Origin: a virus
Strand: one strand, 5' to 3'
Virus record (IMG/VR): IMGVR_UViG_3300009009_000025
Coordinates: 1-38,756 of that record
DNA length: 38,756 nucleotides
Shown: in pieces, positions 1-38,756 of the stretch
Layout: each line of letters starts with the position of its first letter
Position numbering within the stretch: the first letter of the stretch is position 1
Translations under genes and position numbers: made by a program
Notes under the pieces: generated by a model
The model's database searches: none
The model's input: the letters and a program-made list of their open reading frames with translations, nothing else
What the model was told of the DNA's origin: nothing

Positions 1-289
1 CAAACGCTACATGGTGGGACAAACTGATGAAGCCATTCAAACCATCTGCCGTCGCCGGTTCATCCCTCTCGTCGCTGAGACGGATTGGGTCATCGGAAGT
101 CTGCGGGCTTATCGTTATGGGCTGAAAGGGAGGGCTTTTGAGAATGCAGGTCAACTTGCGGAAGCGCAGGCAAGTTACGCTACAGCCATTGGATTCCTCA
201 ACGAAGAAGCGAAGGCTTCGCGTGGAGGTGCTCGTCCACTTCTTAACATCGTCACAGAACTGTCCACAGGAGTTCAACTCGGAGCCTGA
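1..289 (+). CDS. C-terminal part of a phage structural-region protein (5' truncated)
   Basis: The reading frame is open from the left edge (first full codon at position 2) to a TGA at 287-289, so the gene starts outside the window. The visible 95 residues are mostly helical, with a hydrophobic stretch around 'ETDWVIGSLRAYRYGLKG' and an Ala-rich segment resembling a TPR-like helix pair. The next gene begins two bases after the stop, so it sits in the same plus-strand virion operon. I do not recognise the family. Its place upstream of a giant ejection-type protein suggests a tail or head-tail protein, which is inference from context only. Confidence 0.7.
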   Translation, partial: KRYMVGQTDEAIQTICRRRFIPLVAETDWVIGSLRAYRYGLKGRAFENAGQLAEAQASYATAIGFLNEEAKASRGGARPLLNIVTELSTGVQLGA

Positions 290-290
290 T

Positions 291-1619
291 ATGCCAAGAC
301 CCCAGACACAATCTTTCGAGGAAATGTTCGGCGTCGGCTCGGTGCCGATTGCGAGCTATTTCGGACTTCCACAAGGAGCCTCCGCCGACACACGCTTCTC
401 ACCACAAGCTCGGGGGATGCTTGCGCAGGGAGAAGAGTATGCCCGCGAACAGGCAGCGATGGACGCAGAACGCGCTGCGGAGGAACTGCTTGGCGGATCC
501 GCTGATATGACCGACGAGCAGATCGACCAACAACTGCTTCGCAATCCAAGGCTGTTTGGCACTCAGGCTATTAAGCCTTTGGATGGGTTCGTGCAGTACC
601 GGCAGAGCACCACACCCCAGTCGGATGTTGAGCTTGGGGCTTACATGGAGAAGAAGATAGAAGACCCATTTCACCTTGAGAATTTCCGTAAACGGATGCT
701 CGTCGATAGGCTGTCAGCCAATGATGCTTGGGAATCTTACCGCACCGACGAGTACAACATGAAGTTCGAGACGGCGCTCGCCGAAGCAGGAGTGCCTGAG
801 ACGGAGTATGCGAAGCTGAAGACGCCTTCGGGGAAGTTCATTCCTTCTGCGGTGGCTCGGGCGCAAGCTGCGTCGAAGGCGGCTGCAAAGCTGACAGGCA
901 CGGGGAAGAAGGTCGAGCCACTTGATGAAGAAGTGGAGTTTCTCAAAGACGCCATCGAACAGCGGAAGAAGATTTTCGAGGCTACTGGACGCGCTGATAA
1001 ACTGGCGGTAGATCCGTTGATGCTCGACTACATCAGCCGTTACGAGAAGGCGGCGAATGAGAAGCTGACGGCTTTGCGCCCACCCCCACAGATCAAAGTA
1101 TCCGAGTTGCCTGTAACACAAGCCGTTGCAGAAGTAGCGCCAGCACAGGCGTTCAGGACTCCAGAAGAACGTCAAAAAGCTGTACAGGAAGCTGAAGCCG
1201 CCGCACCAATCAAGCAGGCGATTGATTCTGCCTGGACCCAACAGAAAGCAAAACTGGCGGAGCAGATCCGTAAAGTCTATGGAGACAACCCAGAAGACAT
1301 CGTTCTTGCTGCGAGAGCCGTTTTGAGTGGGGAAGCTGATCCTGAAGACACCAGCGTAGGTGATGAGCAACTCGCCGGAGCGCCGAAATCCTCTTACCTT
1401 CAATACTTGCTCAAAAAAGTCGGACGGAAGCCAGAGGAAGTAGTTTTTGAGGAACCAGGGGACGCTCGAAAGACTTTCGGTGTAGGTTCTCAGAAAGTGA
1501 AGAACGACGAGTTGCTGAATGCGTGGGCTGAAGACGTTTTATCTCTGGCGGCTCAACTACAACAGACGGCACCTCAAAAACCCGCTGGTAATATCAAAGG
1601 CTTGCAGCAAATTGAGTGA
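291..1619 (+). CDS. Putative virion structural protein, 442 aa
   Basis: The frame is open further upstream, but the ATG at 291 (MPRPQTQSFEEMFG) follows the preceding stop by one base and is the natural start. The product is hydrophilic and rich in Ala, Glu and Lys, with predicted helices around residues 180-300 ('RAQAASKAAAKLTGTG', 'LKDAIEQRKKIFEATGRADKL') and a proline-rich stretch before a second helical part. No catalytic motif is visible. It ends in a TGATG overlap with the giant protein, so the two are probably translationally coupled. By position it may be a small internal-virion protein made with, or assembled with, the giant one. The family is not recognised. Confidence 0.75.
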   Translation: MPRPQTQSFEEMFGVGSVPIASYFGLPQGASADTRFSPQARGMLAQGEEYAREQAAMDAERAAEELLGGSADMTDEQIDQQLLRNPRLFGTQAIKPLDGFVQYRQSTTPQSDVELGAYMEKKIEDPFHLENFRKRMLVDRLSANDAWESYRTDEYNMKFETALAEAGVPETEYAKLKTPSGKFIPSAVARAQAASKAAAKLTGTGKKVEPLDEEVEFLKDAIEQRKKIFEATGRADKLAVDPLMLDYISRYEKAANEKLTALRPPPQIKVSELPVTQAVAEVAPAQAFRTPEERQKAVQEAEAAAPIKQAIDSAWTQQKAKLAEQIRKVYGDNPEDIVLAARAVLSGEADPEDTSVGDEQLAGAPKSSYLQYLLKKVGRKPEEVVFEEPGDARKTFGVGSQKVKNDELLNAWAEDVLSLAAQLQQTAPQKPAGNIKGLQQIE

Positions 1620-4600
1620 TGCCAGCATACCTTGTAGAGCTTGATGACGGACGGAAGTTTCGTGTAGAAGCTGATGCACCTCCGACTTCGGAGGAGATAC
1701 TGTCCTATCTACAAGCCCCTGCTCAACCAGAGCCCGACCAACCCGGTCGCCTTGGCAGCTTCGCCTCCAGTGTTGGCCGTGGTGCGCTCTCCGTCGTTCC
1801 TGGCACGATTGGCGGCGTCGGCTACCTGACAGGCTCAGACACGCTCACCGAGGCGGCAGACACTATTGAGGGCGGCATCAATCGGATGCTGCCGGTCAAT
1901 CCTGAATATCAGGACGAGTTCTTGATGAAGGCAGGCGGCGCTCTCGGGCGGGCAGGTGGTATGCTGCTCACTGGCGGCGCTACTGGTGCGGCAGGGAAAG
2001 CTCTCGCACTCTCTCGCGGACTTGAAGCTGCGCAGGCAGCCGCCAAAGGCACTAGCTTGGCCCGCAATGTGCTGACCGGCACCGGAGTTCTCCAAGGCAC
2101 GCGGGGAGGGGGCCAAGCCGCCGAGCAATACGGTATGCAGGGCGGCACGGCCTATGCCCGAGCACTCCTTGGAGGCGCAATCGAAGGTCTTTCTGAACGT
2201 GCTCTGTTCGGCATGGGCACGGAGCTTGCACCGGTGAAGAAGTTTCTCGGTGACACAGCCGAGAAAGGCGTCGGCAGTATCATCAAAGCCGCAGGAACGG
2301 AAGCTGGTGAAGAAGCCGCTGCTCAGATTGGTGGGAATGTCGCTACCTCGGTTCTGGCACCTTACGGCGTTGAGACTCCAGGTGTTCTGGCAGGAGCCGG
2401 AGAAGCCGCGCTCCTTGGAGGCATCGCAGGGGGAGCACTTGGCGGAGTGAATGCACTCATGCAGCCTTCCCCCACCATTGAAGGCGAGGCGATGATCCCT
2501 GCGGAAACACCACCCGAACAACCAGAAACCGACGAACTCGGTGTCGAGGCGTTCAGGCAAGAGATGGTCGAGATCGCTCAGAACCCCGATCCGATTGAGC
2601 CGCTGAAAGAGATCACGACGAAAGCTGCGGAGGTGTCTGTAGCGCAGAACGCAGAACTGTTGCCTGCGACATCGGCGGTGATCGCTGCGGGCGGACTGAA
2701 GCCCGCACCAGCACCAGCACCAGCACCAAGGGCTATCGGCCAAGTATTTCATTCGCCAATGTGGGGGGATAAAATAAAAGGTCTCGGTACTGGAAGTGAA
2801 TTAATGTTGATCGACGGGTCGGTAGCTGAGGGCACTGTCGTTGTCGATCAGAATGGGGAGTATGATATGTCAGATGGCGGAAGAGTAAATTCCGCTTACG
2901 TTAAGGCTTTTAAGCCGAAAGGAGCCGCCTCGTTTACCCCAGTGGTGCCAAAAGCTCCAGTCTCCCCAGATTTAGTGGAAGTCGAAGTGTCTAACCGTGG
3001 GGGCTCTTGGTATGTTCCAAGAAAACAATGGGAGTCTGGTGGCTCTTTGCTGGATCAAGTTGACCCAGAGAAACCAACGGTAAGTAAATCTAGGGTCAAA
3101 CGCAGTGATCTGAAGGAAATACGCCAGTCGGCTCCTGGTGGGTTGAAGCCTGCACCCATACAAGAAGAAACCCCCGTTGGTGCGCCGGTTGTCGGACAGC
3201 CAGCGTCGGGGGTGTTGTTGCCCGAAACTACACCTGTCGAAGTTCCTGTCGAGCCTGTTGTCGAAGTTCCTGAGACACTCGACCAACTGAGAGAACGGAT
3301 GCGCGCCGCCATCGCAGCCCAACCCATCGAACAAGAACCTGAACTTGAACAACCCGAAGCCGAGCCACCAGTCGTCGAGGAAACCGCCGCGCCCGTCGAG
3401 CCAATACCAGCAGTCGAAGAGGCTCCTGCGCCTACTCAACGTGCCATCGCTGAAGAAGACAAAGCTGAATTTGCAGAACTGCAAGATTTGATGAGACGCC
3501 GTGGACAGGCGCAGAACAAAGTCAAAGGCGTCAGTTTCTCCAAAAAAGACGAAGCACGGTTTCAGGAACTCGGGGCTAAGCTCCGTCGTTATTTGTTCGA
3601 GCCGGTTGACCCAGTCAACGACCCAGTTGTGGGGGAGGACATCAACGACCAGCCCATCCGCCAGTCTGCGCAAGGGACTTTCTACACGGTTGAAAACGGC
3701 AGAGTCCGCACAGGACCAGCATTCAAACTCGACCCGGAATACTCACGCCAACAGGATGAGCTTCTCCGTCAGAAAAAGGCGGCAAAAGAGTCGCCTGCGC
3801 CTCCACTCCCAGAAGAACAATTTCCGAAAGTCGAAAATGTAGTTGCGCCTGCGGGGGAGACTGAGGTAGGTTTGGAGATGGAAGAAACTCCGAAAACAGG
3901 TATGCAGCGTCGTCAGGAAGCTCTTGATGCGGGACTTGATCGCAGAACCGCCGATGCTGTTGGAGCATTCACGGACATCGCTGAGATGATGCGAGAAGCT
4001 AGGAACCGCACACCGGAGCAGGTCAAAAAAGACTGGATGGGTTATCTCGAAGCAGACTTGGAAAAGTTCAAAGGCAGCGCCCCGCGCACGGCTCCTGAAA
4101 GTTCTCTCTTCGCAGAAGGGCAGTATGTGCGTTACGAGAAGCAGAAAGACGGCGGATTCAATGTCGTCGCGGATGAGTCAACTTGGGTGCCTCAAGGTGA
4201 GAAAGCTAACCCGCAATTCAAAAAAGGAAAGGTGATCCGTAAGTTCCCAAGTGCAGAAGCCCTTTTTGAGTATGTGCGAAGCGAGTCAACAAAGCAGAAC
4301 GCGCCTTCACAAACCCTCCCCCCAGTCGATCAAACACAGGGGGAGGTCGGCCTCAGCGAGTTGCAAACTCCGGCAGCCGTTACTGAGGAGAAGGAGACTT
4401 CGAAAACCGAAAAGTCAAGCGAAGCTGAGACGGCTCCGGCACAGGAAGCACCAAAGCCTGCGCCCGCCGCAGCAAGCGAGCTTGATGTCGTTGGAATTGC
4501 CAACGCCCGTGTCAAAGCTCAACGGGAGCGTTTGAGCCTCGAAGAGATCACAGGACTTGTCGGAGAAGCCTACTCCTTCCCTCAGATGTGGGCTGACTCA

Positions 4601-7600
4601 GAATCGGCTCTGAAAGCCAACTCGACACGCGGCGCAGCTCTGGTGACGGAGTTGAACGACAAACCGCGCAATATCAGTGCTCTGGAAGTAGCTATCCTTC
4701 TTCGTGAAGAGGTGGCTCGCACCAATGCTCTGAATCTGGCGATGGAGGAGTTCAACGCTGCACCAAAGGGGAACAACGAAGCAGAACGTAAACGCATGGA
4801 TGATGCGGTGGTGGCGCTGACTGAACTCGACAACGCTGCGAATGTCGCAGGAACCGAGCAGGGACGCTCCCTGAATGCGCGCAAACTGCTGTCGAAGCTG
4901 GACTACACGCTACCCAAGATGCTCACCACCTTGAGCGCCGCCAATGACGGGGGTCTAAAAGACGGCGACTTGGAGATGGTTACGCGCCTCCAGAAACGTC
5001 TGAAGGATGTCCAAGATAAACTCGCCGAAGTTGAATCAGGCCAAGCAGCTCGCCTCGCTGAAGCTGAGAAAGTAGCCTTTGAAGCAGGTCGTCAGGAAGT
5101 GCTGAAAGACATCGAAGAGCGAGCCAAAGCAGACGCGGCAAAGATCGCGGAGATGCAGAAACGCCGAGACGAGTATCAGAAAGCCAAGAAAGAGGCTGCG
5201 ACGAAGCCGAACAAATGGGCCGAGATTCGTGAAGCTGCCCGAGCCAGAAACGCCGAACTCCGCAGCAACCTCTACAGCGATGTGGTTCTTGTCAAAGCCG
5301 CTTCGATGGCTGTCAACGATGTCATCATCGGGGCTACCTACATCGCTGAAGGAGTCACCAAGCTTGCGGACTGGGTCACGTCGATGCGTGCAGAAGGCTA
5401 CAACCTTCCCGACGCGGAGATGGAGCAACTCTTCAACGAGTCCAAGGCATTCGATGCCGGGGAAGCGTTGCCCGTTGCGGAAGCCCCTCTCAAGACGAAG
5501 AAAGCCAAAGCTCCAGTCATCGACCGAGTCAAAGCTATTGCTGCGGACGAAGAGCAACTCGACTCCCGCACGGTTTACAACTTTGTGGTCGAGAAGATGA
5601 AGGCGTGGGCTGAAGCGAGCCAGGGAGCCAAGCTTCCTGAAATGAGCGAAGCGGACCTGACCAGCGTCATCCGTGAAGTCACCGCCGACATTAAGCAGTA
5701 TTTCCCAGACATCACCGAGCGTGAAATCCGTGATTTGTTCTCAGGCTACGGGAAGATTCTGATGCCCTCGCAGGATGAGCTGTCCAAGCAGGTTCGGCAA
5801 CTTAGCGCCCTCGGCAAGCTGGCTTCTGCTATTGAGGACGCTATGGCGCAGCGGGCTCCTTTGAAGTCTGGTCCTCAACGTGACCGCGCCACTCAAGCGA
5901 TCCGTCTTCAGCAGAAGAAGCTGGCGCGGGAGCTTCGCATGATGGGCCGGGAGTATGAAGCTGGTGAGGAGCAACTTCGTTCCCCCCTAGACGCTATCAA
6001 GGCGCGCCTCAACAACGAGATCAACGACATCGACTTTGAGATTCGCAAAGGCAAAACCCCCCGCCGTCCAACCCCTGATTATGACCCTGAAGCCAAAGCC
6101 CTTGTCGAACTTCGTGACGAGCTGAAGCGAATCTCTGATGTCGTCAACGCTCCTGCGGGTCCGACTCTCGAAGAGACGGTTGCCGAAGAGATGAAGAAGC
6201 TCGACAAGCGCATCGAGGAACTTCAGAAGCTGATTGCCGAAGGGAAGTTCAAGCCCAAAGAGGACACGCTTCTCCACACGGCTGAACTCGATCAGAAGCG
6301 TGAAACTCGCGACACTCTGAACAAGACTTTGCAGAAGATGCGCAAAGAGGCTGCGGACAAACTGCGCACTCAGGAGGACATCGACGAGGAGGCTATCAAG
6401 TCTCTCGAAGAGTCCATCAAAGAGCTAAACAGCAAGATCGAAAAGGCTGACTACGCACTCCCGCAACGCCGCACGCCGACCCAGACCGCTGCCTACAAGG
6501 CTCTGGTCAAAGAGAAGGAAGCCCTGCAAAAGAAGGTCCGTGAAGAACGCGAGAAGCTGTTCGGACGCAAAGGCATGTCAGATGAGCAGCGCATCAAACT
6601 GGCGACGGCAGCTATCGACAAGTCGATGGCTCGTATCCAAGGAATGCTGACCTCCGGCAACTACGAAGTGCCGAAGCGCGTGTCGAAGACTCCAGAGACG
6701 CCTGAACTGAAAGCGAAGCGTGACGCCCGTGACGCTCTGCGCAAGCAACTTATCCAGCTCCGCAAGCTGAAGCGTGACGCAGCCATCGACCCGATTGCGA
6801 AGCAGATCGCCACGGACAAGAAGCGCATCCAGACTCGGATGAAGAAACTCAAGAAGCGCATGGATGACGGCGACTTCAGCAAGCCCGTCAAAAAGCAGCG
6901 GGCGACTGATGACGCCCTCCTGAAACTCCAGATTGAGGAAGAAGACCTTAAAGAGCAGTGGGCCAAGATCGTGTTCGAGCGTCAGTTGGCGAGCCGTGGT
7001 CCAGGCAAGAAGCTCCTCGACGCCACGCAGCAGACCCTGAATACCTCCCGCGCCATCCTCACCAGCGTGGACGTGAGTGCTGTACTCCGGCAAGGCGGCT
7101 TCATCGTGCTGGGGAATCCGCTGCGTGGTTTCCGCAACCTCGGACCTATGTTCAAAGCCTTCGCCGACGCTGAGTTCGCCAAAGGTGAGAAGTTCCGTAT
7201 GGAGCGACGGGAGAACTACAAAAACGGACTCTACCAGCAGTCGAAGCTGTTCCTCTCAGACACCAGCAAGGTGAACCAGATGAACAAGCAGGAGGAAGCG
7301 TTTATGACCCGTTGGATCGAGAAGATCCCAAAAAGCTACAAAGCTTTGTGGGTTGGTAGCGTGCTCCGTGGCTCTCAGCGAGCCTACACTGTGTTCTTGA
7401 ACCGCCTTCGCATGGACACCTTCGACGCAATGGTGGGCAACCTCAAGAAGGGAGACGTTCCGACTCCACAGGAAACGGCTACGGCTGCGGGTTTCATCAA
7501 CACAGCCACGGGGCGCGGAGACCTCGGTAAATTCAATCAGTCGGGAACGCTGCTAAACACGGTGTTCTTCGCTCCACGGCTTGTGTGGAGCCGTTTCTTG

Positions 7601-8224
7601 ATTCTGTCAGGACAGCCCTACTTCGCGGCTTCAGGTCGCACGAAGGCTCTCGTTCTGCGTGAGTACGCCAAGTTCCTCACTGGAGCGTCCGTGGTCTATG
7701 CTCTCGGGATGCTAGCCCAAGACGAGGATGACGAACCACTCGAAACAGACCCACGCTCCAGCGACTTCCTCAAAATTCGCTTCGGGGACACCCGAGTTGA
7801 TCCGCTCAGTGGTTTGATCCAAGCCACGGTATTCGTGTCGCGTTTAGTAGCTGGGGAGAAGAAAACAGCGAAGGGCAAGATCGTCCCGCTTCGTCCAGAA
7901 TATCGTCTTATGAATCTGTTCCGGGAAACCCCAAGAACAGACGAGGTGAAGTACGGCGGAGACGTTGCCACTGACGTGATGAAAAACTTCCTTCGCTCTA
8001 AACTGAGCCCGATTGTAGGTTCTGCCGTCAACCTGCTTGATATGAAGAACGTCGTTGGTGAAGACTCTGATCCAACTACCGAAGCGGAGCGCATGGTCAT
8101 CCCAATGTCGTTCATGGAAATGAAGGAGACACTTGAAGCCCAAGGTGTCCCTGAAGCGACTGCCTTGATTATGCTCCAGTTGTTCGGTATGGGCGTTCAG
8201 ACTTACACTCCCGGAAAGAAATGA
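1619..8224 (+). CDS. Giant internal virion / DNA-ejection-type protein, 2,201 aa
   Basis: A GTG at 1616 is also in frame, but the ATG at 1619 overlaps the previous stop (TGATG). The N-terminus (PAYLVELDDGRKFRVEADAP) resembles a short domain seen at the start of many large phage virion proteins. Residues about 41-280 are Gly/Ala-rich with GxxxG-like spacing and amphipathic helices, as in proteins that insert into the host envelope during DNA ejection. Residues about 280-1,000 are Pro/Glu-rich linkers with small beta-rich inserts. Residues about 1,120-1,790 are charged coiled coil ('MKKLDKRIEELQKLIAEG'). Residues about 1,797-2,201 form a folded C-terminal region ('LRQGGFIVLGNPLRGFRN', 'IRFGDTRVDPLSGLIQ') that I recall from large polyvalent-type phage proteins. 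No peptidase or transglycosylase motif was found. The ejection role is inferred from architecture. Confidence 0.8.
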   Translation: MPAYLVELDDGRKFRVEADAPPTSEEILSYLQAPAQPEPDQPGRLGSFASSVGRGALSVVPGTIGGVGYLTGSDTLTEAADTIEGGINRMLPVNPEYQDEFLMKAGGALGRAGGMLLTGGATGAAGKALALSRGLEAAQAAAKGTSLARNVLTGTGVLQGTRGGGQAAEQYGMQGGTAYARALLGGAIEGLSERALFGMGTELAPVKKFLGDTAEKGVGSIIKAAGTEAGEEAAAQIGGNVATSVLAPYGVETPGVLAGAGEAALLGGIAGGALGGVNALMQPSPTIEGEAMIPAETPPEQPETDELGVEAFRQEMVEIAQNPDPIEPLKEITTKAAEVSVAQNAELLPATSAVIAAGGLKPAPAPAPAPRAIGQVFHSPMWGDKIKGLGTGSELMLIDGSVAEGTVVVDQNGEYDMSDGGRVNSAYVKAFKPKGAASFTPVVPKAPVSPDLVEVEVSNRGGSWYVPRKQWESGGSLLDQVDPEKPTVSKSRVKRSDLKEIRQSAPGGLKPAPIQEETPVGAPVVGQPASGVLLPETTPVEVPVEPVVEVPETLDQLRERMRAAIAAQPIEQEPELEQPEAEPPVVEETAAPVEPIPAVEEAPAPTQRAIAEEDKAEFAELQDLMRRRGQAQNKVKGVSFSKKDEARFQELGAKLRRYLFEPVDPVNDPVVGEDINDQPIRQSAQGTFYTVENGRVRTGPAFKLDPEYSRQQDELLRQKKAAKESPAPPLPEEQFPKVENVVAPAGETEVGLEMEETPKTGMQRRQEALDAGLDRRTADAVGAFTDIAEMMREARNRTPEQVKKDWMGYLEADLEKFKGSAPRTAPESSLFAEGQYVRYEKQKDGGFNVVADESTWVPQGEKANPQFKKGKVIRKFPSAEALFEYVRSESTKQNAPSQTLPPVDQTQGEVGLSELQTPAAVTEEKETSKTEKSSEAETAPAQEAPKPAPAAASELDVVGIANARVKAQRERLSLEEITGLVGEAYSFPQMWADSESALKANSTRGAALVTELNDKPRNISALEVAILLREEVARTNALNLAMEEFNAAPKGNNEAERKRMDDAVVALTELDNAANVAGTEQGRSLNARKLLSKLDYTLPKMLTTLSAANDGGLKDGDLEMVTRLQKRLKDVQDKLAEVESGQAARLAEAEKVAFEAGRQEVLKDIEERAKADAAKIAEMQKRRDEYQKAKKEAATKPNKWAEIREAARARNAELRSNLYSDVVLVKAASMAVNDVIIGATYIAEGVTKLADWVTSMRAEGYNLPDAEMEQLFNESKAFDAGEALPVAEAPLKTKKAKAPVIDRVKAIAADEEQLDSRTVYNFVVEKMKAWAEASQGAKLPEMSEADLTSVIREVTADIKQYFPDITEREIRDLFSGYGKILMPSQDELSKQVRQLSALGKLASAIEDAMAQRAPLKSGPQRDRATQAIRLQQKKLARELRMMGREYEAGEEQLRSPLDAIKARLNNEINDIDFEIRKGKTPRRPTPDYDPEAKALVELRDELKRISDVVNAPAGPTLEETVAEEMKKLDKRIEELQKLIAEGKFKPKEDTLLHTAELDQKRETRDTLNKTLQKMRKEAADKLRTQEDIDEEAIKSLEESIKELNSKIEKADYALPQRRTPTQTAAYKALVKEKEALQKKVREEREKLFGRKGMSDEQRIKLATAAIDKSMARIQGMLTSGNYEVPKRVSKTPETPELKAKRDARDALRKQLIQLRKLKRDAAIDPIAKQIATDKKRIQTRMKKLKKRMDDGDFSKPVKKQRATDDALLKLQIEEEDLKEQWAKIVFERQLASRGPGKKLLDATQQTLNTSRAILTSVDVSAVLRQGGFIVLGNPLRGFRNLGPMFKAFADAEFAKGEKFRMERRENYKNGLYQQSKLFLSDTSKVNQMNKQEEAFMTRWIEKIPKSYKALWVGSVLRGSQRAYTVFLNRLRMDTFDAMVGNLKKGDVPTPQETATAAGFINTATGRGDLGKFNQSGTLLNTVFFAPRLVWSRFLILSGQPYFAASGRTKALVLREYAKFLTGASVVYALGMLAQDEDDEPLETDPRSSDFLKIRFGDTRVDPLSGLIQATVFVSRLVAGEKKTAKGKIVPLRPEYRLMNLFRETPRTDEVKYGGDVATDVMKNFLRSKLSPIVGSAVNLLDMKNVVGEDSDPTTEAERMVIPMSFMEMKETLEAQGVPEATALIMLQLFGMGVQTYTPGKK

Positions 8225-8814
8225 AGCACCTCCTCGACACCTCGCGCCCAGTAGCAGGCATGTGGACCTACACACAGCCGGAGACCGGCGTCACGATCAA
8301 GGACATCCACTGGGGCGGCTTCATCAAGCGTATCCGTGCTCACAGGCTGGCGAATGATCTCGACCTTCACGGAGGCTGGGTGGACGAGCTACAGGACACG
8401 CTCTGCCGTGAGAATCCGCACCTGCCGTGCGAAGAGATCGGGCATGTGGCACGCTACTACACGCAGGACGACATCCAGCGGTTCGTCGCCACGATGCTCG
8501 AACTCAACGCCTCGAAGGAACTGGTGAGCGAGGAAGAGCAGAAACGCCGGATCGACATCTGCGCTGTCTGCCCCAAGAACACCTCAATCGGTGGCTGCAA
8601 GTTCTGCACATGGCTGGCAGAAAAGACCACCTCTCTGCTCGCAGGTCGTAAAATTCACCGAGTCTCTGAAGTCCACAAACGCTCATGCGCAGCTTGTGGC
8701 TGCGATATTACCTCCAAAACTGCCGTGCCAATGACAGTTTTGAAGGCAGTCGATGAGAAGCTTGGAACTACGCCGGACTATGCTCCGGGGTGCTGGATGT
8801 TGGAAGGAACGTAA
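8221..8814 (+). CDS. Cys-rich (probable zinc-binding) phage protein, 197 aa
   Basis: The start overlaps the stop of the giant protein (ATGA, 8221-8224), with GGAAAG just upstream as a weak ribosome binding site. The N-terminal ~95 residues hold a conserved-looking core ('IHWGGFIKRIRAHRLAND', a C-x8-C near residues 62-70). The C-terminal half has Cys pairs at 114/117, 126/129, 156/159 and 161, spaced as for two zinc knuckles. This layout occurs beside structural genes in other phages, but I know no assigned function. It is the last plus-strand structural gene, and its end overlaps the convergent minus-strand gene by 37 bases. A structural or assembly role is inferred from position only. Confidence 0.75.
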   Translation: MKHLLDTSRPVAGMWTYTQPETGVTIKDIHWGGFIKRIRAHRLANDLDLHGGWVDELQDTLCRENPHLPCEEIGHVARYYTQDDIQRFVATMLELNASKELVSEEEQKRRIDICAVCPKNTSIGGCKFCTWLAEKTTSLLAGRKIHRVSEVHKRSCAACGCDITSKTAVPMTVLKAVDEKLGTTPDYAPGCWMLEGT

Positions 8815-9026
8815 CCGGCTAGCAGCTTTTTGATTACATCTTCAGCTTTAAAACTGTCCAACGCGAAGAACTCAACTCCAAAAATATGGGCTCTTACGTA
8901 GCGACTTTCTGAGTAAGGCTCTTTTGAAAAAAGAGGAGTTAGCTTTGGTACGATCAAAGTGTTTAGCTCTTCAGGGACTTCTTTGCTTTCCCCGTCAGCT
9001 ACTCCTCCGACGAATAAGTATTTCAT
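8778..9026 (-). CDS. Small phage hypothetical protein, 82 aa
   Basis: The product begins MKYLFVGGVADG, a start common among small phage proteins that fold as a short beta-rich domain. It has no Cys and no catalytic motif. Its start overlaps the stop of the upstream gene (ATGA at 9023-9026), which supports it as real. Its last 37 bases overlap the end of the plus-strand Cys-rich gene, a tail-to-tail convergence without room for a separate terminator. Function unknown. Confidence 0.65.
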   Translation of the reverse strand: MKYLFVGGVADGESKEVPEELNTLIVPKLTPLFSKEPYSESRYVRAHIFGVEFFALDSFKAEDVIKKLLAGYVPSNIQHPGA

Positions 9027-9295
9027 AGCGTGATAATACGTTTCTCCAGAACGGCGTGAACTTGGTAGCCTTTAGCATCGACGTTCACTTTGAAGCGCAG
9101 TTTCCCAGGCACGCCGGGAATGTCTTCAAGGCTGTTGAGCGCGGCCTGGATGCCAGCAGCGGTCTTCTGCTCCAACTCCATCTCCGCAGCCTTGCGAGCC
9201 AGCAGTTTCTGGTGTGGAGCCTTGATCTCGTCGAGGAAAGGGTGAGCCGACGCAGCAGCGTGGACGGAGGTATTGGTGGTGTGGGTGTCAGACAT
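9023..9295 (-). CDS. Small phage hypothetical protein, 90 aa
   Basis: The N-terminal half is Ala/Glu-rich and helical ('HQKLLARKAAEMELEQKT'), perhaps a short coiled coil. The C-terminal half is beta-like ('GKLRFKVNVDAKGYQVHAVL'). Coupled to the downstream gene by an ATGA overlap. No family or catalytic motif recognised. Position after the sugar-transfer cluster and next to structural genes does not define a role. Confidence 0.6.
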   Translation of the reverse strand: MSDTHTTNTSVHAAASAHPFLDEIKAPHQKLLARKAAEMELEQKTAAGIQAALNSLEDIPGVPGKLRFKVNVDAKGYQVHAVLEKRIITL

Positions 9296-9301
9296 AGAAG
9301 T

Positions 9302-9568
9302 TTATAGCGTAGGCTCCCAGCCAAAGTGGTGAGCGGTGTTAATCCAAACTAGAAGAGCTTTGGCAAGAAAGGGATTTGAATTGGTATCCCGTCGCCAAGC
9401 AGCAGGACAGTGTTCGGCCACTAAACCAAATGGAAGAAGAGTTAGACTGTAATCACGGATAGATGGAAAGTTAGTGCCCCACACTTGATGCTTTAGCTCA
9501 AGGAGTCTTTTCTGCGTAAACAATCGGGTTTTTCCAAAAGTAGCGTCAAGGGTTTGAAGTAGATGCAT
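9302..9568 (-). CDS. Hypothetical protein, 88 aa
   Basis: ATG at 9568, stop at 9302, six bases before the next start. The C-terminal part ('AEHCPAAWRRDTNSNPFLAK' then a Trp-rich stretch) reads like a genuine folded protein with several aromatic residues, although the N-terminal third is less convincing. It lies between the glycosyltransferase gene and the small-gene pair. The same DNA contains a tRNA-like D-arm on this strand, but its acceptor strands do not pair, so I prefer the protein reading. Function unknown. Confidence 0.5.
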   Translation of the reverse strand: MHLLQTLDATFGKTRLFTQKRLLELKHQVWGTNFPSIRDYSLTLLPFGLVAEHCPAAWRRDTNSNPFLAKALLVWINTAHHFGWEPTL

Positions 9569-9578
9569 AAATTCAAGG

Positions 9579-10619
9579 TTATTTCGTTGGTAGCTTCCTG
9601 ATCCAGCCCGCAGCGATGATCTCGTAGCCGAGCGTCGGAAGGATCTTTTTGATGGTGTCTTTGGCCACTTTGCTCATGTCCGCGACAGCGCCGAGACGTG
9701 GCTGATCCATCTTGTTGAGGGCTTCGAGGACACGTTGTTCTTTGGTACTGGGTTTGAGTTTAGCAGCCACTTCTTTGAAAGCTGGATCGTCGTACATCGC
9801 CTCCAAGTTTTCATTGAAGACAGCTTTAACAGACTCTGGTGTCACTATCTCCACGTCGGGGACTCCAATCACCAGTCGATGCAGCGATCCGTCTTTGCAT
9901 CCGTGAATGAGCACGGCTTCGTCGGGGATGGCTCCGCCCACGGCTCCACGTTCACCGGCAACGGGTTCGCATAGTATTTCGTCGAACTCACCTCGGGTGT
10001 AGTTGCACGTTCTCCAGCGGTCGTAGATGAGCGTAGTGGAGTGGACGCCTCTGCGGAACTGGTGCCAGCGGAGGTATATGTCCCATGGAGAAGCAGGGTG
10101 CGAAGGACGCGGAAGACTGAGATCATTGAGCAGGGGAAGAAGCTCCTTGTCCTTGTGCATGTCGGGTGGGTAGATGCCGACGCCAAGCATCATGTTGTCA
10201 CCCTCAACGGGGGTGGGGTTCCCGTCAGCATCGCGCCATGCGGTAGGGCGGGTAAATCCGAAGTAGGGCTTCTTGGCGTCAGCATAGGCATTTCTCAACT
10301 CCATGTCCCACCCTCCCTTGACAGGGCAGGCATCTGGTTCGAGCCACAGCCAAGGCTGCTCGTTCTCGATCTCCGCCAGATGGCGGATGGTCCAGATGAA
10401 CATGCGATCTGGTCCGACAGGCCAGCCGTTCGCAAACTCGTCGGGGGTGATGGCGACCGTAGCGCCGAGGGTAGCCGCAGCTTCCTCCGCCTCGGCTTGC
10501 AGCGAAGGCACGGAGACGATGAGAACCGGATTCTCTACGACTCCCAGGCGGGTAATCGCCTGAGTCAGGAGACGAAGGTTGGAGGCGTCGGATGGGCCGA
10601 CAGGGATGACTATCAACAT
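9579..10619 (-). CDS. GT-A-like glycosyltransferase with C-terminal winged-helix-like domain, 346 aa
   Basis: Residues 1-120 read as a GT-A Rossmann-like fold ending in 'WLWLEPDACPVKGGW', whose EPD at 94-96 resembles the DxD-type metal/nucleotide-sugar motif of phage glycosyltransferases. Residues 120-280 ('GVGIYPPDM', 'CNYTRGEFDEIL', 'LIHGCKDGSL') would form the acceptor half. Residues about 287-346 ('STKEQRVLEALNKMDQP' onward) resemble a winged helix, unusual on such an enzyme. It probably transfers a sugar in the cytoplasm to DNA, a phage protein or a glycan; the acceptor is unknown. It has its own promoter and operator copy in the 32-base gap upstream, unlike the rest of the cluster, so it may be regulated separately. 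Confidence 0.75.
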   Translation of the reverse strand: MLIVIPVGPSDASNLRLLTQAITRLGVVENPVLIVSVPSLQAEAEEAAATLGATVAITPDEFANGWPVGPDRMFIWTIRHLAEIENEQPWLWLEPDACPVKGGWDMELRNAYADAKKPYFGFTRPTAWRDADGNPTPVEGDNMMLGVGIYPPDMHKDKELLPLLNDLSLPRPSHPASPWDIYLRWHQFRRGVHSTTLIYDRWRTCNYTRGEFDEILCEPVAGERGAVGGAIPDEAVLIHGCKDGSLHRLVIGVPDVEIVTPESVKAVFNENLEAMYDDPAFKEVAAKLKPSTKEQRVLEALNKMDQPRLGAVADMSKVAKDTIKKILPTLGYEIIAAGWIRKLPTK

Positions 10620-10623
10620 AGGA

Positions 10624-10639
10624 TTTCAATATATCGAAA
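10624..10639 (-). promoter_or_regulatory. Operator copy 1 (TTTCAATATATCGAAA)
   Basis: One of six copies of a 16-bp imperfect palindrome (consensus TTTCNRTWTNTCGAAA on the plus strand). It overlaps the -10 box of the promoter at 10628-10655 and lies 5 bases before the ATG of the glycosyltransferase gene. Binding by the XRE protein at 33516-33737 is inferred. Confidence 0.65.
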
Positions 10640-10655
10640 TTGCCTCGTCTGTCAA
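10628..10655 (-). promoter_or_regulatory. Sigma70-like promoter for the 9579-10619 glycosyltransferase
   Basis: On the minus strand TTGACA (10655-10650) is followed after 16 bases by TATATT (10633-10628). The -35 box overlaps the last codons of the upstream 612-aa gene. An operator copy covers the -10 box, so a repressor bound there would block transcription. Confidence 0.65.
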
Positions 10656-12490
10656 CCAGCGTTTTGTTTCGCGATCTTGAATCTTGTCAGATGGTAGTCC
10701 TCGGCAGCGAAGAAGTCCGGCAGACGGGCGCACTGGAACTCATAGACCATCTGTTGCGCCTGCTCCCGCGAGACGCCGTCACGTCGGGCTATCGTCGAGG
10801 CGAGACTGCTGAAGGCGTTGCTCGGGCGTTCTCCTGGATATTGCCAGCGTCCAGGAGGCACTCTGGAGGTGTCCATCGCGCGGTAGATGGGCTCTGCGGA
10901 GGTCAAGGTGATGGTTGGGCGAGTGCCGATGGCTGGGAGACGGACGTAGCCAGAAGCGACATATTGAGCCTCCTCAGAAGCAGGAAACACACAGTCCGGC
11001 ATCTCCAAGGATGTCTCCTGGATGCGTGGATGTTTCAGCCCTTCAGCGATGGCGTACGCGCAGCTTTGGTTGCCGATGAACAGAGACGACTCAGCAATCA
11101 ACTCGGCAACTTGAAGCAGGCTCTCCGTCTCTTGGTAAGCCACTGCGCCGAAAGACTGCTCGAAGGCTTGATGCTCTTCAGGCGATCCGACAAACAGCAA
11201 CAGGTCTGCGTAGTGCTCGACGATGGCTCTCCACGGGAAATGCTCGTTGTGGTAGCGAGCCGTGCGGTTGATAACCACGCTGTCTTTCTTCACCTTCCCG
11301 CCCCCTGAGAGCCAAGAGGCTTTGTGATCGACTTTCACCGGAGTTAGATGCGTCTGCCCCAGGTAGTGATCGTGGTGGGCCGACACCAAGTTGTAGGTGC
11401 GTTTGTAATACCCACGGAAGTCGGAGGCGTTCCAGTCGATAGCCTCTCCTGAGTAGGGAAGGACTTCGACGATGTTCGGCTGTGACAACAGGAACGGCTT
11501 GATCGCCTGCATTCTGCGAATGAGAGGCTTCGTGATGGGGCGATCTACAAGATACAGAGTGATCTGTCTGCCCGTGGCTTTCAGCACAGCCAAACAGAAG
11601 ACTAGGTCTCCGAAGTCCCCCGAGTGAAGGACTCGCAGCGGAGCAGTTTGTGGAGACTCTTGGGCATTCAGGGTGATCAGAGGCTCCGCTTCTTTGGTCA
11701 CGCGGGCGAGGTAGTTCGAGGTAAAGTGCCCTCGCTCAGACAACCACTTCTGGACCGGGTCAGGGATGTAGCCAGAGAAGGGCGCTAGAAGGTCTGCAAA
11801 CGCGCACTCAGTCTCCCACACAGGCTTGTTGCCCTTTTCTCCTTCTTCAAGCCGTGGATCGAAGCGGTTGAACCACCCCTCTAGCACGACACGCGCTTTC
11901 CGGTAGAAGGCTTTCTTCTCACGCAGGAAACCCATGTGGAAGATTTGCACCCGAGGCTCTTTGACTGCTCGGTCCACGATCTCTCGCTCTCCAGCATGAC
12001 GAGGCTCGTCACTGACGCAGGTGTATTCCGTGCGACCGAAGCGGGTACACCACTTGCCGCAGCAGTGTCCGTCTGGGATGAGGTGCTGCGGGTCTTTCCA
12101 GAAGTTCAGCCGGTCAACGGTAAGGCACTTGTCCTGCTCCATCGCCTCGCGAATTGCTGCGTGACAATCGGTAGTGTCTGACAGCACTTCGTCGGCGTCG
12201 AGGTAGATGCAGTAGTCGCTCTTGAGTTGCTGACGGGCGAAGTTGATCCAGTCGATGAACCAGTGGTGACTCTGCCCTTTCGGCGAAGGCCAAGGCCAAT
12301 TCACGACACGGATGCGAGAATCCTTGTCAGCCATCCTCTGCATTGCTTGAGTCGTTCCGTCTGTGCTGTCTGAGTCACATAGCACCAGTTCGTCCACGAC
12401 CTTGAGCAGGGACTCTGCGGCAAGCTCCCAGCAGTAATCAAGCTCGAAGCCATTGCGGACGCAGACAAAGCCGCCGAGGGTCTTTTTCAT
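10652..12490 (-). CDS. Bifunctional glycosyltransferase: GT2 + GT-B (GT9-like), 612 aa
   Basis: Residues 1-250 form a GT2 domain: 'LCDSDSTDGT' near 38-46 and the metal-binding DAD at 98-100 (IYLDADEVL). Residues about 285-515 look like a GT-B enzyme of the heptosyltransferase (GT9) type: 'HSGDFGDLVFCLAVLKA' near 289-305 and the nucleotide-sugar site 'SSLFIGNQSCAYAIAEGLKH' near 468-487. The last ~100 residues are a linker plus a small helical tail. It probably adds two sugars in sequence to one acceptor in the cytoplasm. It starts four bases into the end of the methyltransferase gene (ATGA), so it belongs to the methyltransferase-epimerase cluster. Substrates cannot be read from sequence. Confidence 0.8.
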   Translation of the reverse strand: MKKTLGGFVCVRNGFELDYCWELAAESLLKVVDELVLCDSDSTDGTTQAMQRMADKDSRIRVVNWPWPSPKGQSHHWFIDWINFARQQLKSDYCIYLDADEVLSDTTDCHAAIREAMEQDKCLTVDRLNFWKDPQHLIPDGHCCGKWCTRFGRTEYTCVSDEPRHAGEREIVDRAVKEPRVQIFHMGFLREKKAFYRKARVVLEGWFNRFDPRLEEGEKGNKPVWETECAFADLLAPFSGYIPDPVQKWLSERGHFTSNYLARVTKEAEPLITLNAQESPQTAPLRVLHSGDFGDLVFCLAVLKATGRQITLYLVDRPITKPLIRRMQAIKPFLLSQPNIVEVLPYSGEAIDWNASDFRGYYKRTYNLVSAHHDHYLGQTHLTPVKVDHKASWLSGGGKVKKDSVVINRTARYHNEHFPWRAIVEHYADLLLFVGSPEEHQAFEQSFGAVAYQETESLLQVAELIAESSLFIGNQSCAYAIAEGLKHPRIQETSLEMPDCVFPASEEAQYVASGYVRLPAIGTRPTITLTSAEPIYRAMDTSRVPPGRWQYPGERPSNAFSSLASTIARRDGVSREQAQQMVYEFQCARLPDFFAAEDYHLTRFKIAKQNAG

Positions 12491-13044
12491 CGGTTGTAGG
12501 CGGCCCAGATCGAGCAGGTTGGATTGAAGACTTCAGTGAATCGTTCACGCACAGCCCGCGTCACGCCGTCGTCAGGGAGGTTGACCCGGAAGTCGTGCCC
12601 GCAGACAAGAACGTCTTTCTTGACGAGAGGTAGCCCGAGCCGCAGGTCAGACTCGACGTGCTGGTATAAGTGCCCCGCGTCCACCAGAAGACCGTCAAAA
12701 CCACCATTCAGATCGGTCAATCCTGCGACGGTGTCGGCGTGGTCATAAGTGACAAGTCCGGCTTTGATGTCGTCGGCGAGAGCACCTTTGAAGGTATCGA
12801 GCGTCCCTGCGTCTTCCCACAGGTCGATGACATGGATCTTCAAATCTGGGTTCGCCAGTCGCATCGCTTTGGTCGAAGCTCCATTGTAAGCGCCGAGTTC
12901 CAAGAGATTCGTGCATCGGGGGGCGTATTCACACCACCATGCGATTTCTTTTTCATCATCCCATTTATTTAGTGGGCGAACTTGTCGGAGCACGTCAGCC
13001 CATTTGGCTCTCAGGTCGATCTGCGGGTGGAGTAGGTTTATCAT
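12487..13044 (-). CDS. Class I SAM-dependent methyltransferase, 185 aa
   Basis: The frame is open to 13131, but the ATG at 13044 overlaps the stop of the upstream epimerase (ATGA), giving MINLLHPQID. Motif I is 'LLELGAYNGAST' at 47-58, the acidic end of strand 2 is D74 (HVIDLWED), and 'GLLVDAGHLYQHVESDL' near 118 plus 'GHDF' fit the Methyltransf_24/cephalosporin hydroxylase-like group. Flanked by an epimerase and glycosyltransferases, it most likely O-methylates a sugar of the same glycan. A protein or nucleic acid target cannot be excluded. Confidence 0.75.
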   Translation of the reverse strand: MINLLHPQIDLRAKWADVLRQVRPLNKWDDEKEIAWWCEYAPRCTNLLELGAYNGASTKAMRLANPDLKIHVIDLWEDAGTLDTFKGALADDIKAGLVTYDHADTVAGLTDLNGGFDGLLVDAGHLYQHVESDLRLGLPLVKKDVLVCGHDFRVNLPDDGVTRAVRERFTEVFNPTCSIWAAYNR

Positions 13045-14042
13045 AGGTTTTCCCATTTTGGATGGAGGTTCTTTTTCACTTCGATAGCTGCGAAGGGTTT
13101 GCAGATTTGTGGTCCTCGTTTCTTGGCCCATTCAGCCATGCTTTCAAGACCAATAGAGAGCGGGACAGGTTTGAACAGATGTGGGAACCAGTCTTTCGTC
13201 TTCTGGTTGTCACTCCAAGCCATTGCCACTTCCTGCCGAGGCGGGAGATGGATTCGGTGAAAAGGCACGCCAACTGAGAAGCACACCTCTTCGGCGAGGT
13301 GGTTGATCGAGTAGTTGAGGCTTCCTCCGACGTTGAAGATTTGACCCCACACGTCGTTCCTGTCCACGATGGCTGCAATCACTGGAGCCACTTCGCTGAT
13401 GTGGCTGAAGGCTCTGCGCTGCTCGCCGTCGCCAAAAATGGTCAACTGCTTGCCTGCGAGCGCCTGATTCATAAAGATGGCAACCACATTGCGGTAGGCG
13501 TCGGCCATGTTCTGCCTCTCACCATAGACGGAGTAGGGGCGGACGATGCACCACTTGAGTCCGTGGAACTCTCCTGCGATCTTCAAGTCCTGCTCGACCG
13601 CCTGCTTGGCGACGGCGTATGGGTCCACGGGTTTGTAACCCATGTCTTCGTTGAACGGGGGCTTCTGGTCGCCGTAGATCGACATGGAGGAGGTGAAGAC
13701 AAATCCCTCGACGCCGTGGTTGATCGAAGCATTGATGAGGTTGACGCTGGCGATCAGGTTGTTGTGGTAGTTGAATCGGCGAATGTGAAAGCTCAGTCCC
13801 TCCGTGGCATACGCCGCCATGTGGATCACAATATGGGGCGAGTGATGGGTAAAGATCGAATCCACCATTTCGTGATTGAGCAGAGAGCCTTTGTAGAAGC
13901 AGACTCCGTCCGGGATGTTCTCTGTAAAGCCCCCTGAAAGGTCGTCGATACCAATGACTTCGTGCCCTTCATCGACGAGTAGTTGGGCGACGTGGGAGCC
14001 GATGAATCCGGCAACTCCTGTGACTAGAATGGTCTTTTTCAT
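13041..14042 (-). CDS. NAD(P)-dependent sugar-nucleotide epimerase/dehydratase (extended SDR), 333 aa
   Basis: ATG at 14042 (MKKTILVTGVAGFIGSH) overlaps the stop of the next upstream gene (ATGA); upstream in-frame codons are not used. The N-terminal TGxxGFIG motif at 8-15 binds NAD(P). The catalytic set is S118/S119 ('TSSMSIYGD') and Y142-x3-K146 (PYAVAK). 'RPYSVYGERQN' further on is typical of the GalE/UDP-glucose 4-epimerase-like branch. It should act on a nucleotide-linked sugar in the cytoplasm, supplying a donor for the adjacent glycosyltransferases. Full length for the family (about 310-340 aa). The exact sugar is not determinable. Confidence 0.85.
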   Translation of the reverse strand: MKKTILVTGVAGFIGSHVAQLLVDEGHEVIGIDDLSGGFTENIPDGVCFYKGSLLNHEMVDSIFTHHSPHIVIHMAAYATEGLSFHIRRFNYHNNLIASVNLINASINHGVEGFVFTSSMSIYGDQKPPFNEDMGYKPVDPYAVAKQAVEQDLKIAGEFHGLKWCIVRPYSVYGERQNMADAYRNVVAIFMNQALAGKQLTIFGDGEQRRAFSHISEVAPVIAAIVDRNDVWGQIFNVGGSLNYSINHLAEEVCFSVGVPFHRIHLPPRQEVAMAWSDNQKTKDWFPHLFKPVPLSIGLESMAEWAKKRGPQICKPFAAIEVKKNLHPKWENL

Positions 14043-15586
14043 AAGGTGATCTTGCGCACAGCGTCGAGGACATCCGTGACGGTTATCTGTTCCATGCACT
14101 CAGCGCCAAAATCAAGGCTTGTCTTGCCTGTGACGCGGTGACGGGCTCCTGCGTTGGGTAGGTCTTGGGGGCACTCGGCAGCGACGAACCTGCTCCCCTG
14201 TGTGGCGATGAACCGAGCGGAGGTGACTCCGAATAGTCCGATAGTCGGACAGCCTACCGCTTGAGCGATGTGGAGCGTGGAGGTGTCCGGGGTGATCGTC
14301 AGCGCGGCTCTTTGGCACAGTGCGGCTAGCTGCATGAGGGAAGTCTGCCCTACAAGGTTCAGTGCCCCTAAAAAGGTCCGTTGCTCTTTTGAGCCCACCT
14401 GAATGATGGCGAAACCTTGCTGTAGCAGGCTTCTAGCTAAGTCGGAGAAGTTGTCAAAAGCCCATGTTTTTCCGGGCCAAGTAGTCGGGTCGGCATTGAT
14501 CAAACATACTTTCATTTTCCCCACTATTGAGTTTGCCCACTTCGCTGACGCCTCGTCTATGCAGATGGAGGTAGTCCATTTGTGGAGTAGCAGCCCGAGG
14601 ATAACGCTGGAGGCCGTGCGGTGGTAGGCATCGACAATGTGCTCCATCGTCGTCGATTCATAAGACCCGTTCAGGTCAACCGTGAGGTGTGGCTCGTTGA
14701 GAGCGATAGCTTTGGCTGCGTGATGCACCTGCCGGTTGCCGTCGAAAAGCTCTGGGTAATCTGTCTCAACGTAGATCGGAGACAGAGGACGGGACCGAGC
14801 GATAGCGTCGATGATCGGAGTGGTCAGAAGCACATCCCCAATCGCATATTTTCTCTTCACGACGATAGATAGATCAAAGCGGCGATGTTGCAGGTAGTAG
14901 GCCCATCTCTTCTGATTGAACTGGTGATTGTGCTCCTGTGCCTCTTGGCAGAACTTCTTCACTTCTGGGTCAGCGTTGACCGTGCTGCTCCTGACATGCG
15001 GACAGTCGAGGTGGACTTTGGCAATCTTGTATCCGTTCTCACGAACGAACAGACTGAGAGAACTGTCCTCCCCGTAGATGTCGCGCAGTCCAGGGCACCA
15101 TAGGTTGTCGCGAAGCTCCTGGATCGTTTTCACGCGGATCAACATCAAGCTGCCTTCGCAGTAGTCAGGCTGGCGTCCGTTGGAAGGCTCACCGTGGAAA
15201 GCGTGGTTGAGCGACTCGCAGCCGCCGTGTGGTCCCGTGATGGCAACAGAAGCGTCGTTCATCGGAGCCGCAAGTATCTCCAAGAAGCGTTCACGCACTA
15301 GGAGGTCGTCGTTGAGGCACAGGAAAAACTCCGCTCCCATCTTCGCAGCTTCTCGGAACGCGGCTGCATGAGGCCGCTGAAATCCTTCGTTCCTCTCGTT
15401 ATGCACAACCGTCATGTTCGGGTGCTTGGCAGCCATCTCGTCGAGCATGACTCCAGTTCCATCTTTCGAGCCATTGTTGGTGGCGATGACATGGAAATCC
15501 TTGCCGTAGGCGAACACTCGCTCAAGACACTCTTTGGTGCCTTGGCAGCGGTTCAGGCCGATGGTGGAGATTAGGAAACGGGGCAT
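14039..15586 (-). CDS. Bifunctional glycosyltransferase: GT2 + GT9-like, 515 aa
   Basis: Start ATG at 15586 (MPRFLISTIGLNR); 'CAGGAG' lies upstream. GT2 domain in residues 1-235: 'ATNNGSKDGT' at 35-44 and NDD at 92-94. From about 240 a heptosyltransferase-like GT-B domain follows: 'KYAIGDVLLTTPIIDAI', then 'CLINADPTTWPGKTW' and 'LTITPDTSTLHIAQAVGCP', the last being the classic GT9 ADP-heptose site. It has the same architecture as the 612-aa protein downstream, so the pair may be divergent paralogues acting in sequence. Coupled by ATGA to the epimerase. Acceptor unknown. Confidence 0.82.
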   Translation of the reverse strand: MPRFLISTIGLNRCQGTKECLERVFAYGKDFHVIATNNGSKDGTGVMLDEMAAKHPNMTVVHNERNEGFQRPHAAAFREAAKMGAEFFLCLNDDLLVRERFLEILAAPMNDASVAITGPHGGCESLNHAFHGEPSNGRQPDYCEGSLMLIRVKTIQELRDNLWCPGLRDIYGEDSSLSLFVRENGYKIAKVHLDCPHVRSSTVNADPEVKKFCQEAQEHNHQFNQKRWAYYLQHRRFDLSIVVKRKYAIGDVLLTTPIIDAIARSRPLSPIYVETDYPELFDGNRQVHHAAKAIALNEPHLTVDLNGSYESTTMEHIVDAYHRTASSVILGLLLHKWTTSICIDEASAKWANSIVGKMKVCLINADPTTWPGKTWAFDNFSDLARSLLQQGFAIIQVGSKEQRTFLGALNLVGQTSLMQLAALCQRAALTITPDTSTLHIAQAVGCPTIGLFGVTSARFIATQGSRFVAAECPQDLPNAGARHRVTGKTSLDFGAECMEQITVTDVLDAVRKITL

Positions 15587-15891
15587 GGGCTTTTCAGTAG
15601 CTCCTGTTCGTGGTTGAACACCCACTTATATACAACTTCGGGTCGCGTAAAAAGACCGAAGAAATAGGTCTTTGTTTTTCCTGTCGGTATAGCTTGCCAC
15701 CTAGCTGCGCCAGCTTCTACAACTTTGCCCCCGCACCAGTGACACGGATTAACGGTGTGACAGTCTCGATAGGCTCCGATGATCTTGCAGCTTTTGCATT
15801 GATTAACCGTTTTGAAACCTGTGTTCGACTCAAATACGTCGTGAGACGGGCGGCAGCAATAGCGTTTAAGTATGTCGTTTATGTCAGGCAT
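15571..15891 (-). CDS. Small zinc-ribbon-like protein, 106 aa
   Basis: ATG at 15891 (MPDINDILKRYCC) follows the upstream stop by four bases; an in-frame TTG further upstream is less likely. Cysteines occur as a CC pair near 12, 'CKSCK' near 34, and 'CHTVNPCHWCGG' near 44-54, suggesting one or two zinc sites. The C-terminal part ('YFFGLFTRPEVVYKWVFNH') is aromatic. The end overlaps the glycosyltransferase start by 16 bases. Function unknown; perhaps a nucleic-acid or protein-binding adaptor. Confidence 0.65.
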   Translation of the reverse strand: MPDINDILKRYCCRPSHDVFESNTGFKTVNQCKSCKIIGAYRDCHTVNPCHWCGGKVVEAGAARWQAIPTGKTKTYFFGLFTRPEVVYKWVFNHEQELLKSPCPVS

Positions 15892-15895
15892 CGGT

Positions 15896-16135
15896 TTAGG
15901 TGGTGCGAAATGGTATCCCGCTTTTGCGTGCAAAAGAAGGGTCTAAAGTGGTGAATCCTATGCGATACCCAGCTCTTTCTTTCTCAAGCCACCAAGGCTC
16001 TAATTCGGGGATAGAGACTGCGTTGCTTTTGAACAGGGTTTTTTGAAACAGGACACGTATAGCGCCAAGCGCAGTTTCGTGGTTGCTGCCCTCCTCTACT
16101 TCACCCTTCGGTGTTAAGATAAAATGAATCATCAT
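15896..16135 (-). CDS. Hypothetical protein, 79 aa
   Basis: Starts MMIHFILTPKGEVEEG at 16135, overlapping the stop of the 58-aa gene upstream (ATGATG). A second ATG at 16132 is equally possible. The sequence is mixed alpha/beta with 'PWWLEKERAGYRIGF' in the middle and no Cys. No family recognised. Coupled on both sides, so part of the terminase-to-glycosyltransferase run of genes. Confidence 0.6.
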   Translation of the reverse strand: MMIHFILTPKGEVEEGSNHETALGAIRVLFQKTLFKSNAVSIPELEPWWLEKERAGYRIGFTTLDPSFARKSGIPFRTT

Positions 16136-16308
16136 GTCTTTTCAGGTGGGGGAAGAGGTACTCCGCAACGCGGACAAAAATTGAAATATTCCCGGACCAT
16201 GTTGTCCGGGTAATGCCCACTACCGGAGAAAGTTCCGCCTTCATCAACGCCTTCCCACTCTCCTAAAAGATGGTCGCAGGGTTTAGTGGTCAGTTCGTCG
16301 TCAGGCAT
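16132..16308 (-). CDS. Small zinc-binding-type protein, 58 aa
   Basis: Short gene: ATG at 16308 (MPDDELTTKPCDHLLGEW), stop TGA at 16132-16134 overlapping the next start. It has C11-x-H13 and a C-terminal 'NFCPRCGVPLPPP' knuckle (C45, C48), the typical ends of a tiny zinc ribbon such as phage 'CDH...CPxCG' proteins. No Shine-Dalgarno is seen; the terminase stop is 40 bases upstream. Function unknown. Confidence 0.6.
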   Translation of the reverse strand: MPDDELTTKPCDHLLGEWEGVDEGGTFSGSGHYPDNMVREYFNFCPRCGVPLPPPEKT

Positions 16309-16348
16309 GTGTTTTTCAGGTTATCGAATCTTACCCTCTTCGTCAATC

Positions 16349-18262
16349 TCAATCTCCCCAAGCCTTTCCTTTTCCGTCTCCTGCCCATCCGGCGTCGGCG
16401 AGCAGTCCATCTCGGAACGTGGGCTTGGGCGGGGGTGGCGGCTCCCACCAGGGCAGTTGTGGACCGACAGGTTTCACCTGCTGCGCGGCTCGGGCGGCGG
16501 CGACGAAACGATGACGGCGGCGGCAAATCTCGATCAGCCCTACCCAGGAGTCGGCACGGTCGGGGCTGTGTCCACCCGTGCGCTTCTTCATGTCCTCCTT
16601 CGGTTCGACACAGACCTTGCTGCCGCGCTCTGTGTAGGTGCGCTCGCACATCTCGACCATCGTGGCTGCGTCCAAGCCTCGGATTTGCCCGCTGGCGACG
16701 AACTCCTTGCCGACATACCACAACTCAGAAACCCGGTTCGTGAATCGGTCTTTCCCTTTCCGTTTGTCGGTGGCGCTGACAATCATGTCGCTGGCGGCTC
16801 CTGAGAAGCTCACAAGCTGGAAGCCGTGGCCCATCTTCATTGCCATAATGGTCGAGAACGGATCACCACCACCAGTTGCATCGACTCCTCGATCCTGGAC
16901 AGCGACGTTGCGTTTCTCGCACTCAGCGATGAAGAGTTCTGCTAGCTGCTCGTTGCGGTCCTTGGTTCTGTGTCGAGCGTCCACCTGTTTCATCAGGTCG
17001 AGGGTGTCGGTCTTCAGGAGAATCTGACGGTTCGACCCGTTGATCTGAGCGAGGCCGAACAGACCGAAGCTGGCTGCGGCAGCGTCCCCACCTTTGGAGA
17101 ATGACGGGTCGAGGAAAGCGACCGGCGTCGGACGAACGAGCCACTGATTGACTCCTTGAGCGCAGAGGTTCTTGGTCAGTTCCGGCTCTGAGTAGATGGT
17201 GTCCGTCGCACCTGTCGGACAGGGGAAGCTTTTCACCATTCGGTAGTAGCCGGGGGACTTTGGTCCGAAGCGAGCTTTGATCTCGTCGAGCCCTTCCTGG
17301 GTCAACAGACCTGGGTAAACGGTTCTGCCTGCTCGGACGTTCGGCGATAGCTCCCCATCGAAGCGGATGCAGAAGCCATTGACCTTGGTCCGCCACTCGA
17401 AGGTATTCTCGTCCACGCTGTTCCACCCCTCCTCTGGCTCGCAGAAGAGCCCCATAGGGTCGAACTGAGAACTGAAGTTGCCAGAAGCCAGCATCTTGAA
17501 CCCGTCATTCGCCATCAAGTTCGAGGTGGCGTCGTAGAGGTTGTGGGTGAGCAGGGGAAGCTCGTCCGCCAGCAACAGGAGGTTCCTGGCTTTGAAACCG
17601 ATCAGGCTGCTGACATCGTCGTTCCCTTTCCCACCGGCTACCAACGCGATGCCGACGAGGTCATTGGCTTTTCCTTCAGGTGTGAGTCCTGTGATCTTCC
17701 CTGCGGATGAGACCAGCTTCCCCGGCATAGACGGTGGCAGCTTCAGGTAGGTGTAGAGAGAGCCAAAGTAACGAGTCGCCTCGTTCCACATTCGCTCCAC
17801 TTCACCCCAGACTCGGTTTCGAGAATCCTTTAGGGAGGTAGAGGTAATCAAGACCTTCGTGTTCTCGGGGAACAAGATGAACATGCAGACAGCATACATG
17901 GACAGGAAGGCCGACTTGCCGGAGCTGGCATGGCCGGAGATAGCCATCAACTTTTCAGTCCTGATATTGCGAAGGATAGTGTCGGAGTAGGGGTTCCAAT
18001 GCCACTTGAAAGGCCAATCTTGTCGTCCGAGAACGTGGTTCACAAAGAGCTTAAAATGCTCCTCCCACGGCATCAACTCGTTTCCCGGTTCCCGCAGCAG
18101 GCGGTCGTATTCCCGTAGAATCTCCATCTCGATCCTAACGTCCGGTTTTTGAGCTAGAAGTCGTCCTGTAGCTGCGTCACAGATAGGAAGCCATTTTATC
18201 CCATACTTCAACCGTTTTGCGGCTTCAGGGATGGTCGGACGTTTTGGCGGAGGTTTGATCAT
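16349..18262 (-). CDS. terL: Terminase large subunit, 637 aa
   Basis: The ATG at 18262 (MIKPPPKRP) overlaps the upstream stop (ATGA). ATPase domain: Walker A 'SGHASSGKS' at 109-117, Walker B 'LLLLADELP' with D232/E233. RNase H-like nuclease: D384 (AFLDPSFSKGGD), D460 (GVDATGGGD) and D570 (HSPDRADSW), the expected three acidic residues. The product cuts concatemeric DNA and drives it into proheads. The Pro-rich tail ('LPWWEPPPPPKP') may contact the portal. It lies on the strand opposite to the structural genes in this window and about 1.7 kb downstream of an HNH gene, a common packaging partner. No obvious small subunit is recognised nearby. Confidence 0.92.
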   Translation of the reverse strand: MIKPPPKRPTIPEAAKRLKYGIKWLPICDAATGRLLAQKPDVRIEMEILREYDRLLREPGNELMPWEEHFKLFVNHVLGRQDWPFKWHWNPYSDTILRNIRTEKLMAISGHASSGKSAFLSMYAVCMFILFPENTKVLITSTSLKDSRNRVWGEVERMWNEATRYFGSLYTYLKLPPSMPGKLVSSAGKITGLTPEGKANDLVGIALVAGGKGNDDVSSLIGFKARNLLLLADELPLLTHNLYDATSNLMANDGFKMLASGNFSSQFDPMGLFCEPEEGWNSVDENTFEWRTKVNGFCIRFDGELSPNVRAGRTVYPGLLTQEGLDEIKARFGPKSPGYYRMVKSFPCPTGATDTIYSEPELTKNLCAQGVNQWLVRPTPVAFLDPSFSKGGDAAAASFGLFGLAQINGSNRQILLKTDTLDLMKQVDARHRTKDRNEQLAELFIAECEKRNVAVQDRGVDATGGGDPFSTIMAMKMGHGFQLVSFSGAASDMIVSATDKRKGKDRFTNRVSELWYVGKEFVASGQIRGLDAATMVEMCERTYTERGSKVCVEPKEDMKKRTGGHSPDRADSWVGLIEICRRRHRFVAAARAAQQVKPVGPQLPWWEPPPPPKPTFRDGLLADAGWAGDGKGKAWGD

Positions 18263-18480
18263 TGGTTCCAAGTAAAGGCCTCTGCATAAGGAGCCATTTC
18301 ATACCCCGGATCGTCTGGAAATACCTCTTCAAATACATATTTTTCCCGCGTCCAGCCGCGTCCTTGAAACAGTCCGACAATCGACTGCCAGAGAGTAAGC
18401 GATACCACTTTGCCTGTGTATCTCCGTTCGTATCTTTGTGAAAGAGGCATAGTTTGGTTTTTAGTTGAGTGTTTGGGCAT
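18259..18480 (-). CDS. Hypothetical protein, 73 aa
   Basis: ATG at 18480; the stop overlaps the terminase start (ATGA). A second ATG ten residues in is possible. Sequence ends 'FPDDPGYEMAPYAEAFTWNQ', rich in aromatic and acidic residues. Six bases follow the stop of the 210-aa gene upstream. Not recognised. Position would suit a small packaging protein, but nothing in the sequence shows a DNA-binding motif. Confidence 0.6.
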   Translation of the reverse strand: MPKHSTKNQTMPLSQRYERRYTGKVVSLTLWQSIVGLFQGRGWTREKYVFEEVFPDDPGYEMAPYAEAFTWNQ

Positions 18481-18486
18481 AGCGGC

Positions 18487-19119
18487 TCAGTAGGCCCACT
18501 TAGCATCTCCCAGTATCTCGTCTGAATCAAGCCACCACTCATCCCACTGGTTGTTACTGGCGGCGTCCCAGCTCGGGATGTTAGAAGCAGCGTCTTTCTT
18601 CGTCAAGGACACCGGCAGCCATTTGATGCGGTTGTTCGGGTAGATAGCAATCTGCCCGTTCTCCAGTTTCAAAACGTTCGCTTCTTTGTGCTCCTCCAGC
18701 AGTTCTGAGTCACCGATGTCCATGAGCCCGGAGGCTTGTCCTTCCGGCAGGTAGTCGATGGTGAACCAGTAGTGTCCTCGGATAGGCGGGCAGCCTTTAC
18801 CCAGATTCACTAGCACAGGAACATCGGAGAGTTGGTCCTTGCGCCAGACTTCAATGGAGCCCGACAGACACTCCCACATCTGGACTTTGTGAAGAGGGAG
18901 ATCGGTTGTGCTGTCTTCTGGCTCCGACCAGAACAAGCAGTGAGGGGGCACCTTGTCGTAGCAGGCGGCGAACCGATCCACCCACACCTGAAAGCAGAGT
19001 GGCCGGTTGCGCATAGCTCGAACAGAGACCAGCCACGCAGGCTCAAACTCCTTGTCCGAGCCTCCGAAGGCGTCACACCGGACGAAGACGCGGGCTTTTG
19101 GGCAGTTCACGTTTCTCAT
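18487..19119 (-). CDS. Hypothetical protein, 210 aa
   Basis: Start MRNVNCPKARVFVRCDAFGG overlaps the stop of the DUF6378 gene (ATGA). The sequence is rich in Trp and Cys with beta-like segments ('GHYWFTIDYLPEGQASG', 'LPLHKVQMWECLSG') and ends in an acidic, Trp-rich tail ('NNQWDEWWLDSDEILG'). No known motif. Compact soluble protein in the terminase-proximal operon; a role in packaging or DNA modification cannot be told. Confidence 0.65.
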   Translation of the reverse strand: MRNVNCPKARVFVRCDAFGGSDKEFEPAWLVSVRAMRNRPLCFQVWVDRFAACYDKVPPHCLFWSEPEDSTTDLPLHKVQMWECLSGSIEVWRKDQLSDVPVLVNLGKGCPPIRGHYWFTIDYLPEGQASGLMDIGDSELLEEHKEANVLKLENGQIAIYPNNRIKWLPVSLTKKDAASNIPSWDAASNNQWDEWWLDSDEILGDAKWAY

Positions 19120-19913
19120 GCTTCACCTCCTTCCAGCTCCGATCCTAACGCCGCATAGCCAATGATGTCGAGCCAGTTGTCGCGTTTTGCGCTCGTCACT
19201 CCCCTCGACACTTTCAGGAGGATCATCATGGAGGCGACATCTCTCGCGGTGATCTCGACGCCTTTGTAGGTGGTCCAGAGAGCCGCGATGCGCTCGAAGC
19301 TAGCCTTCGCATCTCCGTAGCTGGAGGCGCGGTCTCCTCGGATCAGGTCACGGGCTTCTTCGAGGATGTCAGGCTCGCAGACTGGGTTCGGAGTATAGTT
19401 CTCAGGCAGCGACACGTTGAGCGGGATGGCGTAGTGGTGATCTCCAGGAATAGCCGCAAGAGCTTCGTTGTCCCAGCCTTTAGCGGAGGACCAGAACAAC
19501 GACCCGTCTGGCAGCTTCTGCCACCTTTTCGGTCCTGTGTATGGGATGTGAGTCGAAGGCGGTGTAGGAGCATCTCCACTCTCCCATAAATCGAAGATGG
19601 GGTTCTTCTCAAGCGCGGGCACTTCTTCAAATCGAGTCACGTTGTCCCGCTGAAAGCGAGACGTGTCGTAACATTCTTCAGATGGTGAAGGAGTCGTGGA
19701 AAAGGCGGGCGCGGAGCCAAGCGGAACAGCGTAGAGATACTCAGGACGCGCTATTAGTGGTTTGTGAGCACCTAGCCACGTTTGTTTCTCTGCCGACCAA
19801 ATTAGTGATCCGTTGGGTAAGTGCTGGCAAGTGCAGGGACCGGCGTATAGGGTGTGAGTTTCCGGCGTTTTTATTTCTTCCCATCCTTTGGATGTGTGGA
19901 CTGTGTCGGGCAT
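19116..19913 (-). CDS. DUF6378-domain protein with an internal N-terminal repeat, 265 aa
   Basis: Residues about 183-259 ('ILEEARDLIRGDRASSYG', 'ITARDVASMMILLKVSRG', 'KRDNWLDIIGYAALGSEL') match the DUF6378 pattern known from many phages, whose function is not established. The N-terminal part holds two copies of a ~42-residue unit at 23-65 and 125-165, each shaped 'Y-[AT]-G-P ... LP[ND]GSL[IF]WS ... YA[VI]PL', separated by a Pro/Ser-rich linker. The repeat looks like a small beta-domain that could bind a ligand or partner. ATGA overlap with the downstream gene; five bases after the HNH stop. Confidence 0.7.
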   Translation of the reverse strand: MPDTVHTSKGWEEIKTPETHTLYAGPCTCQHLPNGSLIWSAEKQTWLGAHKPLIARPEYLYAVPLGSAPAFSTTPSPSEECYDTSRFQRDNVTRFEEVPALEKNPIFDLWESGDAPTPPSTHIPYTGPKRWQKLPDGSLFWSSAKGWDNEALAAIPGDHHYAIPLNVSLPENYTPNPVCEPDILEEARDLIRGDRASSYGDAKASFERIAALWTTYKGVEITARDVASMMILLKVSRGVTSAKRDNWLDIIGYAALGSELEGGEA

Positions 19914-19918
19914 AGTAG

Positions 19919-20209
19919 TTAAAACGGTTCGTTATCTTCTTTTTCCTGCTGACGTTTAAAGTCAGCAACAGTTTTCTTTTTGTGGCATTTGTGACGGCAG
20001 AGCAACTGGAGGTTCCCCTCCTTGTGCTGGCGTCGGTAGAAGCTGACTCGGTGGCTAGTGTCCATGTCTCGGTGGTGGGCTGGTCCTTGAGGAATGATAC
20101 AGTCGAAATCAAGGTGCTTGTCTGTCCCACACTCGAAGCAGGCTCCGCCGAGCTTGAACATCAGTTCAAACCGAGCTTTCCTTGCCCACTCTTTCTGACG
20201 TTTAGCCAT
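19919..20209 (-). CDS. HNH endonuclease, 96 aa
   Basis: Zinc-binding C24/C27 (CFECG), then the histidine pair in 'IIPQGPAHHRDMDTSH', and C70/C74 with the last histidine in 'GNLQLLCRHKCHKKKT'. This is the compact HNH/beta-beta-alpha-metal fold. In phages such proteins often lie near the terminase and take part in packaging-associated cleavage, although others are homing enzymes. Its start overlaps the end of the 90-aa gene upstream by eight bases. Confidence 0.8.
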   Translation of the reverse strand: MAKRQKEWARKARFELMFKLGGACFECGTDKHLDFDCIIPQGPAHHRDMDTSHRVSFYRRQHKEGNLQLLCRHKCHKKKTVADFKRQQEKEDNEPF

Positions 20210-20474
20210 GGATTACTTCTGGAAGTGGTATGAGAATTTCTGTGCTAAAAGGTAACTCTCCGCCCATGGAGATATGTGCTCCGAACGTCTGCATAAGTTC
20301 CCACATCTGCCATTGCGACCATCCTTCCGCATCATTTGGCTCTTTATATTCCCAACGCGCAGGTCCAGGTAGCCGACGCATAAGTTCATCGTGCTCGGCT
20401 CGATGTATAGCTAAACCCTTTTTGGTCAGCTTAACTCGGACGTTGTGGTTGATGTTAAAATGTAGATTGCTCAT
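20202..20474 (-). CDS. Conserved-type phage hypothetical protein, 90 aa
   Basis: The frame is open further upstream, but the ATG at 20474 (MSNLHFNINHNVRVKLTKKG) follows the upstream stop by seven bases. The pattern 'VKLTKKGLAIHRAEHDEL', then 'EGWSQWQMWELMQTFG' and 'LPFSTEI' resembles a small protein common in phages, with no function known to me. Helical middle, no catalytic residues evident. Confidence 0.7.
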   Translation of the reverse strand: MSNLHFNINHNVRVKLTKKGLAIHRAEHDELMRRLPGPARWEYKEPNDAEGWSQWQMWELMQTFGAHISMGGELPFSTEILIPLPEVIHG

Positions 20475-20481
20475 CTGTAGA

Positions 20482-20769
20482 TTATTCTTTGTGGTAACGT
20501 GCGAGAGCTTGGACTCGGTGTTTCTTGGCGCAGACAGAGCACATGGCTTTGCCTGGACGAGCCTTGGACTCGGCACATTGAGTGCATATTCCCCCAGCTC
20601 GAAGTGCTCGGTAGCGGTCGTTCTGGTAAGCCTTCACGTCTCGGACCTTGTACTCAACTTTGTAGGGTCCGCGAGGCTTGCCAAGGGTCGCTCTGATAGC
20701 CGACACCTTTTTGTTTGAAGAGAGCGACTCGTCTTCAATGATTTCTCGGATTCGTTTCAGGTAGTTCAT
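20482..20769 (-). CDS. Zinc-ribbon protein, 95 aa
   Basis: The N-terminal half is basic and helical, and the C-terminal half has two CxxC pairs (C62/C65 'CTQC', C77/C80 'CSVC') followed by 'AKKHRVQALARYHK'. The spacing matches small phage zinc fingers that sit beside HNH or terminase genes and are presumed nucleic-acid binding. Coupled by ATGA to the upstream 92-aa gene. Confidence 0.7.
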   Translation of the reverse strand: MNYLKRIREIIEDESLSSNKKVSAIRATLGKPRGPYKVEYKVRDVKAYQNDRYRALRAGGICTQCAESKARPGKAMCSVCAKKHRVQALARYHKE

Positions 20770-21044
20770 TTTGATTCAGGCCAAGCGAAGGCTGCGGTTG
20801 TGGGGTGTAGAGCTTTCATAATAATGCGGTAGCCATCAGGCTTGATTGCGCCCTCTGTAAGTTTTGCAAATGCTTGCCATTTCAGATCCATCTCTCTGAG
20901 CACGGATAAAAAGGCTTGATCTGTTTTTACCTTGCGATTTTTCACAAGCTCTGAGGTCTCTTTGTCGAAGTCAATGCCGATACGGCTAAGGGTTTCAGGA
21001 GACGGGCTTTGATTAAATAAGTGTGCGTAGTCTTTTGCTTTCAT
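20766..21044 (-). CDS. Hypothetical protein, 92 aa
   Basis: ATG at 21044 (MKAKDYAHLFNQ) overlaps the last base of the helicase stop (TGATG); the longer upstream extension only shadows the helicase gene. GAGGA in the helicase's last codons is placed as its ribosome binding site. Helical, charged ('AFLSVLREMDLKWQAFAKL'), no Cys. Function unknown; translational coupling suggests it is made in step with the SNF2 helicase. Confidence 0.65.
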   Translation of the reverse strand: MKAKDYAHLFNQSPSPETLSRIGIDFDKETSELVKNRKVKTDQAFLSVLREMDLKWQAFAKLTEGAIKPDGYRIIMKALHPTTAAFAWPESK

Positions 21045-23575
21045 CAGCAAAAATCCTCTTCGTGTTTGATGGTTAGTTTCTTCCTTGGCACCGCGCCTTC
21101 GCGGTAAGATTCTAGTAGCTGGAGCGCAGTTAAGAGTCGGTCCTCTGTTACCTTTTTCTCCTCGATCACCGTAGCTACGGCGTAGTCCACTGTGTCTGGC
21201 ACCATGAGCCGGTAAACGGTCACGACACTCCCCTGCCCTCGTCGGTCGAGACGGGCGATCATCTGCTCGTAATCCTCTCGACTGTAGGTTAATGTCAGCC
21301 AGACGAGCGTATTGCCTCCGTGTTGGAGGTTGAGCCCGTGTCCGACGCTTTTCGGGTGAGCGACCAAGATGGGGATCTTCTTGTTGTTCCAATCCTCCAA
21401 AAGCTGTTTCTGTGGGGTTTGATTTTTGGCGTCCGCAAAGAATTTAGCCTTGGGAAAGTATTTTCGCAGCCTCTCCTGTTCATGCCGGAAAGCACATGCC
21501 ACCAGCACCGGACCTTCCGTTTGCTTGATGATCTTCTCCAGGGCTTTGATCTTCAGGTCGTGGATGTCGTGCCACTTGCTGTCGGCGTCGTAGATGCTGC
21601 CGGAGGTGAACTGAAGTAGCTTCGCTACCAGTGCTGCGGCGTTCGGTGCTGTGATCTCGGCTGACTTCAACTGGAGCACCAGTTCCTTCTCGAACTCCTT
21701 GTAGTCGTGGATCAGGTTCTTCGGCAGATGCACTTCCACGTCCTCGACCACTGTCTCCGGCAGGTTGAGCCAATCCTTCGAGCGGAGCGTGAGAGTGATG
21801 TCCGCCAGTCGGTTCTCAATGGCTTCGTTGGAGCCGTGGAGTTCTTTCCACTTATATCCTCCGTAGCCGGTCTGTTTGAAATACGTTTGCTTGAAATGCT
21901 CGAAGGCTCGTCCGAGACGCTTGCCATTATCGGTGAACCTAGCTTGAGCGAAGAGATCAAGGAGGGAGTTAGGCGCAGGGGTGCCTGTAAGCGCCCAGAT
22001 ACGTTTGTGTTGGTCATGGGGTATTTCTCTTCTGTAAAGATTGGCACGTTTGGAAGTGGGGTTTTTGAGCTTGGTGCAATTATGCACAAGGCAGCCATTT
22101 ACGCTGTACGATGGATGCCCAGAGACGCTAAGGTCGTAGAAACGTATGACTCCGTCTCTGGACCTAAAGCGGCGAAGTCGAATATCTGTTGATTCGTAAA
22201 TCTCAACACTCTCCACCCTTTTTGAGCCAAAACTTCGGTCTTCTTTTGGTCCTTCACTTTGACCTTCCGAGACTTGTGAGTGAATCCGTCCACTTCGATA
22301 GACAGCTTCCGGCTCTCGCAGCCAATATCCAGCTTGTAGTGGTGGGGTATCCGATCCTTGTGGAAGAGACCTTTCGTCTTGAATATGTACTCCATCTTCC
22401 ACAACCCCGGTTCTATCGAGTTCAAAAGTTGGAACAGAAAATTTTGCGGGTCTGAAGCGGGGCGACCGTTCCCACCTTGCACTAGCGGTCTGTGCTTGAT
22501 CCTCTTCAGTGTAGCACTCAGGCGATCCCGGGACACGTCGTTCAGCATAGGCTTTAAGTTTGCTATGCGGTCTAGCTGTTTCAACGAACTCTCTGACCCT
22601 GAAGCGTAAAACTTTTTCATCCCGCTCGACAACTTCCCGCGAAGTTCGGCAGTCCACACAGGTTTGTGGCTCGACTGCATTCTCCATTTCGCTGAGCAGG
22701 ATGTCCCGCAGAAGCGTTTCTTGCTTTTGTGCGGGATAAAAGGTGTCTTGCACCATTCGCAAGGAATTGTCGATTTTGGTGGACGGGCCGCCCACTGCTC
22801 TTTCAGTTTCACTCCTGTGCTCAAGGTGGAACATTGCTTGCTGCAAAAACGAGTCTTCATGCCATTGCTGTGGTCCTTCGGCATGTAAGCCGTTTTGCAC
22901 CATTCGCACACTCTCGGATGTCGAGGCAACGCAGGTCTCCCCCCTTTGGAGGTCTTTGGCTTGGACCCATCCGTCTGAGGTGAAGAACAGATGGGTGTCG
23001 CTGCACCAGATGTCTTGTCCGTCGATGCGGACTTTGGCAATACGTTTTGGCTGATTGATGTGGACATGAGTAACAAACCCTACCCCTTGCGCATTAAATA
23101 CGCAATCACCTTTTTTCACTTTCTCGATGGGTTTTTTACCAGCAGGCGTGTCAACCAGTGTCCCAGACGCAAAGCACTCATCTACGATCAGCGTATCGTA
23201 AGGGAGTCCGAGCCCCAGGCTTCTCCGAGTCTTCACCAACTCTACAAGCTTGGGGATGGACTCGTAGTTGCAGACGTAGATGTGAGCCTTTCCTTGCAGG
23301 AACGCACGCTTGCCCGCAGGTGAGCGCAGGTTCGCCACCTTCATCCATTTGAAGTCGTCCCACCGCTCGACCTCCAGAGGCCAAGTCAGGTTCGCCACAC
23401 GCATTGGAGCGAGGACGAGGGTGCCTACGGTCTGCTTGCGTTGGAACAGCTTGTTCACAGCACTCAACGAAGCCGCCGTCTTCCCGATGCCAACGCCGAC
23501 GAAGCCGAGAGCGTGCAGGTGGTCGAGCAGGTGCTGGGTCAGCAGATCCTGGGGTTCTGAGGAAGGGAATTTCAT
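21044..23575 (-). CDS. SNF2-family DNA helicase with an in-frame intein, 843 aa precursor (477 aa spliced)
   Basis: Motif I is 'GVGIGKT' at 26-32. Motif II is split: DE (132-133) precedes the intein and the sequence resumes at C500 with 'CTKLKNP', giving a normal DExxK-type SNF2 box after splicing. 'WALTGTPAPNSLLDLFAQ' (~527) is motif III and 'QMIARLDRRGQG' (771-782) is motif VI, the arginine-finger box. Such SF2 translocases remodel replication or recombination intermediates in phages with this DUF2800/DUF2815/VRR-NUC set. ATGA with the upstream gene and TGATG with the downstream one. It ends EEDFC, like three other replication proteins here. Splicing must occur for activity, since the intein interrupts the ATPase site. 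Confidence 0.85.
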   Translation of the reverse strand: MKFPSSEPQDLLTQHLLDHLHALGFVGVGIGKTAASLSAVNKLFQRKQTVGTLVLAPMRVANLTWPLEVERWDDFKWMKVANLRSPAGKRAFLQGKAHIYVCNYESIPKLVELVKTRRSLGLGLPYDTLIVDECFASGTLVDTPAGKKPIEKVKKGDCVFNAQGVGFVTHVHINQPKRIAKVRIDGQDIWCSDTHLFFTSDGWVQAKDLQRGETCVASTSESVRMVQNGLHAEGPQQWHEDSFLQQAMFHLEHRSETERAVGGPSTKIDNSLRMVQDTFYPAQKQETLLRDILLSEMENAVEPQTCVDCRTSREVVERDEKVLRFRVREFVETARPHSKLKAYAERRVPGSPECYTEEDQAQTASARWERSPRFRPAKFSVPTFELDRTGVVEDGVHIQDERSLPQGSDTPPLQAGYWLREPEAVYRSGRIHSQVSEGQSEGPKEDRSFGSKRVESVEIYESTDIRLRRFRSRDGVIRFYDLSVSGHPSYSVNGCLVHNCTKLKNPTSKRANLYRREIPHDQHKRIWALTGTPAPNSLLDLFAQARFTDNGKRLGRAFEHFKQTYFKQTGYGGYKWKELHGSNEAIENRLADITLTLRSKDWLNLPETVVEDVEVHLPKNLIHDYKEFEKELVLQLKSAEITAPNAAALVAKLLQFTSGSIYDADSKWHDIHDLKIKALEKIIKQTEGPVLVACAFRHEQERLRKYFPKAKFFADAKNQTPQKQLLEDWNNKKIPILVAHPKSVGHGLNLQHGGNTLVWLTLTYSREDYEQMIARLDRRGQGSVVTVYRLMVPDTVDYAVATVIEEKKVTEDRLLTALQLLESYREGAVPRKKLTIKHEEDFC
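22079..23176 (-). mobile_element. Intein in helicase motif II (366 aa)
   Basis: The intein covers precursor residues 134-499. N-terminal block A begins with nucleophile Cys ('CFASGTLVDTPAGKK'), block B carries S192-D-T-H195 ('WCSDTHLFFTSDGW'), block F is 'RFYDLSVSGHPSYSVNG', block G is 'CLVHN' and the +1 extein residue is Cys. All residues for class 1 splicing are present. The intein-frame middle (about 220-455) has no dodecapeptide LAGLIDADG or other endonuclease motif and reads as low-order Arg/Glu/Gln-rich sequence. The nuclease is instead in another frame of the same DNA. Confidence 0.88.
22099..23067 (-). CDS. Vsr/EDxHD-like homing endonuclease encoded in a second frame inside the intein, 322 aa
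   Basis: The frame is shifted by one base from the helicase and stays inside the intein DNA. The likely start is ATG 23067, ten bases after AGGG; a TTG at 23076 is an alternative. Two zinc-finger units follow: C54/C57...C75/C79 and C103/C106...C120/C124 (both 'CEWCKT...FC'). The C-terminal nuclease part has D247 ('YKLD'), E258 and D260 ('IEVDGFTH'), H264, D273 and 'KGWRVLRFTN'. This is the Vsr/DUF559 fold used by EDxHD homing enzymes of phage introns and split inteins. It presumably cuts intein-free helicase alleles and so spreads the intein. Confidence 0.8.
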   Translation of the reverse strand: MSTSISQNVLPKSASTDKTSGAATPICSSPQTDGSKPKTSKGGRPALPRHPRVCEWCKTAYMPKDHSNGMKTRFCSKQCSTLSTGVKLKEQWAARPPKSTIPCEWCKTPFIPHKSKKRFCGTSCSAKWRMQSSHKPVWTAELRGKLSSGMKKFYASGSESSLKQLDRIANLKPMLNDVSRDRLSATLKRIKHRPLVQGGNGRPASDPQNFLFQLLNSIEPGLWKMEYIFKTKGLFHKDRIPHHYKLDIGCESRKLSIEVDGFTHKSRKVKVKDQKKTEVLAQKGWRVLRFTNQQIFDFAALGPETESYVSTTLASLGIHRTA

Positions 23576-23895
23576 GGTTGATCTCGCTTCCAGATTATTC
23601 GGTAGCCCTTCTCTAGAACTCGGTCGGTGTAGGGAAGCACCAACAGCTCTTCAAACGCTGCGTCTGGGTAGCCGGGACCAAAAGGCACTTCAACGTAGTT
23701 TCCGTTCTCGTAGTTATACCGGCGCATGAATATATCTGAAAAGACTCGGATTCCTGGCGGCTTATCTTCTATGAGACGACAACCTTCAGAAGAAGTAAAA
23801 ACCACGCAGGACGTAGACTCGTCCGTGAGCCTTTTGATGGTGCTTTGCAAACCTTCAGTTGCTAGCGGGGTTGAGTCTGTGAGGGGTAAGGTCAT
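23572..23895 (-). CDS. Hypothetical protein, 107 aa
   Basis: ATG at 23895 (MTLPLTDSTPLATEG) overlaps the VRR-NUC stop (TGATG); the longer upstream frame is a shadow. Its stop overlaps the helicase start (ATGA), so it lies in a tightly coupled VRR-NUC / this gene / helicase trio. Mixed alpha/beta with 'FMRRYNYENGNYVEVPFG' and no Cys cluster. Function unknown; a helper of the helicase-nuclease pair is possible. Confidence 0.65.
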   Translation of the reverse strand: MTLPLTDSTPLATEGLQSTIKRLTDESTSCVVFTSSEGCRLIEDKPPGIRVFSDIFMRRYNYENGNYVEVPFGPGYPDAAFEELLVLPYTDRVLEKGYRIIWKRDQP

Positions 23896-24209
23896 CAACA
23901 AAATTCTCGATCTGTTTTCAATAGTTTCCGAATGAACTCGCAGCCGTCCTCGACGTTGTCGCACCAAGTAGCGAGGCAGTTCTGTTTCGTGAGTTTAATG
24001 ATCTCGCCCAGCTGGAGAGGCGTGGGCTTCTTGCCTTTGGCCTTCACTTCAAGGAACCCGATCACTCCTTGCGGAGTGATGATCATCCGGTCGGGGACGG
24101 CTCGGCGGGCGGGGCTGGTGAACTTGTAGAATAGGCAGTTGTGCTTCTTGGCGAACTCGCCGATTTTCTTCTCGATGTCTTTTTCGAGCTGGGGGCCGAT
24201 GGGTTTCAT
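23895..24209 (-). CDS. VRR-NUC domain nuclease, 104 aa
   Basis: ATG at 24209 (MKPIGPQLEKDIEKK) overlaps the upstream stop. D40 (VPDRMIITPQG), E54 and K56 (GFLEVKAKG) form the PD-(D/E)xK core of VRR-NUC, with Q66 further on. Stand-alone VRR-NUC proteins of about this length are standard in phage replication modules and are presumed to act on branched or flap DNA intermediates together with an SNF2 helicase, here encoded just downstream. C-terminus DREFC matches the tail shared with the helicase and primase. Confidence 0.85.
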   Translation of the reverse strand: MKPIGPQLEKDIEKKIGEFAKKHNCLFYKFTSPARRAVPDRMIITPQGVIGFLEVKAKGKKPTPLQLGEIIKLTKQNCLATWCDNVEDGCEFIRKLLKTDREFC

Positions 24210-24391
24210 GGTTTTGTCTGTTGGTTGAGGACCCACCAAACGATAGCTTCCAGTTCTTCGATAGCAAATCCGTCGTCCAAAGTGATTTCACCGGAACCTT
24301 TGTCCCAGTTCAAGTAGTGCCCGAGGTCATACAAACTCCCATCTGGCTGAATGGCTTTTGCCAGAATCTCACGGGCGCGTTCTTCGTTCAT
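24206..24391 (-). CDS. Small hypothetical protein, 61 aa
   Basis: Starts MNEERAREILAKAIQPDG one base after the stop of the exonuclease gene, and its own stop overlaps the VRR-NUC start. Acidic, with 'FAIEELEAIVWWVLNQ' as a C-terminal helix. Not recognised; tightly coupled position supports it being real. Confidence 0.6.
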   Translation of the reverse strand: MNEERAREILAKAIQPDGSLYDLGHYLNWDKGSGEITLDDGFAIEELEAIVWWVLNQQTKP

Positions 24392-24392
24392 A

Positions 24393-25025
24393 TCAGAATC
24401 CCACCTCCAGTTTGAGTTGCTGTTCTGCGTCCATCTCTGCCTGTTTCTCCGCCTTGCACAGCTCCTGGAAGCACGGTAGCAGGATCAGGTGGTTCACCTG
24501 CGAGATGGCGTCGTCGAGTGCGTTGTGGTGCGTGCCCGCGCGAGCAGGCATCTTGATGTGGAGGTACATCGCCTTGAGTGTTCGGTAGCAGCGGTCGTTC
24601 CAGAATATCCAGGGAGCCTCCATGCCGAGCTTGTCGTAAGCCGCTTTCAGAAGAGCGTTGTCGAAGTTGGCACCGTTGCCCCAGAGTTCGATGTTCGCAC
24701 AGTTGCAGTTGTCCCGCGCCTTGGCGTCTTCATTGTCACACCACATGCTAAAATTAGCGAGGGCGTAGTTGAGTTCGACAGACTCCTTCTGGAACTCAGC
24801 GCGAGCCTCGTCCGACTGCTTCATCCACCACTTGACGGTGTCCACGTCAATGAGGAGTCCGGCATCGACGCAGCTTTGCATGTCGATACGCATGTAGAAT
24901 GGCTCACCGTACGGTCCATTCTCGTCGAACTTGGTGGCTCCGATGGAGGTGATGATGGAGCCAGGGCGGGTGCCCATCGTTTCGAGGTCAACGCAGATGC
25001 GCGTGGGTTTGATTTTTGGTTGCAT
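24393..25025 (-). CDS. DEDDh 3'-5' exonuclease (DnaQ-like), 210 aa
   Basis: Exo I 'CVDLETMGTRPGS' gives D13 and E15; Exo II 'WGNGANFDNALLKAAY' gives D122; Exo III 'THHNALDDAISQ' gives H167 and D172, i.e. the DEDDh set. 'MGTRPGSIITSIGA' is characteristic of the phage/RNase-like 3'-5' exonuclease group related to Rv2179c. It may degrade nucleic acid ends or assist the polymerase, which carries its own DEDDy-type exonuclease, so a distinct role is likely. An operator copy and a weak -35 (TTGGAC) sit directly upstream, so this begins a transcription unit. Confidence 0.85.
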   Translation of the reverse strand: MQPKIKPTRICVDLETMGTRPGSIITSIGATKFDENGPYGEPFYMRIDMQSCVDAGLLIDVDTVKWWMKQSDEARAEFQKESVELNYALANFSMWCDNEDAKARDNCNCANIELWGNGANFDNALLKAAYDKLGMEAPWIFWNDRCYRTLKAMYLHIKMPARAGTHHNALDDAISQVNHLILLPCFQELCKAEKQAEMDAEQQLKLEVGF

Positions 25026-25040
25026 AGAGAAGTAAAGCTA

Positions 25041-25056
25041 TTTCAGTTTGTCGAAA
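25041..25056 (-). promoter_or_regulatory. Operator copy 2 (TTTCAGTTTGTCGAAA)
   Basis: Fits the 16-bp consensus, 15 bases before the exonuclease ATG and between the polymerase stop and this gene. A -35-like TTGGAC lies at 25064-25059; the matching -10 (TAGCTT) is weak. Role as an operator inferred from recurrence. Confidence 0.6.
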
Positions 25057-25064
25057 TTGTCCAA

Positions 25065-27242
25065 TTATTTTTGATAAAACTCTACAACCCCGCCTTCCGC
25101 GGCGAGGGGCATACCTTCGGCCCAAGCTGGAAGCTTGGTGAGGCACTGGACGAAGTGGTCGGCTGACTGTCCTGCAATAGGGTCGTATTCGGAGAGGGCT
25201 TCGTCATGGATCAGAGCCACGATCTTGTATCCTGCTTGGGAGGCGTTAATAGCCCCGTGAGCCATGAAGTCCGCAGCAATCGCTTGGGTCGCATTCTCGA
25301 CAAGGCTTCCCCCATATGTGGCGACTCGCCCCCACATCGCCTTCATCGGTATCTGTCCAAAAAAAGTGATGGCTTCAGACATCCGCGCTTTCGGATGCTT
25401 CTGTTTGACCTTGGCTATTTGCTCCGGCGTCGGATTGAACAGCTTCTTCTGCTCGGAGCTGATGACCTTGCGTATCTGGATTGGTTGTCCTTCCTCGTCA
25501 GTTCCATCCACCAGTTCGACCTTCTCCTCTTTCCACACGATCTGCGGAGTTAGTTGAGGTTGTGGATATGCGAGCTTCCTGCCGCTAGGCAGACGCATGA
25601 ACAAGTAGTCCATGCCTGCTGTCTTGGTGCGGAAGAACCCGCAGTTCACCCCAAACGGGTAAACCTTTCCGGGATTTCTGATGGCGTTCTTGGCGGCGTC
25701 CTCGGTCGTTCGCCAGTGGGCGACGATAGCAGGGCTAGCTTCACGCCAGTACTTGATGATGTCCGGGAGTTCTTCTTTGGTGAGGCCACTCTTCAAAGCA
25801 CCCATACGTTCGAGGGCACCTACACCGCCTCCGAAGCCACATCCGAGTTCGGCCTGTTTACCTTTATGGCGCAAAGGATGCTTCTCCCCGCGAGCTTCAT
25901 AAGCCTCGAACTCGGAGAACGGAACCTTGAACATCATCGAAGCAGACGCCTCGTAAATCTTACCGTGCGTCTTGAACACGTCGAGACGCCATTTCTCCTG
26001 CGCTTGCCACGCAATAATGCGTGCTTCGATAGCTGCGTAGTCGGCATCCAGCATCGGTCCCTTGTCTTGAACGAAATGGCGCATACATGAAGACATAACT
26101 TCGAGTGGGGGGCCGTACGCCAGATTCAGCCATGCATTGTTGCACCCTGCAATGACGTCGTAGTAGGCTTTGCCAGTCAGCTTCTTGAGATACTCAGCAG
26201 GACGTTTGAAATTCTGCGGCTGGACAAGCGAGGCACTCCATCGCCCCGTGCCTGCGCCATGATACACCAGTGTGCCCCTGACACGGTTGTCCTGTGGACC
26301 GGCACAACCGAGCATTGCCGGGATCTTCTTGAGCGAAGCGTAGCTCACCCGTTTCTTCAGTGTCAGAGCACGTCCAAGAGGTGTCGAATCGTCAAACTCC
26401 TCGTCCTCGAAGATTTCCTCCAAAGTGTCGGCGCGGAGATTGTCATGCTTGAAACCATTCTGCTGTAGCCACTCGACCACGCGGTCGCGCTGGGTGTGCT
26501 CGAAGCCGGTGAGTTTTCTGAACTCTTCAGCGAGAGCTTCCGTCTCCTCGTTCACCAGTTTCTCCGCTTTGCGGAGCGCGTCGAGGTTCACAGGGAACCC
26601 ACGGCAGTTGATCTCGATGTCCAGGAGGAACGTCTGGAGCGGGAAGCCGGTAAGCTCGAAGTCCTTCAGCAGAGTTTTGGCTTCTCTTTCCGTTCTAGAA
26701 TCCTGCAAACAGTACCGGCAGAACTCTCTGAAGGCTTCTGGATCATCGGTCGGCTCGATGAACTTGCCTTTCAATTTACCAACTGTCTGCGGAATGGAAA
26801 ACTTACGAATCAAACCCTTCCCTTTACTATCTTTCAAGTTGGTGAGTTTTAATGTTTCAGCCACTTTTTCCAAACTGGCTGGCAACGCAGCTCGACGGGC
26901 CATCGCGGCCACGCATCTCCACTGTTTATGTGGAATAGCTGGGTATCCCGTAGTGCTCTCGAACAAAGAATCTGTGATTGCAATTTCAAACCCTGCGTTG
27001 AATGCAGAGACGACCGCATCCGGCTTGCTCAGATCGGCTAGTTCATGGTCTGGGACCAGCAGCATGTGATCTTCAACAAGATGCCTCCACTTCTTCGGCA
27101 CCCAGATTCTAGGCTCTCCGTTTTCCTTTAACAAACTGAAGCAGAGAATCTCTGTGCTTGAGTCGTAGGCATACCGAAACGCTCCGACTTTGCGAAGGTC
27201 AGCGCGTGACCGCGTTTCATAGTCAAGACTGTACTCGGGCAT
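25065..27242 (-). CDS. polA: Family A DNA polymerase with N-terminal DEDDy exonuclease, 725 aa
   Basis: N-terminal 3'-5' exonuclease domain: Exo I D7/E9 ('SLDYETRSRADL'), Exo III 'YCLQDSRTE' (Y-x3-D). Polymerase palm: motif A 'LDADYAAIEARIIAW' (catalytic Asp near 400), motif B 'RHKGKQAELGCGFGG' (~457) and motif C 'ALIHDEAL' (HDE ~678). This architecture is the phage PolA type found with DUF2800/DUF2815 modules and should replicate the genome. An insert between motif B and C ('WKEEKVELVDGTDEEGQP') is longer than in PolI. Start ATG 27242 lies three bases after the stop of the small 62-aa gene. It lacks a 5'-3' exonuclease domain. Confidence 0.92.
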   Translation of the reverse strand: MPEYSLDYETRSRADLRKVGAFRYAYDSSTEILCFSLLKENGEPRIWVPKKWRHLVEDHMLLVPDHELADLSKPDAVVSAFNAGFEIAITDSLFESTTGYPAIPHKQWRCVAAMARRAALPASLEKVAETLKLTNLKDSKGKGLIRKFSIPQTVGKLKGKFIEPTDDPEAFREFCRYCLQDSRTEREAKTLLKDFELTGFPLQTFLLDIEINCRGFPVNLDALRKAEKLVNEETEALAEEFRKLTGFEHTQRDRVVEWLQQNGFKHDNLRADTLEEIFEDEEFDDSTPLGRALTLKKRVSYASLKKIPAMLGCAGPQDNRVRGTLVYHGAGTGRWSASLVQPQNFKRPAEYLKKLTGKAYYDVIAGCNNAWLNLAYGPPLEVMSSCMRHFVQDKGPMLDADYAAIEARIIAWQAQEKWRLDVFKTHGKIYEASASMMFKVPFSEFEAYEARGEKHPLRHKGKQAELGCGFGGGVGALERMGALKSGLTKEELPDIIKYWREASPAIVAHWRTTEDAAKNAIRNPGKVYPFGVNCGFFRTKTAGMDYLFMRLPSGRKLAYPQPQLTPQIVWKEEKVELVDGTDEEGQPIQIRKVISSEQKKLFNPTPEQIAKVKQKHPKARMSEAITFFGQIPMKAMWGRVATYGGSLVENATQAIAADFMAHGAINASQAGYKIVALIHDEALSEYDPIAGQSADHFVQCLTKLPAWAEGMPLAAEGGVVEFYQK

Positions 27243-27245
27243 AAG

Positions 27246-27434
27246 CTACAGCTTTTCTTTTTCGATCAATTCCCCGAGATATTTGTGAAGCGACTTTATC
27301 TCGTCTTCTCCAAGACGAAATTCATCGTAGTCATCCGCGTCATACAATTTGACGCTGTGAATGCCTCCAGAAACTTCGTGGGTAACTCGAAGATCGTTGG
27401 CTAGCACTGTTTCAGTTTCCACGTAAGTTATCAT
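27246..27434 (-). CDS. Small acidic hypothetical protein, 62 aa
   Basis: Starts MITYVETETVLANDL and has a beta-rich N-terminus followed by 'EDEIKSLHKYLGELIEKEKL' helix. Separated from the polymerase by three bases and from the first cloverleaf RNA by 19 bases, so the RNA lies in its leader. Function unknown. Confidence 0.6.
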   Translation of the reverse strand: MITYVETETVLANDLRVTHEVSGGIHSVKLYDADDYDEFRLGEDEIKSLHKYLGELIEKEKL

Positions 27435-27453
27435 TGTTCAAAAAGTAAAGTTG

Positions 27454-27546
27454 TACCCCGAGACGCACAGGGCTCGAAACCTGCTCCCCCCACATCACGG
27501 GCGTTGTCGTGAGCTATGTGTCCTTCCACATCGGCGTCTCGGGGTA
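27454..27546 (-). ncRNA. tRNA-like cloverleaf RNA, copy 1
   Basis: Read on the minus strand: 13-bp perfect closing stem (27546-27534 / 27466-27454); D-like hairpin ATGTG-GAAGGA-CACAT (27531-27516); middle hairpin TCACG-(8 nt)-CGTGA (27512-27495); short G-rich linker; and T-like hairpin GCAGG-TTTCGAGC-CCTGT (27484-27467) abutting the closing stem. The UUCGA in one loop and GG in the other recall tRNA T- and D-loops, which dock on each other. The closing stem is far longer than an acceptor stem and no anticodon loop of normal form is present. Confidence 0.6.
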
Positions 27547-27560
27547 TGATTGGTCTGTTG

Positions 27561-27691
27561 GAAAACAGAGTTCAGCGGGTAGGGCTCGAAACCTACTGCC
27601 AATGCTGCTCAGGGACTTTCGGAGGAGCTTCGCACTGATACCACCCTATCTCGGTGCGTGTCCTTCCACGCCGCCGCTGAACTCTGTTTTC
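27561..27691 (-). ncRNA. tRNA-like cloverleaf RNA, copy 2
   Basis: Closing stem of 18 perfect bp (27691-27674 / 27578-27561). D-like hairpin GCGTG-GAAGGA-CACGC (27671-27656) and T-like hairpin GTAGG-TTTCGAGC-CCTAC (27596-27579) keep the same loops as copy 1 while the stem pairs differ, i.e. covariation. The middle region is longer and holds GATA-GGGTGG-TATC (27650-27637) and a weaker hairpin with GCTC/GAGC arms. Lies 14 bases upstream of copy 1. Confidence 0.62.
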
Positions 27692-27727
27692 AAAAAGTGA
27701 GCAGCCACATTTGTCAGCAGGTTGCTC
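27691..27727 (-). terminator. Rho-independent terminator-like hairpin (minus strand)
   Basis: Stem GAGCAACC/GGCTGCTC (one mismatch) at 27727-27720 and 27706-27699, 13-nt loop, followed by ACTTTTTG. It would end transcripts coming from the ssDNA-binding protein gene. The U-tract directly abuts the 5' strand of cloverleaf copy 2, so it might also be part of a larger RNA. Confidence 0.5.
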
Positions 27728-27953
27728 AGTCTCTCATCCGGCTACTTTATATCGCGGAGCCTAGGACATGGATTGCCGCGTTTCTTTCCCGTCCGCCGCT
27801 CCTTTCGGTTTACAAGCCGATTTAGATCGCTGACGCGGTGTTGAGCCGTTGAAGGCTACGGGAGGAAATTAGTGAAGCCGTGCATTACGCCCCGACGCCC
27901 GCAGTGTGGGCGAAGATAATAAATGGAACGCTTATGCGCGGCTTCAAAGTGGT

Positions 27954-28538
27954 TTACGCTGCGTCTTCCTCTCCGGCGTCGTCGGACTCGTCGGAGAACA
28001 CGTCCTCGGCGCGGACGCGGCTTCCGCCTCCACTGAGAGGCTCGCCGTCCTTGAGGAACTGGATCGCCTCAAAGCCCGCGAACAGGCCGCGACCGCCGTT
28101 CTCCGTGCCGTAGAAGCGCACGACGACTTTGGCGTAGCAGCCGCTGTAAGGCTTGTTGTCCTCGGCGGCGAGTGGTGTGCGACCATCAGTATCGACGATG
28201 ACGGGACGGTTCTTGTTGCTGGCGGAGACGACCTTCATGCCTTTGTAGGCGTCCTTGATCTCGTCGTCCTTGTCGGTGTGGGTGTTGCCGTCCGACACGC
28301 AGAAACGTTTCGGGTCTTTCCAGACGAGCGGGTGTTTCTTCCACTTGTCGAGGGAGACGTGCTTCACGGCTGCGTCGATTGCCTTGATAGCGTCCTTACC
28401 TTCTTTGGAGGCAGGGTCGATGATGCAGGTGACTTTGAACTTGGGGGTCCCCTGGTTGAGTTGTCCTTCAAAGGGTTTGAAGCAGTGGAGGTAATCGACG
28501 CGACATTTGATGATCGCTGTTGCTGGGTCTAGTGCCAT
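27954..28538 (-). CDS. DUF2815 family ssDNA-binding protein, 194 aa
   Basis: Full-length match in character to DUF2815: N-terminal 'IKCRVDYLHCFKPFEG', 'PKFKVTCIIDPASKEG', and C-terminal 'CYAKVVVRFYGTENGGRGLFAGFEAIQFLKDGEPLS' (shown in part), an OB-fold-type beta barrel. The tail is very acidic ('FSDESDDAGEEDAA'), as in T7 gp2.5-like single-strand DNA binding proteins, where the tail recruits polymerase and helicase. It has a strong own promoter with an operator in its spacer. The family usually lies beside DUF2800 and the family A polymerase, as here. Confidence 0.85.
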   Translation of the reverse strand: MALDPATAIIKCRVDYLHCFKPFEGQLNQGTPKFKVTCIIDPASKEGKDAIKAIDAAVKHVSLDKWKKHPLVWKDPKRFCVSDGNTHTDKDDEIKDAYKGMKVVSASNKNRPVIVDTDGRTPLAAEDNKPYSGCYAKVVVRFYGTENGGRGLFAGFEAIQFLKDGEPLSGGGSRVRAEDVFSDESDDAGEEDAA

Positions 28539-28598
28539 GGTAGTATTGTAGTTTGGATTGAGTGTATAAGAGGCGAGTTGTTTCGCTTTAACGGAGTA

Positions 28599-28627
28599 AC
28601 TATATTTCGAGATACTGAAACTGTCAA
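28599..28627 (-). promoter_or_regulatory. Sigma70 promoter of the ssDNA-binding protein gene
   Basis: TTGACA (28627-28622), 17-base spacer, TATAGT (28604-28599), close to consensus. The ATG is 61 bases downstream of the -10 box, leaving a leader of roughly 50 bases. The operator copy at 28605-28620 fills the spacer. Confidence 0.75.
28605..28620 (+). promoter_or_regulatory. Operator copy 3 (TTTCGAGATACTGAAA)
   Basis: Same 16-bp element in the opposite orientation to the others (consensus on the minus strand: TTTCAGTATCTCGAAA). It lies exactly between -35 and -10 of the promoter, so binding should repress. Confidence 0.7.
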
Positions 28628-28636
28628 GAGCCTATT

Positions 28637-29890
28637 TTAACAGAAATCGTCCGCGCCCGTTTCATCCGAAAACACGTCCGCAAGATTCTCGGATCCATAG
28701 ACAGGTCGTGGATCGTCAATCGAAACGAGCGTCGGCCCGCCTTCCGGCTTGACGATGAGTTTCTGGATGACACCCCACTCGTCCTTCTCGAAGTCGTGCT
28801 CGAACTCGGAGACCTGTGTCGGAGTTATCAGATCCTCGGTGATGATGTCTTCGCGCTTCAGCTTCTCCAACAACTTCTCTTTGGCGAGGTCGGGGTTGCC
28901 CCACTTGCGGTGTCCACCTTTGCCCTTCACCAGCTTCAAGCCGGGAAGTGGCTTACCGCTCATCGCCAGCGCCAATCCATATTTCTCGACGGAGCCGAGC
29001 CATTTCTTGATGTCATCTGCTTGGAGGATGAGTTTGGTCAGCGTGCTATCAAGCAGCGATTTCGGTGTGACTAGTACCGGTTCGTGACCTTCCAACACTG
29101 GGGATAGCGGTGTGTCATCCAGAAGCCATTGAGCCCGCATCTTTCCTGTATGGGGGAAGTTTGGCGGGGGCAGATCAGGAGTTCCACACACTGCCTCAAG
29201 TGGACAGAATTGACACGTTTTCTTTCCGGGCCGAAATGCTAAAGTGAGTGCTTTCGCCTGGATGTCCTCGGCAGGTCCGAGCACGCGGTCATCGGTGAAC
29301 TGAACGAGTTCCTTGTAGTCGAGTGTCCACGTTGACTGCTTGTCTCCCTGCCTGACTCGCGGCTGGTAGATGTGCATGTGGACCGTCTGAGTCTTGAGCT
29401 TTAGCTGCTCAATCATCGACCGTGCGTAGATCGCCATCTGGAGGTTCTCAAACGCGGAGACTGCAACGCCTTGACCATACTTGTAGTCGGCGATGTGGAC
29501 TCCGTCGTCAGCGATGCAGCAGAAATCAACCTTTCCGTTTCGAGACGGCATGTAGAAAAGACTCACAGTCAATTCACTCCACCATCTGTGTCCCATGCCT
29601 GTTCTCTTCAGGTGCTCAGTCTGTCCGGGAGCCTTCTTGTCGAGGCAGAAATCGACGAACTCCTGTCCATATTTCTTCATGTCCGGCGTAGCCTTGGCGG
29701 ACAGTTTGGTCCTATTGAAAAGGTCTTCTACGGCAGAGTGGGCAAGCGTCCCTTCGACCGAGAACTCCGTGTCTTGTGGCGGGATGCGAGAGGCGTTCTG
29801 AACGACGTAGTGGGGTTGGGCCGTACAGGCAGTCCAGCAACTGGCCGATGAGGCTTTCAGGTTTAACTTTAAGTATCGGGATGTGCTCAC
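28637..29890 (-). CDS. DUF2800 Cas4/RecB-like nuclease with Fe-S-type cysteines, 417 aa
   Basis: The frame opens at 29956, but GTG at 29890 overlaps the stop of the 50-aa gene (GTGA) and puts the family's N-terminal 'KASSASCWTACTAQPHYV' about 10 residues in. Nuclease residues: H51, E106 (WWSELTV), D122 (GKVDFCC), D135 and K137 (HIADYKYGQ). Cysteines at 18/22 and 226/229/235 ('CQFCPLEAVC') match the Fe-S cluster layout of Cas4/AddB-type enzymes. It would process DNA ends in phage recombination and works beside DUF2815 in known modules. It ends ADDFC. Start is the least certain part. Confidence 0.8.
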   Translation of the reverse strand: MSTSRYLKLNLKASSASCWTACTAQPHYVVQNASRIPPQDTEFSVEGTLAHSAVEDLFNRTKLSAKATPDMKKYGQEFVDFCLDKKAPGQTEHLKRTGMGHRWWSELTVSLFYMPSRNGKVDFCCIADDGVHIADYKYGQGVAVSAFENLQMAIYARSMIEQLKLKTQTVHMHIYQPRVRQGDKQSTWTLDYKELVQFTDDRVLGPAEDIQAKALTLAFRPGKKTCQFCPLEAVCGTPDLPPPNFPHTGKMRAQWLLDDTPLSPVLEGHEPVLVTPKSLLDSTLTKLILQADDIKKWLGSVEKYGLALAMSGKPLPGLKLVKGKGGHRKWGNPDLAKEKLLEKLKREDIITEDLITPTQVSEFEHDFEKDEWGVIQKLIVKPEGGPTLVSIDDPRPVYGSENLADVFSDETGADDFC

Positions 29891-30039
29891 TTCCAGAGGA
29901 GTGCGTTGTGGAGGTTTTTGAGAAGCTGCATTTCTGTCAGGTGATCGTTCACCCAAGCGTAACGCAAAAGAGCTACGGTGATGTAGCTTGTTAGGAGCAG
30001 TGTAACAAACTGCATGGCGTCGATCTGTTTTTCATTCAT
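29887..30039 (-). CDS. Small single-span membrane protein, 50 aa
   Basis: ATG at 30039 (MNEKQIDAMQFVTLLLTSY); one hydrophobic helix around residues 9-27 then an amphipathic tail ending LHNALLWK. Stop overlaps the GTG start of the DUF2800 gene. It sits just after a strong hairpin (30057-30082). Type-like phage accessory membrane peptides have varied roles; none can be assigned. Confidence 0.5.
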   Translation of the reverse strand: MNEKQIDAMQFVTLLLTSYITVALLRYAWVNDHLTEMQLLKNLHNALLWK

Positions 30040-30056
30040 AGGCTTGTACTGCCAAA

Positions 30057-30082
30057 GGGCGCGGCTCCGAAGAACCGCGCCC
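30057..30082 (-). terminator. GC hairpin after the 260-aa gene, weak terminator
   Basis: Perfect 8-bp stem GGGCGCGG/CCGCGCCC with a 10-nt loop, 15 bases past the stop of the 260-aa gene, followed on the minus strand by only TTTGGC. It may attenuate rather than stop transcription. Confidence 0.45.
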
Positions 30083-30097
30083 GATTGTGGCGAGGGT

Positions 30098-30880
30098 TTA
30101 GGCTGCGTCCTTCTGGTCCTCTTCGTTGGCGGCGAGGAACTCACGAATCTTGGCCTCCATCTGGCGGAGCATGGCGGGGTCCGTCATCTCACGGGTCATC
30201 TTGGGGAAACCGAGAGTGTTGTTGCGGAACTCAACAAGTTTGTCGGAGTAAACAGTCTTCATCAGCGGTCGCATAAGAGCGACCAGTTCAGGGCCGGTCA
30301 GATACAGCTCCTCTTCCTGGACCACTTCAGGCTCGACGACTGGCGTCGGTTCTGGAGCAGGTTCCGCAGCTTTCGCCTTGGGTCCGCGCTTCTTGGGTTC
30401 AGCAGGTTTGTCCTCCTCTTCCTTCACGGAAGGCGGTGGAACGCCGTCGAGGTTGCTGGAGCAGGTCGAAGGAGCGCTGCCGAGCTTGGCAGTGTTGCGG
30501 TCGATGGCGTCAACGATGGGTTTGACGAGGGTTTCGTAGATGTCTTTGAGCAGGGTGTTCATTGTAGTGTTTGGTTTTGTGTCTTGGGTTTCTGTCGCCT
30601 CTTGGGAGGCTACTGGAAAGGGTTTATCAGGCCACATCTTGTCGCAGATGTCTGATACGAATTGTTTTCTGAGAATGTCAATTTCGTTCGGCTCACCGCA
30701 AAGATGAGCCAAGGAGGGCGGGCAGCGTTGGTGGTAAGCTTCAATGAACTCACCTCCGCGTTCGTTGGCTACTTTGATGAGTAGAGACACACTCTCGATG
30801 TCTCGCTCGTCGCTGCTGTTCCATCTTGCTTGGGACAGGCACTTGCGGTAAAATTCAATGGTGAAGTCGGCGGGGCTCAT
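30098..30880 (-). CDS. Hypothetical protein with basic/proline-rich linker, 260 aa
   Basis: ATG at 30880 (MSPADFTIEFYRKCL), one base after the primase stop, with a perfect AGGAGG twelve bases upstream. Residues 1-85 are a helical domain ('LIKVANERGGEFIEAYHQRC'); residues 107-140 'MNTLLKDIYETLVKPIVDAI' begin a second helical part; then a Pro/Lys/Ala-rich linker ('EPKKRGPKAKAAEPAPEPTP'); then a C-terminal helical domain ('GPELVALMRPLMKTVYSD'). An internal ATG at 30562 could start a separate, shorter product. Not recognised; genomic partner of the primase-helicase. Confidence 0.65.
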   Translation of the reverse strand: MSPADFTIEFYRKCLSQARWNSSDERDIESVSLLIKVANERGGEFIEAYHQRCPPSLAHLCGEPNEIDILRKQFVSDICDKMWPDKPFPVASQEATETQDTKPNTTMNTLLKDIYETLVKPIVDAIDRNTAKLGSAPSTCSSNLDGVPPPSVKEEEDKPAEPKKRGPKAKAAEPAPEPTPVVEPEVVQEEELYLTGPELVALMRPLMKTVYSDKLVEFRNNTLGFPKMTREMTDPAMLRQMEAKIREFLAANEEDQKDAA

Positions 30881-30881
30881 A

Positions 30882-33509
30882 TCAGCAAAATTCCTCCTCA
30901 TTATTTGTTTCTTTCCCTTCTGCTCTATCGCGAGCGACCTGGAAAACTTCTGCGGGCATCTTTCCGTCGAACTTGCCCTGCTTGATCCAAAGGTATCCTC
31001 TCATGCCGTCGATCATCGGGTAGCCAGGTACTTTTACAAAGTGCTCTTCCCTCAGCAGCTTGCCGACTCGTTGCGAGCTTTCGTTGATCCCTTCCATACT
31101 TAGTGCTCCCGCGAGACTTGGCTGCCAGACCATGTCTTCGGAGAGCAGTGGTGACTCAGAGTCGCGGAGCGTGCGGCGGATGGCCGATGTGACTTCATCT
31201 GCTGAGTCCTCGATCATCTCTTCGAGGTACTTGGTCTTCGGGGCGCGACCGTTGGGGTTGAAGCTTGGACTGATCTCCCAAGTCTCAAAGAAGCTGCGGA
31301 GCCCGCCCGCGAGGTTCTCGATCATGTCGAACATGCGGTCGAAATACCCTGGACCCAAGGCTGCCACCTGCTCCTCGGTCTGGAGCTTGGACTTGATGAC
31401 GAAGTAGCGTCGGCTCCCAGCCATCACCGCCAGAGCGTCGTGGTGGTTCGTGAACATGATATAGTTGGTGATGTTCTTGTGCTTCCGAGTGTCTGCGTGC
31501 TTCTTGTTCACCGAGACGAAGTCATCTGTGACCAGCTCCTTGAGCTTATTCATAATGTCGTGACGGTTGTGACCGGCGACACGCACTTCTCCGATGACGA
31601 TGAGTTGTGCTCCGACTGCCCATTCGTTCCAGTTTCCCCGGATGGCTTCGTTGTTCACATACATCACGTTCTCTTCTCCAAGGATCTTCCCCAGCAGGAT
31701 CGCCCACAACGTCTTGCCGATGCCTTCTCCACCCTGCATCAGCGGAGCCCACCGGCACTTCTTCCCTGGGTTCTGAACGTGGAAAGCGATGTAGTCCAGA
31801 ATCACTCGTTGATACTCTGTCTCGGCGATCAGGTTGCGCAGATGCTCCTGGAGGACGCTCCCGGCCTTCTCGGCATCGGTAGGCTTGGCTTTCGGGTAGC
31901 AGGCTCGATAGGTGTTCACAAGTTTGAGTCCATTCTCATCTTCGCTGTAAATCTCTTTCGGGGAGGTGGGGTCATAGGTCGTGTCATCGACGACGGGGCA
32001 TTCGATCTTGTTGAGGAGGTAATTGTGGGGGAGAATCGGCGGGACATAGAGAGCACTGTCAGTGAGGTCTTTGCCTTGGGCTTCGAGTTGCTCGGGATCG
32101 GTGAGGAGGAACCGGGAATACTCAGCGTTGAAGGCTTCTTTGGAGCGCCACTGGTGGGTGGAAGGACGGAAGAACTTTTCGTAACAGGCGACGTAGAACC
32201 ACCCTTTCGTCCAGGCTGGGTCTTTCTTGACTGCCTCTTCAGGTGCTTTGGACTTGCGTAGCTGGTCCTTCTTCAGTTTCTCCAGATCCTTCTTCAGATC
32301 GCCTAGGCGACCCTTTTCCCCGAGCTTGGTGAGGGCTCGCAAGATGGAGTTGAGCAAAGTTCCCTCCTCGACATGCGTCAGGATGGGGAGCTGTGCGATT
32401 CTTTCCAAGGCGATGTGGGTCATCTCATGGAGAGTTTTCGCGTCGTCGTTGATCCAATCATTGACGACTTTGAAACAGTCCTCTTTGACCTTCCCTGCGT
32501 TCCAGCCTGCGTCAGCGGCGCGTTTGATGAGTGTTCGGATCGTCACCGGCACTCTGCCCCGTGGCGTGGTGTAAACCGCGTCCCACTTGGCGCGAGCGCC
32601 GTCTGGACCTGGGTAGGTGTCCCCGTGGGAGGACCACTCATCGAAGAGACTGAAGGCTTCTTCCTCCTGTTCTGTATCGGAGAACTGGTGACGGAGTGCG
32701 CAGCAGACTTCAAACCATTCCTGATAGCCGCAGTTCGGTGACAACGTCTCAAGGGCCGAGGCGATGTCTTTGAACTCTACTCCCATCAGAGGAGCGCGGA
32801 GGTACTCCAATCCGTCGTCCTCTGCGTAGCTGCGTTTTGCCTTCTCGGGGTTGATGCTGGTGTCCTGAACGTCGGAGAGGGTGAAGGCATCTCCTTTGAG
32901 GAAGGACACCACCATCGGATGTTCACTGTCGGGGTCTTGGTCGGCGAACAGACTCGGACAGATCATCGGCTGATTCGGCGTCAGCGACTCTTTCGTGATG
33001 TTCCCCAGACCAATCCGCTCGGCGATGGTCTTCACCGCTGCGGGGTAGGCGTCGAGCGTGATGTTGTCCGCGTCCACCACGATACGCATCCGGGGCTTCT
33101 CTGGCGTGGAGGATGCTGTGAGGTACGCGGCGAAGTTGAAGGGGCGCAGAGCCTTCAGCAGGATGTCGGGATTCTCGATGTAGGGGGCCGCTGGGGAGCG
33201 ACCGTCCTTCTCAGTGTCCAGGTCGAGGAACAGAAGGTTACAGACGTTCGTCTTCTCGGCGAACTTGCGCTCGCGGCTCGTCTCCTCATCATCGAAGACG
33301 CAGGCTACAAGGTAGGTCGTGTCCTTGGCATTCAGTCTCTCCGCCTTCCCTTCCGAGGTGTCGGAGGGAATGGCGTTGTATTCCTTGCGTGTGAGGCGAA
33401 GCGGGACCGCAGCGTCGAGATGCTTTTTGACAAGCTCTCCGAACGATCTGGCAGCAGATGCGCGCACACGGTTGGATTTTACTGATCCACCGTAAAAGTA
33501 TTTGGCCAT
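30882..33509 (-). CDS. Primase - SF3 helicase fusion (AEP-like + PriCT + DUF5906-type), 875 aa
   Basis: N-terminal part with 'LLFLDLDTE' (D96/D98) resembles the metal-binding motif of archaeo-eukaryotic primase-like domains. Residues about 243-280 ('GVEFKDIASALETLSPNCGY', 'FEVCCALRHQF') match a PriCT domain linking primase to helicase. The C-terminal half holds an SF3/DUF5906 ATPase: Walker A 'GGEGIGKT' (~593-600), Walker B 'QLIVIGEV', and 'YIMFTNHHDAL' as sensor/motif C. It would unwind and prime the replication fork as a hexamer. Six bases after the XRE repressor, so it is controlled with it. C-terminus NEEEFC. Confidence 0.85.
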   Translation of the reverse strand: MAKYFYGGSVKSNRVRASAARSFGELVKKHLDAAVPLRLTRKEYNAIPSDTSEGKAERLNAKDTTYLVACVFDDEETSRERKFAEKTNVCNLLFLDLDTEKDGRSPAAPYIENPDILLKALRPFNFAAYLTASSTPEKPRMRIVVDADNITLDAYPAAVKTIAERIGLGNITKESLTPNQPMICPSLFADQDPDSEHPMVVSFLKGDAFTLSDVQDTSINPEKAKRSYAEDDGLEYLRAPLMGVEFKDIASALETLSPNCGYQEWFEVCCALRHQFSDTEQEEEAFSLFDEWSSHGDTYPGPDGARAKWDAVYTTPRGRVPVTIRTLIKRAADAGWNAGKVKEDCFKVVNDWINDDAKTLHEMTHIALERIAQLPILTHVEEGTLLNSILRALTKLGEKGRLGDLKKDLEKLKKDQLRKSKAPEEAVKKDPAWTKGWFYVACYEKFFRPSTHQWRSKEAFNAEYSRFLLTDPEQLEAQGKDLTDSALYVPPILPHNYLLNKIECPVVDDTTYDPTSPKEIYSEDENGLKLVNTYRACYPKAKPTDAEKAGSVLQEHLRNLIAETEYQRVILDYIAFHVQNPGKKCRWAPLMQGGEGIGKTLWAILLGKILGEENVMYVNNEAIRGNWNEWAVGAQLIVIGEVRVAGHNRHDIMNKLKELVTDDFVSVNKKHADTRKHKNITNYIMFTNHHDALAVMAGSRRYFVIKSKLQTEEQVAALGPGYFDRMFDMIENLAGGLRSFFETWEISPSFNPNGRAPKTKYLEEMIEDSADEVTSAIRRTLRDSESPLLSEDMVWQPSLAGALSMEGINESSQRVGKLLREEHFVKVPGYPMIDGMRGYLWIKQGKFDGKMPAEVFQVARDRAEGKETNNEEEFC

Positions 33510-33515
33510 GAGGGA

Positions 33516-33737
33516 TTATGCTCCCGTGAGTGTCTTGAGCGAAACTCCGAGTGCTCTTGCGAGCTTCAGGAGCGTGGTAGTGTTTGGCTGTCTAATACCA
33601 GACTCGACGTCTGAAATCGTTCCGATTCCCACTTCTGCCTTGTTGTGCAGTTCCATGAGGGTCATGTTTCGCCACTGGCGAATACTTCGGAGTCGAGTGC
33701 CGAGGGGGGTAGAAGAGTCGAAAACTGGTTTAGCCAT
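33516..33737 (-). CDS. XRE/Cro-C1-type repressor, 73 aa
   Basis: Helix-turn-helix in residues ~11-65: 'LGTRLRSIRQWRNMTLMELH', 'VGIGTISDVESGIRQPN', 'LLKLARALGVSLKTL', typical of HTH_3. There is no peptidase or oligomerisation domain, so it is a minimal Cro-like regulator. An operator copy lies three bases before its ATG, indicating autoregulation, and the primase follows six bases downstream. It is the best candidate for the factor that reads the 16-bp operator at six sites across the window, inferred from position and protein class. Confidence 0.85.
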   Translation of the reverse strand: MAKPVFDSSTPLGTRLRSIRQWRNMTLMELHNKAEVGIGTISDVESGIRQPNTTTLLKLARALGVSLKTLTGA

Positions 33738-33739
33738 AG

Positions 33740-33755
33740 GTTCGATTTACCGAAA
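33740..33755 (-). promoter_or_regulatory. Operator copy 4 (GTTCGATTTACCGAAA)
   Basis: One mismatch at the first base of the consensus; sits within the near-palindrome GGTTCGATTTACCGAAACC (33739-33757) and immediately before the XRE gene start. A TTGACC lies at 33777-33772 on the minus strand but no good -10 box at normal spacing was found. Confidence 0.65.
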
Positions 33756-33773
33756 CCCAGAATGAGAAGAAGG

Positions 33774-33980
33774 TCAAGGCAATTCTGTCTTGCCCAAAAA
33801 GACCTCGATCTCTTCCGCCATAAGGACAGGCTCGGCTCCGTCCGAGATGCGGGTGAGGAGGGCGCGGGCTTCGTTGAGTTGGAGTTCGAGAGTGCGGGCG
33901 AATTGATAATCGACGGTGCCTCCGAGATACCGGTCTGCCCGCCCTTCGTGAGCTGCCTCGGTTCGAGGTGTATCAGTCAT
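33774..33980 (-). CDS. Small conserved-type phage protein, 68 aa
   Basis: Starts MTDTPRTEAAHEGRADRY and continues 'YQFARTLELQLNEARALLTR', a pattern I recall from many short phage proteins of aquatic bacteria, without known function. Five bases before the 80-aa gene's stop. Probably helical at the C-terminus. Confidence 0.65.
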   Translation of the reverse strand: MTDTPRTEAAHEGRADRYLGGTVDYQFARTLELQLNEARALLTRISDGAEPVLMAEEIEVFLGKTELP

Positions 33981-33985
33981 ACGGT

Positions 33986-34228
33986 TTACTGAAGTTGAGC
34001 TTTCAGTTCTGAGGCGAGCAGGTCGCGGGCTTCGACGCTCTCACAGTCGAGCACCACAGAGTTTCCGTGATCCCCGACGACAAAGTCCACGATTACACGC
34101 GGCTTCAGTTCGGATCGGTACGAGACCTCATTTAATTGTTGTGGGTCGCCGAGACGGATTGCTCGAATGGATTCTGAGTGAAGGGAGTCTCCGTTCGGGA
34201 GGTCGATGAATTTGGGTTTTTGGTTCAT
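33986..34228 (-). CDS. Hypothetical protein, 80 aa
   Basis: ATG at 34228 (MNQKPKFIDLPNGDSLHSES). Beta-rich: 'IRAIRLGDPQQL', 'PRVIVDFVVGDHGNSVVLDC', with a C-terminal helix. Resembles phage proteins of unknown role with a short PilZ- or DUF-like beta fold. An operator copy lies 17 bases upstream, so this begins a transcription unit. Confidence 0.65.
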   Translation of the reverse strand: MNQKPKFIDLPNGDSLHSESIRAIRLGDPQQLNEVSYRSELKPRVIVDFVVGDHGNSVVLDCESVEARDLLASELKAQLQ

Positions 34229-34245
34229 AAGGTGTAGTAACTCTC

Positions 34246-34261
34246 TTTCGGTTTGTCGAAA
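34246..34261 (-). promoter_or_regulatory. Operator copy 5 (TTTCGGTTTGTCGAAA)
   Basis: Consensus match 17 bases before the ATG of the 80-aa gene. TTGAAC (34268-34263) would serve as -35; at 17 bases the -10 candidate (GAGAGT) is poor. Confidence 0.6.
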
Positions 34262-34264
34262 TGT

Positions 34265-34564
34265 TCAAGCAAAATCGCCTTCGATTTCAATTTTCTTCGT
34301 TGCGGGGATTTTAGCGATAAGGATCGTCTTCCATCCGCCGTGTTGTCCGAGGGACACACGGTCGAGGAGGGCGACACTGAGGCCTTGAGCGGTCCTTTCG
34401 GCGATGTGTTTATTCACCCCCTCCAGAGGTATTGTCAGGGCTTCGTTGACGTTTCGGTAGGCCGTATATCCGCAAGATTCAGGGAACAGCCAAACGTCGC
34501 AGTCTGGGGCGGCTCGTCGCATCTCAGCGACTTTGTTTTTAAGGAATTGGTCGAGCTGGTTCAT
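34265..34564 (-). CDS. Hypothetical protein, 99 aa
   Basis: ATG at 34564 (MNQLDQFLKNKVAEMRRAAP) overlaps the upstream stop (ATGA). Contains 'CDVWLFPESCGYTAYRNVNE' and 'LGQHGGWKTILIAKIP' as beta strands. Ends EGDFA. Function unknown. Confidence 0.65.
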   Translation of the reverse strand: MNQLDQFLKNKVAEMRRAAPDCDVWLFPESCGYTAYRNVNEALTIPLEGVNKHIAERTAQGLSVALLDRVSLGQHGGWKTILIAKIPATKKIEIEGDFA

Positions 34565-34872
34565 TTGAGGAAGGGTTGTAGCTTGCTGATCGAATTTTTG
34601 ACTGCTTTGACGGTGTCCCAAGAGGAGACCCCGTCTCTGACCACTTTGATAAGTGCATCATACGCTTCTTGAATTAAGTCTCTGGCTGCACTCAATTCCA
34701 CTGCCTGCTGCTGTATTGTCTGCACGTCTCTGGCGGAGGCGCGGAGGTGGGACTGCGTGCGCTCTTCGAGGCGTTCAAGAAGCTCGGCGTTGTCGGCTAG
34801 AGTCTTGTCCAATTCCGACTTGGGAACGAGGTCGATGAGTTCGCCGTTGAGTAGGTAGGGGATGGTGCTCAT
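34561..34872 (-). CDS. Hypothetical coiled-coil protein, 103 aa
   Basis: Starts MSTIPYLLNGELIDLVPKSE; the middle is a long Leu/Glu/Ala-rich helix ('LADNAELLERLEERTQ', 'QQQAVELSAARDLIQEAYDAL'), likely coiled coil. Coupled to neighbours by ATGA on both sides. Function unknown. Confidence 0.65.
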   Translation of the reverse strand: MSTIPYLLNGELIDLVPKSELDKTLADNAELLERLEERTQSHLRASARDVQTIQQQAVELSAARDLIQEAYDALIKVVRDGVSSWDTVKAVKNSISKLQPFLK

Positions 34873-36302
34873 TTCGTTTCCTTCTTCGTGGCTGGAGTGA
34901 GGCAGGCGACTTGGAAATGACCTGCGTCGTATTCCTCGGCTGAGTTAAACCACTCGCACAACACGCCATCAACGCCATCGGATGGGCGAACAACAGTCAT
35001 CACCGGCCCGCCCGACTTGAGCCGGACGAGTTCGCCCACGGCTGGCTGCCAAGCTGGCTTGATCGCTTTGATTCCGTCAGGTGTAATGTGGCATTCGAGC
35101 CCACTGTAAACGTCGATCAACGGAAGCGTGGCAGGCGTTGGCTCGTCGGCGTAGCGCCAGCCGATGATTTCGTCCCATGTTAGGTCTTTTGCATCCAAGA
35201 TCATTCCAATGCCATTGAACTCGTATGACTCGTCGGTTCGATAAATGACGCAGATTTTAGCCTCTCCATCACACGGCATCGGATCGCCCGGCGTGTGGCG
35301 AGTCCACGTCTTGCCGTGGGCGGTGAAGGTGGCGGGCTCGGGTTTGGCCTTCCCGCGGAGGACGCGGTAGGCGATGATGTCGCCATCTTCTCTAGTGTGC
35401 TTCCATCTGTATTCAGACGGTGGGGCTGTTCGCGCGCCCATCTCTCTACCACCAATGCGAGCTTTCCACTCCCACTCATCCACCTCATCATCCCTCAGCG
35501 GACAAGGTCCGCCGTGCCACTCGGTCCACGGAATCTCCGCCTCGGCGATGGGGCGGAGTTGGGGGAGTGACGGGCGCTCAAGTTCTTCGATTCGTGAGTC
35601 GTAGATGTGGCGAACACGGGCAAGCTCGGCCTCGGCCTTCTCGGCTCTGGCCTTGAGACCTGCCATCTGATCAAGCACGGCTTTGGCGTCATACTGATGG
35701 ACAATACGACGTGAGTTCGGAAGGCTGTCTGCTGTCTCTTGGATCGAGCACTCGTAAAGACCTTCTTCCGCCTCACGCAGGCGCTTTTCAGCCGCCTCAT
35801 ACTTCGCCTTCCAGTCCACGGCCTCGCCTTGGCCGTCTCTGGCGGCGGCGATGAGGCGGGCGCGTACTCGGTCAAAAACGGTGCCCGGTCCGCTGAAATA
35901 CAACTCTCGCAATTCTTCGTCCGGCACCGCCTCCATCCTAGAAATGGCTGCCTCCATCCCTCCCTGCCCAAACGCGGCGAGGACGGCGGAGGCTGTCTTC
36001 TCCCAAGCTGCTCTAGTTTGAGGAGACGATTGAAGCCATGTGAAGACTTCGTAAAAAGACTCGAAAGCCACCTGCCCCGGCGTCTTGCCGTCCGCCGAGA
36101 CTGGCGGCGTGGGCTCTGGCAGGCGGGCGAGCAGGCCTCGGGCCAGGGCTAGGCGGGCAGGGGCTTCGTTATTCCACGCGATTGCAAGGCGCGCATTGTC
36201 TATCGCCAAAGCCTCGCCTGAAGGTCTGTGCATCTTGTTTACTTCCAAGCAAGCCGCGTCAATGACGGACTGAATTTGTTCGTCGGTGTGATGTGTTTTC
36301 AT
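34869..36302 (-). CDS. Multi-domain phage accessory protein with C-terminal DUF2158, 477 aa
   Basis: True start ATG 36302 (MKTHHTDEQIQSVIDAAC). Residues 1-150 are helical with a Pro-rich break; residues ~150-225 form a coiled coil; residues ~245-320 contain 'IPWTEWHGGPCPLRDDEVDE' and 'WKHTREDGDIIAYRVL', a recurrent phage module; and ~420-465 ('VGELVRLKSGGPVMTVVRPS', 'VLCEWFNSAEEYD') match DUF2158 (YodC-like). The order looks like independent modules strung together, which suggests accretion by recombination. No catalytic motif; role unknown. Confidence 0.7.
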   Translation of the reverse strand: MKTHHTDEQIQSVIDAACLEVNKMHRPSGEALAIDNARLAIAWNNEAPARLALARGLLARLPEPTPPVSADGKTPGQVAFESFYEVFTWLQSSPQTRAAWEKTASAVLAAFGQGGMEAAISRMEAVPDEELRELYFSGPGTVFDRVRARLIAAARDGQGEAVDWKAKYEAAEKRLREAEEGLYECSIQETADSLPNSRRIVHQYDAKAVLDQMAGLKARAEKAEAELARVRHIYDSRIEELERPSLPQLRPIAEAEIPWTEWHGGPCPLRDDEVDEWEWKARIGGREMGARTAPPSEYRWKHTREDGDIIAYRVLRGKAKPEPATFTAHGKTWTRHTPGDPMPCDGEAKICVIYRTDESYEFNGIGMILDAKDLTWDEIIGWRYADEPTPATLPLIDVYSGLECHITPDGIKAIKPAWQPAVGELVRLKSGGPVMTVVRPSDGVDGVLCEWFNSAEEYDAGHFQVACLTPATKKETK

Positions 36303-36322
36303 AGTTTCGTTGTGTTTGTTGT

Positions 36323-36718
36323 TTACCAAAGATTGAGTGTTTTGCCGAAGGCGTCGAAACGCTGTGCGGCGGTGGCGTGAATCTTGGTCCATTCGTGATT
36401 GTTGCCTCCGTTTCGTCCAAGATTGAGATAGTAAGCGTAAGCGTACCACAGTCGTTGCTCGTCAATAACCTTCTCCGCCCCGTGCATCGCGTTGAGGTCG
36501 TTCTGGGGATCAAAATCTGAGTCACCCGGAACTTGGCGCTTTATCAGTTCGCAGCCGACGCCTTGCCGCTGATAGTTTGCACATTTCTGTGCGGTATATT
36601 CGGGAGAATTACCCCAGCTCTCCAGTCCATCTTTGTACCGGATTCCTAGCTCCTCTATGAGAGGGATACCACAAGCCTCCGCCACTTTGATTCGTTTTTC
36701 TTGGTCTGTCAGGTTCAT
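36323..36718 (-). CDS. Phage ABA-sandwich-like protein, 131 aa
   Basis: ATG 36718 (MNLTDQEKRIKVAEACGIPL) overlaps the HTH gene's stop. The phrase 'DLNAMHGAEKVIDEQRLWYA' is the hallmark of the phage ABA sandwich domain of unknown function. Middle part contains two Cys ('AQKCANYQRQGVGCELIKRQ'). Likely soluble; role unknown. Confidence 0.7.
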   Translation of the reverse strand: MNLTDQEKRIKVAEACGIPLIEELGIRYKDGLESWGNSPEYTAQKCANYQRQGVGCELIKRQVPGDSDFDPQNDLNAMHGAEKVIDEQRLWYAYAYYLNLGRNGGNNHEWTKIHATAAQRFDAFGKTLNLW

Positions 36719-37017
36719 GCGAAGTCCTCCTCTTTGGTTTTGTTTTTGTGAAGTTGGGCGATGTAGCTTGGCGTGCATCCTACTCGGCGTGCGTTCTCGG
36801 CGTAGCTGAGGCTCCAGTCGATCAGACTCAGGTCATAGCGAGGTGGGCGACCCGAGCCGGGGCTGCGCGGGCCTTTGGGCTTGCAGTGAGTGCGGCGGAA
36901 GTGATGGACGTTGGACAAGTTCGTTCCGGCGAGTCTGGCGATCTCAGCGGCGGTGAGCTTGCGCCACTGCGTGTCAGTGATGGCGTGGAGGGGGGAGATC
37001 ATGGGTTTAGCCTGCAT
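36715..37017 (-). CDS. Helix-turn-helix DNA-binding protein, 100 aa
   Basis: Two HTH-like units: 'LTAAEIARLAGTNLSNVHHF' (about 21-40) and 'SYAENARRVGCTPSYIAQLH' (about 71-90), joined by a basic, Pro-rich linker ('CKPKGPRSPGSGRPPRYDLS'). Such tandem units bind DNA major grooves. ATG at 37002 is an alternative start. Ends EEDFA, where the GAGGAGGA codons also form the ribosome binding site of the next gene. Probably a phage regulator; target unknown. Confidence 0.65.
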   Translation of the reverse strand: MQAKPMISPLHAITDTQWRKLTAAEIARLAGTNLSNVHHFRRTHCKPKGPRSPGSGRPPRYDLSLIDWSLSYAENARRVGCTPSYIAQLHKNKTKEEDFA

Positions 37018-37261
37018 TGAAGGATGACACCACTACACCAACGGGAATCGAGTCGTCGGCTTCTCCGAGGTAGGTCACTTTGACTTGCTCAGGGCTTGAG
37101 CACCAGTCACTCCATCGTCTTTTCCAGCGTTCCTCCGTCATGGGTTTTCCGTCGCTTGGGTTCATGCGCTGTGCGATCTCAGCGGACTGGCAGCAAACGA
37201 CGGCACTGTCGAAGGTGTCCCAGTTGCCGTTTTCGTCCTGTTCGATTTTGAATAGTTTCAT
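37007..37261 (-). CDS. Phage hypothetical protein, 84 aa
   Basis: Starts MKLFKIEQDENGNWDTFDSA with 'WCSSPEQVKVTYLGEADDS' near the end and closes 'VVVSSFNAG'. I recall this combination from small phage proteins of unknown function. First gene after a near-consensus promoter with an operator in its spacer. Confidence 0.65.
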   Translation of the reverse strand: MKLFKIEQDENGNWDTFDSAVVCCQSAEIAQRMNPSDGKPMTEERWKRRWSDWCSSPEQVKVTYLGEADDSIPVGVVVSSFNAG

Positions 37262-37272
37262 AGGTGTCTCTT

Positions 37273-37301
37273 ATTTTAGTCTTTCTGTTTCTCGAAATCA
37301 A
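37273..37301 (-). promoter_or_regulatory. Sigma70 promoter for the 37261-leftward operon
   Basis: TTGATT (37301-37296), 17-base spacer, TAAAAT (37278-37273); ATG is 12 bases after the -10, giving a very short leader. Operator copy 6 fills the spacer. Confidence 0.7.
37282..37297 (-). promoter_or_regulatory. Operator copy 6 (TTTCTGTTTCTCGAAA)
   Basis: Lies exactly in the -35/-10 spacer of the promoter above, as at 28605-28620; strongest positional evidence that the element is a repressor site. Confidence 0.7.
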
Positions 37302-37315
37302 GTTTCACGTTGTTT

Positions 37316-37390
37316 TTATTTTTCTTCAAGCATTTCCTCGAAGACTTTGATTGCGAAGGCGGCACGTTTGGTGGTGGGAAGCTTTTCCAT
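37316..37390 (-). CDS. Possible small peptide, 24 aa
   Basis: ATG 37390, stop TAA 37316-37318, product MEKLPTTKRAAFAIKVFEEM plus four residues, a clean amphipathic helix. It lies upstream of the operon promoter and divergent from the ribbon-helix-helix gene. No Shine-Dalgarno is obvious; could be a leader or toxin/antitoxin-like peptide, or chance. Confidence 0.25.
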   Translation of the reverse strand: MEKLPTTKRAAFAIKVFEEMLEEK

Positions 37391-37401
37391 TTGAATCAGT
37401 G

Positions 37402-37430
37402 TTGACTTAATGTAATACATAAAGTAGGTT
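37402..37430 (+). promoter_or_regulatory. Promoter candidate for the ribbon-helix-helix gene
   Basis: TTGACT (37402-37407) with TAGGTT (37425-37430) 17 bases later. The repeat TTAATGTAATAC starts at the last base of the -35 box, so the regulator could block RNA polymerase. Confidence 0.45.
37407..37418 (+). promoter_or_regulatory. RHH operator copy A (TTAATGTAATAC)
   Basis: Direct copy of a 12-bp word that returns inverted at 37446-37456 and direct at 37623-37634, all around one small repressor gene. Confidence 0.55.
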
Positions 37431-37445
37431 TGATCAAGATTTATT

Positions 37446-37456
37446 GTATTACATTA
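37446..37456 (-). promoter_or_regulatory. RHH operator copy B (inverted)
   Basis: Plus-strand GTATTACATTA overlaps the ATG at 37456. Together with copy A it makes an inverted pair across the promoter. Confidence 0.55.
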
Positions 37457-37626
37457 TGTCGAAATTAGGCCGCCCCAAAATCAAGGATGACATCCGAAAA
37501 GCTTCTGTTCTAACCCTGCGATTATCTCAGGATGAACGGGCCGCTATAGATCGGGCAGCCGACGGCAAACCCGCCTCAAAATGGGCGCGTCAGATTCTGC
37601 TTGAAGCCACTCGCAAAAAGATTTAA
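37456..37626 (+). CDS. Ribbon-helix-helix transcriptional repressor, 56 aa
   Basis: The ATG at 37456 gives MSKLGRPKIKDDIRK; an in-frame TTG at 37444 is less likely. 'SVLTLRLSQDERAAIDRAAD' is the strand plus first helix and 'PASKWARQILLEA' the second helix of a CopG/Arc-type fold, in which the dimer's two strands fit the major groove. It is the only convincing plus-strand gene right of 8814 and has three copies of a TTAATGTAATAC word around it. This suggests an autoregulated immunity or lysogeny-type switch, perhaps opposing the XRE system. Confidence 0.75.
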   Translation: MSKLGRPKIKDDIRKASVLTLRLSQDERAAIDRAADGKPASKWARQILLEATRKKI

Positions 37627-37634
37627 TGTAATAC
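37623..37634 (+). promoter_or_regulatory. RHH operator copy C
   Basis: TTAATGTAATAC overlapping the gene's TAA stop, direct orientation. Confidence 0.45.
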
Positions 37635-37639
37635 TGAAA

Positions 37640-37708
37640 TGGAGCTAGAGGGGATCGAACCCTCGGCGTCGTGAATGACAAGTCCCGTGCCGCTTCCAAG
37701 CTAGCCCC
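37640..37708 (-). tRNA. Atypical tRNA, perhaps Asp (GTC)
   Basis: Minus strand, 69 nt. The acceptor stem GGGGCTA/TAGCTCC pairs over 7 bp (one G-U), followed by discriminator A. The T-arm GAGGG-TTCGATC-CCCTC is canonical. The D-arm is cut down to GCT-TGGA-AGC and the anticodon arm around CTTGTCAT does not form a proper 5-bp stem. The loop suggests anticodon GTC with A37. No CCA is encoded. It may be a decayed or unusual phage tRNA. Confidence 0.45.
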
Positions 37709-37721
37709 GTTTTGATACCTT

Positions 37722-37772
37722 CCCCGTGCAGCCTGCCCCTTCCAAAGTTAGGGCTGCACGGGGTTTTGTTTT
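37722..37772 (+). terminator. Strong rho-independent terminator
   Basis: 12-bp perfect stem CCCCGTGCAGCC/GGCTGCACGGGG with an 18-nt loop, then TTTTGTTTT. It points along the plus strand and would end the ribbon-helix-helix transcript before it enters the opposite-strand operon; the A-rich flank could also favour minus-strand stopping. Confidence 0.8.
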
Positions 37773-37815
37773 CTTGGCGACGTATTGCGGTGTCATGCGC
37801 CCCCTTGTGCTATGC

Positions 37816-38220
37816 TCATGCAAAATCGTGGGGTAAGTCCCAAAGCCCATCAGGCGTCCTCACCAACCAACCCTTTTTTGCGCCTCGATTGAGGACAACA
37901 GAAAGCTGGTTGGCATCGGGCGGCGCTTTGCCTTCCTCTTGAAGGCGGGCGAAAATTTGCAGGCGAGTTTGTGGCCCTGCCGATTGCAGGAAGTTCGTGA
38001 TGCACGTACGCTGCGTTTTGGTCGGCTCGCCATCTGGGGGTGCGATCTTCTGCACTGTCTGCGGCTTGGCGACCGTCAAGGGCGCAGGGCTTGCCACAAG
38101 TCGGCCCTGGCTGGTGGCAGTGCCCAAGGCGTTAGCCACCGCATCCGCGAGCTTATCAAGCTCGTCCGCCTGTTGGCGGAGAGTGGCTGCTTTATTTCTG
38201 AGGGCGTGAATATCGCTCAT
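37816..38220 (-). CDS. Protein with coiled coil and C-terminal winged-helix-like domain, 134 aa
   Basis: ATG 38220 (MSDIHALRNKAATLRQQADE); ATG 38229 is also possible. Residues 1-40 form a coiled coil; then a Pro-rich linker; residues ~70-125 ('TQRTCITNFLQSAGPQTRLQ', 'QLSVVLNRGAKKGWLVRTPD') read as a winged helix. Probably binds DNA, maybe as a dimer. Ends PHDFA. Part of the rightmost minus-strand operon. Confidence 0.65.
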   Translation of the reverse strand: MSDIHALRNKAATLRQQADELDKLADAVANALGTATSQGRLVASPAPLTVAKPQTVQKIAPPDGEPTKTQRTCITNFLQSAGPQTRLQIFARLQEEGKAPPDANQLSVVLNRGAKKGWLVRTPDGLWDLPHDFA

Positions 38221-38263
38221 GCCGCCCATGCTAGGCTAGGCGGCTTGGCTTGCAAGCCCGAAT

Positions 38264-38389
38264 TTAGGCTTTCTTTGGATCAGCCTTGCCTAGCACCTTG
38301 GCAAACACGCTTTGGGTTCGTTTGCGGGACTCCATTGTTGCGAACAGACGGTCGAGTTTGAGTTGCAGAATGTCGGGAGGCGTGGTCAT
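38264..38389 (-). CDS. Small protein, 41 aa
   Basis: ATG 38389 overlaps the stop of the gene upstream (ATGA); product begins MTTPPDILQLKLDRLFATME and ends with Lys-rich residues. The overlap supports it as translated. Between it and the next gene lies a palindrome GGCTTGCAAGCC (38247-38258). Basic helical peptide of unknown role. Confidence 0.5.
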   Translation of the reverse strand: MTTPPDILQLKLDRLFATMESRKRTQSVFAKVLGKADPKKA

Positions 38390-38756
38390 GGCAGAGTGAG
38401 GAGTTCGAGGGGCCAAGCGGCGAGGAGGTGAGGTACAAGAGATCCCCCTATCGTTTCTAAAGTTTCTGTGACCAAGCCTCCTTTAATGTTACGCTTTTCA
38501 GCGTGGTCTATAGCCCCTTGCATAATCACGATGGCTGCAATCGCAGCCTTGGTGGTCCGCCAGCCAGCCTCGGCCCGGCCTGCGCAGGCGGCTATGAAGG
38601 CGGCGTTTTGAGGATCTTGGTCCATGCTGGTTTTGGGACCGTCGCAAGTTGCCATGTAGTAACCCTCTGTCGCATCGGCAAAGACTACGTTGTCGGAGGC
38701 TTCCCATCTGCCCGGCGTTCGCTTGGCAGCTAGGGCTAGCAGGGCGTCGAGGTGCG
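38386..38756 (-). CDS. Phage protein, C-terminal part (5' truncated by the window edge)
   Basis: The frame stays open upstream of the in-frame ATG at 38655 to the window end: 'RTPGRWEASDNVVFADATEG' then 'YYMATCDGPKTSMDQDP' and 'NAAFIAACAGRAEAGW'. This continuous sequence resembles a phage protein family common beside accessory genes, so the ATG at 38655 is internal. The last third ('TTKAAIAAIVIMQGAIDHAE') is helical. Unknown role; at least 123 residues are visible. Confidence 0.65.
   Translation of the reverse strand, partial: HLDALLALAAKRTPGRWEASDNVVFADATEGYYMATCDGPKTSMDQDPQNAAFIAACAGRAEAGWRTTKAAIAAIVIMQGAIDHAEKRNIKGGLVTETLETIGGSLVPHLLAAWPLELLTLP

Follow-up and report, generated by a model that had tools for sequence, protein, structure and literature searches.

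Canonical bifunctional inteins carry a LAGLIDADG or HNH domain that is fused in frame. Fractured genes, in which gp41-type split inteins are accompanied by a free-standing endonuclease, were reportedly described by Dassa and colleagues in 2009. The EDxHD homing endonuclease I-Bth0305I belongs to a group I intron (PMC3943268; PDB 3r3p). In the ShiLan case, which concerns mycobacteriophage methylase genes, an HNH endonuclease is hidden where there is neither a splicing domain nor a detectable ribosome-binding site (Arsenault, Gosselin and Gogarten 2025, PMC11855218). The ShiLan endonuclease ORF lies out of frame in an insertion that is left open in the host frame; the insertion is patchy and thought to remain in the protein, and expression of the endonuclease is unexplained (PMC11855218).

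The locus described here lies on the minus strand of a 38,756-base IMG/VR virus record (the window, by which we mean this whole stretch of DNA). We consider it very probable that it is a mobile intein with a homing endonuclease gene fully overprinted at +1 between the two splicing halves (Table 1). The two open frames, the homologies, the avoidance of stops, the selection on the nuclease frame, the empty alleles and the horizontal transfer of the unit are established at the level of sequence; splicing, internal initiation and cleavage are inferred. Unlike the fused endonuclease of canonical bifunctional inteins, the nuclease of the window would be a separate protein, read from a different frame that has a start codon of its own and a stop at 22099. 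The gp41-type fractured genes contain a related intein (gp41-1) with a Vsr/EDxHD-type nuclease between its halves, and fractured members are found in the nuclease tree; there the nuclease lies between two genes, whereas in the window the intein halves are not on separate genes and the nuclease is inside one unbroken frame. The catalytic-domain fold is that of I-Bth0305I, although that enzyme is intron-borne and the window nuclease is intein-borne and has FCS-like zinc fingers. Among the searchable open-access literature, ShiLan is the nearest published precedent. Both have a homing endonuclease gene that lies out of frame within a stop-free insertion, but the nuclease of the window is enclosed by a complete HINT intein, the main nuclease type is EDxHD and not HNH, and a Shine-Dalgarno start is visible. 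No published report of an overprinted intein nuclease was found in that literature, an absence which is not proof of novelty. The arrangement would be a third type of association between an intein and a homing endonuclease, the others being in-frame fusion and a free-standing gene placed between split halves.

Table 1. Features of the helicase gene, its intein and the nested nuclease gene in the window
Feature	Coordinates	Strand	Description
SNF2-type DNA helicase ORF with in-frame intein	21044..23575	(-)	843 aa; SNF2-rel_dom, Helicase_C, phrog_62 DNA helicase
N-extein	23177..23575	(-)	C-terminal end ...IVDE of helicase motif II; uninterrupted VDE/STKLKNP in intein-free relatives
Intein	22079..23176	(-)	366 codons, Cys1 to ...VHN, then Cys+1; from profile matches and motifs
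N-terminal splicing half	22922..23176	(-)	Intein residues 1-85: blocks A and B, C1, H62
Shadow middle of intein frame	22226..22921	(-)	Residues 86-317; without confident fold, poorly conserved
C-terminal splicing half	22079..22225	(-)	Residues 318-366: blocks F and G, H365, N366; TIGR01443
C-extein	21044..22078	(-)	Starts CTKLKNP
Nested nuclease gene	22099..22929	(-)	+1 frame, TTG start, 276 aa; most likely extent
Shine-Dalgarno-like AAAGGGGGGAG	22937..22947	(-)	Doubles as coding for intein QRGE turn; duplex energy -11.2 kcal/mol
Zinc finger 1	22831..22908	(-)	C-x2-C...C-x3-C, direct reading
Zinc finger 2	22696..22761	(-)	C57-x2-C60...C74-x3-C78
DUF559/EDxHD catalytic domain	22165..22422	(-)	D201, E212, D214, H218, D227, K230; PDB 3hrl, 3r3p
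Doubly constrained motif	22198..22218	(-)	Nuclease GWRVLRF / intein RVESVEI, both readings conserved in 62 loci

In profile searches against Pfam and NCBIfam, the long frame matched SNF2, Helicase_C, Intein_splicing, PT-HINT and intein_Cterm. All residues of a class 1 intein are present (Cys1, the block B His, the terminal HN and Cys, Ser or Thr at +1), and in an alignment of 35 inteins C1, F2, H62 and N366 are invariant and V364-H365 nearly so. AlphaFold2 modeled both intein halves with pLDDT above 90 (the N-half over approximately residues 1-80) and most of the middle at 37-67. The HINT fold formed by the two halves is that expected of a class 1 intein, with Foldseek matches to gp41-1 (6qaz, E=1.5e-6) and bacterial intein-like domains, and so is the precise in-frame insertion at a conserved site that is empty in other alleles. 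With these motifs intact, the helicase ORF should splice in cis, although splicing is only inferred.

A sequence-only reading of this DNA had proposed that the intein frame is open throughout and that a nuclease, shifted by one base, lies wholly inside it, with two C-x2-C/C-x3-C fingers and a catalytic core of E258, D260, H264 and D273. All of this was borne out. The C-terminal part of the nested frame, behind the two fingers, matches DUF559 (E=2e-12, Pfam profile search), so that the absence of Vsr/DUF559/EDxHD homology, which would have refuted the proposal, can be set aside. The four core residues correspond to E212, D214, H218 and D227 in the 276-aa numbering; they and the cysteines of finger 2 are invariant or nearly so in 42 homologues, C57 and C60 being invariant and C74 and C78 nearly invariant. 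The AlphaFold2 model of the nuclease has a pLDDT of 87.7, and Foldseek retrieved the catalytic domain of I-Bth0305I (3r3p, TM by target 0.65) and 3hrl with modest E-values and a probability of 1.00. Core and fold are those of an EDxHD/DUF559 homing endonuclease; site-specific cleavage of the empty allele is inferred. The window nuclease is divergent and forms a long branch in the nuclease tree.

The arrangement is no isolated oddity: it forms a widespread class in which two or more nuclease families occur. A tblastn search with the nuclease against annotated phages matched 40 records, and the host-gene annotations among the matches listed are helicase, P-loop protein, coil-containing and hypothetical protein. 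The sequences of nine such isolate records, from Vibrio, Corynebacterium and Pseudomonas phages, were analysed (L002-L010, among which several of the Vibrio records are near-identical); in all nine the nuclease lies at +1 in an unbroken intein and is unannotated. Since isolate genomes show the same arrangement, an assembly artefact is excluded. When IMG/VR was scanned with a profile, 390 relatives were confirmed, and in the best 80 of these 390, from which our counts are taken (near-duplicates included), 69 loci are nested, all at +1. The intein ends are recognisable in nearly all of the 69, with Asn followed by Cys (46) or Ser (21) at +1 in 67, and none of the best 80 has a nuclease fused in the intein frame. 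Three bacterial assemblies have the overprinted arrangement as well, one of them in DnaX; the host genes identified are SNF2/DEAD-type helicases, a helicase-methylase and DnaX. The search for other inteins with this arrangement, which the sequence-only reading had suggested as a check, was successful in viruses, isolates and bacteria alike. No nuclease relatives were found in the plasmids searched. A scan of genomes for which only the window nuclease served as query gave no hits; with a tighter alignment, five loci were recovered. In a Spirochaetaceae assembly (L110:3968-4582), a nuclease of the same family lies just upstream of a helicase frame, which it slightly overlaps; this helicase has no intein at motif II (VDE/SHHS), as a free-standing homing gene might show.

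The second nuclease family is HNH_3. In the terminase intein of the isolate Tetrasphaera phage TJE1 an HNH_3 nuclease with zinc fingers is hidden at +2, and a scan with it revealed the same in five terminase-type inteins (L096, L098, L103, L104, L106). In L108 an HNH_3 nuclease is at +1 in a portal-like gene, and the loci with HNH_3 in terminase or portal inteins comprise these six and L011. Stop avoidance in the HNH cases is individually weak except for L096, L103 and L108.

How the nested frame is translated can only be inferred from the DNA. The sequence-only reading had a 322-aa protein start at an ATG (22099-23067); the frame stands, but the TTG at 22929 is probably the better start, and the first 46 codons after the ATG, which overlie the N-terminal splicing domain, are probably not nuclease. 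This TTG adjoins the first finger and has AAAGGGGGGAG 7 nt ahead of it. In the 53 loci where a start codon falls no more than 15 codons from the first finger, the Shine-Dalgarno sequences were on average stronger than matched controls in 5000 of 5000 draws, although some loci have no good Shine-Dalgarno sequence. ShiLan left open how hidden nucleases are translated, and such starts are a candidate answer. It is also conceivable that ribosomes translating the N-half undergo a programmed +1 frameshift and so produce an N-intein/nuclease fusion. Every nested EDxHD case has the +1 offset, and the nuclease frame of the window is open back to a TTG at 23076 (22099-23076, the longest ORF, 325 codons), so that such a product is not excluded there. 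We nevertheless regard frameshifting as improbable: besides the Shine-Dalgarno starts near the first finger, many homologues have a nuclease-frame stop just upstream of the start, which leaves almost no room to shift (in L004 it is one codon upstream of the ATG start, so that a long fusion has no room), and the HNH relatives use +2.

Mobility of the overprinted intein is indicated by its distribution. Nine helicases closely related to that of the window, with 88-96% identity in the C-extein, have no intein; most of them read VDE/STKLKNP or IDE/STKLKNP (the slash marks the insertion point) where the window has VDE/intein/CTKLKNP, and one (L121) reads WDELTKGKNP. The homing site is inferred from these empty alleles, and cleavage is inferred as well. 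In related Vibrio phages the motif II site is empty (L125, L126, L130), occupied by a short mini-intein (L127-L129, L131) or, in others, by the overprinted intein. The helicases of L128 and L131 have, beside the motif II mini-intein, an apparent second intein at the Walker A site (...DFTVTHN/TVV). Between the Vibrio phage loci L002 and L003, extein bases differ by 22-23% and intein bases by 3-5% outside the last 24; identity is 95-97% in the intein and 77-78% in the exteins. The constraint of the overlap does not account for the difference, since the N-intein, which lies outside the overlap, is itself 97% identical. By this comparison, the overprinted element travelled as a whole from one diverged phage to another. 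Beside the window intein, flank identity dropped near the junction and was noisy, so that a co-conversion tract is only suggestive. The nuclease might, alternatively, be domesticated, no longer selfish and serving the phage, e.g., in the exclusion of rival phages. According to PMC10448857, limits to genetic exchange between phages can be marked by nuclease genes. Homing, however, fits the patchy occurrence at one precise site, the empty alleles and the horizontal transfer as a unit, and domestication appears unlikely.

Within the overlap, selection acts on the nuclease frame, and the middle of the intein frame is its shadow, as the sequence-only reading had supposed. Of the 35 differences between L002 and L003, 32 are at nuclease third positions, i.e., intein-frame first positions, and dN/dS is 0.027 in the nuclease frame and an apparent 1.69 in the intein frame; for L005 and L008 the values are 0.087 and 2.96. 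Across the compared pairs dN/dS in the nuclease frame is 0.03-0.2 and apparently above 1 in the intein frame, and in each of 326 pairs the nuclease frame has the higher identity of the two. Because the nuclease is an old conserved gene, the product that is really overprinted is the intein-frame linker. The middle, being open, would be translated in the precursor, and might thus be thought a functional domain to which the nuclease homology is secondary. This is very unlikely: AlphaFold2 gives no confident fold, and its conserved columns are shadows of nuclease residues (the near-invariant L280-Q281 is the reading-frame shadow of nuclease Y198-K199). It was rejected on the substitution pattern and the fold. 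One nuclease (L088) at first appeared broken, an appearance that came from match coordinates; it is intact. Both readings are conserved in one place, where nuclease GW-x-V-L-R-F and intein R-V-(E/D)-S-(V/I)-E-(V/I) share bases, the intein strand preceding block F. This doubly constrained junction probably fixes the +1 register, which is an inference.

The intein frame is kept open by selection. Synonymous codons were permuted in 1000 trials with the nuclease protein fixed, and stops in the intein frame were counted; the window has none where the mean expectation is 11.5, zero was never reached (P<0.001), and the third frame of the same DNA has 19 stops. The overlap in the window is real and not due to chance. 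Homologues mostly have either zero stops or about the expected number, a two-peaked distribution, and the frame remains stop-free across highly diverged homologues, as the sequence-only reading required. The pooled zero-stop count is partly so by construction because the nested class is defined by the absence of stops; the weight of evidence is in the window's own test and in the gap between nested and non-nested loci. That the frame is open by chance or codon bias, the nuclease being an ordinary gene in a broken intein, can be dismissed: high-GC members have few expected stops (down to approximately 3), but synonymous shuffling rules it out for the window, dozens of diverged loci behave in the same way, fractured and most free-standing relatives carry about the expected number, and all splicing residues are intact.

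An intein with an overprinted nuclease would work as follows. Translation of the helicase frame would yield helicase-N, intein and helicase-C; the conserved halves would form one HINT domain and splice in cis, removing the unstructured shadow loop of approximately 230 residues alongside. Ribosomes initiating internally on the same mRNA, at the TTG behind the Shine-Dalgarno sequence, would make the nuclease as a separate product, and its zinc fingers and EDxHD core would cut intein-free helicase alleles at motif II (VDE, then S or C). Repair would copy the whole doubly coded element into the cut allele, and selection would hold the nuclease sequence and forbid stops in the intein frame.

Nine of the best 80 IMG/VR loci (seven distinct) are fractured, with an N-half gene, the nuclease and a C-half gene starting within the nuclease end. 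In the nuclease tree, over which free-standing nucleases are scattered, these seven group in a single clade (100/99) surrounded by nested lineages. One of the latter (L030) groups with the nested L019 (100/94), has 5 stops against 11.5 expected (P=0.003) and looks as if it was recently freed from an intein frame. The direction of change is not proven because the tree is rooted at the midpoint only. We propose tentatively, as somewhat short of an even bet, that overprinted inteins are a general and stable stage of intein evolution: separate nuclease families entered inteins in another frame, the splicing frame stayed free of stops through them, and natural split inteins arose where stops appeared and the C-half acquired a start codon of its own. 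How split inteins originated thereby becomes testable. In phages the arrangement is also an extended, conserved overlap on a single strand in which the need for both frames is plain, and it accounts for nonsense-looking linkers in some phage helicase and terminase genes and for missing nuclease annotation. These contiguous relatives of gp41-type inteins, apparently tolerant of a 200-residue disordered loop, may be useful for engineering.

Elsewhere in the window, no PHROGs or NCBIfam family matches a 2202-aa ORF (1616-8224, plus strand) or the neighbour that lies upstream of it (138-1619). A 96-aa ORF at 19919-20209 (minus strand), for which a Pfam search gave nothing above noise, has the pattern C-x2-C ... 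HH ... GNLQLLC-x-x-x-CHKKK and resembles a small free-standing HNH nuclease.

Follow-up and report, generated by a model that had tools for sequence, protein, structure and literature searches.

An apparently undescribed phage RNA family that combines a tRNA-like frame with a variable middle domain

Bacterial Y RNA (YrlA), the partner of Ro60 (TROVE), combines a long closing stem with a tRNA-like module. In tmRNA (RF00023), tRNA-like ends enclose a long insert that replaces the anticodon arm. The DUF3800 and abiF RNA motifs (RF02967 and RF03085) are small structured RNAs associated with phages. A phage-encoded decoy RNA is represented by pseudo-ToxI of phage PhiTE, a tandem-repeat antitoxin mimic without a tRNA-like scaffold (PMC3475682). 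The RNAs described here resemble each of these in part; the likeness to pseudo-ToxI is an analogy of how an RNA may work, with no homology seen.

The window, the whole stretch of DNA analysed, comes from a viral record and spans 38,756 nt. Two RNA units lie in it between the gene for an Enc34-type single-stranded DNA-binding protein (ssb, 27957-28538) and that for a family A DNA polymerase (pol, 25068-27242), and the genes around the pair are on the minus strand. Read on that strand, each unit consists of a closing (acceptor-like) stem, a 2-nt linker CG, a D-like hairpin of 5 bp with loop GAAGGA, a variable domain (here called the cargo), an unpaired A, and a T-like hairpin of 5 bp with loop TTTCGAGC, joined without a gap to the 3' strand of the closing stem (Table 1). 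The original prediction, made from this DNA alone, had described both units with their perfect closing stems, hairpins and loops; the sites and pairings are as it described them, and the minus strand is added here. The cargo of copy 1 possibly forms a pseudoknot (TCAC/GTGA with CCC/GGG), as read by eye. A 62-aa ORF beside the pair (27246-27434) has no Pfam match.

Table 1. Coordinates of the two RNA copies, their parts, and the segment that carries them. Scores are from covariance model R2, whose E-values are rough.
Feature	Position	Strand	R2 score
Entire copy 2 (the upstream RNA) with its 18-bp closing stem	27561..27691	-	60.9 bits, E 2.5e-11
5' strand of copy 2 closing stem, paired over 18 bp to 27561-27578	27674..27691	-	
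Copy 2 D-like hairpin, GCGTG-GAAGGA-CACGC	27656..27671	-	
Copy 2 variable (cargo) domain, 58 nt, unrelated to copy 1 cargo	27598..27655	-	
Copy 2 T-like hairpin, GTAGG-TTTCGAGC-CCTAC, preceded by the invariant A (27597)	27579..27597	-	
Copy 2 closing stem, 3' strand	27561..27578	-	
Entire copy 1 (the downstream RNA) with its 13-bp closing stem	27454..27546	-	46.0 bits, E 3.9e-8
5' strand of copy 1 closing stem, paired over 13 bp to 27454-27466	27534..27546	-	
Copy 1 D-like hairpin, ATGTG-GAAGGA-CACAT	27516..27531	-	
Copy 1 variable (cargo) domain, 30 nt	27486..27515	-	
Copy 1 T-like hairpin, GCAGG-TTTCGAGC-CCTGT, preceded by the invariant A (27485)	27467..27485	-	
Segment of ~520 nt missing from relative L002, ssb to pol, carrying both RNAs and the 62-aa ORF	27243..27786	-	

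The pair belongs to a large family. IMG/VR was scanned with degenerate patterns, which returned a handful of contigs, then 76, 115 and at least 120; after filtering, the family comprises at least 270 distinct RNAs from at least 266 contigs, nearly all of them phage. Its main D-like loops are GAAGGA and GATGGA, and its main T-like loops are TATCAAGC, TTTCGAGC and TGTCGAGC. Four named phages are among its carriers, all of them unannotated at the RNA site: Caulobacter phage DMCA, Komagataeibacter phages phiKX1 and phiKX2, and Pseudanabaena phage Pan3. The RNA also occurs in contigs from Acetobacteraceae bacterium AT-5844 and Mesorhizobium sp. 65-26. Samples of bacterial genomes gave model matches in 3 of 289 from the class and 3 of 398 from the phylum of the AT-5844 genome; clear phage genes adjoin only one of these loci, and the rest are likely of prophage origin. 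A consensus query found no member in E. coli genomes. BLAST of the window region against phage records matched only the D-arm of Pan3, which is a true member.

At gathering score, Rfam 15 places no family over the RNA in the window or at 46 member loci, in agreement with the original prediction, which knew no named family of this form. Rfam matches at member loci fall outside the RNA or inside the tRNA-like cargos of two members, L018 and L210, and relaxing the search of the window to E up to 10 gives just two implausible matches below cut-off. A search of the open-access literature found no description of the family, which is apparently undescribed. That it is a new RNA family, built as a tRNA-like frame around a variable middle, we regard as practically certain.

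The family shares with tRNA (RF00005) a T-stem stacked without a gap on the closing stem, a 2-nt linker ahead of the D-like hairpin, a modal closing-stem length of 7-10 bp, and GG in the D-like loop with TC[AG]A as the T-loop core, the loop identities being partly imposed by the search patterns. It differs from tRNA in lacking an anticodon arm and a CCA end, in its T-like loop of 8 nt and D-like loop of 6 nt, and in closing stems that reach 22 bp. The original prediction called the RNAs tRNA-like without an anticodon, and both parts stand: a 7-nt anticodon loop on its own arm is absent, and the corresponding region is hypervariable, 30-156 nt long, with no common arm. Its remark that the closing stem is too long for an acceptor does not hold for the family at large, given the modal length. 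The RNA is not a tRNA, since neither ARAGORN nor RF00005 detects the scaffold. The architecture of tmRNA is similar in its tRNA-like ends and long insert, whereas the family's insert is hypervariable; tmRNA is ruled out because RF00023 does not match the RNA and no consistent tag reading frame is seen by eye. Y RNA shares the long closing stem and tRNA-like module. It too is ruled out, having no Rfam match here. A Ro60 (TROVE) gene is missing both from the window and from 19 member records, several of them fragmentary, and this absence is evidence against Y RNA; a further difference is that the family's closing stems have no sequence conserved along them.

Other structured RNAs occur alongside members as separate elements. 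A DUF3800-VII RNA (L340, 6124-6211, minus strand, 39.5 bits) follows one member at a distance of 17 nt. An abiF RNA (L131, 1118-1154, plus strand), scoring at threshold with 37.3 bits, precedes another by about 190 nt. These motifs have other folds and other models and do not overlap the members, and neither DUF3800 nor Abi genes are recurrent neighbours of members. A tmRNA (RF00023, 141 bits; L036, 5450-5796, minus strand) is encoded in a viral contig a few hundred nucleotides downstream of a member, whose own closing stem leads into TTTTTT and could double as a terminator. Two further member contigs, L295 and L315, carry dense tRNA arrays, with 11 and 4 tRNA matches.

Both window copies fold more stably than dinucleotide shuffles, with z of -2.6 (minus strand) and -3.7 (plus strand) for copy 1 and -4.6 and -4.4 for copy 2. 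A descriptor made of both hairpins, the abutting closing stem and the loop consensus finds no match in 5.0 Mb of reversed sequence and none in shuffled sequence. Covariance model R2, built on 42 relatives with the window left out, locates exactly two sites in the window, the two copies. In an alignment of 48 members, for which a closing stem of at least 6 bp was required, 97.5% of cells in the stems are paired, compared with 27-40% in slid controls, and 215 cells show double changes, compared with 57 in shuffles. RNAalifold, run without the structure being supplied, predicts the same 18 pairs. The compensating changes that the original prediction saw between two copies thus extend across the family, and the fold it proposed is borne out by covariation in homologs.

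The patterns fixed the loops and the innermost D-stem pair, and the large scans also fixed the CCGG part of the T-stem. The remaining features were left free, and are counted here in 173 raw pattern matches taken without a stem filter. A closing stem of at least 6 bp is present in the exact register in 150 of them, compared with an average of 0.25 when the register is slid. All five D-stem pairs are kept in 161, the linker begins with C in 170, and none of the 173 lacks the A that precedes the T-stem. The closing stem shows no conserved sequence along its length in the family alignment. The original prediction likened the loops to interacting D- and T-loops, and such an elbow contact is a possibility. 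An apparent covariation between position 3 of the D-like loop and position 2 of the T-like loop, perfect in the first hits, was forced by the pattern and is rejected; an unbiased scan gives AA 82, TA 58 and AT 10.

The strand of the RNA follows from G-U pairs. At one T-stem pair, the strand read here, which is the minus strand in the window, has G-U in 12 of the 48 aligned sequences and 23 of the 173 raw matches; on the opposite strand these would be A-C mismatches. Hexamers resembling a -10 promoter element are concentrated upstream on the same strand, with 33 in the interval -20 to -6 and about 3 per 15 nt elsewhere, and their starts peak at -12 from the closing stem, which places the start of transcription at about the first base of that stem. 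Among the 123 members with short stems, 23 have the motif there, against 4 in a control interval. The motif occurs in 3 of the 34 members with stems longer than 10 bp, a group that includes the window copies, and a consensus scan finds no promoter-like site alongside those copies; long-stem members may be cut from longer transcripts. One sub-group (L077, L085, L091, L198 and similar members) shares a closing stem of 14-17 bp with the pattern (A/C)CATCA(C/T)..GCGG and a 3' flank GTGA(A/G)(T/C)GC, mostly lacks the -10 motif, and may likewise be processed from longer transcripts. An intrinsic terminator at the 3' end is ruled out as a family feature, since such terminators follow 8 of 157 members and 11 random positions.

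These strand signals bear on the reading of the inverted repeats as a DNA-level element, a recombination or mobile-cassette site whose RNA-like fold is incidental. Cargo replacement between fixed borders, described below, does look cassette-like. The confinement of G-U pairs to one strand (12/48; 23/173) and the -10 motifs at a fixed distance upstream on that strand speak against this reading, and the invariant unpaired A and C and the conserved loops are better explained by a folded RNA. We consider a DNA-level element highly unlikely.

Members show no fixed relation to neighboring genes. Orientation relative to the nearest genes on the two sides is random (same/same 38, opposite/opposite 43, same/opposite 36, opposite/same 26). 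The 120 nearest genes on the downstream side and 106 on the upstream side represent dozens of families, each found in at most 3 loci, and include lysis, terminase, integrase, antiterminator and unknown types. A partnership with a neighboring gene is accordingly ruled out across the roughly 266 contigs, there being no dominant neighbor family. So is a cis-regulatory leader or riboswitch, which would have a fixed orientation and position upstream of a gene family, and an RNA antitoxin of Type III or AbiF kind, which would adjoin a cognate toxin gene, since no family recurs among the same 120 and 106 genes. Defense and anti-defense genes show no consistent association with members. The one enriched neighbor is the tRNA gene, present within 200 nt of 15 of 270 members compared with 3 random positions, mostly on the same strand. 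Varied neighbors, random orientation and upstream -10 motifs together make the RNAs look stand-alone.

The original prediction drew a replication or regulatory role from the position between ssb and pol, and a primer, leader or processing signal of that region would be such an element. The window position is what favors it. Members elsewhere, however, sit in both orientations beside genes for lysis, terminase, integrase, antiterminator and tRNA, and relatives with the same ssb-pol order have no such RNA. In L002, whose polymerase is 85% identical, alignment with the window runs to 27787 and resumes at 27226, so that about 520 nt carrying the RNAs and the 62-aa ORF are missing; no family match occurs in the records of the two relatives whose polymerases are closest (85% and 59% identical). 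By this sequence comparison, the RNA pair is accessory in the window. A replication role is unsupported, and an element tied to ssb and pol is largely refuted by the neighbor data and extremely improbable.

The same region holds other features. A conserved element, CCTCCCGTAGCC...ACGGGAGG, lies between ssb and pol in the window (27787-27862, minus strand) and in L002 (4899-4983), which is without the RNAs; a stem of 6-9 bp is possible in it. In the ssb-pol gap of the 59% relative (L004, 4757-4903) there is a different tRNA-like RNA, with closing stem AGCACG/CGTGCT, a canonical T-arm GCAGGTTCAAATCCTGC and a long insert replacing the anticodon arm, in which ARAGORN finds no tRNA. Elsewhere in the window, a SNF2/DEAD helicase gene (21047-23575, minus strand) has Hint and intein-splicing matches, and a 325-aa ORF in another frame (22099-23076, minus strand), wholly within that gene, matches a DUF559 endonuclease (E 2.3e-12); the interior of the helicase intein seems to be overprinted by a homing-type endonuclease gene.

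The cargo is the part that changes. It has a median length of 75 nt and is mostly unique, 237 of 267 being singletons by BLAST. Between members L077 and L085 the scaffolds are identical and the flanks agree at 93% and 99%, yet the identity of their cargos, 0.51, is that of random cargo pairs (0.51 +/- 0.07). Near-identical flanks with unrelated cargos recur in L169/L218, L085/L091 and L117/L135. The converse also occurs: L131/L150, L143/L261 and L089/L246 have similar cargos and compensated stems, with flank homology undetected. Tandem or paired copies within one phage differ in cargo, as in the window, L092, L122, L239 and L340. A conserved tRNA-like frame with a middle swapped wholesale is the pattern expected of a specificity determinant in an arms race, with RNA here in the place of protein.

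As nested folds, cargos are on average about as stable as shuffles (z about -0.2 to -0.4). A helix of at least 5 bp with a 3' strand that runs up to the invariant A is in excess (26%, compared with 6%), as are helices that cross it and total at least 10 bp (47%, compared with 18%). This excess makes pseudoknots likely in many cargos; a single common pseudoknot is only partly supported, as topologies differ among cargos. A canonical tRNA T-arm appears in 8 of 267 cargos (about 3%), where shuffles lead one to expect about 0.1 cargos. The cargos of L210 and L018 match RF00005 (41.4 and 34.9 bits); their tRNA-like sequences (L210, 2049-2116; L018, 1567-1632) lack a normal anticodon loop, both contain GGGACAAG, and ARAGORN reports no tRNA in either. 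By eye, L210 has CCGG-GACAAG-CCGG in place of the anticodon arm. Apart from the tRNA-like ones, no cargo resembles a known host RNA or antitoxin in Rfam.

These properties weigh on two other accounts. The P4 CI and P1 C4 immunity RNAs are models for one, a regulatory or immunity small RNA whose cargo pairs with phage or host messages, so that exchange of the cargo shifts the immunity group. Hypervariable cargos on conserved flanks do recall immunity regions, and some members lie in proviruses of sequenced isolates or beside integrases. Yet the cargos share no conserved seed, and their longest exact complementary match to the phage's own neighborhood averages 9.89 nt, compared with 9.97 in shuffles (n = 155), which rules out antisense action on the same phage; the account as a whole is unlikely. 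By the other, the whole fold is a pseudo-tRNA that titrates RNase P, toxins that cleave tRNA, or other factors that bind it, and the middle is neutral filler. The tRNA-like elbow loops, the missing anticodon, the nearby tRNA genes and the tRNA parts within some cargos fit it. Filler should drift gradually, however, and cargos are instead replaced on flanks 90-99% identical and recur across phages with compensated stems (L131/L150, L089/L246, L143/L261). We rate the filler account a little below the immunity RNA.

We favor a stand-alone phage non-coding RNA that would act in trans. Its constant part is a frame resembling the tRNA elbow, made of the closing stem, in which both ends are locked, the D-like hairpin, and the T-like hairpin stacked directly on the closing stem; this frame carries an exchangeable cargo. 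The frame would give the RNA stability, or handling by the host tRNA machinery or a tRNA-binding host factor, and the cargo would set specificity, each being an RNA decoy or inhibitor of a host factor. The selective pressure would probably be anti-phage defense or competition between phages. A trans-acting cargo carrier is the better-founded part of this proposal and somewhat probable. Service as a decoy in anti-defense or competition, for which PhiTE pseudo-ToxI gives a precedent as a phage RNA decoy, is possible rather than probable. The full account, a tRNA-framed carrier of exchangeable decoy or inhibitor cargos acting in trans, is tentative, with a little less than an even chance.

That an RNA family occurring in phage contigs by the hundred should be missing from Rfam, and be unannotated in the four named phages, marks a gap in the catalogue of phage non-coding RNAs. 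A culturable pair, Caulobacter vibrioides CB15 and phage DMCA, makes the family directly testable. It may be, though we hold this with some doubt, that these RNAs are a widespread phage cassette holder, a tRNA-shaped chassis for recombined effectors, some of them anticodon-less tRNAs, that would serve as a re-programmable arsenal against host defenses or rival phages. Should the cargos prove to be decoys or inhibitors, the family would offer a ready library for finding RNA-based counter-defense and the host factors it targets.
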